DNA from: Xiphydria camelus | Lineage: Eukaryota; Arthropoda; Insecta; Hymenoptera; Xiphydriidae | Reading direction: 5' to 3' | Length of the DNA: 64,000 nt | Assembly: GCA_963678675.1 (NCBI GenBank) | Contig: OY783193.1 | Span: forward strand, 21,693,309-21,757,308 | In this document: positions 1 through 64,000 of the stretch, in pieces | Layout: each line of letters starts with the position of its first letter | How positions within the stretch are numbered: position 1 is the stretch's first letter | Position numbers and translations under genes: made by a program | Notes under the pieces: generated by a model | Told to the model about the DNA's origin: nothing | The model's input: the letters and a program-made list of their open reading frames with translations, nothing else | The model's database searches: none

Positions 1-32
1 AATTTATTTATTCACTCGGCAGTTTTCACATC

Positions 33-2718
33 ATGATGGCTTATTTTCATGCCATTGGAACATTCATCGACGAATGTGGGCTTTCTGAAATAATGGTTGA
101 TAGTCAATTATTAGCAAGTGGCTCTGTTAGGGGATTTGTAGGCGGCAAGCATTTCAATCGATGCAAACCACTACACCCTTTGGTAGCTCTTGTACTCCGG
201 ATTTTACATTTCGAGTCCTTTCTTGAATTCACTGATCGCACTTGGGACCCCGTTATTTTGGAAGAAATTGAAAAACTTTCAAAGGAACAAATCACTGACA
301 CTACCATCACAATAAGTCCTGCATTGGAAAATATGTTGGGTAAATATGAAGAATATGAAAACGACACAATTGAGAGTGTATATGGAAAAACAGCACAGTT
401 CTACGCAATCTACATAAATCTCATTCATAACTATTTATTATTGAGTCGCAGCATCCGAACAGGCGATTTCGATTTATTCAAATATGTGCTACCAAAAGTT
501 GAACATTTATTTTTTGCAGTTAATCAACAAAATTATTCACGTTTCCTAGTACTTTATCACGATGCTTTATGCCGTGTTAATGAGACACATCCAGACTTGG
601 AACATTCATTGAGAAGAGAAAGCTTTAGTAGCAAACGAACGAACAAGCCCTTTTCGCGACAGCCCATTAACCTCACTATGAAACAAACATACAATGCAGA
701 TGCTGCCCGACATTTGTCAGTAGCTCATTTCACAAATTCTATTTCCGCACGTCAACTGTGGTCAAAAAGCCATGGCATTCGATCATCAATAATATCTCAT
801 GTATTTGAGAATTCTGGCTTACATAAGAAACAAGATGTCACAGCTGAATTACAACCGAATAAAATCAAGTCCACCATACTGCAACGTGACACATTTCTTG
901 AAACAATGAAGTCTAATTTAAATCCATTTAATGCAAAACTTGACAAACGCTGTCTATATAATATCAAGACTGGAAAAGCGGCACCAGACAACGTCTCGCA
1001 TTTTTTACTGGGCATATTAAAAAATGGTAATGAGCTACGCGAGAACTTTATAGCTGAATGTTCGGAAAAGTCTGATCGTTTCGACAAACCAATTAAAAAA
1101 AGGAAGATTCTAAATTTTGCATCAATTACTTCAAAGACAAAGGTGAAAGTTGGCAACAAAGTACAGGAAATAAGAATGCAGCGAAATACATTTGGGCGAT
1201 TATTATTAGCGCTCTCATGGAATTATGAAGTTGATCTGCCTAAAGTACTCTCTTATCCTCTAACAGTACGTCCGATGTCACTTTGTCACTTAGATGGCAC
1301 CATATGTAAAACTAACAAATCAACATTGATGAATTTGCTGGCAGCAGAAGTCGAAAGTGAAGCTCCACCGTATGTCGATGTTGTTTTATTGGACGGTTTT
1401 TTTTTATTCTGCATTTGATGAAAGATGTGCCTAGATTATTTGGAAACATAGGGAAGAAAATTTTGCAGATCATCACAAACTTCAAAGCTCACCGAATCGA
1501 CGTACTTTTTGACAGATATTCGCATCCATCCATTAAAGACTATGAGCATCATTTGCGCCAAGCGTGTTCAAGTAATTACGCGATCTCAGGACCAGAACAA
1601 ACTCGACCTACCGATTTTATGAAAGAGCTAGAGAATGATAATTTCGAAGAAGCCTTAGTTCAGTTCCTCATAAATCATTGGGCCAGTGATGAGTTTGCTT
1701 CTTATATAGGAGACAAAAATATTAACGTTAATTTGGACATTTGCTACAACTTCAAGAGTGAAAATGATAAAGTCGTGCGCACCCCGAATTATCATCTGTC
1801 ATGTCAATCTCACGAAGAGGCAGACACAAAAATTATTTATCATGCCTCAAAAATTGATCATCCTTCCAATATTCTGATTCGATGTTCAGACACAGATGTC
1901 TTGGTCATTTTATTAGGCAATATGGTGCACCTTAATCAGTCACACAAAATATGGATGGAGATGGGTGTTGGCAATTCACAGCGATATCTCGACGTGACAA
2001 AATTATATGAAAAATTAAGAACAACATTCTCAAGAGTTTTGCCTGGCTTCCACGCCCTTACAGGGTGTGATTACAACCCTTCATTTTTCCGTAAAGGAAA
2101 AAATAAACCATATCAACTATTGAAGGCGTTCTATAATTATCAAAAGGCATTTGAAGACCTAGGCAAAGATGATGTTGACACTTCAGCAGTGTTTCCTGTT
2201 TTGCAAGAATTTATCTGCCGGATGTATGGTGTCAAAAACGCAAACACCGTTAATGAAGCTCGTTTGGTACTCTTTAACGAAGCTTATAAAGTTGCAGACA
2301 CTACGTACTCATTACAAGAAACATCCGCAATTGCGACGCATCAAACTTGCCACCATGCTCAACTGAAGTGCAACAGCAACTACTGCGGAGCTCGTACATT
2401 GCCAGTATCTGGCTAAATGCAAATTTGCAACAACCAACGGACAAATCTCCAGAAAATCATGGCTGGTGCATCAATGACGGCAAGTATGAATTCGTCTGGT
2501 TTCAAGGAGATCAATTGCCTGAATTTCTTAGAGATGTACTTGTTGAAGATTCCAATAAAAGCGACAATGATTGCAACAGTGACATTGAATCAGGTATGCA
2601 GATTTAACAGTAAAAATATAAACAAAAAATATTACATTTTTCTAATCAATTTGTAGACGTAGGCTCCCGAGCATCTAGTGATCTGGATTCAGTTGACGAA
2701 GGTGACGATTCTGACTGA
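33..2718 (+). pseudogene. FEN1/PIN-like nuclease-domain repeat protein, frameshifted
   Basis: Three overlapping frames (33-1418, 1415-2416, 2347-2593) plus a small last exon (2657-2718) read as one long protein; its beginning may lie before the window. The first shift is at a run of T near 1398, the second near 2340. A GT-AG intron (2594-2656) joins the acidic tail in frame to a stop. The middle part has SHEEADT and GCDYNPSFFRKGK motifs. These recall the XPG-I/FEN1 acidic site (EAEA) and its GCDY motif, so I infer a PIN/FEN1-like metal-dependent nuclease fold. Proteins of this type are multicopy in insects and cnidarians and look transposon-associated, though I cannot name the family. Two frameshifts suggest a decayed copy; sequencing error in the T run could explain the first. 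An AATAAA sits near 2991. Confidence 0.55.
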
Positions 2719-3216
2719 CCGGACACAGAAGATGACTAGATGATCGAACAACTGACGGTATTAAAATTGTCTTTATACGAAGTACCTACCATATATTTGT
2801 AAGTCGATAAATACTCTAAGAAATTAGTTCGCTTTAAACAAATTTCTGTTAAAAATATTCTTTCACTTCACGCACCTCGTTATATTTGTATAAAGCACTA
2901 TATCGTCGGTCTAATGCCAAAAGGGTATTCTAAAAAAAATTATATCATTCATCTCCGTTTTAAAAATTGTTAAAACATCTGACATCACAAATAAAATGTT
3001 GAGTGTCCTAACATAAGACTGATATTTGATTGATATATTGAAGCTCTTTATCAATATTGAATGAGTGCTAAAATATTAACTCCAGGGAAACTAAATTACT
3101 ATTATTACTAAAAAGATTCCAGAAAATAAACAAAATCATTATCTATATTAGAAGCATTCCTAATACAAAAAATTCTGCGGCAAACAACACGAAATCGAGG
3201 CGCGCACAATGGATGT
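2719..3216. other. AT-rich non-coding, no gene seen
   Basis: Downstream of the FEN1-like pseudogene. It is AT-rich with a possible polyadenylation signal near 2991. I see no open frame with recognisable similarity and no clear repeat structure. Confidence 0.5.
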
Positions 3217-3220
3217 TTAA

Positions 3221-4173
3221 GGCGGTCGAGTCAGTTGAAATTTGAAAAAAATCAATTTTTGGTTTTTTTGCGTTTTCTGATTCATATATATATAATCTAC
3301 ATGAAAAAAAATCGATATACTCGAATTCATAAAAATTGAGATGTTATGGCCATTAGAGCAGAAATGATCGATTACTGAATATAACATATCTTTCCTACAT
3401 ACGTGATATTACTTTTATAGAACATCAGAATGCAAATAAGATGCACTGTGATGGGAAATATACTTATAACATTGTGTATAATATTCATATTTTTCATCTC
3501 TTTCAATAATATATTTTTTTATCTGAAAATTTTTTTTTATTGTAAAAGTTGGAAAAATTATATTATTTGACCTTATAAACTAAAAGAGAAATGTATGGAA
3601 AGTGAATAGCAAAGATTTCAATTAAAAGTAGTAAATTCATAAGACAAACTTTAACGCTCATTTCCCAACACTTACACTTTGCTTTACTTCTCGTAGGATT
3701 CAGATTGAACCGAGGCACCGATTTGGATGGGCTACATCTTATTCTCTTCATAAGAAGATGCTTTCTCGTTCGAGTGTAGGAATTTATGATAGAATATAAT
3801 TTGTGGTAGTGGTACTCGTTTCCATATCGATTTTTTGATAAATAAAATTTTCACGAATAAATATAGTGATATCTTCGTTTGTGGCGTTACAAATTGAAAT
3901 CCCTACACTCGAACGAGAAAGAATCTTCTTACGAAGAGAAAAAGTTGTAGCCCATCCAAGTCGGTGCTTCGGTTCACTCTGAATCTTACGAGACGTACAA
4001 AAATTAAAATAGCTTATATTGACAATTGGAGCCATCGGTAGCCTTATTCTTAGTGGTAATTTTTTAAGTATTTTGGGGGAGTAGTATATAGTATTTTTTA
4101 TAAAAATGTACATAATTTATTTCCTAATAAAATCTTAATATGAAATTTTTTTTTTCAGGCTGACTCGACCCCC
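3221..4173. mobile_element. 953-bp non-autonomous DNA transposon with TTAA target, copy 1
   Basis: Flanked by TTAA at 3217-3220 and 4174-4177. The ends are inverted: GGCGGTCGAGTCAG on the left and CTGACTCGACCCCC on the right. TTAA duplication is typical of piggyBac and Kolobok elements. The interior carries a second inverted repeat of roughly 110 bp (about 3669-3780 against 3895-4005, around ACACTCGAACGAGAAAG). The open frames inside have no recognisable domain, so it looks non-autonomous. A nearly identical copy lies in opposite orientation at 12089-13040. Confidence 0.85.
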
Positions 4174-4179
4174 TTAAAC

Positions 4180-4560
4180 CGTTCCGCCAGGTAGTTAATG
4201 CCAATATTTCGTTCCGCCAATTTAAATTTCCACTTGAAACAGTTACTTCAATAACATATTAAAAATTGAGGCTTAACTAAATAATAAAAATTTTATTGTT
4301 CACACGACGTATTTAGGATGATCCGCCACCCTTTTAATGCCGGCCAATCGATCCGCCAATTTATATTCATAATTGTGGACTACCAGATGAATAGTAAACA
4401 AAATTTCAGCCTTAACTAAATAATAATTTTGTGCACTATTTTTTACAAGTTGGGGGCGTTCCGCCAGCCTCCCATACCGCTATCAAGGTTAATCCTCACG
4501 GATGGCACTTAGACATGCTCCCACAACATTCTCTCAAAAAATAGGCCTTAACTAAATAAT
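4180..4560. repeat. Degenerate tandem repeat, about 135-bp period
   Basis: The phrase GGCTTAACTAAATAAT recurs near 4272, 4410 and 4544, each preceded by a CCGCCA-containing stretch. This indicates about three diverged tandem units. No coding sequence. Confidence 0.6.
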
Positions 4561-5088
4561 CACTGAAAAATGTCACTAGCTCTTAGTCTAACTCGTTTTT
4601 CAGCACTTTTTTGGGTAGACGACCTCGTTATGCTGGTGTTTCTATTGTAATAGCGTTGCTATTACCCTGAACAGAAAAAAAATCACGGTGCCCAACCCTG
4701 ACTACACAAATGGTCCAACCTTGACAACAAGCACCAGGGCCACATCGCATCACACCACAACCAAACGGGTTATTAAACTGAATTATCCACTTGGTTTATT
4801 TCTAAAAGATAACCATATGACACACTTATTTGCTTACTTCGACGATTGTATGTTTTAGCTTCAAGTTTTGATACCGTATTCACTGATACTGGAAAACTTT
4901 TTTCGTCTTTCCCAAGCTACTGAGTGGACAACACGTTTTACTTTCACGCTTCAAGCTCGGTGTTACCACTAAAAGTTTGCCGTTACCAATAGAAGTCTTA
5001 CCACGCTTGCAAATAGTTGAAACTAGTTTTATAAGCTAAAATACCGCAAATAGCCGACCTTGACGACAGGCCGAACCTGATGACATTC
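4561..5088. other. Unclassified non-coding sequence
   Basis: No convincing open frame, RNA gene or inverted repeat. It ends with CCCTACATGTAGG, which is where the repeat shared with 61.4 kb begins. Confidence 0.4.
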
Positions 5089-5395
5089 CCCTACATGTAG
5101 GAGAATAGCTTTTTATTACCACAAAATTAAAGTCTCACATTTTATACCTACCGATACGAGCTGCTAATACGATTAATTATAACCACGTTACTTTTGATTT
5201 ATTCTCGTGATATCTTGAAAGGGATTTATAGACTAGAGAGCCCTTATATTTTTCAATTTGCCTTAGTATTTTGGAGAAAAAAAACATATACCGCTTTCGA
5301 ATTTACAGGCCATCGGATTTTTCTTATATTTTGGTCGTCTACAGAAATCCACACATGTAGACATTTTACCTTCAACTCTAAGTATACTCTTCCAA
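5089..5395 (+). repeat. Dispersed repeat R1, copy 1
   Basis: Recurs as the reverse complement at about 61137-61415, with shared landmarks such as ACCACAAAATTAAAGTCTCA and GGCCATCGGATTTTTCTTAT. The open frame through it is mirrored in the other copy but shows no recognisable domain. Confidence 0.75.
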
Positions 5396-5515
5396 TGACT
5401 CTTCCAATTCTGTCATTATTATCTATAGAATTGGTTCTCAGATTAATATGGTTTCTTAATTTCTACGTAGAGTAAGTTCGGTATATTTTAAATACTGAAA
5501 TTTTCTGAATATGAT

Positions 5516-5995
5516 TGTGTTATTTATAATTTGATACAGAAAAAACGTGCTGCTGTTCAATTCTATCCAGTAGGACTCCAAATCGTATGCGAACCCGAGG
5601 GGATTTTTTTCGAACGTCGAAAGATCTCCTCAATAAGGTACAGCTCGATAAGATTGTATTTGTCAGGGCTGAATTATATGGGGTTTTTATAATTATTTTA
5701 GGAAGTCCCAGAAGAATACAGGTGCAACAAAATATCGATACTGTGCTAGAAAGAATAAGGAATAACCCTCGCATCCTAATCGATATCAGTGATTCCTCAT
5801 TGACCGTCGTTACACCAGAGACGAAGAAGAGATGAAATAGAAGTGAGGTACACGTACACTTCAGGTTTGACAGGTCGGGGTGTATAAATTGGAACTTGTG
5901 ATAGAACGAAAGAGGAAAATATATCCATAGAGAAAAAATAATGATAAAGTAATTACTTGATTGTTGAGATCCAATTCCATTGCATCTCCTACCAT
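5516..5995. repeat. Repeat fragment shared with the 58.2 kb region
   Basis: About 5880-5995 (AATTGGAACTT, ATATATCCATAGAGAAAA, ATCTCCTACCATGGCTT) matches 58185-58310 in the same orientation. The open frame at 5587-5835 (+, 82 codons) has no recognisable family and I do not call it a gene. Confidence 0.5.
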
Positions 5996-5999
5996 GGCT

Positions 6000-6935
6000 T
6001 GTATTGCTGACAGAGAAGAAAAACCATCGATTCGTCCCGTGCTCGCATGTCGCTGAAAACAAAAAATAGAATGGTCACAAAGATAATTGTCCTTCCATCG
6101 AAAGTGAGGTTAAAGCAGTCAGATGGCAATTAAACTTATCTGATGGTAATTCTTCTGAGATACTACCGTCTCCTTTCCTGCTCTTTATGGACAGGCAACT
6201 GGAGAAAAATAGCACTGTATCCGTTCACTATCTCGATTATGTGGAAAAAAAAAAAGGAAACGATTATCAAACTATACAGAGCGTCTGTCACATTCACCAC
6301 TACTGAGATGGCCAATGTTTTTTGGACTGAAACGTCTACTTTCTTCGTTACTCCGATTACACTGAATTTTTACTTTTTATTAACAAGCGCATCCGAGGAT
6401 CAAAATAAACGCGAGGGAAATCGTTTCGCGAATGGAAATATTTTATTAACTTTGAAATCATAACCAAACATTCAAGGAATATATTCTCTCACACACTTTC
6501 ACATACATTTGATGGCGTATGCGTGTGTCGCATCTGTGTACACATTTCCGATCATGGCCGGCTATCGCCGAAGATAGGCGGAACTTTTGGGACATTTTGA
6601 CATATATATATTGGCCGAGAAATCGAATTCTCTCGACTTTTAGGTGCAAGGGGCGTGGCTTGGCGTTGCTAAAGAAGTATCTCTGTTAATATGTAACATA
6701 GCATTTATTCTGGTCTCTATCAATAGAGAATAATCGTTTTATATGGCATAACTAAGCATAGTTTTGTTTATGACCATATATTTATTGAGAAAATTCGATG
6801 TAAAAATTGAGGGGTGAACGGGGTAGACATTTTTCCTGTACAGATACACGGATGCCCACGACGACAGCGCTGTCGTTCGTTTCTGACGAAACTAACTAAC
6901 TTGAACGAACATGCCGCGAGACACTGCCGTCACTT
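6000..6935 (+). repeat. Dispersed repeat R2, copy 1 (about 0.93 kb)
   Basis: Matches 56820-57700 as the reverse complement. Shared landmarks are GTCGCTGAAAAC, CGCGAGGGAAATCGTTTCGC, CATACATTTGATGGCGTATG, GGGGCGTGGCTT and CATGCCGCGAGACA. No coding potential is recognised. This is probably one transposon family with two opposed copies. Confidence 0.75.
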
Positions 6936-7475
6936 GACAACAAAAACAAAACTGGATTTATTCGGTTTTGTTAAAAGTACTGGATTTATTTGGTTTTGCT
7001 AAAAACTTTATTAACAAACATTAATAAAAACATTCTTATAAGTATTAATGGAAACATAAAAACTGTATGTTGTTAACAAAACTTGAAACTTTTAATAAAC
7101 AAAAACTTCATTAATATTTGAAAAATATATAGTGTTAAAAACCTGTACTTTACAGATTAAAAAATAATAATAAAAGTTTATAATGCCGAATTAAACAAAA
7201 AATAGCTACTTTCCTCTTTTATAGACAGATTTGCTAACTTCCGATTGGGCCTCAAACCGGATTTATTCGGTTTTGCACGAAAACATCAATTTAGACCCTG
7301 AAAGTCATAAGGATTTATTTAATTTTCCTCAGTACTAGGTAATTTATATTATGCACTTTAACAAAGTGAATCGATATCCGCCGCTAACTCAATTTTCATA
7401 TAAAGCGGATTCATTCGGTTTTGCTCCAAAGCTCCTCAAATATTCCTACTAGTGGAATGAATCTAGACTTCGTAT
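6936..7475. repeat. Region with a recurring GGATTTATTCGGTTTTG motif
   Basis: Otherwise AT-rich and non-coding. The motif appears near 6954, 6981 (ATTTATTTGGTTTTG), 7259 and 7405 (GGATTCATTCGGTTTTGC) at irregular spacing. The class of repeat is unknown. Confidence 0.5.
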
Positions 7476-7896
7476 AAGAAGTTGGGCTTCAGGGCATGAA
7501 AATTACACGAACAAAAGTAATTTCTGAGCATGTTTCGCCAAGCAATAAGCTATTCCCATGGCGACCACGTGATACGCGCCATACGCAGCTTATTGTACTT
7601 TCGTACATCGGGACTTTCAAAAAAGTATTATAAATTAACCGTGCATTTTGTCATGTAGGTGCTCGCATCAATTTTATAGTAAATTTTCCCCGCTACAAAT
7701 TGGTCGCTTCATTTTTTTGATTGAGTAAATAATATAGGAGAAATGAATGGTTAAAGTGGATTAAGGACAAAACTTCGATAGTTTTTAATTATTATAAATT
7801 TTCCCGGGAATTGACGATGATACATTTTGATATGTTAATATTGAGACCTCCAGCTATCGATTGGTCTAATTTTCATGCCCTGAAGCCCAACTTCTT
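7476..7896. mobile_element. MITE with 30-bp terminal inverted repeats
   Basis: The left end AAGAAGTTGGGCTTCAGGGC at 7476 is mirrored by GCCCTGAAGCCCAACTTCTT ending at 7896, continuing inward through ATGAAAATTA. The 421-bp interior is non-coding. I could not fix a target-site duplication, so the superfamily is open. Confidence 0.8.
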
Positions 7897-8213
7897 GTGC
7901 ACCATATATCCAAAATGTCTAGATTGATTCGACTATAAGGAATAACACTAGCACAGCGAAACGACCGTAGACAACGACCGACTCCGATCTCAATGTCGTT
8001 GTTTCGGGAAATTTCTTGCTCGATATTTTGACCACGAGCATTCCGCTCCCACACCTTCTGACGACACGCGCAATCGTTAATGCCCCCTACCACCTCTCTC
8101 CACGTCGGCGGCTTGCTTAATGTATTGCATCCTGTAATGTGAAACTCCTTCGCACCGTTCTGATCACCGGAAGCCAGCTCTTCTAAGAACGAACCACATC
8201 GAACGATGTCTCC
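7897..8213. other. Flank of the Ty3 insertion, no gene recognised
   Basis: Joins directly to 15226 onward if the retrotransposon and one TCTCC duplication are removed. A short minus-strand frame (7866-8093) has no recognisable domain. Confidence 0.4.
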
Positions 8214-8453
8214 TGTAATGTTCTTACGATATTAATGCACGCACTAGTTTCGATTAACAAAGAGTTTATTAACAGAAGTTACAAAATGAACAAGAGAACT
8301 TAGAACGATGCCGGGACCATGCGTATAGCCCAACGGTGGGGAGAGAAGAGAGAGTCTCGATGATGACTCGTCGGACACGTATCGCGCAGGCGGCGCTTTG
8401 CTCGCGTAACGCGTACTCCGATAGATGGCGACATAGTAGCTAAAGGCACTACA
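8214..8453 (-). repeat. 3' LTR of the Ty3 element
   Basis: A 240-bp sequence that matches 13832-14064 plus 15210-15220 with only a few substitutions. The duplication TCTCC lies just outside. Confidence 0.92.
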
Positions 8454-8556
8454 TTCCCCCACACTTAATTTAGAACATATAGCGCTCATTTATTACATTC
8501 CGCTATCTTCGAACGCTATACAGAACTAATTTTGACAAGTCCCTTACAATCTAGAT

Positions 8557-9706
8557 TTACTTAAGCTTAGCTATCCTAGACGAACGCCGTAATGGTATTT
8601 CCGCAGCAACGGTATCTCTCTTAATAGAGTTCTTACGCACGCTCTCATTCGTTTTTAAGTTACAACGGCGTATCTGGTTTACATGGCGCTTCCACATTCG
8701 ACCATCATGAGTGGCTAACTTATATGTAACAGGCGAAAGTTGTTCGAGCACGCTAGATGTGAGCCATGAATCCGACCTGTAGTCTTTTGCCATAACCGTC
8801 TCGTTAATCTCAAAGTTGATCGCACGGTTTCCACGGAAGAACCGTTTCTGCGCCTCTTGTTTATGCTCCACTGATTGACGCAGTGAAGGGTGCAAAAGGT
8901 CTAATTCCGTACGGAATTTCCGACCGATTTGCCACTCTGCCGGGCTGCAATTCGTAGTGCAGTGCGGCGTCGCTCGACAATGAAACAAATATTTGCAGAG
9001 AGCCTCGTGTGTCTCGCATAACCTTCCTTTACAAAAGCTTAAATTTATTCTTAAAGCTACGAACCGCATTTTCCGCTGCCCCGTTGGACGCTGGATGATA
9101 GGGTGCCGTACGCACATGACGAATACCATGCGACTTTAAGAATTCGCTGAATACGTGGGAGCAGAAAGTCGGACCATTATTGGTCACTAAGGTTAACGGA
9201 ATTCCCCACGTGCACATATATTCTCTGAAAACCTTGATTGTGGATTCCGCTGTGATATTGTTAAGTTTCTTAACATCTACCCACTTCGAAAAAGAATCGA
9301 TAATGATTAAATACATTTTCCCTTCGATCGGACCAAGAAAATCGGCATGTAGTCGATGATTCGGACCTTCAGGCCATTTCCATGGATGCAACAATGCTCT
9401 AGGTGGATTATCCGATGATTCCAAACAAAGCTTACAAGATTTAGTGATATCTTCGATTGCACTATCGAGTCCTGGCCACCAAAAGTATGATCGCGCAATG
9501 GCCTTCATACGCACTACGCCCATGTGTACGCTGTGTAATTCCTCTAAAAGGTTTTCGCGCAATTTCTCTGGAATGACCACTCGATGTCCCCACATTACAC
9601 ATCCTTTTTCCACCGATAGTTCTTTCGCACGACATTGAAACTGCTTGTACTTATCGTTAACTAATTTCGGCCATCCTGTCATCGTGACATTTTTCACTTG
9701 ACTCAA
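8557..9706 (-). pseudogene. Ty3 integrase, frameshifted, catalytic Asp replaced by Asn
   Basis: Two frames (9706-9029 and 9129-8557) overlap where a frameshift occurred. The zinc-binding HHCC region (HMGVVRMKAIARSYFWWPG then CKLC) is followed by the core. The first acidic residue is in HADFLGP and the glutamate in HPASNGAAENAV. The second site reads VTNNGPTF (codon at 9178-9180), where retroviral-type integrases have TDNGP, so the catalytic aspartate is asparagine. The C-terminal part (8557-8900) is a basic tail. Integrase would insert the DNA copy into the chromosome; this one cannot be active. Confidence 0.88.
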
Positions 9707-9714
9707 TACCGGAT

Positions 9715-10496
9715 CTAAATCAGTTTCTTTTCGCTAACCGTCTCAGCGTTAATCGAGCTAACATCATCTGTGACATAATTTAAATAAGAATATTCTTTCT
9801 CGTCAGGCTCATTTTCCGATTCATGAGTAAGTAGCGGTACGCGCGACAATCCATCCGCTCGAGCGTTGTCAACTCCTTTAATATACTTAATATCGTAATC
9901 GTAGGCTGACAGTAATACAGCCCATCTCTGTACTCTATTTGCCGACATCTGAGGCAAACCATTCTTTGGACCGAAAATATAAACCAAGGACTTATGATCC
10001 GTCTCCAAAATGAAACGACGACCATAGACACAAACTGATGAAATTTCTTTACACCAAAAATCAAGCTCAGCGCCTCTCTGTCTAATTGCGAATAACCCCT
10101 TTCGGCTTTCGACAACGTGCGTGACGCAAAAGCGACTGGCTTCTCGAATCCATCAGAATATACATGAGATAATACTGCTCTAATGCCAAATGGAGATGCA
10201 TCACAACTAATTTTTACAGGTAGCTTCAAATCATAGTGAGCTAAAATCTCAGAATTGATAAGACTCTGTTTTGCTGCTTGAAAAGCCTCGTTACATGAAT
10301 TATCCCACTTCCAGGATACATTCTTTTGCAGTAATCTATAAAGGGGGTTAACAACCTTCGAGTAATTTCTAATAAACTTCGAATAATAGTTCATCAATCC
10401 TAGGAATGCTCTTAATTGAGTTACTTCAGTCGGTGCTGGCGCGTCAATTATTGCTTTCGCTCTTTCTTTAGAAACTTGAGTTCCTTCTCGACTCAA
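9715..10496 (-). pseudogene. Ty3 RT connection and RNase H region
   Basis: Two frames (10496-9780 and 10008-9715) form one region. The first has the RT C-terminal stretch ending in the connection (LRAFLGLMNYYSKFIRNYS) and the RNase H start (KISCDASPFGIRAVL, EKPVAFASRTLSKAE). The second holds the RNase H end (METDHKSLVYIFG, ANRVQRWAVLLSAYDYDI, NARADGLSR). The frame changes near 10010. The domain removes the RNA strand during reverse transcription. Confidence 0.85.
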
Positions 10497-10602
10497 TTCA
10501 TAACCTAGGAATTCAACTTTCTCCCTGCCGAACTTACATTTCTCTTTCTTAACGGTAAGTCCGCAGTCCTTTAATCTACGTAATACGGTACGAAGTCGCT
10601 CG

Positions 10603-11016
10603 TTATAGATAGTGCGTTGGACCGGAAATCAGAATATCGTCAAAAAAACAAACTACACCCTCTAAGTTACTCAAAATAGTCTCCATTTCCCGCTGAAAAA
10701 GACCGGGTGCTGACGCGATACCGAAACATAAACGATTATAGGCAAATAGCCCCTTGTGTGTGGAAATAGTCACTAATGATTTCGACTCTTCTTCCAGTTC
10801 AACTTGGAAGTAAGCATGAGAAAGATCGATTTTCGTAAAAACTGTGCCTCCATTTAGAGTGGCTAATAGATCTTGAACACGCGGTATCGGATACCGATCT
10901 ACTTTGATATGTGGGTTTACCGTTACTTTATAATCTCCACATATACGGATTTGACCATTGCTTTTCAAAACTGGTACAATTGGTGTTGCCCAATCACTAC
11001 TTTCAACAGGTTCCAA
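10603..11016 (-). pseudogene. Ty3 reverse transcriptase core
   Basis: Contains the canonical RT blocks: WATPIVPVLKSNGQIRICGD, YPIPRVQDLLATLNGG, FTKIDLSHAYFQ and the active site CFFDDIL, whose codons lie at about 10636-10648. The frame is broken just after the active site and upstream at 11016-11115. It copies element RNA into DNA. Confidence 0.9.
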
Positions 11017-11114
11017 AACCCCGATTTCGACTAAACGATCAATCTCGGCTTCTACTTTGCTTCGCAGAGCGTAAGGTATAGGTCTAGGTTTACAAAAATT
11101 GGATTAACATTCTC

Positions 11115-11530
11115 CTAGACATGAATTTGAAATTTTCTTTTCGAATATTTCCCGAGTTCGCTAGAAAAAACTGTACTAAATTCGTTGATAATAGCATTAA
11201 TGTCCCTATGGCCCGCATTATCTAGCCAATCAATGTTCGATTTCCTAGTTTCCTCTAGTAATTCCGATACGGGCACTGAAAGTGCACGAATCCAAGTTCG
11301 CCCGATAAGTGTTGGACCATTACCCGGTAGTACGAACAAGTCTAATGCAGTAGATAGAATTCCAAATTTAACCTCAACCTTGATAACACCCAACGGTACA
11401 ATCGTATGTCCTGGATGTGATTTGAAACGACGACTCGTTTCCTGGAGGTTTAACCTTTTCAATTCAACACGATTCGACCAATGTTTCTCTGAAATAACTG
11501 CTACGTCCGACCCTGTGTCGACTTCGCATT
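11115..11530 (-). pseudogene. Ty3 aspartic protease and linker to RT
   Basis: The catalytic DTGSD motif is encoded at 11505-11519, in frame with the segment that continues to 11115. That segment has HTIVPLGVIKVEV and the flap/C-terminal FVLPGNGPTLIGRTWI typical of retropepsins of Ty3 elements. It would cleave the Gag-Pol polyprotein. Confidence 0.82.
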
Positions 11531-11536
11531 CCGTAT

Positions 11537-13703
11537 CTATTCCCTCTGTATCTGTACAATAACTTTAATCGGCGCTATATTATATATTCCACTGTTCGAC
11601 CCTTTGTCGAGCTCTATCTGTCCCTCTTCTAGGTGAAATATATTTTCAAAATCTACGGCATAATCATCGCACTGATTATTACAATCCTCCGAGTTCCCAA
11701 TATAATTTTGCCTTGGATTATTCCCTTTTTTATTTAACCTACACACGCTAGCGAGATGTCCCCGTTTCTTACAAACGTTGCACGAATACTGTTTATATTT
11801 ACATACGGCTGCTCGATGGTTTCTTTTGCCACAACGGTAGCAACGGATATTCCTGTCGTCGATCCGCTTGCCTCTCGACTGCTGCAACGTCTTCTTAGGT
11901 CCCACGAAGTTGATCGAAGTTGATTCCTGTTGCTTCCTCTGCGTCGATCCAATCTCCGCAGCATCCTTAGCCGCTGTTTCCAGTAGATGAGCCAATTCGG
12001 CTGCTCGGTTGCAGGTTAAGTCCTTTTCTCCCAGTAGCTTCTTTTGAATGGAGAGTTCTCGTAGTCCCCATACAAACTGGTCTCTTAAGGGGGTCGAGTC
12101 AGCCTGAAAAAAAAATTTCATATTAAGATTTTATTAGGAAATAAATTATGTACATTTTTATAAAAAATACTATATACTACTCCCCCAAAATACTTAAAAA
12201 ATTACCACTAAGAATAAGGCTACCGATGGCTCCAATTGTCAATATAAGCTATTTTAATTTTTGTACGTCTCGTAAGATTCAGAGTGAACCGAAGCACCGA
12301 CTTGGATGGGCTACAACTTTTTCTCTTCGTAAGAAGATTCTTTCTCGTCGAGTGTAGGGATTTCAATTTGTAACTCCACAAACGAAGATATCACTATATT
12401 TATTCGTGAAAATTTTATTTATCAAAAAATCGATATGGAAACGAGTACCACTACCACAAATTATATTCTATCATAAATTCCTACACTCGAACGAGAAAGC
12501 ATCTTCTTATGAAGAGAATAAGATGTAGCCCATCCAAATCGGTGCCTCGGTTCAATCTGAATCCTACGAGAAGTAAAGCAAAGTGTAAGTGTTGGGAAAT
12601 GAGCGTTAAAGTTTGTCTTATGAATTTACTACTTTTAATTGAAATCTTTGCTATTCACTTTCCATACATTTCTCTTTTAGTTTCTAAGGTCAAATAATAT
12701 AATTTTTCCAACTTTTACAATAAAAAAAAATTTTCAGATAAAAAAATATATTATTGAAAGAGATGAAAAATATGAATATTATACACAATGTTATAAGTAT
12801 ATTTCCCATCACAGTGCATCTTATTTGCATTCTGATGTTCTATAAAAGTAATATCACGTATGTAGGAAAGATATGTTATATTCAGTAATCGATCATTTCT
12901 GCTCTAATGGCCATAACATCTCAATTTTTATGAATTCGAGTATATCGATTTTTTTTTCATGTAGATTATATATATATGAGTCAGAAAACGCAAAAAACCA
13001 AAAATTGATTTTTTTTCAAATTTCAACTGACTCGACCGCCTTAAGTGATTTCCCAGATTTTCACCAAATTCACAATACGTTGAGAGCTTCTTTAAATTTT
13101 TCATAAATTCTTGCGTGTTTTCGCCCTCAGCTTGGCGACATATTGTTTAAATTTAAACCTCTTCGTAATTATGCTAGGCTTGGGTTTTAAATGATTCATC
13201 ATAGTGGTGATCAAATCGTTAAACATTTGCGACGCCGGTTCGACCGGTGTGCATATGTTACGGAGTAGAGCGTAACCCTCACTACCAAGCAATGTGATTA
13301 ACAACGATACCCTTTTTGTATCGGGGATATCGTTGGCAAGAAAGTACTGTTCCAACCTTTCACGCCACATTGTCCAGTCTTCGTGGATGTCGAATTCCTT
13401 TAATTCTCGAATCCTCGATGTAACGATTTGTTGCACTGTGCTTTGCGATGCTCCGCTTTCTAGGTTAATTTTCCATTCCACCTTTTGTGCCAAAAAATGT
13501 TGCTGTTCCAGAGCCAATTGTTTCCCTTGCTCCGTGATTTGCTTCATTTCCTCCGCCAAGTCCGCTTTTCCTTTTTCGAGTTCCTTTAGCTCCTCTTGCC
13601 GTCTTCTTACGTCTTCCATCATTTTACCGACACGTTCACTCTTGATGGATTCCTTTTTCTGCGATCTTTTATCGCCCGCGATCACTTTTCCCGACACGTT
13701 CAC
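11537..13703 (-). pseudogene. Ty3 gag, split by the TTAA transposon
   Basis: The N-terminal part (13703-13101) has a charged coiled-coil-like stretch followed by a capsid-like segment (EDWTMWRERLEQYFLAND). The C-terminal part (12121-11537) carries two zinc knuckles of CCHC type (CYRCGKRNHRAAVC and CNVCKKRGHLASVC). The TTAA element lies between them. Removing it with one TTAA leaves the reading frame continuous at the junction, but a separate frameshift remains near 13140. Gag builds the particle and binds element RNA. Confidence 0.85.
12089..13040. mobile_element. TTAA-target DNA transposon, copy 2, inside gag
   Basis: TTAA at 12085-12088 and 13041-13044; ends GGGGGTCGAGTCAG and CTGACTCGACCGCC. 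It is the reverse complement of 3221-4173 with very few differences (for example ACTCGACGAGAAAG versus ACTCGAACGAGAAAG). The clean insertion in gag gives an exact target site and shows it arrived after the retrotransposon. Confidence 0.92.
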
Positions 13704-14535
13704 TCTCGACGATTATTTATGCGATCCTTTATCGCACGTGTTATCTTTATTCACGACACGCGGTTTCACGAAATCGATGAATATCTTGGCGATCCTTTAT
13801 CGCACGTGTTTATTTTTACCCTCGTCGCCACTGTAATGTTCTTACGATATTAATGCACGCACTAGTTTCGATTAACAAAGAGTTTATTAACAGAAGTTAC
13901 AAAATGAACAAGAGAACTTAGAACGATGCCGGGACCATGCGTATAGCTCAACGGTCGGGAGGGAAGAGAGAGTCTCGACGATGACTCGTCGGAAACGTAT
14001 CGCGCAGGCGGCGCTGTGCTCGCGTAACGCGTACTCCGATAGATGGCGACATAGTATCTAAAGGTGTGGCGACCAGGCGATCGCCACGCCTCTAGTGACC
14101 AGACAGCCTCAACACATCTTGTCCAGTGATCAACCGATCACCACGCCTCTGGCGGCCAGGCGATCGTAGCGCCGGATCACCACGCTTCTGAAGACACAGC
14201 TAGCCACGCCACGAGAGTCGGAAGTCCCATTCTCCTGCCTGCTCGAGCCCACTACGGACGCATCGACACAGCGCTCTGCTCTGTCCTCCGTGGTTGTCGA
14301 ACAGCTTCGGTCTTATGTAGAAACGTACTCGTGTTCGACCACTAGTGAGAAGGGCAGCGCCATCTGGTGGCGGGCCGCCACAGTACTCCCCCCAGTGACG
14401 GCTGCTGGAGGCAGGCGTAACGATGTGGAAGATGGTGGTGTGCGTGGCGATGGCTGTGTGAGCGTGGTTCTATGTGACTGGGACATCGTGAGTTGGAAAT
14501 TCCGCCGGTGTTCGTCACAGCGTGTGAGAGATCGA

Positions 14536-14536
14536 T

Positions 14537-14571
<35 letters not shown>

Positions 14572-14860
14572 TGCGGCTGCTGCCTGCGTGGGTCCAACAT
14601 GGCTGTGTGTGTGCGTGCGCTGGTCTGGGGCTGCTGCCTGCGTGGGTCTAGCATGGCCTTGTGTGTGAGCGCTGGTGCTGTGGCTGCTGCCTGCGTGGGT
14701 CTAGCATGGCCGTGTGTGTGTGCGCTGGCATGGCTGGTGCTCTGGGGCGTCGTGGCCGTGTGTGTGTGGCTGGTGCTGAGAGCGTCGTGGCCGTGTGCGT
14801 GAGCGCTGGTGTGGCTGGTGCTGGCTGAGAGCGTCGTGGCCGTGTGCGTGTGGTTGGCTC
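14536..14860. repeat. TG microsatellite and TG-rich minisatellite
   Basis: A (TG)n tract at about 14540-14570 is followed by units containing GGCTGCTGCCTGCGTGGGTC and GGCCGTGTGTGTG repeated to about 14850. Open frames through it on both strands are simple-sequence artefacts. Confidence 0.85.
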
Positions 14861-14940
14861 TGCTTCCGGATGAAGGTGTCCTATCATGGGATTTCCTTGG
14901 TCCAGAAGGTATGCTGCAGGATGATGATCTTCTCCGCTGG

Positions 14941-14958
14941 ATCACGTCGGGGTCACCA
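14941..14958 (-). promoter_or_regulatory. Primer-binding site matching tRNA-Trp
   Basis: On the minus strand, one base after the 5' LTR, the sequence is TGGTGACCCCGACGTGAT. It is complementary to the 3' end of insect tRNA-Trp (ATCACGTCGGGGTCACCA, from general knowledge of that tRNA). tRNA-Trp priming is known in the CsRn1/Kabuki branch of Ty3 elements. Confidence 0.85.
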
Positions 14959-15225
14959 ATGTGGCGAAAAGGATGTGGTCGCCATCTTATCGGCGGAGCG
15001 TTTCGTCCCGGAGTCGGCCTGTGGACTCGTCAGTAAGGCTAGGCCGACTCCTGCCTTAGACGCTCTGTGGTCCTCGGTGATAGACGGGCAGTTGCGGTCT
15101 TATATAGAAACTTGCCCGTTGATGGACCACTAACGAGAAGCCGAAAGCCGTGGAGTCGAAGGTCGGCGCCACCTGGCGGCAAGGCGCCGTAGCGCAACGG
15201 GCCGCTACAAAGGCACTACATCTCC

Positions 15226-15847
15226 CATTCCTTCCTTTTCTTTTAGATGGTCGATTTTTCGATTAATCTCACGGCCCACAGTGGGCTAGATCTGGAAAAA
15301 TGTGGACAAAAATATAATGGGTCATTCGTTACATTTAAAATTTTGCAGCCAGCTATTATTTACGTCACTGATGACGAATCCGTTTGCGCATTTTTTAAAA
15401 AACAAAAATTTGAACAAAAATAAAAAAACTGATGTCGAACTATGACGGAGTTTTTGCTTATTTCTCAAAGAGGGAGCCCCAATACATGCTTTATCAAAAG
15501 GTAAGATAGGTAGATGTCAATCCTGCGCATATGTGACGTGTGTGTGACATTAATTTGGCTCGATGGAAGGTGTTCCTGAAGGGAAGTAGTATGTTTGCAT
15601 ATATTTTGATAATTTAAAATAATGATCTTTTCTCATTAAATAAAACGATTAAAAACTGCGATTTACACCATTTTTTAAAATAACTTATTGGTAGAAATCA
15701 TTAAAAATAGTTTTTCGCTCGCTACCGCCCAATCTAGTTTTATATTCATTGCATAGCTAATACCTTATAAAAAAGGCACAGCCTGAATCACTACCGCGTG
15801 CATTTTAGAGTCTGTGAGAAGTTATGCGAAAAAGAGCACGGAGCGTA
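15226..15847. other. Non-coding flank, nothing recognised
   Basis: Continuation of the Ty3 insertion site. AT-rich with no open frame or repeat I can identify. Confidence 0.4.
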
Positions 15848-15849
15848 TA

Positions 15850-16450
15850 ACACAGGTTTACAAAAAAAAAAAGTCCGGACTATTTGATCGGATCATGGTA
15901 TTCCGAGGTATTTTTGCGTCCTGAATCCGATCCCGAGGTCATCTGAGCCACATCACGTCAGAAAAACGAGATTTCGAAATAAATAAATAAGGAGATGGGA
16001 CCTGAGCAGCACCCAGAGCATGACTCCAAGGTTCTAAGGCCATTAGGGTCAGTGCTGGGTCCACTGTCAATATGTCACAGTGAACGGATCGCCGGAATTG
16101 GATGCCTTGACAGGGAGATCGTAATCTGCGAAATACAACGATCATGGCAACATTTTATCCACTGGGGTGGTTCTGTGATAGTCCCGGTCGAGATTTAGGA
16201 CTCCATTCCAATGTTTGGAAGGTATTCAAGACCTTAACAGCTACCCTCTCCAACTCAACAGGTCGCTTGAAAAATTGTCCCGGGTCCAGTTCCAAAAAAT
16301 GGTCATTTTAACCTCTAAATGACCTTGAAATCTCGTTCTCCTGACGTGATGGGGCTCAGATGACCTCGGGATCGGATTCAGGACGCAAAAATACCTCGGA
16401 ATACCATGGTCCGGTCAAATAGTCCGGACTTTTTTTTTGTAAACCTGTGT
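15850..16450. mobile_element. Tc1/mariner-type MITE
   Basis: TA duplications at 15848-15849 and 16451-16452. Terminal inverted repeats of about 125 bp start ACACAGGTTTACAAAAAAAA and include AGTCCGGACTATTTG and GGTATTCCGAGGTATTTTTG. No transposase inside. The TA target and long TIRs fit a non-autonomous Tc1/mariner relative. Confidence 0.88.
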
Positions 16451-16452
16451 TA

Positions 16453-17279
16453 TCGACATCTTATGTAGTTTTTGATGCACAAACGCCTCGCGGTAGTTGA
16501 TGAACCATTGTGTCCACAGATACTGGTACGCTAAAGACCTATCCGTAAATTCCATATTGACCATGTTCCATGTCTCAATCGACGAATCTGCATAAAGAGG
16601 ATTCGTGGAAATATAAGTCGCTCTGATACCAAATCTAGTGGAGGTAAATGGTCGGGTATCGGTGGATATTTGAAACCGTTGTAAGTGGCCATATTGCAGG
16701 GATAGTATTCTTTTTGAGTGCTTGACGACAGGTGTAGCAGATTTGAATGATTTCCCCATCAATCCGAGGGAGAATTATGTTCAAAATATCCTCTTGTTCA
16801 CGAACGGAAATTTTTAAAGCGTCTTGAAACCATAACCTATCACAAATAGAGCACGTATGCCCGAAATAATTATTTATAAACTTTTTATTGAATTCCCTAT
16901 GAGCGATTTTATTTCGGTTATAATGACTATATGGCAAGTCCTGACATAAATTATGTTCGCGTGGTCCTGGTTCATTGCGTCGTAAATTGGATGGTCCTGG
17001 CTCGTCGCGGATATCATTGTCAACAAAAGCGGGTTAAACCGAAGATGAATTGTTAGGAGCTAAAATGTCATTTTCATTTTGCACATTATGATTTTCAGGT
17101 TCACTGGTTAATAACTGATCGTCGGAAATTTGATACACTGTGTTTCTCAGTTGTTTTCGTAACCTACTCTCCCTCGTGCGTTGGGCCCCAGACTTTTTCA
17201 CTTTTTTTACACTGCAGTCATCCTTTTTACGTTGTCTCTCACGATATTCCTTACATTTCTGCGCATTTGATTTCGCCAT
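16453..17279 (-). pseudogene. Helitron-type replicase N-terminus, truncated
   Basis: Reads leftward from 17279. It begins MAKSNAQKCKEYRERQRKK, an Arg/Lys-rich start I associate with Helitron-type helicase proteins of insects. After a break (17034-16937) comes a cysteine motif CSICDRLW and then CYTCRQALKKN, both typical of the region before the Helitron rep domain. A frameshift near 16690 follows, then a stretch like the conserved RLISPRIPFMQIRRL segment in another frame, cut off by the MITE at 16450. Only the N-terminus remains; rep and helicase domains are absent. Confidence 0.6.
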
Positions 17280-17980
17280 TATAAATTAATTCAATTAAAT
17301 GTTACTCAAACATAGCACAAAACAAAACAAATGAATATCACTTACAGCACGCACACGAATAAAGACGCTATACTGGTCCCCAGTTAGCTGTAGGTATACG
17401 CAAGCGCCAAATTTATTCGGGGGGCCAGTGAGGTCACCTGACTTACTAGGCTAACGTCCGCCGATAATGGTAACCACGATTTTACCGATCCTACATTCCT
17501 CCCTTCCCTATCCAAACACTCAACCCATGAGGCACAGTGATGACTCATGGTATCGGATTTTTGTCACATACCTGACTCCGGCAAAACCAATTCACGCCCA
17601 AGGTGCCTATAGAAGTTTCACTTCAAAAATCATTTCGTTATTCCATCAAAATGATTTTGTTCGGGTATAATAATTATTTTTCCTCGCATACGTATCATTT
17701 TGTTCTCCTAACAAAATAATTCTGTTCTGCTATATAAGAATTATTTTTTTCTCGCATGAAAATCATTTTGTTATCCCACAAAAAATATTTTGTTCTGCTA
17801 TAAACCTAATTTTTTCCTCGAAATAAATGCTTTTTGGTACATTACAAAAAGAACTGTATTAATCTTAAGAAAATAGTGGTACTTGTTTTGATTCAGAGTT
17901 TATGCAATCGTATTGGATCTGTAACAATTTCTTATAAGATCCTCTAAGAACTTGGTTGGTCCTCACAGGATCTTAAAAAT
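17280..17980. repeat. AT-rich region with degenerate tandem repeat
   Basis: From about 17630 to 17830 the phrases AAAATCATTTTGTT and TTCTGCTATA(T/A)A recur about every 60-90 bases, four times. The rest shows no gene. Confidence 0.45.
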
Positions 17981-18196
17981 ACAAAACGTGTGGCCGCCAC
18001 ACGTGGAAGAAGTGAAACTTCGATATCAGTTCCTCTGAATTTGATTCCGGTGGTATTAGTTTCAATTTGCTCTATACAAGTCTTTTATACAATGCTTCTT
18101 CGTAGAGCCAATTGAAACTAATACCACCGGAATCAAATTCAGAGAAACTGATATCGAAGTTTCACTTCTTCCGCGTGTGGCGGCCACACGTTTTGT
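17981..18196. mobile_element. Hairpin MITE, copy 1 (216 bp)
   Basis: Almost a full-length inverted repeat: ACAAAACGTGTGGCCGCCAC at the left is mirrored at the right, with about 95-bp arms around a short loop. Other copies are at 49675-49888 and 54895-55108. Confidence 0.88.
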
Positions 18197-18425
18197 GTTT
18201 TTTTATGGGCACAAAATGTAGTGTAAGGAATATCATATTCACTGGATGTATTTTCACCGATATTGGATCCTTCAGGGACTTGAAAATCTGTTACATTCTC
18301 CAGGGTTTGGGACTGGTGTTGATCTGCATTAGCAGATATAGCAATATTGGATTCTGTTAATTTAATTCTCTCTCTCCATTTTCGACTTCGTTCTGCATCA
18401 GTTTTAGGTATTTTGTTATAAATTA
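18197..18425 (-). pseudogene. Helitron-type N-terminal ORF fragment
   Basis: Reads leftward in the same frame as the 54.6 kb copy and includes DAERSRKWRERIK, like other Helitron N-termini. Unlike the 54.6 kb copy it has no stop after the KLT residues. It is cut off by the hairpin MITE. Confidence 0.5.
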
Positions 18426-18444
18426 ATCACCCACACGTACACAC

Positions 18445-18475
<31 letters not shown>

Positions 18476-19480
18476 AGAATGTACAGTAATGCATGGTGGT
18501 TACTCGAGAAAGATCACGACTCCGATCGCAGACTACACGAGCTCCGTATAGCCGGCCACTCGACGCGGTAAAATCCGGAAAACTGAAAATGTGCAAACGA
18601 AATACAAACAACTCACAAGTAACTCTGCGCCCTCTAGTCTGGCTTCTCATATATCTTACGGATACACCCAAAAAAGGGTCCTAAACGCTAGATTTATGGT
18701 GAGACTAAACAGTCCTCTTAGTGGAGGTGCGACACAGCGTCGCCTCATATTACGAACAATAGCTTCCATCGCCCGAAGAAACCCTCTCGAGCAACACAAA
18801 CCTGACCCCCTCTGCACAGTCTAAACAGCGATTGATTTTTGCCTCATTTTTCTTCAGTTTCAAGTTAATAACTATAACATGTGCGATCAAGAGTAGATCT
18901 CCTCGAGGTCGTAAATCCCGAAGGCACTACTGCATGACACGAATAGTGACCGAAAACGTAGAGTGGTGGATTTCAACCGTATCGGTTAGTTGAAATGATT
19001 TAACACTGCACTCACAATATTACTGGTGATTATATTGGATTCAAAGAGATATCGTAATTCCGTGATGTATCCGTGGTTTACAATTAGATACACCGAGAGG
19101 TAGTTTTGAGGGAAATGTATGGGACTGTGAACGCATTCGTAACCCCCATTCACCGCCATTTACCGCCTGCCTCGCTGTTGCGACCGATGTACAGATAATA
19201 TCTAGATTAGTGCATTTTACTGAGGTTGCGATAATAGTGAGCCTCGCCGCGTGAGTGATAGTCGTACGGCGGCCTGGCGCTCCAGCCTCGCAAAATCGAC
19301 ACATGGCTTTGCCTGGCAAAGGTGATAGTCTACGTACGGTAGAGAGCGGTAGAATGGAGCAGGGTCGATAGCGGTGGAATGGGGCAGAGTTGAGAGCGGT
19401 GTATTGGGGAAGGGTCGAGAGCGCTGTATGAGTGAGGAACGGCCGGAAGCCCTGGAGTAATAAAGCACGATCTGAGGCAG
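18197..19480 (+). repeat. Dispersed repeat R3, copy 1 (about 1.3 kb)
   Basis: Matches 53410-54890 as the reverse complement, and 18700-19200 also matches 55590-56005 directly. Landmarks: GGTGCGACACAGCGTCGCCT, CTCACAATATTACTGGTGAT, GGTAGTTTTGAGGGAAATG, CCTGCCTCGCTGTTGCGACC. A CA-repeat lies at 18430-18475. The Helitron-type ORF piece at one end suggests it is part of a Helitron family. Confidence 0.8.
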
Positions 19481-19509
19481 GAAGAGAGGATCTTTTCGAA
19501 AAGGCAAGG

Positions 19510-20032
19510 CGGCGGGAAATCGGTGATGATACGGGCCGCATTCAGCTCACATGGGAAGTGTCGTTTGGCGGTCATTACTGCCAAACTCAACAGTGTTAGG
19601 TACCAAGTGGTGTTGGAGAATCATCTCCTGCCATTTATGGAAGAGCGGGATGACGTGGCGTGGGTTTTTCACCAGGATAACGCCCCGATTCACATCAGTT
19701 CCCCCTGCGAGAACAACACTATGGAGTGGATGCGGTGCTATCAAATCGACCTTCTACCCCGAACCGCGTGTTCTCCCGACCTGAACTCCATCGAAAACCT
19801 TTGGGGCATCATGGCGATGACCGTGCGTGACAACTGCCGCAGATATCAAACAGTGGCGCAGCTTAAACGCACGATTCGGGACGCACGGGACAACATCACT
19901 CCGGAGCTCATGCGGACGCTCATAGAGGGCATGCAAAGGTGTTTGATGGAGGTTATAAAGAACAAGGGGGGGTCCTTTGATGTCTCACTAAATTTTTGTT
20001 CGTGTTTGGTCGTGTTTGCTCGTGCTCGTTAG
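19510..20032 (+). pseudogene. Tc1-like transposase, C-terminal half
   Basis: The frame carries the second and third catalytic blocks of Tc1/mariner transposases: FHQDNAPIH (about 19668-19694) and SPDLNSIENLWG (about 19775). It begins at an IRAAFSS stretch that corresponds to the MIWAAFS block, so the helix-turn-helix and first aspartate are missing. It abuts repeat R3 upstream, so it was truncated by rearrangement or insertion. The enzyme family cuts and pastes at TA sites. Confidence 0.88.
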
Positions 20033-20307
20033 TAAGAAAAAGCAGTGTTCATACTCTTTTGAAACGGCTGCTGAGGGAGAAGTTGCAAAGAAGAGGGTGT
20101 ATTCGAGGGGGGTAGAAAGTCATAAGACAAATTGCAATTTAAATAATGTTTTTAGATGCAGGGGACCGGTGTGGGACAAAACTATGCTACATTGACCCCT
20201 CTACAGGGTTGATCTCTGACGTCTCTGTGACGTTAATATTACCACAATTGACGTCTGAAACCCTATACTGACCAAAAAATGACGTCTGAGACGTTATTCT
20301 AACGTCA
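20033..20307. other. Junction region with GACGTC/GACGTT motifs
   Basis: About 20215-20305 holds several GACGTC or GACGTT copies (CTGACGTCTCTGTGACGTT, TTGACGTCTGAAAC, ATGACGTCTGAGACGTTATT). No gene. It precedes the 5'-truncated LINE. Confidence 0.5.
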
Positions 20308-21636
20308 GTGTGCTACCTGGGACTGCACCAATTTGGGTTCAGGCCCGGACTCTCCACCTTGGACGCGATGTTTGTGGCCAGAGGCTTTGTTGAGCGGGCC
20401 GTCGCGGAAGGTGAGGTTGTAATGGCGGTTGCGATTGACATCCAAAACGCATTCAACTCCCTTCCGTGGAATAGCATTATAGCCCAAATGTGTGTGAGGC
20501 ATAAGGCTTTGCCTCGGTATCTGGTTACGATCATCCGCGACTATTTGCACGAGAGGACCGTCCGCTTCCGGGGAGAAGATGGGGAGATCCACACTCGGGA
20601 TGTCAAGGCTGGTGTTCTACAGGGCTCTGTTCTGGGGCCGCTACTGTGGAACATCGCCTATGACCATGTTCTGTGCGCGGACATTCTTCCTGGATGTAGA
20701 ATCGTGGCGTATGCAGACGATACCCTGGTTCTGGCGCGTGGCAGGAATCCCCGTATGGCCTCGCTGCTTGCGACGCGGCAGGTTGGTGCGGTGGTGTACC
20801 GAATAAAAGAATTAGGGTTAAAGATCACCCCCAAGAAGACTGTGGCGATGTTGTTCAGTGGTAGGAACTATGCTGATCGCTGAACCGTTTTTGTGGAAGG
20901 CGAACTCATATCCGCCAAGCATACTATGAGGTATCTAGGCGTGATATTTGACGGCGCACTTTCGTTTCGCCCTCACTTCGAGATGATCAAAGTGAAGGCC
21001 GAGAAAGTCGTGAGAGCTTTGTGGAGCCTCCTCCCGAATTTACGTGGACCTCGAGAACCGAAGATGTGATTGTATGCAAATGTAATACATTCTATTATAC
21101 TCTATGGTTCGCCGCTTTGGAGCTACAGACTTAGCGCTTTCACCAGCTATAGGGGGCCTCTTCTGGCGGTCCAACGCAGGATGGCCCTTAGGTTGATATG
21201 TGCATATCGCACGCTCTCTCTGGAGGCCATCCTGCCTCCAGCTAGCCTGCCAGGCTTCTAGCTAGGCTTCCTCCTATACACCTCTTGGCTGAGTGCCTCA
21301 GGAGGATTCACGAAAGAATTGTGGCCCAACGGAACGTAGACGAGGGGTTGCGGGCTAAAAAAGTCGACATTGTGAAGGCTGCTAAGGCGCTCACCAGGGT
21401 CAAATGGAGGATCCTGTTACAGGGTGCCAATCTCCCAGGAGGCAGGGTGCGTGATGCCGTCCTCCCGGTTTTCGAGAAATGGTTGGACCGGAAGCACGGT
21501 TCGCTGGGCTTCCATTTGGCCCAGCTTATGGGTGGGCATGGATGTTTTGGGGAGTTTCTCTTCCGAATTAATAAGGAGGAGTCTCCCCGGTGCCACCATT
21601 GTCCTGCGGAGTTCGACTCGGCTGAGCACACTCTAA
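20308..21636 (+). pseudogene. R1-like LINE reverse transcriptase, 5'-truncated, first part
   Basis: Starts within the RT (HQFGFRPGLSTLDAM), then AIDIQNAFNSLPW, GVLQGSVLGPLLWN and the active site VAYADDTLVL (YADD codons at 20710-20721). Stops occur at about 20881, 21066 and 21259, and frames shift afterwards. The region after RT includes the thumb and a CCHC-like stretch (CHHCPAEFDSAEHTL). R1-type LINEs insert by target-primed reverse transcription; the usual rDNA target is not seen here. The gene is then interrupted by element A. Confidence 0.85.
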
Positions 21637-21818
21637 CAAGGGGACCCTTCGAAAGTCGGAGCACCGACTGTAATGAATTTTTTTTTTATAAATAAAGGGA
21701 AGTCCCCTGAGTAACGCTCATACTTTACTTTTGTCCAATGCGCCTTTGTTTATTAAAAAAAAAGAAATTATTTTGACGCGTAAAGTGTGTACTGTAATGT
21801 AATACTCGGTATCCAAGA

Positions 21819-21908
21819 TAACGGCGTGGCGCAGTCGGCTAAGGCATAGACTTACCACGCGGGCGTCCCGCGTTCGATTCCCGTGCATGCACTATCTTTT
21901 TTTTTTTT
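21819..21908 (+). ncRNA. tRNA-like Pol III unit in the left TIR of element A
   Basis: GGCGTGGCGCAGTCGGCTAA is a good A box, and GCGTTCGATTCCC about 45 bases on is a good B box. A run of 12 T (21897-21908) follows directly, as in a Pol III terminator. The acceptor ends do not pair and the anticodon arm is irregular, so this is tRNA-derived rather than a working tRNA. Transcription would run into the element. Confidence 0.72.
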
Positions 21909-22063
21909 GCCAATTTCGAACTTTTTCACTTTTTTTATTATTCAAACTATTGCTACTAATCTTTAAAAGTAAAATAAATCTAGGTAAGGCGAAAAAACAA
22001 AATTTAAACACGTTCAATTACAAAAAGCATTTTCATTTATTCGTAACAAGTGAAATTTTAAAT

Positions 22064-24139
22064 TTAATTGGTATACTTATCGCTAATTCCATCGGACGAT
22101 TCCGATGGTGATTCTGGGGCCGACATCTTACATACTTTAGGATGATAAATATCATATAAACACTTAAAACACAAAATCTCTTTACACCAAGCACATTTCA
22201 TAAACGTTACAAAACCGCAGTTACATTTTTGTTTCAAATTGCTCAATGGGAAACAGACATCATTTATATTATTGAAAAAAGGTCTTTCTTCTATCAATTT
22301 AGACGCAAACCACGCATATTTAATCATCTCGGTGAATGCGGGCGCACTCAACTGATGATGAATAATTGAGTGGATCTTGATTGCGTCTTCTCAAGATGAC
22401 AGTTCTCGTTGTTCTTTTAATAAATCTGACGCATTCTGTAATCTCTTCACGAAATTCTTCACTTGTCGATAAAAGTATACGTCACATGGTTGACACAAAG
22501 GGGTACATTTAGGAGGAATAATTTTTAATGTGCAAGTAACTTCCCCATCACTGTTTGTGAACACGTCGTCATACAAAGTACTATCGGCTTGACCACTCCA
22601 CGAATCGACGAGCAAAACAAATTTATCTTCTTTAACATAAGGCTTCAACGTTGTCTCCAGAAATTTTCTGTATAAATGTGTAGTCAACTTACCTGATTTT
22701 GAGCAAGTAATTACAACATTTCCTAATTCTTTAGTAAGCTGTTCAACTTTTTTGGAAACTTGAGGACCAAAATTATTTGCAGGTTCTTGCAGACAGATAA
22801 AAACGTGGGGGAGCAATTTACCAGATGCAGTGACGCTGTACTGTGCTGTATACGAATGAGTGAGCTTCGATAAGTTTCGTTTTTTAACGAGAACCGTTTT
22901 CGCGCCTTTATAATCCAAACTCCTATTATATGCTGTATCATACTGACACCCGGTCTGGTCACTATTGATGATGAAGTCGGGATGATAGTTAGGCATCAGA
23001 AACCTCGTTGCCACTCTGAATCTTTCCGCTGCTTCCAAAGTTTCCTCCAAGGTCATGTCATTCTTACTGACGAATTTCGTGACTTTTCGTTGTCTTATTC
23101 CGTATTTTCTCTTGAAGTTCTAGACCCAGCAACTGCTTGCTCGAAATGTGAATTTCTCTGAAATGTACGGAAAAGAACTGGATGTAGCCCACTGTTGTAG
23201 ATCTCGTGTCATCACTTGCTCCAATCGGCTTCTCGTTTCTTCAAACCGTTCGAATGTTCCAGAGTTAATCATCCCTATTTTGTCATTCCTAGTGCCACTT
23301 TCCTGGACATCCTTTTTCCATTGAATTAGATAATCCTTCCTTTTCAGCCGTGTGCAACCATGAGCGTGCAGAGACTTCAAACTCCACTTGGGATGAGCCT
23401 GGGCGAGGGCCACAGCTTTGGCCTTGTACTCCAACGGGATGTAATCTTTCGAAGATGGTTCCTCGTCGTCATCAGGACTGTAATTCTGGCTGTAACCTGT
23501 ATCCATCGCTGGATCTGGACACTGCAAGAAGAAAATAAAAAAACACAAATCCAATGAAGTCATGAGAACATTTCCAGAGCAAAAAATACAAGATTACACA
23601 TTACAGAAACATACCTCTTCATATAGTTGCTCTTCATCTGGTTCTTCCGAAGTGATAAGGTCCTCGTCAACGATAAAATGGCCCGTAGTTATAATATCTT
23701 TTATTGTTTGAGCCAATTCCTTTGCCAAAACAATCTCTCGACTTGTGAATTTGTTTGGAGCCGAGGCATCCTTAATTTTCAATCCATCCTCCTCCAGAAT
23801 CTCTGACACAAGGAACCAAGAATTCGAGAAAGTTATTCTCATATCTTCCTCATACTTCAAGCACTCATTACTCATGGGCGATTCTTGACGTTCAGGTATT
23901 CCTGACTCGTTTTCCATTTTCCAAAATACCTTCCAAAGTGTACTAGGTGAACGTTGGAAGAAAACTGATGATAAGACCTCCATCACGTCGACTTTTAAGG
24001 CATTTTCGAACAAAGGGGGAAAATTTGGGAGTAGCTTCGTAGAATAATGAGTAACTGGTAATTGTAGGACATTTTCTAGGTTTCCAGACGAACAGCATAA
24101 TACCCCGCTGACAATAAGAAGGGTTAGAGTGTATAACAT
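22064..24139 (-). pseudogene. Element A transposase (pogo/Tigger-like, DDD), two stop codons
   Basis: Starts at 24139. Exon 1 (to about 23612) begins MLYTLTLLIVSGVLCCSSG, which looks like a secretion signal. A GTATGT donor and TTCTTCTTGCAG acceptor bound a short intron (to about 23536). Exon 2 has a DNA-binding region (LEYKAKAVALAQAHPKWSLK), then catalytic blocks IINSDQTG, LLVDSWSGQ and LCQPCDVYF. The tail has cysteine pairs (CNCG, CAWC, CFKC, then H and C) resembling a zinc-binding domain. In-frame TAG (about 23119) and TGA (about 22391) interrupt it; otherwise the frame is continuous. The end aligns with elements B and C. Confidence 0.83.
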
Positions 24140-24600
24140 AGCAATGAGTAATTGACCCTGGTGTTGACGTCACGAGTGAATTACCACCAAATTTAATGAA
24201 TGTTTCGTAGGAAAATGAGTAATTTGCACTTACCCGGCATTGACGTCATTTAATGTGAAACATAGAAATTGTTACCAAAATTTCACTAATTGCCTTCGAA
24301 TGACACTTACCTGGTGTTGACGTCACGAGTGAATTACCACCAAATTTAATGAATGTTTCGTAGGAAAATGAGTAATTTGCACTTACCCGGCATTGACGTC
24401 ATTTAATGTGAAGCATAGAAATTGTTACCAAAATTTCACTAATTGCCTTCGAATGACACTTACCTGGTGTTGACGTCACGAGTGAATTACCACCAAATTT
24501 AATGAATGTTTCGTAGGAAAATGAGTAATTTGCACTTACCCGGCATTAACGTCATTTAATGTGAAGCATAGAAATTGTCACCAAAACTTCACTAATTTGC
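24140..24600 (-). promoter_or_regulatory. Triplicated 153-bp block with CRE-like sites, upstream of the transposase
   Basis: Three tandem units of 153 bp. TGACGTCA occurs at 24165, 24241, 24318, 24394 and 24471, and a mutated TAACGTCA at 24547, so sites alternate at 76-77 bp spacing. TGACGTCA is the CREB/ATF consensus. The block begins within 30 bp of the transposase start codon, so a promoter or enhancer role is likely, by inference. It could also bind the transposase. Confidence 0.7.
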
Positions 24601-24744
24601 CTTCGAATGATTAGTAACAATCGTTCAAAATATAGTTTTAAATGCAAAAAAATTTTTTATTCACGTTACCTAGATTTATTTTACTTCTAAAGATTAGTAG
24701 CAATAGTTTGAATAATAAAAAAAGTGAAAAAGTTCGAAATTGGC

Positions 24745-24834
24745 AAAAAAAAAAAGATAGTGCATGCACGGGAATCGAACGCGGGACGCCCGCGTGGTAA
24801 GTCTATGTATGCCTTAGCCGACTGCGCCACGCCG
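24745..24834 (-). ncRNA. tRNA-like Pol III unit in the right TIR of element A
   Basis: Mirror of the left unit with the same A and B boxes and an A-run (T-run on its own strand) at 24745-24755. It has a 4-base insertion (CATA) between the boxes relative to the left copy. It also faces inward. Confidence 0.72.
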
Positions 24835-25022
24835 TTATCTTGGATACCGAGTATTACATTACAGTACACACTTTACGCGTCAAAACAATTTCTTTTTTTT
24901 TAAATAAACAAAAGCGCATTGGACAAAAGTAAAGTATGAGCGTTACTCAGGAGACTTCCCTTTATTTATAAAAAAAAATTCATTACAATCGGTGCTCCGA
25001 CTTTCGAAGGGTCCCCTTGTTA

Positions 25023-25225
25023 GTGAGTGTCCAGCGTGGGAAACAGAAAGGGCGGTGCTACGCACCAAGGTTGGGAATGCATTATCATGGGAGGCCCTGT
25101 TGCCTCTCATGATTGAATGCAAGGAAAAGTGGGCCTACGTTGCACATTTTGCAAAGGGAGTTCTAACTCGGAAGGAGGTTGCAGAGAGGGAAAGAGAGGC
25201 TAGGGGTCGCAACCGCTACCGCTAG
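25023..25225 (+). pseudogene. R1-like LINE ORF2, C-terminal end
   Basis: Resumes the R1-like protein after element A: a CPAWETERAVL segment, and a tail rich in charged residues (VAERERE) typical of R1-clade ORF2 ends. The stop is at 25223-25225. Frame and sense fit the break at 21636. Confidence 0.8.
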
Positions 25226-25803
25226 CCGTTTCATAGTGCCTACGACGTTATCCTGAACTGCGACGTGTGCCAATACCGTTGTGCCTGGAGGCTGGGGGTT
25301 TTCCGCCCACACCTTCTTGGCCATGGCTTGCGCCTGTTAGCACAATAATCTAAGTTTAGTTTATATGGTTGTCACCTTGGTAGGGCTCTCCCTTCCGACG
25401 TATGGGACATGAGTAGCGCGCAGTTTATGTCTCCAGTGTCGGCTGGTCTCCCTACCCTTTTGGTGGGTACCCGATATGGCCCTGGTGTTGCCACATTTGG
25501 GTATTTGATGTGTGGTAGACATCGTTTTTCTTCTGATGTCCTGACGCAGACACTGGCATGGTAGCTAGGAGAGTGTCAACTCACCCTCCTTGAGAGCGAT
25601 TTCTGCAGTTGGCTCTCGGGTCTTTTCCGGGAGCTCTCGGCTTAAAGGGGATTTTTCGGCTGGAGGTTAGGTTTAGTGGGTAGGGGGCCCCCGTATTGCA
25701 CTCGCAGGCAAAACATACTGCGGCGGGGTGTCTCGAGTCCCACACGATCCGGGGTATTGCCGCCCCGGTGTGCGTAAAATGCATTCCCCCTCCTTAAAAA
25801 TAA
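25226..25803 (+). mobile_element. 3' untranslated region of the R1-like LINE
   Basis: GC-rich non-coding sequence directly after the ORF2 stop. It ends in an A-rich tail (CCTTAAAAATAAAAAAT), where the next foldback element begins. Confidence 0.65.
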
Positions 25804-26233
25804 AAAATACGTGTGTGTATAATAACATATAATATAAAACAGTTTATAGAAAAATTGTTAGATGTGAAACATCGAAATTCTTCTTTGTAGAAAGTATGCG
25901 ATAGGAAGGATGGACCACGCGTCCGTCGAAAGAACACGTGCGCCAGTGCGCATTTGTATTTATGACTGTGATACTATTAAACGGTACGAACCGTTGTGTC
26001 TAATTCAAAAAGCGCATTTAGTTTACTCTCTCTTAACTCTACCATCGGTACTGTTTAATAGTATCACAGTCATAAATACAAAAGCGCACTGGCGCACGTG
26101 TTCTTTCGACGGACGCGTGGTCGATCCTTCCTATCGCATACTTTCTACAAAGAAGAATTTCGATGTTTCACATCTAATAATTTTTCTATAAAAACTGTTT
26201 TATATTATATGTTATTATACACATACGTATTTT
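25804..26233. mobile_element. Foldback element F1 (about 430 bp)
   Basis: About 190-bp arms: AAAATACGTGTGTGTATAAT on the left mirrored at the right end, including AGATGTGAAACATCGAAATT and ATGCGATAGGAAGGATGGA. Related arms recur at 26925-27240, 50815-50890 and 51620-51950. Non-coding. Confidence 0.85.
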
Positions 26234-26254
26234 TATCTACAACAAAGTATCTTA

Positions 26255-26490
26255 CATCGATGTGGGCCTAAAGTTCATAGATAATAAGATAATGGCGATT
26301 AAATTTCCTTTCCTGGTGAATAAGTTTAGCCTCATATGTTTCTTTGACTTATCAAATATCTATTTACAATCATGATGTATTATAGATTGTACACACATAC
26401 GTACCATATGAGGCTAAACTTACTTGCCAGCGAAGAAGTTTCAATTACTATTATCTCATTATTTATGAACTTTTGACCTATATCGATATG
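26255..26490. mobile_element. Foldback MITE of about 235 bp
   Basis: Imperfect palindrome: CATCGATGTGGGCCTAAAGT on the left against the complement at 26440-26490, and AAGTTTAGCCTCATATG against CATATGAGGCTAAACTT. No coding sequence. Confidence 0.75.
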
Positions 26491-26492
26491 AC

Positions 26493-27627
26493 TTTTCTAT
26501 GCATGGTGGGAGAAGGAAATTCTTCGAAACCACCGAGCTGGAGCATGAAAATTGGCGCCGGGAGAGTACGCAGATTCAGCGCCGTTCGGTTGGTGCTATC
26601 CCCGAAGAAGTACACGTGCACCGCAATAGTCGAATTTATTGCGGGTCTGCACTTTGTCCAAGGAGAGTATAAAAGGCAGAGGGTTTCTGTTGCCTCCCGC
26701 GAGGCTCCTGAAATCTGAGCACGCGGTCGAGGCCCTTCGCTTGCGACCCGGCGCCTGAGTTACTATCTATTTAGCCGGTCAAATAGACTGAAATTTCTCT
26801 GGCAGTAAATTTTTATCGTGTATCCACTGCAATCTAGCTAGATTTATTTTTCTCAACCGAGATTCTAGACTAACTCTCGCTAGATTGTTCTCAATGCTAT
26901 GTCCACTTGAGTAAATCTAGCTGAAAACGAAAGAACACGTTCGCCAGTGCGCATTTGTATTTATAATTGTGATACTATTAAATGGTACAAACCGTTGTGT
27001 CTAATTCAAAAAGCGCATTTAGTTTACTCTCTCTTAACTCTGCCATCAGTCGCTGTTCCGTCTCGCGATTAAACGGAATTCGACACAACGGTTCGTACCG
27101 TTTAATGGTATCACAGTCATAAATACAAATGCGCACTGGCGCACGTATTGTTTCAACGGATGCGTGGTCCATCCTTCCTATCGCATACTTTCTACAAAAA
27201 AGAATTTCGATGTTTCACATCTAACAATTTTCCTATACAAACGGTATTTAAATGTTATTTTTAAACGTGCTAACCAATGATCAATCAATCCTCATGCTTT
27301 CATTAATGAGGGTAAACACTGCTTCGTACACCGATACAGTGAGCGTGTAGTAGTAAGTGGTTAACCTAGGGCTCGGTGAAAGGGGACCATCGTGTCGTGG
27401 CGGAGAGATCCGATGCGTCCCGAGTTAGGCCAGGCGAACGTTGGGACGCAGTTCAGTGAGGAGACGCAGGGTGACCGTTGCCTCTATATCTATATATAGA
27501 ATAGATATAGATATAGGAGGCAATGTTCAACGTTCGCCTGGCCTTAGCGTATTTAGCCACTCCAGTGACGTTTCACGAGCAGCCGGTCTCACCCCCGAAG
27601 CGCGGCATAAGATGTTTCACATCAAAA
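26493..27627 (+). repeat. 1.1-kb dispersed repeat G, copy 1
   Basis: Matches 51179-52312 plus 53354-53374 in the same orientation. It holds a TATA box (TATAAAAG, 26668-26675) followed by an initiator-like region, a nested F1 foldback copy (26925-27240), a second inverted pair (GGCCAGGCGAACGTT against AACGTTCGCCTGGCC) and a terminal hairpin AGATGTTTCACATC (27609-27622). Nothing inside encodes a protein I recognise. It may be the regulatory end of a larger element. Confidence 0.78.
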
Positions 27628-27721
27628 AAAGTACGGTAGTACATTTGTCTTCTATTAGGAATTTAGCTAAATATGTTCGTTTTTAATTTATTCTAAATTC
27701 AACATCTTATTTCTCAAATAT

Positions 27722-28003
27722 TTATGTTGGTCCTGAGGAAGTGGTCATGAAATTTGCAATATTTTCTTTAGTATGTATCCATTGAACAATTACTTTCCCT
27801 TCATTAACACATGACTTTACATAGTCTCCATGAGTAGCAGCCATATGTTTCTTGCTTCCTGTAATTTCTCTCTCTTTTAAATTTAATGTTGTTGACTCTA
27901 TCTGACTATTGACTATCATCGAAATTCTTCAATTTATGGCAGCCATCCATTTGAGCACAAGCACCTGCTGATTTGTTATCACACCAAATAGTAACTGGAT
28001 ACA
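27722..28003 (-). pseudogene. Ty1/copia RNase H remnant
   Basis: Read leftward, WCDNKSA carries the first RNase H catalytic aspartate in the copia form. It is followed, after a frameshift near 27915, by a stretch ending with VQWIHTKENIANFMT, equivalent to the conserved end of copia polyproteins (T.EN.AD..TK). Only the last part of the polyprotein is left. Confidence 0.78.
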
Positions 28004-28799
28004 TTGTTTTTGTAAGCGGCGCGTATACCAACTTCGCGTGTAACGCACGATAATTATTCGCGCGTTTGAAATTGAATGCTCTCGGAAGAACCGCCGAGCG
28101 AATTGCTCGTCGAACTTTTTGAGAGCTCGAGAATGACGAGAATGCGGTAAATGGCGTTGACGACGTACTGTAACTAACTCAGTTTTCGGTCAGCTAAGGT
28201 TTATACGCGGCATTCTCTTTCCTTTAATAAATCAATAAATCGAAAACTTTTTTGGAATTTATAAAATGATTATTAAAGTTTAATTTGGCATATACAATTA
28301 TATGAAAGTCTCGTAAATTAAATTATTAACTATGTTTTCATGAAAACATGACGAGGGTGCAGTTTTCGATCACCCAATCCTGCATGGGAATAAATTTGAT
28401 TATGGATGAGCCTAGTATTCAATCAGGAATTTTAATGTGTACAAAATGAAACAGAATCATTGAAATGGATACTTTTAACTTAAAGGGTTGAAATTAAAAG
28501 TGTGATTGAAAGCTGAGTCCGTTACGATGAAGGCAACGTCTGCATGTAAGTGGTGAGCATTTTCTAAGAAATACGCTTATTGTGTGATTAATATTGACAT
28601 TTCAGGACTTTCGTTTACCCTGGATTACGAGTATCTTTTCCGTGAGATTCATTCTGTTCCTTCGTCTCGTATCCTTGTTTCTTGCTGTTCTCCTTGAGAA
28701 GAAGGGAGTGATCCTCACCAGAACGAGCTTTTCTATCACCACCAATTCTATGCCAGTCCGGGGAAACACGAACAATTAACAAAAGTTATTTATGTATAT
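28004..28799. other. Non-coding sequence, possibly old LTR material
   Basis: No open frame with recognisable similarity. AATAAATCAATAAATC near 28233 could be an old polyadenylation region of the copia remnant's neighbourhood, but no LTR pair is visible. Confidence 0.35.
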
Positions 28800-28849
28800 T
28801 AAATAACGGCGATGATGACGCACTATGGGCGGAAACGCCGAAATTCTGG

Positions 28850-29735
28850 CCAAAAGTCGAAAACGTGTATTAATCGAGGTGAAATTGAGTACTCAGGGGT
28901 TTTTGGGGTCCCTGATTACGAATCCGAAGACAAAATTTAGAAAAACAATATGGCGGATCCAATATGGCGGAAAGGTTCCTCAAAAATTGATCGAATCTGG
29001 GTGAGATTGAGTACTTGGAGGTTTTTAGGGTCGCTAATTATGAAGCCGAAGTCAAAGCTTCGAAAAACAATATGGCGGATTCAATATGGCGGAAAGGTTC
29101 CTCAAACATTGATCGAATCTGGGTGAGATTGAGTACTTGGGGGTTTTTAGGGTCGCTGATTATGAATCCAGTCAAAATTTCGAAAAACAAGATGGCGGAT
29201 CCAAGATGGCGGAAAGGATCCTCAAAAAGTGATCGAATCTGGGTGAAATTGAGTACCCTGGGGTTTTCAGGGTCGCTGATTACGAATCCAAAGTCAAAAT
29301 TTCGAAAAACAATATGGCAGATCCAATATGGTAGAAAGGTTCCTCAAAAATTGATCGAATCTGGGTGAGATTGAGTATTTTGGGGTTTTTAGGGTCGTTG
29401 ATTATGAATCCAATGTCAAAATTTCGAAAAACAAAATGGCGGAACCAAGATGGCGGAAAGGTTCCGCAAAAAGTGATCGAATATGGGTGAAATTGAGTAC
29501 TTGGGGGTTTCCAGGGTCGCTGATTACTAATCCAGTCAAAATTTCGAAAAACAATATGGCGGTTCCAATATGGCGGAAAGGTTCCTTAAAAATTGATCGA
29601 ATCTGGGTGAGATTGAATACTTGGGGGTTTTTAGGGTCGCTGATTATGAATCCAAAGTCAAAATCTCGAAAAACAAGATGGCGGAAAGGTTCCTCAAAAA
29701 GTGATCGAATCTGGGTGAAATTGTGTATTTGGTAA
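28850..29735 (+). repeat. Tandem array, about 120-bp unit
   Basis: About seven units, each with GAATCTGGGTGAGATTGAGT, GTTTTTAGGGTCGCTGATTA, and CGAAAAACAATATGGCGGA. The unit length is about 120 bp. Long open frames arise because the unit is nearly free of stops in one phase. They are not genes. Confidence 0.9.
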
Positions 29736-29762
29736 ACGGTAAATTATTATTAATTTTGAAAT

Positions 29763-30130
29763 GGAGTTATTTGATAAACCAGTTTTTGAATCATCATTTG
29801 ATGAAGATATTGACGTATTACCAAGAATGAGAAATCCGAAGAAAATACGTGCCCGGTAAGTAAATAAAAGATACCTATACCTATTAATTTATAATCAATA
29901 TCTAATACAAAACTGTTCCAGAGTTGACTATTTCGAAGAATACTTACAATGATGTAGAATTCTTCACTCGATTTCGTTTGGAAAAACAAAACCGGCCAGA
30001 GATTATTGGGACATATACGACATCGCATTGCACCGAGGTCGCAAAGAAATGCAGCAATTCAGCCAGCAACGAAATTATTGCCAGCTTTAAGATTCCTTGC
30101 TTTGGGATCAATGCTAATTACTGCAAGTAA
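29763..30130 (+). pseudogene. PIF/Harbinger-like transposase, N-terminal fragment
   Basis: The first exon starts MELFDKPVFESSFDEDIDVL and ends at a GTAAGT donor near 29860. After a TTCCAG acceptor comes VDYFEEY..DVEFFTRFRLEK, like the start region of PIF/Harbinger DDE_4 transposases, and after a frame change LRFLALGSMLITAS, like their LRFYATGSF block. The catalytic core is absent. It lies upstream of, and perhaps in an intron of, the MTFR-like gene. Confidence 0.6.
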
Positions 30131-30164
30131 TCGTTTTGATCGTAATGTTAAAACTTTTAATTAG

Positions 30165-30728
30165 TTATTATTATATGCCGCCACCTCTGCCACCTCCGAC
30201 GACTCCTCACATCGCAAGGAGAGCTAGTTTACAAGACTACAAGTACGTCGATCGGCATAAACCGCCACTGATCTCCCAGAAATTAATGGGCGATATACTG
30301 AAAGACATCGACAAAGTCAAATTGAAACTCGTCGCAAGGTATGATTAAACAATTTTATCGCGGTAAACTTTTAATTCGCCAGGAACAAAGAGGAGTTTCG
30401 CATTGTCAGAATGTCGTGGCTGCGAAGGATTGATTTTGTTCACAGTGGGCTTTTAAACATGTTTTTCAGATCGCCGGGTGAGAGACCTTTGCGAGCCAAA
30501 CGCGAAAATAGCCCTTGCAACGACCTTCAAGAGATCTTACGGAAACGATATATCGCAATGCAATCGCCGGACAGTAGAAATCCCACCGCGACGTTGACGC
30601 TCGATAATTCGTTCCAGATTAAGAACTCGATGATGCTCAATTTCTCTGGGTCGCAGCATTCGCGTCGGACGGTGCTCCAAGGAACGGCTATTGTAGCCTT
30701 GCTTTCCACGCGTAAGATTGAATCATGA
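30165..30728 (+). CDS. Mitochondrial fission regulator-like protein, last two exons
   Basis: Penultimate exon 30165-30338 follows a TTAATTAG acceptor. It encodes a proline-rich run (MPPPLPPPTTP) and then LMGDILKDIDKVKLKLVA. A GT-AG intron (30339-30469) splits a codon exactly, and the last exon (30470-30728) continues with SPGERPLRAKRE, LQEILRKRYIAMQSPDSRN and a stop. This order (polyproline, DVLKDM.KVKL, SPGG.P.RKK, then a helical LI..ALKKKF-like segment) is that of MTFR1/MTFR2 family proteins, which act at mitochondria in fission. It appears intact and is the best host gene in the window. Upstream exons are not visible and are probably beyond inserted repeats. Confidence 0.75.
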
Positions 30729-31187
30729 TTATAATTTTAACTGAGTCAGAGCTCTGGAGAATCAAAATTAATAGATTTCTCTTCTTTTTTTATAAGTGAG
30801 TCTTTCCCTGCTAGGTAATTTCGCGCGACACATTTTAGATTATAGTTCTTTTTTAAATAGGAGGATAGAAGCTCATAGAAACATCGGGAAAATTTTGTTC
30901 TCCCTTCGCTGTTTTACTAGAAAATGCGTTTAAATTTAAAATTTAAGCACGCGCGGGTCTACAATCGCGAGAATCTCAACGGTATCCAATAATATCAACT
31001 AAAGAAGTCATCTACCACTGCATTGTCTTCTATAAGTAACATTTAAATTTATCTAGGTAGGTATTATACCTTTCTTCAATTCGCGTGATTGCAGAGTTTT
31101 CGGGAGCAGAAGTGATACATCCATCGTATAATTTAAATTTTGTACACTTTTTATATGATTCAATTAAAAAAATAGTATAACCATTAC
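30729..31187. other. Intergenic AT-rich sequence after the MTFR-like gene
   Basis: Probably holds the 3' UTR of the upstream gene. I see no AATAAA close to the stop and no other gene or repeat. Confidence 0.4.
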
Positions 31188-31335
31188 ATGTGCACTACTT
31201 ATCACTTCTTACCACTACGTACCACTGCATGCCACTATTCGCCACTGTATACCACTACTGACCACTATTCACCACTGTATACCACTACTGACCACTATTC
31301 ACCACTGTATACCACTACTGACCACTGTAGTGTTC
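31188..31335. repeat. Minisatellite, 30-bp unit
   Basis: ACCACTGTATACCACTACTG and ACCACTATTC alternate; about three full 30-bp units plus shorter CCACT-based units. Confidence 0.88.
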
Positions 31336-31516
31336 AGTCTGCTGTAGTGGTTTTCGACAAGGGGAAAAATGAAGTTAGAACCAAATGGCTCACTCATGTT
31401 CGTGAATATTTACCTGAAAACGTGGGCTCCATAGAATTTGTTTGTGAAATGGATGAGGTTGAATCAACCCAATGGCTCAAGGATTGTGATTTTGATGGTT
31501 GTATTTTGTGTTTTTG
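31336..31516 (+). other. Open-frame fragment of unknown identity
   Basis: A 59-codon frame that opens in the minisatellite and continues with AVVVFDKGKNEVRTKWLTHV and EYLPENVGSIEFVCEMDEV to a stop. Its composition is protein-like and unlike the repeat next to it. I do not recognise the family; it could be a retroposed or transposon fragment. Confidence 0.3.
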
Positions 31517-31639
31517 AGGGTTAGTAATGGTAGGTACAGCATCATTTTTTAATTTTCTTCGACACAATTTCAACCCTACAAATGAGTAACGTGTGGTAAT
31601 TTAGTAAAAAAAAAACAAGGGTAACATTTTATGTTATTT

Positions 31640-31829
31640 ACCTGATCTTATTCCCTCCTCTATAAATTGGTCCGGAGTAAAGTGCATTTCACATAACCCC
31701 TTTCTACCTCACGGATTGAAATCTGCGATGCCAATAAAATCTAGCCATTTTTTACGAAACTCACTGCCTTCCCGTGGAAATTTAAACCGTGAAGGATTAT
31801 TGCAGGATGGAAAACTGCACACAATCATT
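31640..31829 (-). pseudogene. THAP zinc-finger exon 3, with a stop
   Basis: Starts at 31829 with MIVCSFPSC, continues FKFPREGSEFRKKWLDFIG and ends with CEMHFTPDQF, then a GTAAAT donor. This is the C2CH THAP module (C-x4-C ... C-x2-H). A TGA interrupts it after ADFNP. THAP domains bind DNA in host regulators and in P-element-type transposases. Confidence 0.68.
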
Positions 31830-32371
31830 TTTAAAAATAAAATGTAATTTCTTTTCTTTTGCTCTGTGTACTTTTCACTTCACATGTAGGTGGTCCACAC
31901 AAAGCTGCAATGGACGCTTCGAAATTAGCGCGAAAAAGGTCACCTAGTTGCCTGGCGCCAATAGTTCACTCCTTCACCACTAGCTCGCCCCATTGTCGAG
32001 CGCGCACGAGGGTCGCGTATATCCATTCTGTCGTATGAAAATAAATAAATGAATATAAAAATACGTGTTCGAATGAATGGAAATAAATTGCATTGGTTTC
32101 CCAATTAAATTGATCACCCCTATATAAAGAAATACTAACCCCGATACCGTATTTTAACCTTAAAAAATCAATTTTTCACGATAACATTTTTTTCTTTTAT
32201 TATATTTTTTGTAAAAAAATAGAAGAATAAATTGGATGGTTACCGATTTTTTTTTATATCACTCGGACTCAATTTTTTCAACTCCTTGCTGTGGTGAAAT
32301 TTTATTGTTTTCAGTACAAATATTTGGTAATGATTTTCTTCGATTACAGCAGTGTTGTGTGCGTCAATAAA
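31830..32371. other. Spacer between THAP exons
   Basis: A more GC-rich part at 31880-32040 could be the promoter of the exon at 31829. The rest is AT-rich with no gene. Confidence 0.35.
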
Positions 32372-32572
32372 TTATTCAACATTTCCTTGATCATTGGAGC
32401 AATTAGTTGATACATTTGTTTTTTGTAAATCATCATTGGGATTCACTGATACTTGATTGGTAGAATGTTGATCAATATCCACAATTTTATTATCACTGTG
32501 TATTTGCATCAAAACAGCGTTGTTCGATGATTGTGGTGATAAGGGTCTAGGATCTGAACAAAAAAAAATCAA
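32372..32572 (-). other. Possible linker exon downstream of the THAP modules
   Basis: A 66-codon frame rich in Asn, Ser and Asp with no domain (STNQVSVNPNDDLQK). It lies in the same orientation just after THAP exon 2 and may be low-complexity coding sequence of the same gene. Confidence 0.3.
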
Positions 32573-32635
32573 TCAAGGTTATAACCTTGAGTGGATAAAT
32601 TATTGTTGATATTTATACTGAAACAAATTTTACCT

Positions 32636-32840
32636 TCAATATTTTCAAAGGATTCATTAAAAATCGTTGGTATACTCCCTTTTTTTAGTTTGAAATATTT
32701 CCCCTGATTTTTTTTGAAACATGAGGGTTCAAAGTGTTGTGAACATAAATAGCTATCCTCTCTCTAATTGGTTCCCAATTCTCTTTGCCCATATTGTGGC
32801 ACCAACGTTGAAACATTTCAGGTTCCTCAACAGGAAATCT
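32636..32840 (-). pseudogene. THAP zinc-finger exon 2, frameshifted
   Basis: Begins RFPVEEPEMFQRWCHNMGKE. After a frame change near 32755 it continues in the typical C-terminal THAP pattern (LCSQHFEPSCF, then GSIPTIF). It shares the PTIF ending with exon 1's VPTVF-type motif, so it is a distinct second module, broken by one shift. Confidence 0.62.
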
Positions 32841-33058
32841 AGGGAACAAAAAATTGTTCATACAAATTAGATAAACTTGGTGGCAATGTCACTCAAAGTT
32901 AGAATGTAAATGAAAGTACATAGAGTGTTCTATCGATTGCGGAAATGATTAAGTTTTTCATTATATACAAATATTATTACGTACCGAAAAAATGAAATCC
33001 CGTTTTTATAACATTTTCCTCGTTTAGAATACACACAAAGCGATTGAGGGTCGTTAAA

Positions 33059-33368
33059 CACTGTCGGAATTGCATCAAAATTTAATCGCACATAGCTTCC
33101 AGTTTTGCCAAAGCAATCTTCTTTAAAATGTTTTGAACAGTACATCAGTTCTAGTGAATTTCCAGTCAATTAGTGGGATATTTTTTTATAAATTCTTGGT
33201 ACTTTTCGGATCGTTGGAAAACCTAATTGATAAATATAAATATAAATTAAATTGTCATTATATGCCATAACCATAGAAATATATTTTGTAAGTGGACAGT
33301 ATTTACCTATGAAATGTGAGACCACTTTTTTTAGTTGTCAGAGCATGGCAAAAACAGCATCGTCCCAT
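33059..33368 (-). pseudogene. THAP zinc-finger exon 1 pair
   Basis: The start codon at 33366-33368 opens MGRCCFCHALTTKKSGLTFH, typical of a THAP N-terminus. A GTAAAT donor at 33301-33306 and a TCAATTAG acceptor near 33225 bound a short intron. The next exon carries MYCSKHFKEDCF and then AIPTVF. A stop or frame change occurs just after the acceptor, so this module is probably decayed too. A CRE-like site lies about 110 bp upstream. Confidence 0.62.
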
Positions 33369-33480
33369 TTTTAACGACCTGTAATTGTTACTTGAATTGT
33401 TTTTCTGTACTTATTCACTTTACTAGTCATAATGTTAACGCTATGGTGACAACAATTCGACAGAATTGAGCGTTCAACAC

Positions 33481-33488
33481 TGACGTCA
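33481..33488. promoter_or_regulatory. CRE-like palindrome upstream of the THAP start
   Basis: TGACGTCA, about 113 bp before the THAP exon 1 start on the minus strand. A single perfect octamer in that position suggests a promoter element, by inference. Confidence 0.4.
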
Positions 33489-33559
33489 CAGAGTCTACAA
33501 AAACTCAACATGGCGATCATGCGCGACGGTCAACTTGGTACGCCGCCAATCGCCCTATC

Positions 33560-34340
33560 GGCTATCCAGTGTATAATATATATATCCGTGATAGATACCG
33601 ACATTGCCGATACTTTACCGACGGTCAAGAATTTTATAGTTATAGTTGGCTTGAGAAGAGTGCGCTGTGCGTTATGCATGAGACACTGAACTGTAGAGTT
33701 CAGTGTCGTAAGAGCGAAAAGTGTCAAACGTCTGATTTCCCGATAGCAGTCAATTCGGGAGATCGAAGCGCCTAACCTCGAAATCGTGAATTTGTGAAGA
33801 ACGGTGGGTAATTTTTAGAAGTGATAAAAAATAATAATTCGGGTTTCTTCAATGAAATTCCCTAAGAGCCTACCTACTCGTTGTGCGGTAACACTTAATA
33901 TCAGTTGAAGGCGAAGCAAAAGTTGTTGGCAAATCAGATACCGGTTTTTAAACACTTGGGGAACTTCGTCGAAAAGAAATCCGAATGACTACTTCTTATC
34001 ACTTGTAAAAGATTAAAGATTACAAGATTTCCAGGTTAGACGCTACGATCTTCCGAATTGACAGCTATCGGGAAATCGGAACGGCAATCAGTCCATGGGA
34101 GCGGCGGCGTACCGCAATCGGCAAGATTCCGAGCTGACTAATTCCTAGAAGGTATGTAGCTCGAAAGAAGTAGAAGTCATTTAATGCTGAAAGTGTTGAA
34201 ACGGGAAGCGCTTATTACAGTGAATGTACCGTAGGTGACAGGCGCTCGGTGACAAGCCTGACATCGTCCGATGTTCACCGAGTCATCTTTTTATGGATCT
34301 AGCTCGTGTCCTGTCCTCGTAAAAAGATTCGAGTCGCAGT
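33560..34340. repeat. Foldback modules, left side of a palindrome cluster
   Basis: 33560-33835 is mirrored at 38285-38545 (AATTCGGGAGATCGAAGCGC, TTGACCGTCGGTAAA). 33890-34090 is mirrored at 36165-36360 (GGTAACACTTAATATCAGTT). 34130-34340 matches the arms of the 58.8-59.5 kb foldback (GGCGCTCGGTGACAAGCCT). All are non-coding. Confidence 0.75.
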
Positions 34341-34626
34341 CGCAGCTACAGCAGCGAGAGTGTGGTGAAAGCAAGAAGAAACAACAAAGAATCGACGAAG
34401 AGACAGAGAAGGAAGTCATCGCCACGACGGTTTACTTAAACGGTAGCAATACCAGCAAAACGCACGAACATTGTTCTAAAAATTTCTTTCTTCATAACAA
34501 AAGCCCCCATACATTATGTATTATAAACTATGAAACAGGTACGTCTCATCAAAGATCACTAAAGTATTGGGAGATCTTTTTATTATGTTTAACAGCTCGC
34601 CAGACGCCTCTGCTTGTAATAAAAAA

Positions 34627-36060
34627 AAAGGTGTGAGTGCCGTTGTACTCACGGAGGATGTGTAAACATCTTACAATTTTCTGCGATCCGAGTTTAATTG
34701 GGGAATATGACGTCGTAGTTCGACATAAAGAAGTTTAATTTTTTCTATAATAAAATATTTATTATTATTATATTAGATTTATAACTTACTAGCAGCCCGT
34801 CCCAGCTTCGCACGGGTAGATTGTGGATTGATTTTGTCCGTCCACCATTGTTTAAATACATTTTTAATACAAAACTTTTAGTATTTTTCCCGGGCTACGC
34901 AATGGTCATATTGGATTTGACCTTGACCATGACCTTCAAGGTTATATCAAGGTCAAATTAATTTTTTTTCACGTTCAAATGTGTCCTTGACCATTTTTTT
35001 CATGTTACCTTTATTGTCAGCGGAGGTCAAATTTAGGTCAAGTATAGTTCGACTTTTTGAACACCCTGTATAAGATTTACTAACTTCAGAAACTTAAGCG
35101 GATATGCGTCCAACTGTTCCCCAAATTTTCATCGCAATCGGATGAACGGTTTAGGAAGGCATAATAATCATCCATACCGGTACTTTTTGAACACCCTGTA
35201 TAAGATTTACTAACTCAGAAACCTTCGCGGGCATGCGTCCAACCATTCCCCAACTTTTCATCGCAATCGGGTGAACGGTTTAGGAAAGCATAATAATCAT
35301 CCCTACCGGTACTTTTTGAACACCCTGTATAAGATTTACTAACTCAAACCTTCGCGGATATGCATCCAACTGTTCCCCAACGGTTTAGGAAGGCATAATA
35401 ATCATCCATACCGGTACTTTTTGAACACCCTGTATAAGATTTACTAACTCAGAAACCTTCGCGGGCATGCGTCCAACCATTCCCCAACTTTTCATCGCAA
35501 TCGGGTGAACGGTTTAGGAAGGCATAATAATCATCAGTACCGGTACTTTTTGAACACCTTTTATAAGATTTACTAACTCAGAAACCTCTTGGCGGGCATG
35601 CGTCCAACCATTCCCCAAAGTTTCATCGCAATAGGATGAACGGTTTAGGAAGGCATAATAATCATCCGTACCGGTACTTTTTGAACACCCTGTATAAGAT
35701 TTACTAATTCAGAAACCTTCGCGGGCATGCGTCCACCATTCCCCAAAGTTTCATCGCAATCGGATGAACGGTTTAGGAAGACATTTGATATTACCTTTAA
35801 AGGTCACGGTCAAGGTCAAATCCAATACGACCACTGGGTAGCCAAGGGAAAATCCTTAAAGTTTTGCATTAAACATTTTTCTCTAAAATGTTTTCCCGTT
35901 GAGATAATCCAGCTTGCGTGAATAGTATGCGCAGTAGCGCCACACACACACTGACGCAGTCACATCTACATGACTTACGTCTGACGCTCAATTTCTCAGG
36001 AAGGTCGTACCGCAGAGCCATAGCATAGATTTTTACACATCAAAAATTGTTTTTTGAAGT
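34627..36060 (+). repeat. Dispersed repeat H, copy 1, with internal 124-bp tandem units
   Basis: Starts GGTGTGAGTGCCGTTGTACT and ends near GCATAGATTTTTACACATC. Contains CTAGCAGCCCGTCCCAGCTT, then about six units of roughly 124 bp (TTTTTGAACACCCTGTATAA, CGGTTTAGGAAGGCATAATA), then CTCGATTTCTCAGGAAGGTC-type sequence. The second copy at 48039-49085 has three units, so unit number varies between copies. Class unknown. Confidence 0.85.
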
Positions 36061-37445
36061 CACACTGTAATGTCTGCCTTTTTTTACATAAATAGATTAT
36101 TTAATTCTAAGCTCCTCTCTGAAATGCCAGACGGATATCTCATGGCGAACATGTCAAAAAGCTGTCAATTCGGGAGATCGTAGCGTCTAACCTCGAAATC
36201 TTTGAATCTTTAATCTTTTACAAGTGATAAGAAATAATCATTCGGGTTTCTTTTCGACGAAATTCCCCAAGTGTTTAATAACCGGTATCCGACTTGCCAA
36301 TAACTTTTGCTTCGCCTTCAACTGATATTAAGTGTTACCGCACAATGAGTAGGTTAGGAGATTTTCATCAAGTTTTTGACAATCCGGTTTTTAAACTCTT
36401 AGGGACGGGCCGCACGTCCCGTAAGAAACGCAACAAGCGACATTTTTCTTCGGCAGTATTTGCCGACGGTGTTTGAGTCTTTTGCATGTGCACAGTTGGA
36501 AAATACTGCCGAAGGTAAATGTCGCTCGTTGCGTTTCTTACGGGATACCGTATGTCCCACTCTGTACATACATAATTTCCATTATTCATAAATTCATAAT
36601 TTCGAGGTTAGACGATTCGAACTCTCGAATTGACACCAACTCTAACTACCGACTCGACTTCTACAGGTAGTAAATGACTCGAGTACCGACCAAGCCTGCC
36701 CGAAAGTAATTTCAAACTGCATGACCAATACAGAGTGGGACATACGGTATGTGGTATACCGTATGTCCCGCCCAGAACCGCACAGTTACAGAGACCTTGA
36801 AATTTACCTTCGGCTGGGCTTGGTCGGTATTCGAGCAATTTTTACCGGTAGAAGTCGAGTCGGTAGTTAGAATTGGTGTCAATTCGGGAGATCGAAGTGT
36901 CTAACCTTGAAATCGTGGATTTGTGAATTATGGTGAGTTATTTCCATTATTCACAAGTTCATGATTTCGAGGTTAGACACTTCGATCTCCCGACTGACAC
37001 CAACTCTAACTACCGACTCGACTTCTACCGGTAAAAATTGCTCGAATTCGCCCCGGCCACCAAGCCCGGCCGAAGGTAAATTTCAAGGTCTGAACTTGCT
37101 GACGACGCCAACGCGGATGACTACGCATGCGCATCCACGCTTCTCCGGTGATTCTATTGGACGAGGAGACCCACGGGGGTGCTCATGCAAAACTCGCAAT
37201 TTTGCTATGGTCTGATTGATAGCGGACATACGGTACATGTAAATTCGTACAGTGTCGCATATGCAAATAGATTAGATCCTAAGGCCGTACAACCTTCAAG
37301 GGTTACTAGATTTTATAGCGGTAAAATACAAATATTCTATACTAATTTAGGATTGCTATTCCATCGAGAAATAACGAGCGGATAAATGGAATTCGACACA
37401 ACGGTTCGCACCGTTTAATACACCGTACCATAGTCATAAATACCT
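36061..37445. repeat. Palindrome cluster, right side
   Basis: Several palindromes share one module with the 33.8 kb part. 36368-36580 folds on itself (CGTAAGAAACGCAACAAGCG). 36595-36715, 36780-36945 and 36950-37085 are alternating inverted copies (CTACCGACTCGACTTCTAC). 36715-36770 has ACATACGGTATGTGGTATAC. At 37385-37445 there is a piece of the F1 foldback (GACACAACGGTTCGCACCGT). No gene. Confidence 0.7.
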
Positions 37446-37620
37446 CGCCAATCCTTAGCTAATTCTAAGTTCTACGAAACGGCATATTCCGGGAATGTAA
37501 GCTGCGAACACCACGGTTTATACCTTTCCTGGAAATCAATTATCGGACGGATCGTCGCAAGCCATCTAATGCAGTACCCAGCTTATCCAGGTACGAGAGA
37601 AAAAAAACAAAACGATTCTG

Positions 37621-38282
37621 CTAGTACTCGAGACACTGATGTCTAAACATCTCGTGAGCGGTAACTATGGAACGGAAATGTGACTGGGATTTGTGAATAT
37701 TGGTATCTGTAATCGAAGTAATTTCAAACAATTTTAAATCTTATAACTTTAGAAAATATTTATTCATTTTCATTTCAGAATGCCGCGCTTGACACAATCG
37801 GCTTATGATAGCTAAAATAAATAAACAGTAAGTGAGTCGGAGTAGAGCCGATCGACGAGGAGTTACTCCAACTCACTTACTGTACATGGCGAATATCACT
37901 TCCACACAACATTGTTCTGCCAGATGTTGACACATCAATTACAAGTTAGAATGACTAATTGATGTGTAAACATTTGGCAGAACAATGTTGTGTGGAAGTG
38001 ATATTCGCCATGTACAGTAAGTGAGTTGGAGTAATTCCTCGTCGATCGGCTCTACTCCGACTCACTTACTGTTTATTTATTTTAGCTATCATAAGCCGAT
38101 TTTGTCAAGCGCGGCATTATGAAATGAAAATGAAAATGAATAAATATTTTCTACAGTTATAAGATTTAAAATTGTTTGAAATTACTTCGATTACAGATAC
38201 CAATATTCACAAATCCCAGTCACATTTCCGTTCCATAGTTACCGCTCACGAGATGTTTACACATCAGTGTCTCGAGTACTAG
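37621..38282. mobile_element. Long near-perfect palindrome, 662 bp
   Basis: CTAGTACTCGAGACACTGAT at the left is mirrored by the right end at 38282. Arms of about 320 bp include AACAGTAAGTGAGT and ACATGGCGAATATCACTTCC; the loop near 37950 is short. Arm identity is very high, with a few substitutions and small indels. It looks like a foldback transposon. Confidence 0.88.
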
Positions 38283-38555
38283 TACAGACTCGTTTTTTAT
38301 CACTTCTACAAATTACCCTCCATTCTTCACAAATTCACGATTTCGATGTTATGCGCTTCGATTTCCCGAATTGACTGCTATCGAGAAATCAGACGTTTGA
38401 CACTTTTCGCTCTTACGCCACTGAACTCTACAGTTCAGTATCTCACGCAGCACACTCAGCGCACTCTTCTCAAGCCAACTCTAACTATAAAGTTCTTGAC
38501 CGTCGGTAAATTTTCGGCAATGTCGGTATCTAACAATAAGCTTGTTTAATTTGGG
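38283..38555 (-). repeat. Inverted copy of the 33.6-33.8 kb foldback module
   Basis: Reverse complement of 33560-33835, with landmarks GCGCTTCGATTTCCCG, AAATCAGACGTTTGACACTT and GCACTCTTCTCAAGCCAACT. Confidence 0.82.
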
Positions 38556-41401
38556 ATGATACATACGGTACTGTCTCATTACCTAGGACTCCAGCATACC
38601 CTCAAAACAATGTGCCCATCAATGAAAAAAAAATAAAAATAATTCTTATCAGACAGTTGATAACTTATATAGCAGAAGAGAAAAAAATGTTTACGAAGAA
38701 ATTCTGAAATGGCCAGTAAGTGCGGATAATAACACACATTTAGATGAATAAAAGGTGAATAAATGTTACTGTTTACGGTGTTTATTGAATGTTCTATAAT
38801 GTAGTTGCTGAAAATGTAATAATTATTTAAATTCACCATGTCGTCTTTTTATTTAAACACTTTTAAATCAAAATTTGCCCTATGAATGTTCCATTCATTT
38901 CAGAAACAACACATGTCCTAAGACATAATAAGAGCGTAACTTTTAAGATAAGCATATAAAAAGTGAAAACTTATGATTAGTTTATCCTATGTATGAAGAA
39001 CTAAACATAAAATCATATATTTTACACCTGTTTCTGTTGTAACTAGAATTATAAACTTTTTTCTCATTTTTCCCAAAATCAAGTTCTGCTGACATGTGTC
39101 GTTTCTGAAATGACCGATTCATGTATATCTACTCGTAGCTATAGTTTTTAACATTCTGGGAATCGTCTCGAAAAAGGTCCCCGAAAATATCTAAGAAAAA
39201 GTCTCGGGGAATGCCTTGGAAAAGAAGAAAGATTTGCTCAAAATAAAAATCTCAATTTTCAAAATTCCCATGAAGATGTGCAAATTCGTGGTTATTTATA
39301 CATTTACACGAGATTTGTAAAACATTTTATCATCACAGTTTTCCTTCATATTTCGTCGATATTATTATTTTTTTCCAGGTATCCTGCAATGTTATTGAGC
39401 ACAGAGCCATTTGTAATTTCCGCGATTCCTTACTTATCATCAAATTTACGAAACGCTATTTGATAGATAGGAGTGAGGCGTGACGGTGGAATGTAGCGCG
39501 ACATTAGGGGTTCGCCGTTCCCGGGCTTTGAGCAAGGCGAACTTCCTAGCCCTATTTAATTACTAATGGTATGTTACATATCACATGGAGATAACTTAAT
39601 ATTTATGGCGAAATTATACCAATAAATCTCAAATTAAAATTCATTATCATATCCATATGAGAAGATATAATAACATTACGGTCAACTTCTTTACGGGAAA
39701 ATAATCGCTGAGAGCCATTTTTATACTAAAATCAAAAAATTAATTTAAAAACTTTATTTCTATAGTTGCTACAATTTGTAATTAATGTTTCCCCGTGCAA
39801 AATATCTCGGTCCTTTCCCTTGCATTTCTATTTAAAAACATAACGAGAGCTACCTAGCGAACATATATTATATGTATGTCGCTATACCATACAGTTTTTA
39901 AAGTTCATATGCTCTTCCCACGTAGGTACCCATAAAAGATGAGCGGTGAATTCACCCAAGGTCTTAACTCGAATAAGTACGACGTCGACGAGTTGAGGGT
40001 GGTTAGGCACTTTTCTAGAGAAGTACTTAATTCAGTCAGCTACTCGAGTTTGAAGTACTCACCGACTAATTACCGAGACGAGCGCGTCCCCGTTTCACCG
40101 CGTTCCAGGTTTTCACCTCGACTGCTTGTCGAATGGAGTTTCGGCTAGACTGGAGGCAGCAATGAACGTCGAGACGGCTACGTCGACCTGCTGGAGTATT
40201 GGTTTTTGCTATAGTCTACCTTTACACTGTTATTGTGTGTGTATGACGCTATAAATATTAGAGACGTTTTCGCAAAAGTATCGACGATACATCGCTAACG
40301 TAAGCGATGTGAATATGGAAACGCACACTCGAGTTCATTTCTATCTCAAACAGCAGACACATAAGAATATGAGGTATTCTCAAAATAAATGGCACAGAAC
40401 TCAGCGGCGTCAAAACTATGAGCTAAATGGATGCAGAGAGCTGGAAAAATCTCCAACGCCACGGTATTCGATCGCGCGCGAGTTATTTCTGCGGCAGCGA
40501 CGACCAACCCGTGTCACGTACCTCGAAGTGGTCTTGTCTCGCAAACTACTGAGCTCCACGCCGATCATGTCGCGTGCTATGATAATCGCAGTGGCTTGAC
40601 CGGAAAAGTATTTTTATCGTAAAAATATTCGTTGGTTGTAATCAAGTTAAGAGAAAAGAAAATATTTTGTAAGGATGTGCGGGGCGCTTTTTTGATAATC
40701 TACTTATTAGGCAGGTATCACACGGAGATAAATACTTTTTAGTTGTAGTTACTCCTCCTGTAACATTCCAGTTCGTTTGAAATCAGAAATGGTCATAGGA
40801 AATGTTTTGCAGAGAGTTCCTATTAATCCTTCCGATTGGGGTAAATAGTTTTACCCTATTAAGCCACATCTACACTTAATGAAGATTATTTTTATAAAAA
40901 ATATTTAAAACTTTCTCTTGAACGTATAAACTTTTGCCATTTATATGGCAAATTTTTTATTTTTTAAATTCTGTTATTCACCAAGATGATCGCTTTTATG
41001 TAAATTAACTTACCGATGTAAAAATCTCTACGCAGCCAACAAAATAATTTCATGGTAAATATTTGAATTTAGCCACTTATAGCTTCTGTTAGTTTAGCAA
41101 AAATCTATACTGTGTCAAATCCATATACATTTTGATGTGAAACATCTTTAGCCGCGTTGAGTAGGGAGTGAAATCACACGAGACCGAGACGTCGCACAGT
41201 AGTCAATTTTCGCAGATTCGCGATCGAAACCTAAAATTTCAACTCTCTCTCACCTATGACGCTGAAATTCACGTACTACATTCACCTACATTGTGTCCAT
41301 GTTTTATATAAAAATTAGGTGCATTGAACCATCCTAATAAGATATGTTCATAACTGAAGTAAGAAAAATTGGCTCATTTAGATTCAGACATGATTCACTT
41401 A
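38556..41401. other. AT-rich non-coding stretch, no supported gene
   Basis: Two short plus-strand frames (39939-40148 and 40309-40599) are more balanced in composition than their surroundings and could be remnants, but I recognise no domain and see no matching splice structure. A GATGTGAAACATC hairpin lies at 41144-41156. The rest has no clear repeat. Confidence 0.4.
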
Positions 41402-41913
41402 CAAGGAAACGTTTCGAGGCCGCCGCTTCCGATCTTGATGAAACTTCGTAAATTTAAAGTTTATCGAAAAATAAGAGACCCCTATTTTTTTTATAGCGGC
41501 CCAATTTTGGTTTAAGGGGGTGAAATGGACCCCTGAATTTTCACCCCCTTCGAGCTATCTCCGAAACGAAGCGAGATAGATGAAAACTTTCAATGTACGT
41601 TTTGTTTGGTTTTTTTAGTATAATAAAATCCCCTAAACAGATTTTGAAAAAAAGCATTATTTTTCAAAAAAAAAAAATTTTTTTATCTAATTTTTCGAAA
41701 TTTCGGTTTAGTCATGTGGACAAAAATTTAGGAAATTTTATTACAAATTCAACCATGTATGACATGATATATTTCCCTCCTACAGTTTTGCAAATTTCTA
41801 ACTTTTATGTCTGATAATGAGCGGGCTACCAATGGCAGTGACGGGATAGGTCGGGGGTTATTACTTCTATGTATTTTAATGCCACTTTTCTTTTATTTAA
41901 TAAAGTTCAACTT

Positions 41914-42264
41914 CTATGGCTCATAATTATGACAATAATGGTATTCCGTGAAAAAATGTTTTATACAAAGTTGTTTCTTACACCAAGCACACGTAATAAC
42001 GGCAATATCGCCACATATGTGGCATCGTGGTTCCGAATCCTGTGCAAAACAAAATTCTACAGGATGTTCAAATTCAGGAGGTCTCCTGAATATATATCCA
42101 CTCTTGAACCACGAATATTTAATAAAGTTAGTAAACCGTGGTGAAGAAAACTGATTATGAGTAAGAGATTGAAGTTTTAAAATATTATCTCTCGAATGAA
42201 GGTTAATATCGTAATTGAAAAGAGTTACAATATCTGAAAACCTCCTTACAAAATTCTTCCACAT
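41914..42264 (-). pseudogene. Inverted copy of the transposase C-terminus in the left TIR of element B
   Basis: 116 codons that match the last 116 codons of the element B transposase with one amino-acid difference (His for Asn). It includes the whole cysteine-rich tail. It exists because the TIR extends into the gene; on its own it lacks the catalytic core. Confidence 0.9.
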
Positions 42265-42428
42265 TCGAAAGCCGTATACGTCTAGCGGAATATTATCAAA
42301 ATAAAATGGACAAAAATTGTTCAGAAATCTTATTAATAAATCCGACCGTTAATTTATTTATATTATTTTCTGTTTGTGTGTAAGTAACTAATAATTCACT
42401 CACAGGTTAGATAAAATTGTCTGAATTT

Positions 42429-42770
42429 TTATAGTTTTTTGTTGGAATCATTTTTTTCTTTACTTTTCTTCTTCGCGTACTGTTTCCTCCAGTACTCCTC
42501 ACATTCTTGCAGCTCTCGTTCTACTTCGGCCATGGATGGTCCTGTTGTGCGGAATGTCAGATCCAGCGATTTCCCGGGAGACGGCAATGGTATGTGCCCA
42601 TTTTTAAGATCCTCCACGATCTTCTCAAAAGTCGGTAACTCGTTTGAACCCATCACTTGAATGATAGACGCAGCCAATGAAACTGAAGCTCTTTGTTTCT
42701 CGGCCCTGTATATATACTCCTCGAAAATGCCGTAAACAACATTCCTGTTATTTGTAGGGTTGCCTTATAT
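42429..42770 (-). other. Exon-like open frame inside element B, origin unknown
   Basis: The frame is open from about 42770, just after a TATAAG that could be an acceptor, to a stop at 42429. It includes VVYGIFEEYIYRAEKQRASV, LPTFEKIVEDLKNGHIPL and a basic end (KKKSKEKNDSNKK). It is not similar to the transposase and lies in opposite orientation. Composition is strongly protein-like. I infer either a second element gene or a captured host exon; I do not recognise the family. Confidence 0.5.
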
Positions 42771-43044
42771 GGCCCCGGTGATGCGAAAGAGGGAGTTTAG
42801 TTCTTTGGACAAGCTTTATTATTAGTTGGCTCTGTGCCCATGTAAAAATATTTTCGTACGCGCTCTCGAGTTTCGTACGCGGACTCCGAGGATGATGGCC
42901 CCTTTTTGGGAAGTCGGACCTCCCACCCTCTCCAGTCTGTTTCGTTCTTGTGAGGCGACTTCATTATATATAAGGAAGCGAAAGAGAAAGCTTTTTAGTC
43001 TGAATATTCAGTTTCTATGGTGCACAGCAGTTCATATTATTATT

Positions 43045-44658
43045 ATGGCAATTATAAATCCGATCAATGTGTTAACTTTATTGGTGGCCGTTTTCAGTGT
43101 ACCAAATGGAAGAGAAACTCCAATGAATAGTGCAGAAGTGCAATTGAAAGATTTATTACAAAATATTATTATACGTAGCATGGAGGATTCATCATTTCGA
43201 GTCGAACATGAAAATAAATTGGAATTGGAAGATTCAATCGAGGATAGTGAAATGCACGCTGTTAATACTGACTGGCTGGAATCGGATGTCGAGGATGTTC
43301 CTCACGTAGAAACCTCTATACCTCCAGAACCATATCCCTGTACACCCGATGAAGAAGCGGTTAGCTTTGAATATAAACAAAGTGCCATAGATTACTGGAA
43401 CAGTGGGAAGAAAAGACGTCGAACCGTAGCAGCAGTTCAACATCAGTTTAAAAAAGTGAAATCTGATAGACAATTACGAAGATGGGCTGCGCAAGTAGGA
43501 CAGGGGGGTACTCAAAATGATAAATTAATACGCATAGCGAAATATACTTTTGATAAATTTGTAGAAGCTAGTAGATCGAAAATAATAGTACATAATGTAG
43601 ACCTTAAACGATGGGCTTTACAAGCAAAAGAAGTAGAGAATCTTCCAACCTTCAAAGCAAGTCAAACATGGTTGAGGTCATTCAAGAAAGCATATAGAAT
43701 TGTCTCTCGAAAGATCACAAAGTTTGTAACGAGAAAAAACGTTGAGGGTGAGGAAAGTTTGAAAGTACGAAGCCATGCCTTCGTAGAACAAGTGAAGCCA
43801 CTCATTACACAATATGGACCACAAAATGTATTTAACTCTGATCAGAGTGGATTTAATTTAGAAATACATTCTGGCCGAACTTTAGCTACATCGGGGCAAA
43901 AAAAAATTGAAGCTGTGGTACAATCAATATCTTCTACAACCCACAGCTATACTATACAACCCACCATATCTGCTGATGGAAAACTACTGTCGCCTCTTTA
44001 TGTGGTATTAAAAGAGGCTAGTGGGCAATTGGGAGAACGAGTGCAACAAACCGTGTTTAGGCCGTCAAATGTATACTTCATGGCTTCCAAATCTGGGAAA
44101 CTTACAACCGATCTCATGAAAACATGGCTGCAAGAAGTTTACTTCCCTAACACTGGATCTACAAGCGTCTTACTGCTGGACTCTTGGAGTGGACAATGTG
44201 AGCGAAGTGTTCGAGAAGCTACACCAGAAGACAAGACAATAATATTAATGACGATTCCACAAGGCACCACCGGACTGATTCAACCGCTAGACGTATACGG
44301 ATTTCGAATGTGGAAGAATTTTGTAAGGAGGTTTTCAGATATTGTAACTCTTTTCAATTACGATATTAACCTTAATTCGAGAGATAATATTTTAAAACTT
44401 CAATCTCTTACTCATAATCAGTTTTCTTCACCACGGTTTACTAACTTTATTAAATATTCGTGGTTCAAGAGTGGATATATATTCAGGAGACCTCCTGAAT
44501 TTGAACATCCTGTAGAATTTTGTTTTGCACAGGACTCGGAACCACGATGCCACATATGTGGCGATATTGCCGTTATTACGTGTGCTTGGTGTAAGAAACA
44601 ACTTTGTATAAAACATTTTTTCACGGAATACCATTATTGTCATAATTATGAGCCATAG
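43045..44658 (+). CDS. Element B transposase (pogo/Tigger-like, DDD), apparently intact
   Basis: The open frame starts at 42826, but I prefer the ATG at 43045: it gives MAIINPINVLTLLVAVFSV, a hydrophobic start like that of element A. A helix-turn-helix and CENP-B-like DNA-binding region follows (VAAVQHQFKK, DRQLRRWAAQVG, FKASQTWLRSFKKAY). Catalytic blocks are FNSDQSG, LLLDSWSGQ and LIQPLDVYG: Asp codons at 43840, 44179 and 44290, with 36 residues between the last two. The tail (44549-44640) has CHICG, CAWC, CIKH and HYC, a probable zinc-binding module. No stop or shift, so it may be functional. It would cut the element at the CAAGG ends and insert at TTA. Confidence 0.88.
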   Translation: MAIINPINVLTLLVAVFSVPNGRETPMNSAEVQLKDLLQNIIIRSMEDSSFRVEHENKLELEDSIEDSEMHAVNTDWLESDVEDVPHVETSIPPEPYPCTPDEEAVSFEYKQSAIDYWNSGKKRRRTVAAVQHQFKKVKSDRQLRRWAAQVGQGGTQNDKLIRIAKYTFDKFVEASRSKIIVHNVDLKRWALQAKEVENLPTFKASQTWLRSFKKAYRIVSRKITKFVTRKNVEGEESLKVRSHAFVEQVKPLITQYGPQNVFNSDQSGFNLEIHSGRTLATSGQKKIEAVVQSISSTTHSYTIQPTISADGKLLSPLYVVLKEASGQLGERVQQTVFRPSNVYFMASKSGKLTTDLMKTWLQEVYFPNTGSTSVLLLDSWSGQCERSVREATPEDKTIILMTIPQGTTGLIQPLDVYGFRMWKNFVRRFSDIVTLFNYDINLNSRDNILKLQSLTHNQFSSPRFTNFIKYSWFKSGYIFRRPPEFEHPVEFCFAQDSEPRCHICGDIAVITCAWCKKQLCIKHFFTEYHYCHNYEP

Positions 44659-45172
44659 AAGTTGAACTTTATTAAATAAAAGAAAAGTGGCATTAAAATA
44701 CATAGAAGTAATAACCCCCGACCTATCCCGTCACTGCCATTGGTAGCCCGTTCATTATCAGACATAAAAGTTAGAAATTTGCAAAACTGTAGGAGGGAAA
44801 TATATCATGTCATACATGGTTGAATTTGTAATAAAATTTCCTAAATTTTTGTCCACATGACTAAACCGAAATTTCGAAAAATTAGATAAAAAAATTTTTT
44901 TTTTTTTTTAAATAATGCTTTTTTTCAAAATCTGTTTAGGGGATTTTATTATACTAAAAAGACCAAACAAAACGTACATTGAAAGTTTTCATCTATCTCG
45001 CTTCGTTTCGGAGATAGCTCGAAGGGGGTGAAAATTCAGGGGTCCATTTCACCCCCTTAAACCAAAATTGGGCCGCTATAAAAAAATAGGGGTCTCTTAT
45101 TTTTCGATAAACTTTAAATGTACGAAGTTTCATCAAGATCGGAAGCGGCGGCCGCGAAACGTTTCCTTGTTA

Positions 45173-45850
45173 GCAATATACATGAATATATTTTGAAATA
45201 AGAGTATTATTACGTGACTAATATTTACATTGTTGCTTATACCTGCTTAGTAATGTACGGGAGGAATTTTCAACGGTCGAGTACTCAGGCGAGACGTTCT
45301 CTCGTGGAGAGGGTTTAGTTGTGCGCTGTGCTTTGTTCATGCGACATCGCCTGGACTTTCTTGGTGTGGATTTGTTGATTACGGTGTTTCTTATTGCTGC
45401 GCTAGTTATGCTATTGTTTTGGTATTTTATTGTTTTTTGTTGTGTCCTGTAATTCTCGTCTTATGGGCGTAGCTCGTTTGCAATTACATGAAGTAATGAT
45501 GGAGTTTGTGTCCGAAACTATAGAACAGCGCAAGAAACGTGTTCTGGATTACTTAAAAGATTATTATAGTACCAATGTGGAGATGAAAGTGCTTAAAAAT
45601 CTGTGATGGAATATGTGAGAAATTCGTTTTTTGCGCCCTATTTTTTACTGTGGAAAAAAGCATATCGTGTCAACGGCATTTTGCTTTCAAACAATGCACA
45701 TATAATTGGCATTATATTATTATTATTATAATTAATTAATTTAATGTATTTTTTATTTTTTTATTTAAATTTTTTAAACATTAAAATTAAACGTTAATTT
45801 ATTAAACTGATGATTATTATTAAATAACAGCTCCACAAAGAAATCGAAAA
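45173..45850. other. Non-coding flank of element B
   Basis: Mixed composition, then AT-rich. A short frame (45480-45606) opens with EFVSETIEQRKKRVLDYLKD but is too short to assign. Confidence 0.35.
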
Positions 45851-45879
45851 AATGCTTCCTCTGACCAGACCAGTATATC

Positions 45880-46380
45880 TTTATGTTTTTGGGGTCGCTG
45901 AATCCGAATCCGGTGTACGTTTGTCTCCATCACGTCACGTTCATGGTCATTTCAAGGCCAAATCCTGGAAAAATAGTCAAATCAATTCAAATTATTATTC
46001 CTATATATTTTTGTGGTCGCTGAATCCAAATCCGATGTCCGTTTGATCCAACAAGGTCAAATTCAAGGTCATACTTCAAGGTCAAATGTATTTATTCTGC
46101 CAAAAATGAATTTTTGACTGCAGATTTTGAAAGAACGGGACATTTCACATGTAGATGTATTCAATTTTTTGAATAAAATAACTCCCAAGGTCATTTCAAG
46201 GTCACTTCATGTTATTGTATGGAAAGTTCATATGACAATTGCAAAAATAAGAAAATGTGCCTTCTCGGGAATAAACTACTACGTCAATATGTTTACGAGG
46301 TCACTGAGTTAGAATCCGAGGTTCGTTTGCCTCCAGTATGTCAGGGTCAAGTTCATTTCAAGGTCAAATCCAGCAAAAAA
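45880..46380. repeat. Degenerate tandem repeat related to GGTCGCTGAATCCGAATCCG
   Basis: GGGTCGCTGAATCCGAATCC near 45891, GTGGTCGCTGAATCCAAATC near 46011 and GAGGTCACTGAGTTAGAATC near 46298, each followed by CAAGGTCAA phrases. It shares the GGTCGCTGA core with the 28.9-29.7 kb array. Confidence 0.6.
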
Positions 46381-47180
46381 ACGTTCAAATCTAAAGTCCA
46401 AGCTGACCCCCTCCATGGGAGTGCCGGTCGAGGTGTTTCCGCTCATAGGACGCCGGGTCGCGCGTTGAGTGGATAGTGGAGCTTCGATCGCGCCGGCTTG
46501 GGTCTGTGGTAAGAGTGGCCGTGGCGGAACGGTCAGTCGGAAGGCTGTCGCCTGTGGCGGTTTCCTAGCTCTCTCATGTCTTCAATGCATTTCCGCGGAT
46601 CGGCGTCCATGACCGAATGATCCGTTGAGCGGTACACGTCTTTGACGTTTAAAGACGCGGAGGTCTGTTTGGAGATCTGCCAAGTTTTTTTTTCCAAGCA
46701 TCAACTCACTCAGTTCCGAGCGAGAATAAATCTGTTCTCGTACCGCAAAATAAATTTTGAAATCCAGTCACGTGATCTCTCAATTCAAGTGAATTGGAGC
46801 TCATCGTTGTAAATTTGATACAGCGAATATACGTAGTGTGCCTGCACCCAGGGTACCTCCACGCGGTGACGGCGGGCAACGGTTTTTTTTATTGTTGAAG
46901 TGAAACTTCTTTGCTGAGGGTACTAAAAGCGCGCCCTATGCAACGAAGAAACCGTAACGAAACCCACACACTCCAGCGCTACCGTACGTGCCTCACTCAT
47001 ACACCGATCTCGACCCTGCCCCATTCTACTTAGGCCCTTCGCACACAACGCTACGCAGGTATCCGATACTCGACGAGTGTACACACACCACGCGACGCGA
47101 CTTTCGTCGGTGATGCTATATATTATACTCCCGCGACCGGCATGCTCAAGTGGCCGATACTCGCGTCGCCGAGACTGTTC
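46381..47180. repeat. GC-rich segment ending in a module shared with 53.4 kb
   Basis: 46890-47030 (GAAGTGAAACTTCTTTGCTG, CCGTAACGAAACCCACACAC) matches 53395-53525. Upstream is GC-rich with CpG-rich stretches but no gene that I can support. Confidence 0.55.
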
Positions 47181-47184
47181 CGTC

Positions 47185-47650
47185 GCACAATTATGTTTTC
47201 TTTTATTTTACAACGATCTATTTTGTTGTTTGGCAATATGTTTATATGTACTCGAAAGAGCTCTTTCTACTCTACAAAACTGTTATAATTGTTATTTCGA
47301 ATAATTAAATTTTTTATTATTTTTCTGGCTTAGAAATGGAATATCCAGGGGGCAAAAATCAGTAGTTTCGACATCTGCTTTTCTTCGCTTTTCATCGAAG
47401 TCAAAAAACTGCCGTATACGGAGAAGGTGTTATAGGCGAGTCTTTGATAAAAAAGATGTCGAAAATTCTGATTTTTTCCTCCTGGATATTCCATTTCTAA
47501 GTCTGAAAAATAATAAAAAATTGCTATTCGAATAAACAATTATAACAGTTTTTTATAGAGCAGAAAGAGCTCTTTCGAATGAATATAAACACTTTGCGGG
47601 ACAGCAAACAAATCGTTGTAAAATGAAAGAAAATAAAAGAAAACGCTACG
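47185..47650. mobile_element. Foldback element, about 465 bp
   Basis: Arms of about 215 bp: GGCTTAGAAATGGAATATCC mirrored by GGATATTCCATTTCTAAG, and GAAAGAGCTCTTT on both sides. A half copy lies at 49900-50045. Confidence 0.82.
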
Positions 47651-47714
47651 AACTTATTTTCCAACCCAATAGCATCGCGATCATAAATACTTCGTCAAAC
47701 TAGGGTTCATCTCG

Positions 47715-48032
47715 CCATCAGCGAAGCAGTACATTTCGGCGAATCCAGGCTGCTAATGAGTTTTTGATTGATGTAGTGGGAGCGACGCGCTCCCGCCCCG
47801 GGGAGATTCTCCGTGTAATAGCCCTTCGCTGCAAGAGTTGACGCCGGAAATCTCCAGGCCTTGCTCGCGCTTGCGCTTGTCGGGGAAAGGGGAGCGAAGG
47901 CAAGAGGGGTTTAGTCGGTAGTGGGCCCTGCGGCCTTGCACCTTCTCGCCGCAGGAACACCCGAACCCCACACACCCCCGGATCCTCGCCAGGTCTGGGG
48001 ATGGTGAATAAACTCATTTGCCTCTCTATAAA
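47715..48032 (+). mobile_element. Probable LINE 3' end with A-tail
   Basis: GC-rich segment ending in TGCCTCTCTATAAAAAAAAAA, just before repeat H copy 2. The layout (GC-rich UTR plus A-tail) resembles a 5'-truncated LINE; no coding part remains. Tentative. Confidence 0.4.
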
Positions 48033-48038
48033 AAAAAA

Positions 48039-49085
48039 AAGGTGTGAGTGCCGTTGTACTCACGGAGGAAGTGTAAACATCTTACAATTATCTGCGGTCC
48101 GAGTTTAATTGGGGAATATGACGTCGTAGTTCGACATAAAGAAGTTTAATTTTTCCTATAATAAAATATTTATTATTATTATATTAGATTTATAACTTAC
48201 TAGCAGCCCGTCCCGGCTTCGCACGGGTAGATTGTGGATTAATTTTGTCCGTCCACCATTGTTTAAATACATTTTTAATACAAAACTTTCAGTATTTTTC
48301 CCGGGCTACGCAATGGTCATATTGGATTTGACCTTGACCATGACCTTCCAGGTTATATCAAGGTCAAATTAATTTTTTTCACGTTCAAATGTGTCCTTGA
48401 CCATTTCTTTTATGTACCTTTATTGTCAGCGGAGGTCAAATTTAGGTCAAGTATAGTTCGACTTTTTGAACACCCTGTATAAGATTTACTAACTCAGAAA
48501 CCTTCGCGGATATGCGTCCAACTGTTCCCCAAATTTTCATCGCAATCGGATGAACGGTTTAGACAGGCATAATAATCATCCGTACCGGTACTTTTTGAAC
48601 ACGCTGTATAAGATTTACTAACTCAGAAACCTTCGCGGGCATGCGTCCAACCATTTCCCAACTTTTCATCGCAATCGGATGAACGGTTTAGGAAGGCATA
48701 ATAATCATCAGTACCGGTACTTTTTGAACACCTTTTATAAGATTTACTAACTCAGAAACCTTCGCGGGCATGCGTCCAACCATTCCCCAAAGTTTCATCG
48801 CAATCGGATGAACGGTTTAGGAAGGCATTTGATATTACCTTAAAGGTCACGTTCAAGGTCAAATCCAATACGACCACTGGGTAGCCACGGGAAAATCCTT
48901 AGTTTTGTATTAAACATTTTTCTCTGAAATGTTTTCCCGTTGAGATAATCCAGCTTGCGCGAATGGTATGCGCAGTAGTGCCACACACACTGACGCAGTC
49001 ACATGTACACGGCTTACGTCTGACGCTCGATTTCCCAGGAAGGTCCCACCGTAGAGCCATAGCATAGATGTTTACACACCAAAAA
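48039..49085 (+). repeat. Dispersed repeat H, copy 2
   Basis: Same start and end as the 34.6 kb copy (GGTGTGAGTGCCGTTGTACT; GCATAGATGTTTACACACC). Only three of the 124-bp units are present, against about six in copy 1. Confidence 0.87.
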
Positions 49086-49674
49086 AAAAGGGCTGCTGAT
49101 GAGTTCGCAGTCTCGCACCTTTCCTGAAAGGGTTAATTACTGGACGAATCGGAATGAACCTTTGCCGAAATATTCGGTTATCTATTGAAATCGTCATTTC
49201 TCTCCTTTACAAAGCTGAATGCATTTCGAATGCATTCGAAATATAGCGGTATCTGCGAGAAGTGGTTCATTACAATTCGTTCGGTAATTAGCCTTCCGGG
49301 AAAGGTGCAGGACTGCGAATACATAAGTAGTCCTCGTTTGCCGAAACGTACCACCCGTACTGCGTGCACTATAATGTGCACTATAATAGAATTTGTAATG
49401 TATGTGAAATTCTGAGACACAGCGATTAATGTTTTATCACTGTCAAATTTGGAAGTAAAATTCCTCGATTCCGTTTATGATTTTCTAGAAATTTGTCAGT
49501 TTAGTGAATACTTCGTTCGTTCGATCAAAGTTACTTCGTATACTGAGAAAAGAGTTTATTTCCAATTAATAAGTGTATACTTGATTATGGCGGAAAAAAT
49601 ATTTTGTTAGTCAAGTAAGTAAATATACTGGGTGATTCTTTAATATTGCGACGAAAATAAGAAAAAAAAAACAA
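49086..49674. repeat. Palindromic segment and AT-rich spacer
   Basis: 49105-49345 is imperfectly palindromic (GAGTTCGCAGTCTCGCACCT against AGGTGCAGGACTGCGAATAC, and GAATGCATTCGAAATAT at the centre). The remainder to 49674 is AT-rich with no gene. Confidence 0.6.
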
Positions 49675-49888
49675 ACAAAACGTGTGGCCGCCACACGCGG
49701 AAGAAGTGAAACTTCGATACCAGTTTCTCTGAATTTGATTCCGGTGGTATTAGTTTCAATTGGCTCTACGAAGAAGCATTGTAGAAGACTTGTATAGAGC
49801 CAATTGAAATTAATACCATCGGAATCAAATTCAGAGAAACTGGTATCGAAGTTTCACTTCTTCCGCGTGTGGCGGCCACACGTTTTGT
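49675..49888. mobile_element. Hairpin MITE, copy 2
   Basis: Same 215-bp palindrome as 17981-18196, here without repeat R3 next to it. This shows it can exist independently. Confidence 0.88.
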
Positions 49889-49894
49889 TTTATT

Positions 49895-50790
49895 ATATTT
49901 CTGGCTTAGAAATGGAATATCCAGGGGTTAAAAATCAGCAGTTTCGACATCTGCTTTTCTTCGCTTTTCATCGAGGTCAAAAAACTGCCGTATACGGAGA
50001 AGGTATTATAGGCGAGTCTTTGATAAAAAATTTTCGATTTATGGCTTCGTTTTTGAGATATTTGTTTTAAATTATAGGGTTGCGTTTAATTTAAAGAACA
50101 AAATCTCAAAAACGAAGTCACAAATCAAAAATTTGCAAGGGTGATTTTTTTCTTTAAATTAAACGGGGAATCCAATAATTAAATTTTCTTTGCAAAATAT
50201 TCAGTGGCGCCGAAGATTGGGAAGGAGGAAAGGGGAATGAGAAAACCATTTTTTTCGAAACTTTGACACCCTATATCTTTGTTAGGAAACATTTTTGAAA
50301 CAAATTTTCTCATGAGAATCTATTTTTTTTTGTTGCTCTATCACATATCACAATTAATGGAGTTCAACCTAGCTTTGGCCTGCTCGCAACCCTATAAATT
50401 AAAATAAATAGCTCAAAGACGAAGCCATAAATCAAAAATTTGCAAGGGTGATTTTTTTCTCCAAATTAAACGGGGAATCTAATAATTAAATTTTCTTTGC
50501 AAAATATCCAGTGGCGCCGAAGATTGGGAGGGGGAAAGGGGGGTACCGGCCCCTAGTATCTACGCCACTGGAGAATTTTAAAAAATTATTTAATTATTGC
50601 TTAGAGCTGTTCTACATTAGCCTGTGTGCGAAACTTTATGGAAATCGATCAAGTAGTTTAGAAGTTATGATGAGAAAACCATTTTTTTTCGAAACTTTGA
50701 CACCCTGTATCTATGTTAGGAAACATTTTTGAAAAAAATTTTCTTATGAAAGTCTACTTCTTTTTTGTTGTTCTATCACGTATCAAAAAA
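49895..50790. repeat. Half foldback plus duplicated AT-rich blocks
   Basis: 49900-50045 matches one arm of the 47.2 kb foldback. Then 50095-50230 and 50400-50535 are direct copies (AATCAAAAATTTGCAAGGGT, AGTGGCGCCGAAGATTGGGA), and 50240-50350 and 50672-50775 are another pair (TTTCGAAACTTTGACACCCT). Confidence 0.75.
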
Positions 50791-50814
50791 TTAAATACCA
50801 GATGCTATCGTAAC

Positions 50815-51178
50815 AGTTTTTATAGAAAAATTGTTAGATGTGAAACATCGAAATTCTTCTTTGTTGAAACTATGCGATAGGAAGGTTGGTGTGTTGAAGG
50901 AAGTGGAAATCAATGTAAACAAAGATTGATATTGCAATAAATAAAATGATTCTTTAATTTGCATCAAAATGTACACAAAAATTTGCATCAAAATATATAC
51001 GAGAATGAAGGAAGTGGAAATCAATATAAACAAAGTTTGAGATTGCAATTAATTCGCATCAAAATATATACAAAAATGTCTATTGAGTCTCGAGCAGGAG
51101 TTGGTCTTTACACAGAGAATTGCGAACAGTAAGTGATTGTAAAAGCGGCTAGCGGGGCAGGGGTATGCTTCGACTTTG
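50815..51178. repeat. F1 arm fragment and a short direct duplication
   Basis: 50818-50885 matches an F1 arm (TAGATGTGAAACATCGAAAT). GAAGGAAGTGGAAATCAAT and ATTGCAAT(A/T)AAT phrases repeat at about 50905 and 51006. Confidence 0.6.
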
Positions 51179-52312
51179 TTTTTCTATGTATGGTGGGAGA
51201 AGGAAATTCTTCGAGACCACAGAGCTGGAGCATGAAAATTGGCTCTGGGAGAGTACGCAGATTCAGCGCCGTTCGGTTAGTGCTATCCCCGAAGAAGTAC
51301 ACGTGCACCGCTATAGTCGAATTTATTGCGGGTCTGCACTTTGTCCGAGGAGAGCATAAAAGGCAGAGGGTTTCTGTTGCCTCCCGCGAGGCTCCTGAAA
51401 TCTGAGCACGCGGTCGAGGCCCTTCGCTTGCGACCCGGCGCCTATCACTCTCGCTAGACTGAGTTACTATCTATTTAGCCGGTCAAATAGACTGAAATTT
51501 CTCTGGCAGTAAATTTTTATCGTGTATCCACTGCAATCTAGCTAGATTTATTTTTCTCAACTGAGATTCTAGACTAACTCTCGCTAGATTGTTCTCAATG
51601 CTGTGTCCACTTGAGTAAATCAAGCTGAAAACGAAAGAACACGTTCGCCAGTGCGCATTTGTATTTATAATTGTGATACTATTAAACGGTACAAACCGTT
51701 GTGTCTAATTCAAAAAGCGCATTTAGTTTACTCTCTCTTAACTCTGCCATCAGTCGCTGTTCCGTCTCGCGATAAACGAAATTCGACACAACGGTTCGTA
51801 CCGTTTAATGGTATCACAGTCATAAATATAAATGCGCACGGGCGCACGTATTCTTTCAACGGATGCGTGGTCCATCCTTCCTATCGCATACTTTCTACAA
51901 AGAAGAATTTCGATGTTTCACATCTAACAATTTTCCTATACAGACGGTATTTAAATGTTATTTTTAAACGTGCTAACCAATGATCAATCAATCCTCATGC
52001 TTTCATTAATGAGGGTAAATACTGCTTCGTACACCGATACAGTGAGCGTGTAGTAGGAAGTGGTTAAGCTAGGGCTAGGTGAAAGGGGACCATCGAGTCG
52101 TGGCGGAGAGAGCCGATGCGTCCCGAGTTAGGCCAGACGAACGTTGGGACGCAGTTCAGTGAGGAGACGCAGGGTGACCGTTGCCTCTATATCTATATAT
52201 AGAATAGATATAGATATAGAGGCAATGTTCAACGTTCGCCTGGCCTTAGCGTATTTAGCCACTCCAGCGACGTTTCGCGAGCAGCCGGTCTCACCCCCGA
52301 AGCGCGGCATAA
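51179..52312 (+). repeat. 1.1-kb dispersed repeat G, copy 2
   Basis: Direct copy of 26493-27610, including the nested F1 foldback (51620-51950) and the GAACGTT inverted pair. The TATA box is changed to CATAAAAG. Its last 20 bases continue at 53354, beyond an inserted transposon. Confidence 0.85.
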
Positions 52313-53353
52313 GGAGTCTCGTCAGTGAAATTTTTCAAGACAGATTTTTATTAGATTTTTTTCATGTATTTAGCCAAGTATCTTATAGATGAAAATCAAA
52401 AACCAATCAATTTTCACTTAACCGTTTCTTTGTAATTAATTTTTAAATTAGGCATTTTAACATTGGGGCTTATGCACATACTGCTAAACAGACGTCAAAC
52501 ACAGTTTTAGCAAGACAGAAAATTCACAAAATATGCTCAAATTATGTGGTAAGATGCGTAATTTTGTTTTTGCGTGAGATAAATCACTTTTACTTAGCGG
52601 TTTTTGTATAATAAGAAAAAATGTGAAGGAAAACGCGAATTTTCAGGCAAAACCGGCGTCCATATGCAAAATCGTGGCAACGCAGAGGCTATAACGTTTT
52701 GCTGTGACTCTCAGGGCCGCGTCTAACGGGGGGCCATTTCGTGCCACGCACGAAGGTGCACTAGCCATAGGGCGCTAAAAGGCCTCACACCTTCTTCAGA
52801 AAAGGGCGCTAAGTACGAAGGCGTCTCAACATCTAGAAGCGGCCCTGGTGACTCTCCACGACCCATTCGTTGACATTGAATCATTTTCCTATAATATTTG
52901 TCTGTTACAAATTTTCCGTTCCACCGAATCTTCTCGGGTTTCGAAAAATTAAACATTTTTTCTTTTCTTCGAATATTTTTCACTCATGCCACTTTTCACG
53001 AGAAGTTACACTTGTTCTAGGTTATGAGTAAACGCTGTGTGGTAAATCAGATATTCTACGTTATCTACAGAACTAGTACTAACTGCAGAATATTCTAATC
53101 CACCGTTGCCACGTCTTGCACACATTTTATAATTTTATAATAAAATCAATTTAACGCAAAAAATAAATTATAAACATATTCATCATCTTTAAAATGCATA
53201 AGAAATCTGAAATTAACAGATCTTGAATCTGCCTAACCATGTATTTACTATTTTTTCTTCTCTAAATTAACTTATCTAGGATTGGCAATAACCGTCGGTT
53301 TCTTTGATGTTTCGCCCCGCGTACCTCACCCCGCAAAGTACTGATGAGACTCC
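52313..53353. mobile_element. Element E: DNA transposon, 1041 bp, ATAA duplication
   Basis: ATAA at 52309-52312 and 53354-53357. The ends are GGAGTCTCGTCAGT and ACTGATGAGACTCC. The undisturbed site GCGGCATAAGATGTTTCAC exists in repeat G copy 1 at 27603, which proves the boundaries. No recognisable transposase; an hAT MITE is nested inside. Superfamily open (a 4-bp duplication that is not TTAA). Confidence 0.92.
52712..52847. mobile_element. hAT-type MITE, 136 bp
   Basis: 8-bp duplication GTGACTCT (52704-52711 and 52848-52855). Inverted ends CAGGGCCGCGTCTA and TAGAAGCGGCCCTG. The 8-bp target and CAGGG ends are typical of hAT elements. Confidence 0.92.
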
Positions 53354-53394
53354 ATAAGATGTTTCACATCAAAAAGGTGTCGAAAATTCTGATT

Positions 53395-54890
53395 TTGAAG
53401 TGAAACTTCTTTGCTGAGGGTACTAAAATCGCGCGCCGACACGAGAGACCGTAACGAAACCCACACACTCCAGCGCTTCCGACTGTGCCTCACTCATACA
53501 GCGCTCTCGAACCTGCCCCAATACACCGCTCTCTACCGTATGTAGACTATCGCCTTTGGCAGGCAAGCCATGTGTCGATTCTGCGAGGCTGTAGTGCCAG
53601 GCGGCCGTGCGACTATCACTCACGCGGCGAAGCTCACTATTATCGCAACCTCAGTAACACACTAATCTAGATATCATCTGTACATCGGTCGCAACAGCGA
53701 GGCAGGCGGTATGTTTTGGTGAATGGGGGGTTACGAATGCGTTCGCAGTCCCACACATTTCCCCCAAAACTACCTCTCAGTGTATCTAATTGTAAACCAC
53801 GGCTACATCACGGAATTACTATATCACTTTGAATCCAATATAACCACCAGTAATATTGTGAGTGCAGTGTTAAATCATTTCAATTAACCCCGATACGGTT
53901 TAAATCCACCACTCTACGTTTTCGGTCACTATTCGTGTCACACGGTAGTGCCTTCGGGATGTACGACCTCGAGGAGATCTACATTTGATCGCACATGTTA
54001 TAGTTATTAATTTGAAACTGAAGAATAAATGAAGCAAAAATAAATCGCTGTTTAGACTGTGCAGAGGGGGTCTGGTTGCTCGAGAGGGTTTCTTCGGGCA
54101 ATGGAAGCTATTGTTCATATTACGAGGCGACGCAGTGTCGCACCTCCACTAAGAGGACTGTTTAGGCTCACCATAAATCTAGCGTTTAGGACCCTTTTTT
54201 TGGGCGTATCCGTAAGATGATATGAGAAGCCAGACCAGAGGGCGCAGAGTTACTTGTAAGTTGTCTGTATTTCGTTTGCACATTTTCAGTTTTCCGGATT
54301 TTACCGCGTCGAGTGGCCGGCTATACGGAGCTCGTGTAGTTGCGATCGGAGTCGTGACCTTTCTCGAGTAACCACCATGCATTACTGTACATTCTTTCGC
54401 GCGCGCGCGCGCGTGTGTGTGTGTGTATGGGTGTGTGTATTAATTTATAATTATTGTTGCAAAAAAAACAGAACGGTCAAAAGAGTACAGTGACAAGCAA
54501 CGTGTAAAATAAACTTTCAATTTCGTTAACGTCAATGAACACTGAATATTCTTTCGCGTGTGTTTTATATTACAATTATGGCAAAAACAGGAAATCAACG
54601 GGCAAAAGAGTTTTGTGACAGGCACCGTGTAAAGAAAACAACGACGAAGACACTACCTAAAACTGATGCAGAACGAAGTCGAAAATGGAGGGAGAGAATC
54701 AAATTAACACAATGAAATATTGCTACATCTGCTAATACAGATCAACACCAGTCCCAAACCCTGGAGAATGTAACAGATTTTCAAGTTCCTGGAGGATCCA
54801 ATATCGGTGAAAATACATCCAGTGAATATGATATTCCTTACACTACATTTTGTGCCCATAAAAAAATTCATATTGAATTCAACAAAAAAA
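53395..54890 (-). repeat. Dispersed repeat R3, copy 2 (inverted)
   Basis: Reverse complement of 18197-19480. The CA-repeat has become a CG/GT tract (54398-54425). The two copies differ by scattered substitutions and indels. It ends next to a hairpin MITE, as copy 1 does. Confidence 0.82.
54578..54886 (+). pseudogene. Helitron-type N-terminal ORF fragment
   Basis: Starts MAKTGNQRAKEFCDRHRV, then DAERSRKWRERIK, and a TGA at 54713-54715. After the stop the frame stays open in protein-like sequence to about 54886, matching the open 18.2-18.4 kb copy. The basic N-terminus resembles that at 17034-17279. Assignment to Helitrons rests on that resemblance. Confidence 0.5.
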
Positions 54891-54894
54891 AAAC

Positions 54895-55108
54895 ACAAAA
54901 CGTGTGACCGCCACACGCGGAAGAAGTGAAACTTCGATATCAGTTTCTCTGAATTTGATTCCGGTATTATTAGTTTCAATTGGCTCTATACAAGTCTTTT
55001 ACAATGCTTCTTCGTAGAGCCATTTGATACTAATACCACCGGAATCAAATTCAGAGAAACTGGTATCGAAGTTTTACTTCTTCCGCATGTGGCGGCCACA
55101 CGTTTTGT
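54895..55108. mobile_element. Hairpin MITE, copy 3
   Basis: Same palindrome as 17981-18196, with GTGTGACCGCC instead of GTGTGGCCGCC at the left. It lies against repeat R3, as in copy 1. Confidence 0.88.
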
Positions 55109-55134
55109 TTTTCCTCTTTTTCTATTTCTTCCGT

Positions 55135-55170
55135 ATCTTCCTCTTCCTCTTCCTCTTCCTCTTCCTCTTC
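55135..55170. repeat. CTTCCT microsatellite
   Basis: About five uninterrupted CTTCCT units. Confidence 0.85.
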
Positions 55171-55274
55171 GGATCGCATCCCCCACGGCCCCCGGTCGCT
55201 TCCTCCACGGCTTCTTCGTCCACGTCAAGAACGCCCCCCTCATGAAACTCTCAACCTCGGACAACCCCGGTCAG

Positions 55275-55535
55275 TGATCTGCAGAGTCAGCTCCGTATCT
55301 GCCACGTCAATGCGCAGTCTATCTACCTCATATTGACGCCTTCCGCGACCACTTTTCCGCTAACTTCTTTCACATAATTGCTGTATCAGAAACGTGGCTC
55401 AAGCCTCATATGATGGACTCCTCCGTAGCCCTATGCGGATATCATTTCCTGCGTCATAATCGAGTTGGGAGAGGTAGAGGCGGCGTTGGGCTTTATGTGC
55501 ATTCTTCCGTAAGGAGTAAGTTGCTTGCTGTCTAA
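55275..55535 (+). pseudogene. Jockey/CR1-like LINE endonuclease N-terminus
   Basis: RICHVNAQSI opens it. After a frame change near 55335 come FRDHFSANFFHIIAVSETWL, then GRGGVGLYVHSSVRSKLL. This is the start of the APE-type endonuclease (the N residue of HVNAQS and the E of SETWL are conserved metal-site residues). It ends at a stop at 55533 and the rest of ORF2 is missing. Confidence 0.75.
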
Positions 55536-55589
55536 AAGGGCATACGGGGATCATGATCTGGACCATCGATGACTGGTTTCCTTTCTTTG

Positions 55590-56005
55590 GTTCTCTTAAT
55601 GGAGGTGCGACACTGCGTTGCCTCATAATATAAACAATGGCTTTCATCGCCCCAAGAAACACTCTCGAGCAACAGAGACCACCTCTGTACAGTCTAAACT
55701 GCGATTGATTTTTGCTTCATTTATTCTTCAGTTTCAAGTTAATAATTCTAACAGGTGCGATCAAGATTAGATCGTAGAGAGATGGATTTAAAACGTATCG
55801 GTTACTTCAAATGATTTAACACTACACTCACAATATTACTGGTGATATATAGGATTCAAAGAGATACAGTAGTTCGGTGATTTAAACGTTAGACTTAGAT
55901 TTAAAAATTAGATACACTGCTAGGTAGTTTTGAGAGAAAGGTGCGGAACTGCGAACACATTCGCAACATACGTTCGCCGAAACATACCGCCTGCCTCGCC
56001 GTTAC
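55590..56005 (+). repeat. Dispersed repeat R3, partial copy 3
   Basis: Matches 18715-19190 in the same orientation, with deletions (GGAGGTGCGACACTGCG, CTCACAATATTACTGGTGAT, CCTGCCTCGCCGTT). Confidence 0.8.
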
Positions 56006-56540
56006 GGTAATATAAATTTATAACTGTGGCGACCGTGCCACAGAATAACAGAGGTGATAGTAAGACAAGGAAACTTGACTACGAGAGAGATGCATACAAT
56101 ATCCAATTTAAAGGGCGGATTCACGCAGAGAAGCCCCGAGCACACCCGAGAAGCGTGAATATGAATAGTTTTTCGCCTGAGAACATTTTGACAGGTTCTT
56201 ATCGCTACCATAATGGCAGAAGATTATATGTGAAATATTTATAGTTTTTATATAAGGTTTATATAAGTTTTTCTATAATTAGGTTAGAAGAAATTAAAGA
56301 TTTTATAAGTTCAATATTATTTTTATTTTTGCTTATAGAGGAGGAGGTAGTATTTTACTACATAACTTAATCCTTTATTGTAAACAAAACTGAAAAATAT
56401 ATATGAAATATAATATATGTAAATATGTCCAAAAGGCAAAAAATGTACATACGACCTTATGCTATCATGGTAGCGTTATATTCTCGACTTTCCTCGGCGA
56501 GAAACCACAAACCAAATTAGCATTTTATTTTTACTAGACT
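56006..56540. other. Unclassified, possible short coding remnant
   Basis: A plus-strand frame (56026-56244) with KTRKLDYERDAYNIQFKG and SYRYHNGRRLYVKYL is protein-like but unrecognised. The rest is AT-rich. Confidence 0.3.
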
Positions 56541-57700
56541 AGGAGCTCCGCCCCCTACTTTTTTCGCCCGTCCACCCCCGAGGGGCTGTCGCCCCCCGCT
56601 GCTGTCGGGGCGCTCCGCGCTCTTCTTTTGTTAATGCGAGACGCGGTCGACCCATGAGAGAATGTTCTCTTATTAATCGATACACGCGCTATAAAAACCG
56701 CGATAAGACTACGTGGTGATGCCCTTCGCCCGGTGCGCCGGGATACGCGCGCTATAAAAATGGCAATCAGACTGCGTGTTGGGTGGACCCCCCCCCAATA
56801 GTTTCTTCGATGCATAAACAAACACCGCCGGCTGAGCGTCATCAAGAGACACGACAATGTCTCGCGGCATGTTCGTTCATCTAGTCTCGGCGCCGAAGCG
56901 AGCACCCGTGTATCTATACGCCACAAATATCTACCCCCTGCACCCCTCAATTTTTACATCGAATTTTCTCAATAAATATATGGTTATAACCAAAACTATG
57001 CTTAGTTACGCCATATAAATCGACTATTCTCTATCGATAGAGACCAGAGTAAATGTTGTAAGTTACATATTAACAGAGATTTTTCCTTAGAAACGCGAAG
57101 CCACGCCCCTTGCCCCTCAAAGTTGAGGATTTCTTTTCTCGGCCGCGATATATATATGTAAAAATGTCACAAAAATTCCGCCTGTCTTCGGCGGTATTCG
57201 GCCATGGTCGGAAATGTGTACACAGATGCGGCCACACGCATACGCCATCAAAAATGTATGTGAGAGTGTGTGAGATAATATATTTCTTGAATGTTTAGTT
57301 GTTTTTCAAAATTTAAAAATATTTTCATTCGCGAAACGATTTCCCTCGCATTTTCTCGATCCTCGGACGCGCTTGTTAATAAAAAGTACAAATTCAGTGT
57401 AATCGGAGTAGTGAATCTCAATAGTGGTGAATGTGACAGATGCTCTGACAGCTAGCTAATCAAATCGTTTAGATATTTTTAATAATCAAGACAGTGCACG
57501 GAAGCAGTGTCATTTTTCTTTGGTTGCTGGTGCATGAAGAGCAGTAAAGGAGACATCTGTATCTCGGAAGAAGTGGCATCAGATAAGTAACTTCCTAACT
57601 GACTGTCTTAACCTCATTTTCATCCCTTATACAGAACAAATATCTTTGTGGTTATTCTATTTTTTGTTTTCAGCGCCATACGAGAACGGGACGGATTGAC
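56541..57700 (-). repeat. Dispersed repeat R2, copy 2 (inverted), with GC-rich end
   Basis: 56870-57700 is the reverse complement of 6000-6935 (TCTCGCGGCATGTTCGTTC, AAGCCACGCCCCTTGC, ACGCATACGCCATC). 56541-56820 is GC-rich with two CGCGCTATAAAAA phrases and has no counterpart at the left copy. Confidence 0.75.
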
Positions 57701-57739
57701 GGAAATTTGATTTTTCTTCGCAGTCAAAAATCAACCTAG

Positions 57740-58490
57740 GTAGAAAAGAATTCTCTAGAATTGCGGTACAATGCCACGGTATGAATATCAGGTTCTACCG
57801 ACATGGCATGCTTAGACAAGGTCTGTATCAACTTTAGCGTTATATTAAGGGCACTGCACTAATCCTGTGGCACATTTTTCTATCTAGGAAAGCATATTAT
57901 TATTGTAGTACAGCTGTACAGCGTTCCGATAATATACCGTCTTCCCGTACTGACAGTATACATGCATTTTACCTCCAATATGCCGGAATTAAAAATCTCT
58001 AGAACTCTGCGGTACAATGCCACGGTAGGAATATCAGGTTCTACCGACATGACATGCTTCGGCAAGGTCTGTATCAACTTTAGCGGTATATTGGGGGCAC
58101 TGCACTAATCCTGTGGTACATTTTTCTATCTGGGAAAGCATATTATTATGGTAGTACAGCTGTACAGCGTTCCGATAATATATAATTGGAACTTTTGATA
58201 ATACGAAAGGGGGAATATATCGATAAAGAAAAGGTAATAAAATAATTACTTCATTATTGTAATCCAATTCTGTCGTATCTCCTACTTTTCTACCACGGCT
58301 TTCCCAGATAGAAAAATGTGCCACAGGATTAGTGCAGTGCCCCCAATATATTATATATAATGCTAAAGTTGATACAGACCTTGTCGAAGCATGTCATGTC
58401 GGTAGAATTTGATATTCCTACCGTGGCATTGTAGCGCAGAGTTCTAGAGATTTTTAATTCCGGCATATTAGAGGTAAAACCTCCACTCCA
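57740..58490. repeat. Tandem and inverted copies of a 260-bp unit
   Basis: GCGGTACAATGCCACGGTA appears at about 57762 and 58010 in the same direction. 58310-58480 is an inverted copy (CCTACCGTGGCATTGTAGCG). Unit landmarks are ATATCAGGTTCTACCGACAT and GTACAGCTGTACAGCGTTCC. Confidence 0.82.
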
Positions 58491-58794
58491 TCGCCTTCGA
58501 CTTCTTCTACCCCGTGAGGATTTCTCACGGACCAATAGTGGGCGTTGTGATTCACTAATCCTTTGTTGCAGAATTTCGATTCATCTGTGAACAAAATCTT
58601 CTGACGAACGAGGGATCGTCCACTTGCCGTTCCAAAAATCAGTCGGAATAGTTCATTCGTCGAGCTGGATCTAGCTAATTGTACGCTGAAACATGCCCAA
58701 GTCGTATTCAGCCTTGAGAAGATTTATTTTAATATTGGACCAAAGGAACGGCAATCCTGTTGCTTCAACTTCCAGGTATATTAATTGTAAGTAT
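58491..58794. other. Possible Tc1 transposase fragment (minus strand)
   Basis: 58540-58660 on the minus strand reads like a Tc1-type block around a WTDESKF-like phrase (complement of AATTTCGATTCATCTGTGAACA), with frame breaks. Weak support. Confidence 0.35.
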
Positions 58795-59475
58795 TACTGG
58801 AGAACGAGTAGGTTAAAAGATTTTCGTGAAGACTCACGATTTTCTGATATGTCATTTCGTACAGGTGCAACCGAAGAGGATCTAGCTCGTGTCCTGTCCG
58901 TAAAAAGATGACTCGATGGACATTGGAGAATGTCAGGCTTGTCACCGAGCGCCTATTACCCAAGTTACATTAATTGCAATACGCGCTTCTCGTTTCATTC
59001 AACTATTCCAGCGTTAAATAACTTTTACTTCTTTCAAGGTAATCACCTTTTATGAACTGTTCGTGGTAGGAGGCAGCGATCGATAAGAGAGACTCGTCGT
59101 AGACAAGTTCGTCTATTAAAACTAAAAGGCAATTGGTGTACAACTGGAACATCATCGCAGGAATAATTTGTCTACGATTAGTCACAATCATTGATCGTTG
59201 CCCCCTACGATCAACAATTCGTACAAGGTAAATGCTTTGAAAGAAGTAAAAGTTACTTAAAGCAGGAATAGTTGAAACGAAAATCGCATATTGCAATGAA
59301 AATACTATGGGTGAAAGGCGCTCGGTGACAAGCCTAACATTCTCCGATCCATCGAGTCATCTTTTTACGGACAGGACATGAGCTAGATCCTCTTCGGTTG
59401 CACCTGTACGAGATGACATGTCAGAAAATCGTGAGTTCATGAAAATCTTCTAACCTACTCGTTCTGCAATAATAC
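58795..59475. mobile_element. Foldback element, about 680 bp
   Basis: Arms 58795-59050 and 59215-59475, with GAACGAGTAGGTTA, GCAACCGAAGAGGATCTAGC and GTCACCGAGCGCC mirrored. One arm also matches 34130-34340. Confidence 0.83.
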
Positions 59476-59557
59476 CTCTAAAAAAAGAGAAAAAATCACC
59501 TCTAAAGTTGAGCTCTTGTAAGTATTTGTACAAGTTCTCAACAACGAGTTTCCAAGA

Positions 59558-59641
59558 GGCGGCGTGGCCGAGCGGTTAAAGCGCCAGTCTACTAACTCGG
59601 GGATCGCGTGTTCGAGGCTTCTCATGTGCTTCTTTTTTTTT
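59558..59641 (+). ncRNA. tRNA-like Pol III unit in the left TIR of element C
   Basis: GGCGTGGCCGAGCGGTTAAA is a Ser/Leu-type A box and GTGTTCGAGGCTTC a B box, followed by a run of 9 T. The sequence does not fold into a complete tRNA, so I treat it as tRNA-derived. Different from the unit in element A. Confidence 0.7.
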
Positions 59642-59776
59642 GCAAATAAAAATGTTCATTTAATCATAATTTGATAACAATCAACGTTACTAATCAATAT
59701 TTTTTTTAATTTCAATTATATTTTAATTCTGGGAGCTGTGTTGAAAAAAATTAAAATTGTAGAAAAATAGCAGTTA

Positions 59777-59949
59777 TTATTCGCTTTCGGTGAGCTCAGG
59801 CTTACAATTTGTGGGATGATAATTGTCATAAAAGCACTCAAAACATAAATTAAGTTGACAATGACTACAGGAGATAAAACCGGTATTGCTGCAAGCGCAG
59901 GGAGTCTTCAATTTATTTAAAGGAAAGCATACTTCATTCACGTTGGAAA
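59777..59949 (-). pseudogene. Transposase C-terminal zinc-binding tail in element C
   Basis: Reads NVNEVCFPLNKLKTPCACSN, then CSHCQLNLCFECFYD, HPTNC and a stop at 59777-59779. It has the same cysteine spacing as the tail of element A (VCFPLSNLKQKCNCG, CAWC, CFKC, HPKVC). This ties element C to the family although catalytic sequences are deleted. Confidence 0.8.
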
Positions 59950-60005
59950 AAAAATATTATTTAATAACGTTGATTGTTATCAAATTATGATTAAATGAAC
60001 ATTTT

Positions 60006-60955
60006 ATTTGCAAAAAAAAAGAAGCACATGAGGAGTCTCGAACACGCGATCCCCGAGTTAGTAGACTAGCGCTTTAAGGTCAAAGCACATCTAGGCGAAG
60101 CGAAGCGACGCGCCGCAAAGCGCGGCTGTGCAACGCACACTTGGGCGAAGCGAAGCGACGCGAAGCGAAACGCGGCGAAGCGAAGCGCGGCGAAGCGAAG
60201 CGCGGCGAAGAGAAGCGCGGCGAATTCTATCCCCTTCTCTACCAGGTATAAACAGCTATACCTGAAAATATCCATATATGGATACCCGGGTAGAGAAGGG
60301 AGAGAAGGGAAGCGCCGTGAAATGTCAGTCATTTTCGCCTTTTTCGCCTTTTTCATTCATTTTCGCCTTTTTCAAACTGATGAACGCAACGTGAAATGAG
60401 CCGTGTACATGTTTTGTTTTGAGAAATGGGCATTCGTGAGGAAAAATAGTATATATCATTCGGCGGAAATCCTCGGATTTTTAAGACTGTGTTTATATAG
60501 ATCGTAGCCTCCTCCCCAAACCATGCCTCGTGTTACTATCTAATTAAACACAGTCTGAAAAAATCTCGAATTTCCGCCTTATGATATAAGATACTATTTC
60601 GTGTGAGAAAATTCATTTCGTTGACGAGATCTATCTTGGAAAGGATTTTCGAATCGTTAACGGAAGTGATCGACGAAACTTTACATCCGTTAACGAATTA
60701 CATTCCGTCCACGATAAACATTTCTCGCGGCGCTTCGCTTCGCGGCGCTTCGGTTCGCCGCGCTTCGCTTCGCCGCGCTTCGCTTCGCTCAAGTGTGCGT
60801 TACCTCGTAAGAATCAATGGAAATATAAAAGGTAGCTTCGCTTCGCGGCGCGTCGCTTCGCTGCGCTTCCAGTCGCACAAGTGTGCTTATCCTAGGTCGC
60901 GGCGCTTCGCTTCGCCTAGATGTGCTTTGGCCTTTAACCGCTCGGCCACGCCGCC
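60006..60955 (-). ncRNA. tRNA-like unit in the right TIR of element C, split by element D
   Basis: Mirror of the left unit. The B-box half is at 60006-60077 and the A-box half at 60932-60955, on either side of element D. The B box here (GTTCGAGACTCC) is closer to consensus than the left one. Confidence 0.68.
60078..60931. mobile_element. Element D: transposon with GCGAAGCGAAGCG subterminal repeats
   Basis: TTTAA at 60073-60077 and 60932-60936. The ends GGTCAAAGCACATCTAGGCG and CGCCTAGATGTGCTTTGGCC are mirrored. Next to each end are many 5-10 bp units of CGAAG/GCG. The middle is not repetitive and has no recognised gene. The target fits TTAA or a 5-bp duplication. Confidence 0.87.
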
Positions 60956-61136
60956 TCTTGGAAATTCGTTGTTGAGAACTTGTACAAATACTTACAAGCT
61001 CAACTTTAGAGGTGATTTTTTCTCTTCTTTTTGAGTGTTGCACCCTAGGGTTGTGGTGATGTACTATACTAGTGGTGCTCTATAAATGAGTAAAGATTCG
61101 GCCAAATCGGTGACCCGAAAGCCTGAGCCTCTCTTG

Positions 61137-61415
61137 TTAGAGAGTTGAAAGTAAAACGTCTTCATGGATTTCTGTAGACGACCAAAATATAAGAAAAATC
61201 CGATGGCCTGTAAATTCGAAAGCGGTATATGTTTTATTTCTCCAAAATTCTAAGGCAAAGTTAAAAATATAAGGGCTCTCTAGTCTATAAGTCCCTTTCA
61301 AAATATCACGAGAATAAATCAAAAGTAACGTGGTTATAATTAATTGGCTCGTATCGGTATAAAATGTGAGACTTTAATTTTGTGGTAATAAAAAGCTATT
61401 CTTCTACATGTACGT
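61137..61415 (-). repeat. Dispersed repeat R1, copy 2 (inverted)
   Basis: Reverse complement of 5089-5395. It directly follows a GAGAGTTGAAAGTAAAACG edge. Confidence 0.78.
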
Positions 61416-61454
61416 ATCTTCCTCATGAATAAATTCCAAAAAGTAGTTAAATCC

Positions 61455-62167
61455 CCCCACAAAAACAGATTCTCTGTAAAAAAAGGCGGCATGTTCATTC
61501 AGTGCCAACAAAAATTGATACGTAAAATACTCTCCAAAAAAGATTTGAAATCAATTAAGATCGCCATGTTCAAAATTTATATATAAAAAGTAAAAGGCAT
61601 CATTTGAAAGGGAAATTATTGTAAATCAGGTTACTAAAAAATTCGACTAAAAAAATTTATAAAAAAATTTTAATAAAAAAGAACTTGCCGCGTTTTTTCC
61701 TTCAAAATAAAAAATTCAGACAGAGAATTATATTCGATGTTTATGCACTTATGATTTTAAATAAATTCATACACTTATATGATACCACCAGTATACCGAA
61801 CGTCGCACGGGAAACCGATCAGGCGGGGGCCTTCTGGATTTCTCTGAATTTGACTTCGACAGTGCAATTTATGAATCACTCTAGCACTGTCCAAGCACTG
61901 CCAATATTCGGTATAGTGAACAAAATATGAAAACTTAAACGCGGCAAGTTCTTTTTTATTAAAATTTTTTTAGTCGAATTTTTTAGTAACCTGATTTACA
62001 ATAATTTCCCTTTCAAATGATGCCTTTTACTTTTTATATATAAATCTTGAACATGGCGATCTTAATTGATTTCAAATCTTTTTTGGAGAGTATTTTACGT
62101 ATCAATTTTTGTTGGCACTGAATGAACATGCCGCCTTTTTTTTTACAGAGAATCTGTTTTTGTGGGG
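61455..62167. mobile_element. DNA transposon or MITE with about 230-bp TIRs
   Basis: CCCCACAAAAACAGATTCTC at the left is mirrored at 62167, continuing through GGCGGCATGTTCATTC and TTTTACTTTTTATATATAA. The 250-bp core has no recognised gene, and the target duplication is not clear. Confidence 0.82.
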
Positions 62168-63229
62168 TCGTGTTTACCGGCGTAGTCACCTTACCACGCA
62201 GTCTCATCGCGGTAATAAGAGAACATTGTGTCGGCGACGGCAGTGACGCACAGCCCGCGCGGGTTTTTGATGCATCCAAAAAACTTTTTTATATAATAGA
62301 GAGGTATAGTTATTTTATAATTTCAATTTCTTATAAATTGATATACCTATATATAAATTTATTTTTAACAATATAATAATATTGGTTTTATTTCATGATC
62401 TTCAATGGGTAATATTTAATTTTTTCTCTTAGTTCTTTTTTATTATGCCTTCTCGATATTTTGTACAAAATACAACTGGTAATATTTTAAGATTACAGGA
62501 CATTATGGTAAAAAGCAACCGCGCATTTCCTCAAAATAAGTAATTCGGCAAAATTTGGCAACAGCGTGAATATCCCATTTAAAGAGCCAAGGTCACGGCG
62601 CCGTAGCGGCAAATATCAAAGGGATTTTATGGAGTTTCGCCTCTGGTATTGCATGACCGTGCTAAGCAAGGTTGACAGCGGTGGAACGGGGCACGGTCGA
62701 GAGCGCTGAGTGAGGCATGGTCAAGAGCGTTAGGCCGGGTGTCCACCGGATCGGGCCGACTACAATCGGGCCGATTTCGATCGTGCGACGAAGATCGTTC
62801 ACATACATTTCAACCGGTACGTGTCCACCGACTCGATTTCAGTCGTGACCGATTGCAGTCGGACGACATCAGTCGTACGAAACGCGGCGTGCATGATCTT
62901 AGTCGGCAGTCGGCTCCCGACCAGTGTGGTTGATGCGTTCAAGTTGGAAGGCGGATATAAATGCAATGCTTAGCAAAAGTCTACGTACAGTAATAGAAAT
63001 ATACAAAATCGACTGAGAAATGTAGGAATTGAAAAATAAACAAAGAGTAGATTACAATAATTGTACTGTTTATGTAATGTAGTATTTGACTACAGAACGC
63101 AAAACCTAAAATAATTATAAAAAAAGAAATAATAAAAAAGAGTCCGAAGGGTATCCAAAAATCTGTTGCAAAAATTTTCGTACAGGGTTACATCAGTATT
63201 TTGCAGACCACCCTTGAGCCGATATCACC
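62168..63229. other. Mixed non-coding sequence, one degenerate TE end
   Basis: 62640-62735 shares the GAGAGCG/GGTCGAGAGCGCT phrases of repeat R3. 62735-62940 has dispersed ATCGGNCGA and GTGTCCACCG motifs that look like subterminal repeats of an old DNA transposon with only one end visible. The rest is AT-rich. Confidence 0.45.
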
Positions 63230-64000
63230 GCTTCCAATCTTCGAGGCACTAATGCTACCAATTTTTGAGTAATATCCAGTTTAATATTTTGCCATTCCAA
63301 AACCAATAACTCTTTTAATTACGCTTTACTACGGATATCGTGCTTTCTTACCCTTCTTCCGAGTTCAGGCCATAAATTTTCTATCGAATTTAAGTCTGGC
63401 GATTGTGGAGGGGTTTGTAAAAAATACGGAATTGTAAATGCTATAAACTGCTGTACTATGTAAGCGGTATGTTTACGATCATTATCCTGTTGGAAATAAA
63501 AATTATCGCCTAGGCCAAGTGTCGGAGCATTCTCGTGAACGTTATTTTTCAATATATTCAAGTTACCCGTTTTGTCCATCGTGTTTTTAAGAATTATCAA
63601 GTTTCCTAGGCCCGCTGCTGCCATAAAACCCTAGACGAGTATTCCACCACCTCAATATTTCACTGTTGCTTGTAAATTTTTCGGCAACATATCTTCGCCC
63701 CTTTTTCTCCAAACTATTTTTCTCCCATCGCATCAAAAAATATTAAATTTAGACTCATTAGAAAATAGTACTTTTGACCAAAATTCATAATTCTTATTAA
63801 CATTTTCGTCTGCAAACTTTAGCTGCTTTTTTCGATTGACATATGATATACTTATAAGGTTTTTTTCTTGCTCTTATATCGAGCTTTTAGTAATGGTTCG
63901 CAGGCTAATCGAAAGGTCTCTATTTACTTCGCGAAGAATAAACTTTTTTCCCCGTCCCCGATTTTTTTCGGACGTCCACTCCTTGGTTTATATGTAAAGA
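63230..64000 (-). pseudogene. Tc1-like transposase, runs off the window
   Basis: The clearest frame (63624-63319) has FYFQQDNDRKHTA and TPPQSPDLNSIENLWPELG, the second and third catalytic blocks of Tc1 transposases. Upstream on this strand, broken frames include an ESKFNIF and a KNLQATVKY block, and near 63950 a GRGKKF start-like piece. Several frame breaks. The ends of the element are not visible. Confidence 0.82.

Follow-up and report, generated by a model that had tools for sequence, protein, structure and literature searches.

Paired tRNA-like Pol III units in the terminal inverted repeats of Tc4/Tc5-like transposons of Xiphydria camelus

Element A, its transposase and its insertion site

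The window, i.e., the whole 64-kb stretch of DNA that was analysed, contains a 3383-bp element (element A, 21637..25019), delimited from its ends and flanks, which begins with CAAGGGG at 21637 and finishes with CCCCTTG at 25019. A preliminary description of this DNA had already placed a DNA transposon here, and its coordinates were right. The terminal inverted repeats (TIRs), ~370 bp long, lie at 21637..22005 on the plus strand (from TIR alignment and genome copies) and at 24650..25019 on the minus strand (from TIR alignment) and, when compared together with a few flanking bases (21621-22005 versus 24650-25035), are 94.6% identical over 390 columns. The insertion interrupts a non-LTR retrotransposon in its reverse-transcriptase gene, and the empty site reads in frame when rebuilt with a single 3-bp flank (..AEHTLSECPAWE..), versus out of frame with 2 bp. 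Comparison of ends and flanks gave TAA on the left (21634..21636) and TTA on the right (25020..25022), so that the target duplication of the window copy is imperfect. The five further family-A copies in which both ends were read all show a perfect TAA or TTA duplication; a 3-bp TNA duplication was therefore found in five of six family-A copies, and also in one copy of element C and in element B (see below). In element A this TNA duplication lies within CTNAG.

The transposase is predicted on the minus strand, with a first exon (23615..24139) that was recognised from an open reading frame, a first ATG at 24139-24137 and a splice-like GAAGAG/GTATGT, a predicted intron GTATGT...TTGCAG (23522..23614) read from the sequence, and a second exon (22064..23521) that carries the DDE_1 region and a putative Tc5-type C-terminus according to its open reading frames and domain matches. 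A 153-bp repeat, present as three copies in tandem (24157..24615, plus strand), separates the first exon from the right TIR. Two stop codons, at 23122-23120 and 22393-22391, interrupt the exon-2 frame of the window copy; stop-free copies of this frame are present elsewhere in the genome, and open frames of 499-521 aa without an internal stop, found in 14 of the 22 best matches to the catalytic part, are a sign that family A has probably been active recently. The unbroken exon-2 frame of family A matches the DDE_1 domain PF03184 with 40.2 bits (cut-off 22), and the fragment of the window copy with 36 bits.

On sequence grounds, element A is a Tc4/Tc5-like DNA transposon of the IS630-Tc1-mariner group. 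It resembles Tc4 and Tc5 of Caenorhabditis elegans, which belong to the pogo side of this group, in its DDE_1 domain, long TIRs and TNA duplication, and it has candidate Tc5-type regions at the N- and C-terminus whose domain matches fall under the Pfam cut-offs (PF04236, 18.4 bits against 27.4; PF03221, 17.3 against 22.2); PF04236 is carried by relatives such as P0122 according to precomputed annotation. Tc4 and Tc5 use CTNAG targets and duplicate TNA, and we know of no Pol III unit in their ends.

Promoter-like units in element A and elsewhere in the window

An A box, a B box and a long T-run, facing inward, had been proposed for both TIRs, and a box search bore this out. The left unit (21818..21908, plus strand) has its A box at 21827-21838 (TGGCGCAGTCGG), its B box at 21871-21881 (CGTTCGATTCC) and 12 T at 21897-21908; the right unit (24745..24838, minus strand) has its A box at 24829-24818, its B box at 24781-24771 and 11 T at 24755-24745. 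Both were defined by consensus sites and by a matrix built from host tRNA genes, and the intervals given to them beforehand, 21819-21908 and 24745-24834, proved accurate. Apart from the length of the T-run, the paired units differ solely by a 4-nt repeat, CATA, present on the right, which makes the A-to-B gap 38 nt on the right versus 34 nt on the left. The anatomy of a type-2 Pol III promoter (A box, B box, tRNA spacing and T-run) is present in element A. Strict sites of this composition occur three times in the window versus a mean of 0.067 in 60 shuffled versions (maximum 2), an excess that is more than chance, and the third site also lies within a Tc5-like element (element C, at 59565). 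With a relaxed consensus and per-TIR shuffling, none of 500 shuffles reached the score of either TIR of A, and with the host tRNA matrix the score of the left unit was matched by none of 300 shuffles and none of 53 control flanks.

Element C (59476..61136) is a non-autonomous relative with a TIR sequence of its own; its left terminus is missing and its right end reads ..CTCTCTTG, followed by TTA. Its left unit (59556..59641, plus strand) comprises an A box at 59565-59576, a B box at 59609-59619 and a T-run at 59633-59641. The right unit, on the minus strand, was read from the sequence as two halves, the B box with the T-run (60002..60077) and the A box (60933..60956), split at TTTAA by a GC-rich insertion (60078-60932). 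Copies of element C were considered as many independent insertions, and this was rejected: among 30 of the 40 scored matches, ~430 bp of left flank is common to all 29 compared with the reference, and the right flank to 26 of these 29. The matches are thus largely copies of a composite repeat, so the assessment of C was based on L093-L095, copies that bear a transposase.

Element B (41402..45169), which served for comparison, and the other Tc5-like families of the genome share with A the superfamily and the Tc5_C domain, a candidate match in A, and B also ends in CAAGG and has a TTA duplication. Unlike A, it falls in a separate, neighbouring clade, where it groups at a support of 1.000 with three proteins of bees and sawflies, and has no strict unit in its TIRs; the relaxed consensus gives a site there that scores as A2 and C do. 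By the strict consensus, none of 50 Tc5_C loci of the neighbouring clade carries the unit, and none was found in five neighbouring Tc5 families including B.

Recurrence in related families and loss of the tRNA fold

In the 357-Mb host genome there are at least 40 TIRs of the element-A type; those scored, 40 of 325 candidates, are 97-100% identical. The strict A/B consensus is present in 13 of the 16 family-A TIRs compared, and five internally deleted copies (1.0-1.8 kb) kept both TIRs; three of these have a strict unit at each end, and two at a single end. Related families were located by searching the genome with the transposase of A, and the unit itself had served to recognise them ahead of the tests. 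The unit sits in the same place in five relatives of A (A2, C, D, E and F; 50-71% protein identity), which also contradicts the possibility, raised beforehand, that other copies lack it. The units thus recur in the clade ~190 nt inside each end, pointing inward. Both ends were read in every unit-bearing family but E, some of them broken by insertions, and single elements of A, A2, C, D and F carry the unit, at least in part, at each end. The ends of A, A2, B, C and F are TIRs with the shared terminus CAAGG; a terminus was looked for in D and not found. The A box starts 190 (A), 198 (A2), 191 (C) and 196 nt (E, with the terminus taken by eye as CACAGGGAGAGG) from the terminus, and in F 188 nt in the consensus of 15 TIRs and 209 nt in the single copy L103. 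A box and TTCG lie 45-46 nt apart in every one of the six families (for A, in the left TIR), and all six aligned units are followed by a T-run. Between terminus and unit, the TIRs are 37-51% identical in five of the six family pairs with defined ends that were compared (of ten possible); the exception is the sister pair C and E (67%), whose units are 55% alike.

For the relatives G and H, which fall on the A side of the tree, no unit was seen and no TIR was recognised; since both showed none and were counted among the controls, the tally by family is six of eight. The unit region was lost in three A2 copies (L092, L102 and L104). Fragments of F without the unit (L175-L179) were rejected as proof of dispensability, as all five fetched share one outer flank and therefore stem from a single larger repeat that was copied, and not from independent transpositions. 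At the edge of L118, beside a relative of 52% identity, there is a weak A+B site that was left out of the count. A pattern search of viral contigs for the unit and the TIR end gave no match, and a search of viral and genome contigs with an alignment of the A-clade transposases gave no relative.

With the matrix from 34 host tRNA genes, the units of the six families score 8.3 to 26.0, and the best of 53 control flanks scores -3.7. In a leave-one-family-out profile, the unit of every family beats all 53 control flanks and all 200 shuffles, E being lowest (4.0). By plain consensus counting, A2 and C were matched by 9 to 18 of 500 shuffles, element B reached an equal score (16 of 500), and in E and F a site other than the unit came out best, i.e., counting mismatches could not tell the score of A2 and C from that of B, or the units of E and F from chance, but the matrix and the profile could. 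By the relaxed consensus, the match to a type-2 promoter is weaker in E and F than in A.

The anatomy proposed for element A thus stood and extends more widely than was proposed, to six families; what went against the interpretation was a comparison within families, where neutral-rate decay of the boxes had been named beforehand as a sign against the idea and was indeed seen. Boxes are not more conserved than their surroundings among copies of A or F: in family A, 5 of 368 A- and B-box positions were changed versus 42 of 3771 elsewhere, and in F 10 of 254 fixed box positions versus 80 of 1800 (15 alignments kept, ten short ones dropped). The terminal 30 bp of F, presumably needed for transposition, change equally fast (20 of 403), so that what this test registers is post-insertion decay, and its power is low.

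The boxes are kept in the units and the tRNA structure is lost. ARAGORN reported no tRNA in the 64-kb window, Rfam none in element A even at E 5 and none in ten unit-bearing loci, and folding was no better than that of shuffles in all five units tried (z -0.21 to 0.62; F left out); a real tRNA gene was rejected on these three counts, there being no cloverleaf. The unit of A resembles tRNA-Gly and that of C tRNA-Thr, a hint of renewal from different tRNA genes, and the likeness to one tRNA is clear for A and C only; host tRNAs of different isotypes reach like scores among themselves (mean 20, sd 16.8, maximum 83). A free-standing SINE was likewise rejected, as there is no body, tail or own target duplication, and the unit is embedded in the TIRs of six families. 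The units resemble tRNA-derived SINEs in their degenerate tRNA body and in that their A and B boxes are spaced as in a tRNA gene and precede a T-run, but they occur twice, inverted, in the TIRs of a DNA transposon, without a tail or a hallmark of reverse transcription.

A possible role as chromatin boundaries

DNA transposons need gene expression and accessible ends within chromatin that is a target of host silencing. tRNA-gene insulators are known in yeast and animals, where TFIIIC-bound sites act as boundary elements. By analogy, the reading that we favour tentatively, with confidence a little short of even, is that tRNA-derived type-2 Pol III promoters are commonly carried in the TIRs of the Tc4/Tc5-like clade of A as TFIIIC/Pol III boundaries. 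TFIIIC, with or without Pol III, would bind the units, and the two bound units would most likely act like tRNA-gene insulators, maintaining a nucleosome-poor patch at each end of the element; the transposase gene between them would be shielded from the silencing of surrounding repeats, and the ends would stay accessible to the transposase. A short transcript (~85-95 nt, estimated from the layout), stopped by the T-run inside the TIR, would be a by-product. It would then be the binding site that matters, not the RNA, and this would explain why the promoter has apparently been kept and may have been replenished from various tRNA genes. The likeness to tRNA-gene insulators lies in the proposed working, a TFIIIC-bound boundary; the difference is that those are host loci and the units are ends of a mobile element, with putative binding.

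The RNA itself might instead regulate the element, as a small-RNA decoy or guide, or as an antisense RNA near the 3′ end of the transposase gene. The T-run after every unit and the left unit, which is directed at the 3′ end of the transposase on the opposite strand, would fit this; the would-be RNA, however, varies between families and, in the five units tried, folds no better than shuffles, so that no shared RNA is kept, and with the T-run inside the TIR it would not reach the gene, and we consider this reading unlikely. The units could also have been inherited passively, from a tRNA gene that entered one ancestral TIR, was copied to the other end and was carried along unused. Decay of the boxes like that of the surrounding sequence, the copy L102 with its unit region deleted and the lack of a visible unit in G and H all speak for this, but boxes, spacing and T-run persist across families at 50-71% transposase identity in TIRs that have otherwise diverged between terminus and unit (C-E apart), and a relic would not be expected to outscore every control in six families; passive inheritance is improbable as well.

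It is less probable still that the unit is a cis sequence for transposition, bound by the transposase or a host factor or pausing replication forks, with Pol III irrelevant. The near-constant distance from the terminus and the internally deleted family-A copies, which retain both TIRs and units at one end or more, are consistent with such a role, yet between families there is little in common beyond the tRNA-like positions, and the neighbouring clade does without the unit. The F fragments L175-L179, as one larger repeat, are neutral here. Other tRNA-headed repeats do occur in the genome, e.g., L069 and L092, and a tRNA-derived SINE might have inserted into the TIR of the window copy or a recent ancestor, a possibility that the preliminary description had raised; it is contradicted by the same position in six families, at both ends where read, and by the lack of any SINE-like surroundings, and is very improbable.

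In the literature, as judged from titles and the openings of abstracts, no report of tRNA or Pol III units in the TIRs of DNA transposons was found, and passages of PMC1192797, PMC4592977 and PMC6829131 do not deal with such units. tRNA-type units are thus unexpected for DNA transposons, and may help the elements to remain in open chromatin. In a broader version of the boundary reading, which is speculative and rather doubtful, tRNA-type Pol III promoters at both ends would serve as boundaries throughout the clade, whose protein relatives occur in ants, sawflies, bees, spiders, beetles and locusts, with Temnothorax, Harpegnathos, Polyergus, Neodiprion, Trichonephila, Agrilus and Schistocerca among the genera concerned, and would be re-supplied after decay, at the same position of the TIR, from tRNA genes for Gly, Thr and others. 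If true, these would be the first cut-and-paste transposons known to us with paired TFIIIC insulators of their own. If TFIIIC sites at both ends do solve the problem of silencing, the six unit-bearing families, the five neighbouring ones without the unit and the many young copies at different sites would amount to a natural replicated experiment on tRNA-type insulators. The finding also points to a way in which promoters of tRNA origin may spread through genomes without SINEs, and the unit may serve as a mark for annotating such elements.

Terminal units of element A

Element A, a Tc4/Tc5-like DNA transposon, occupies 3383 bp of the window (21637–25019, ends CAAGGGGACCC...GGGTCCCCTTG), with terminal inverted repeats (TIRs) of about 370 bp and 94.6% identity over 390 columns in the flank alignment. 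The preliminary description had placed a tRNA-like Pol III unit in both TIRs, and this was borne out: each end carries an A box, followed by a B box after 34 nt on the left and 38 nt on the right, and then a run of 11–12 T, both units pointing inward. Three strict A+B+T sites were found in the window versus 0.067 per shuffled window (60 shuffles), the third lying in element C (59476–61136), another Tc5-like element. No tRNA was detected by ARAGORN in the window or by Rfam in element A.

The element is inserted at the end of a non-LTR reverse-transcriptase gene, and the empty site is in frame with one 3-bp flank and out of frame with 2 bp. In the window copy the flanks are TAA and TTA; each of five further family-A copies for which both ends were read (L002, L003, L006, L008, L069) has a perfect duplication, TAA or TTA, in a CTNAG context, and their surroundings differ. 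The transposase is encoded on the minus strand with a predicted intron, and exon 2 of the window copy has two in-frame stops; among the 22 best matches to the catalytic part elsewhere in the genome, 14 keep an open frame of 499–521 aa with no internal stop. For the protein of one unbroken family-A exon 2, the Pfam match to DDE_1 passed the cut-off and those to the two Tc5 domains fell short of theirs. Three 153-bp tandem repeats (24157–24615), possibly promoter or binding sites, adjoin the transposase 5′ end.

At least 40 copies of the left TIR, at 97–100% identity and counting the window's own, exist in the host genome (40 scored of 325 candidates). Among 16 distinct family-A TIRs, compared with the window's own locus (L001) left out, the unit was present by strict consensus in 13; the others were one TIR each in L003, L069 and L105, that of L105 being 89% identical. 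The expectation that the boxes are conserved above their surroundings did not hold within the family: changes from the consensus numbered 5/368 in the A and B boxes, 9/811 at other unit positions and 42/3771 in the rest, similar rates that point to even decay of the copies after insertion. A tRNA-headed repeat (AGTAGCCGAGTGGTC...), probably a SINE, lies near or inside A-type elements (L069, about 887–960; L092, about 100–180 on the unit strand).

Units in related families

A genome search with the catalytic fragment of A (best 150 of 924 candidates scored) gave, after A, identity groups of about 73–75%, 56–58%, 51–57%, 46% and 42%, with the family of element B at 37–38%. The 3′ flanks of 16 transposase copies were then judged by scan and reading, and a recognisable unit was seen in 11 of them, belonging to families A (L105), A2 (L090, L091), C (L093–L095), D (L096–L098, the A-box start of L096 being replaced by an insertion), E (L099) and F (L103). 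By itself, the strict scan caught only L093–L095 among these, along with an unrelated tRNA-like repeat in L092. No unit was recognised in three A2 copies with altered 3′ ends (L092, L102, L104), nor in relatives G (L100) and H (L101), in whose examined 3′ flanks a TIR was likewise not recognised. Six of the eight families examined on the A side of the tree thus bear the unit, G and H being the misses; since the families were found via their units, the tests below bear on the reality of the units and not on their frequency. Relative G (L100/L129, G000:C6:33677421-33679228), 46% identical to A, has a 557-aa open frame; the surroundings are GC-rich, and no TIR was seen in them. It is a possible domesticated transposase.

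As in the window copy of A, both ends could be paired within single elements: L093 with L108 in C (97.3% over 295 bp), L096 with L111 (96% over 153 bp) and L097 with L110, which has half a unit, in D, L091 with L112 in A2, where the B-box half and T-run remain in L112, and L103 with L171 in F; for E, one end was read. A further A2 3′ end (L117) has the unit, and in a further 5′ end (L115) it is split by about 160 bp of inserted sequence. No TIR was seen in the fetched stretches L107, L114 and L116, and no clear unit in L118 and L119, which adjoin fragments at 52 and 54%; stretch L113 stops short of the unit and L109 within it.

In two different D elements (L096, unit strand to about 601; L110, to about 950), one and the same non-LTR retrotransposon is found where the A box of the unit starts, at an identical position and with differing 3′ tails; it possibly targets tRNA-like sites by preference. 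The right unit of element C holds a GC-rich repeat (60078–60932, ends GGTCAAAGCACATCTAGGCG) with TTTAA on both sides. Next to the left side of element C lies a palindromic fold-back repeat (58791–59475), the inner part of which forms part of a composite repeat present in many near-identical copies.

Tests of the units and their descent

Leave-one-family-out profiles scored 18.0 (A), 18.1 (A2), 17.0 (C), 12.6 (F), 10.1 (D, the match spanning the unit minus its first 10 positions) and 4.0 (E), versus at most 3.4 in 53 control flanks (50 Tc5_C loci of the neighbouring clade with B, G and H), and in no family did any of 200 shuffles attain the test score. Matrices built from 34 host tRNA genes (of 62 matches) gave 22.8 (A), 26.0 (A2), 13.9 (C), 16.0 (D, the A box of the best pair lying 10 nt upstream of the aligned one), 8.3 (E) and 8.7 (F), the best control being −3.7; 0/300 shuffles were as high for each family, and 1/300 for each of the extra copies L094 (C) and L098 (D). 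Plain consensus counting, a weaker test, was equalled by 0 of 500 shuffles for A and D, 9 and 16 for C, 17 and 18 for A2 and 16 for element B, and its best site in E and F lies outside the unit. A strict scan of both strands found nothing in 30 and a further 20 Tc5_C loci of the same genome, which form five families by clustering, B's among them, and span the 3′ side of the transposase with termini mostly not delimited.

A FastTree phylogeny of the catalytic region sets apart one group, made up of B, three proteins from bees and sawflies and another three Tc5 families (support 1.000, or 0.987 once a scorpion protein is counted in). On the side of A, where G and H also fall, C is sister to E (0.999), A groups with A2 (0.936), D lies beside beetle (0.877) and spider (0.507) proteins, and F is close to ant proteins with almost no support, so that the unit-bearing families are scattered across this side. 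Protein relatives of A occur in ants, sawflies, bees, spiders, beetles and locusts (best 120 of 169). Element B (41402–45169) has an open 610-aa Tc5 transposase frame, the last 144 codons of which are nearly repeated, inverted, on its left side (41914–42348; 125/144 residues equal).

The A box starts 190 (A), 198 (A2), 191 (C) and 196 nt (E, terminus set by eye) from the terminus, and in F 188 nt in a 15-TIR consensus and 209 in L103. Identity in the unit versus the TIR between terminus and unit was 65 vs 43% (A–C), 68 vs 51 (A–A2), 64 vs 48 (A–F), 54 vs 42 (A–E) and 56 vs 37 (A2–C); some of this likeness of units between families may reflect a tRNA character common to them and not shared ancestry. 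The sister families C and E are the exception, with 55% in the unit and 67% in the adjoining TIR, which argues against simple inheritance of the unit there and fits exchange. The nearest tRNA to A's unit was read as Gly-GCC (53/69 positions, score 51.5; next isotype 29.5), and the nearest to C's were two read as Thr-AGT (53/73, 55.5; next 35.5), the anticodons being our own reading and the comparison covering part of the isotypes; A2 was nearest Gly in two of three copies by a small margin, and isotypes were not separable for D, E and F. Different tRNA sources for the same place in the TIR, Gly-like in A and Thr-like in C, are suggested by these sequences at about even odds, odds that are lowered somewhat by the scores of host tRNAs of different isotypes against each other, which reach 83 (mean 20, sd 16.8).

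A possible role at the element ends

In the open-access literature searched, no DNA transposon with tRNA or Pol III units in its TIRs was listed. Within F, changes numbered 10/254 at fixed unit positions, 80/1800 in the other TIR and 20/403 in the terminal 30 bp, an even decay that is neither for nor against a chromatin role. Across families, the boxes, spacing and terminator are kept and the tRNA fold and RNA sequence are not, so that selection, if any, would act on promoter binding. The anatomy of the unit by itself we regard as highly probable; the explanation as a whole, the best we can offer and one we place a little short of probable, is that units at both ends would act as a boundary or keep the chromatin of the element open.
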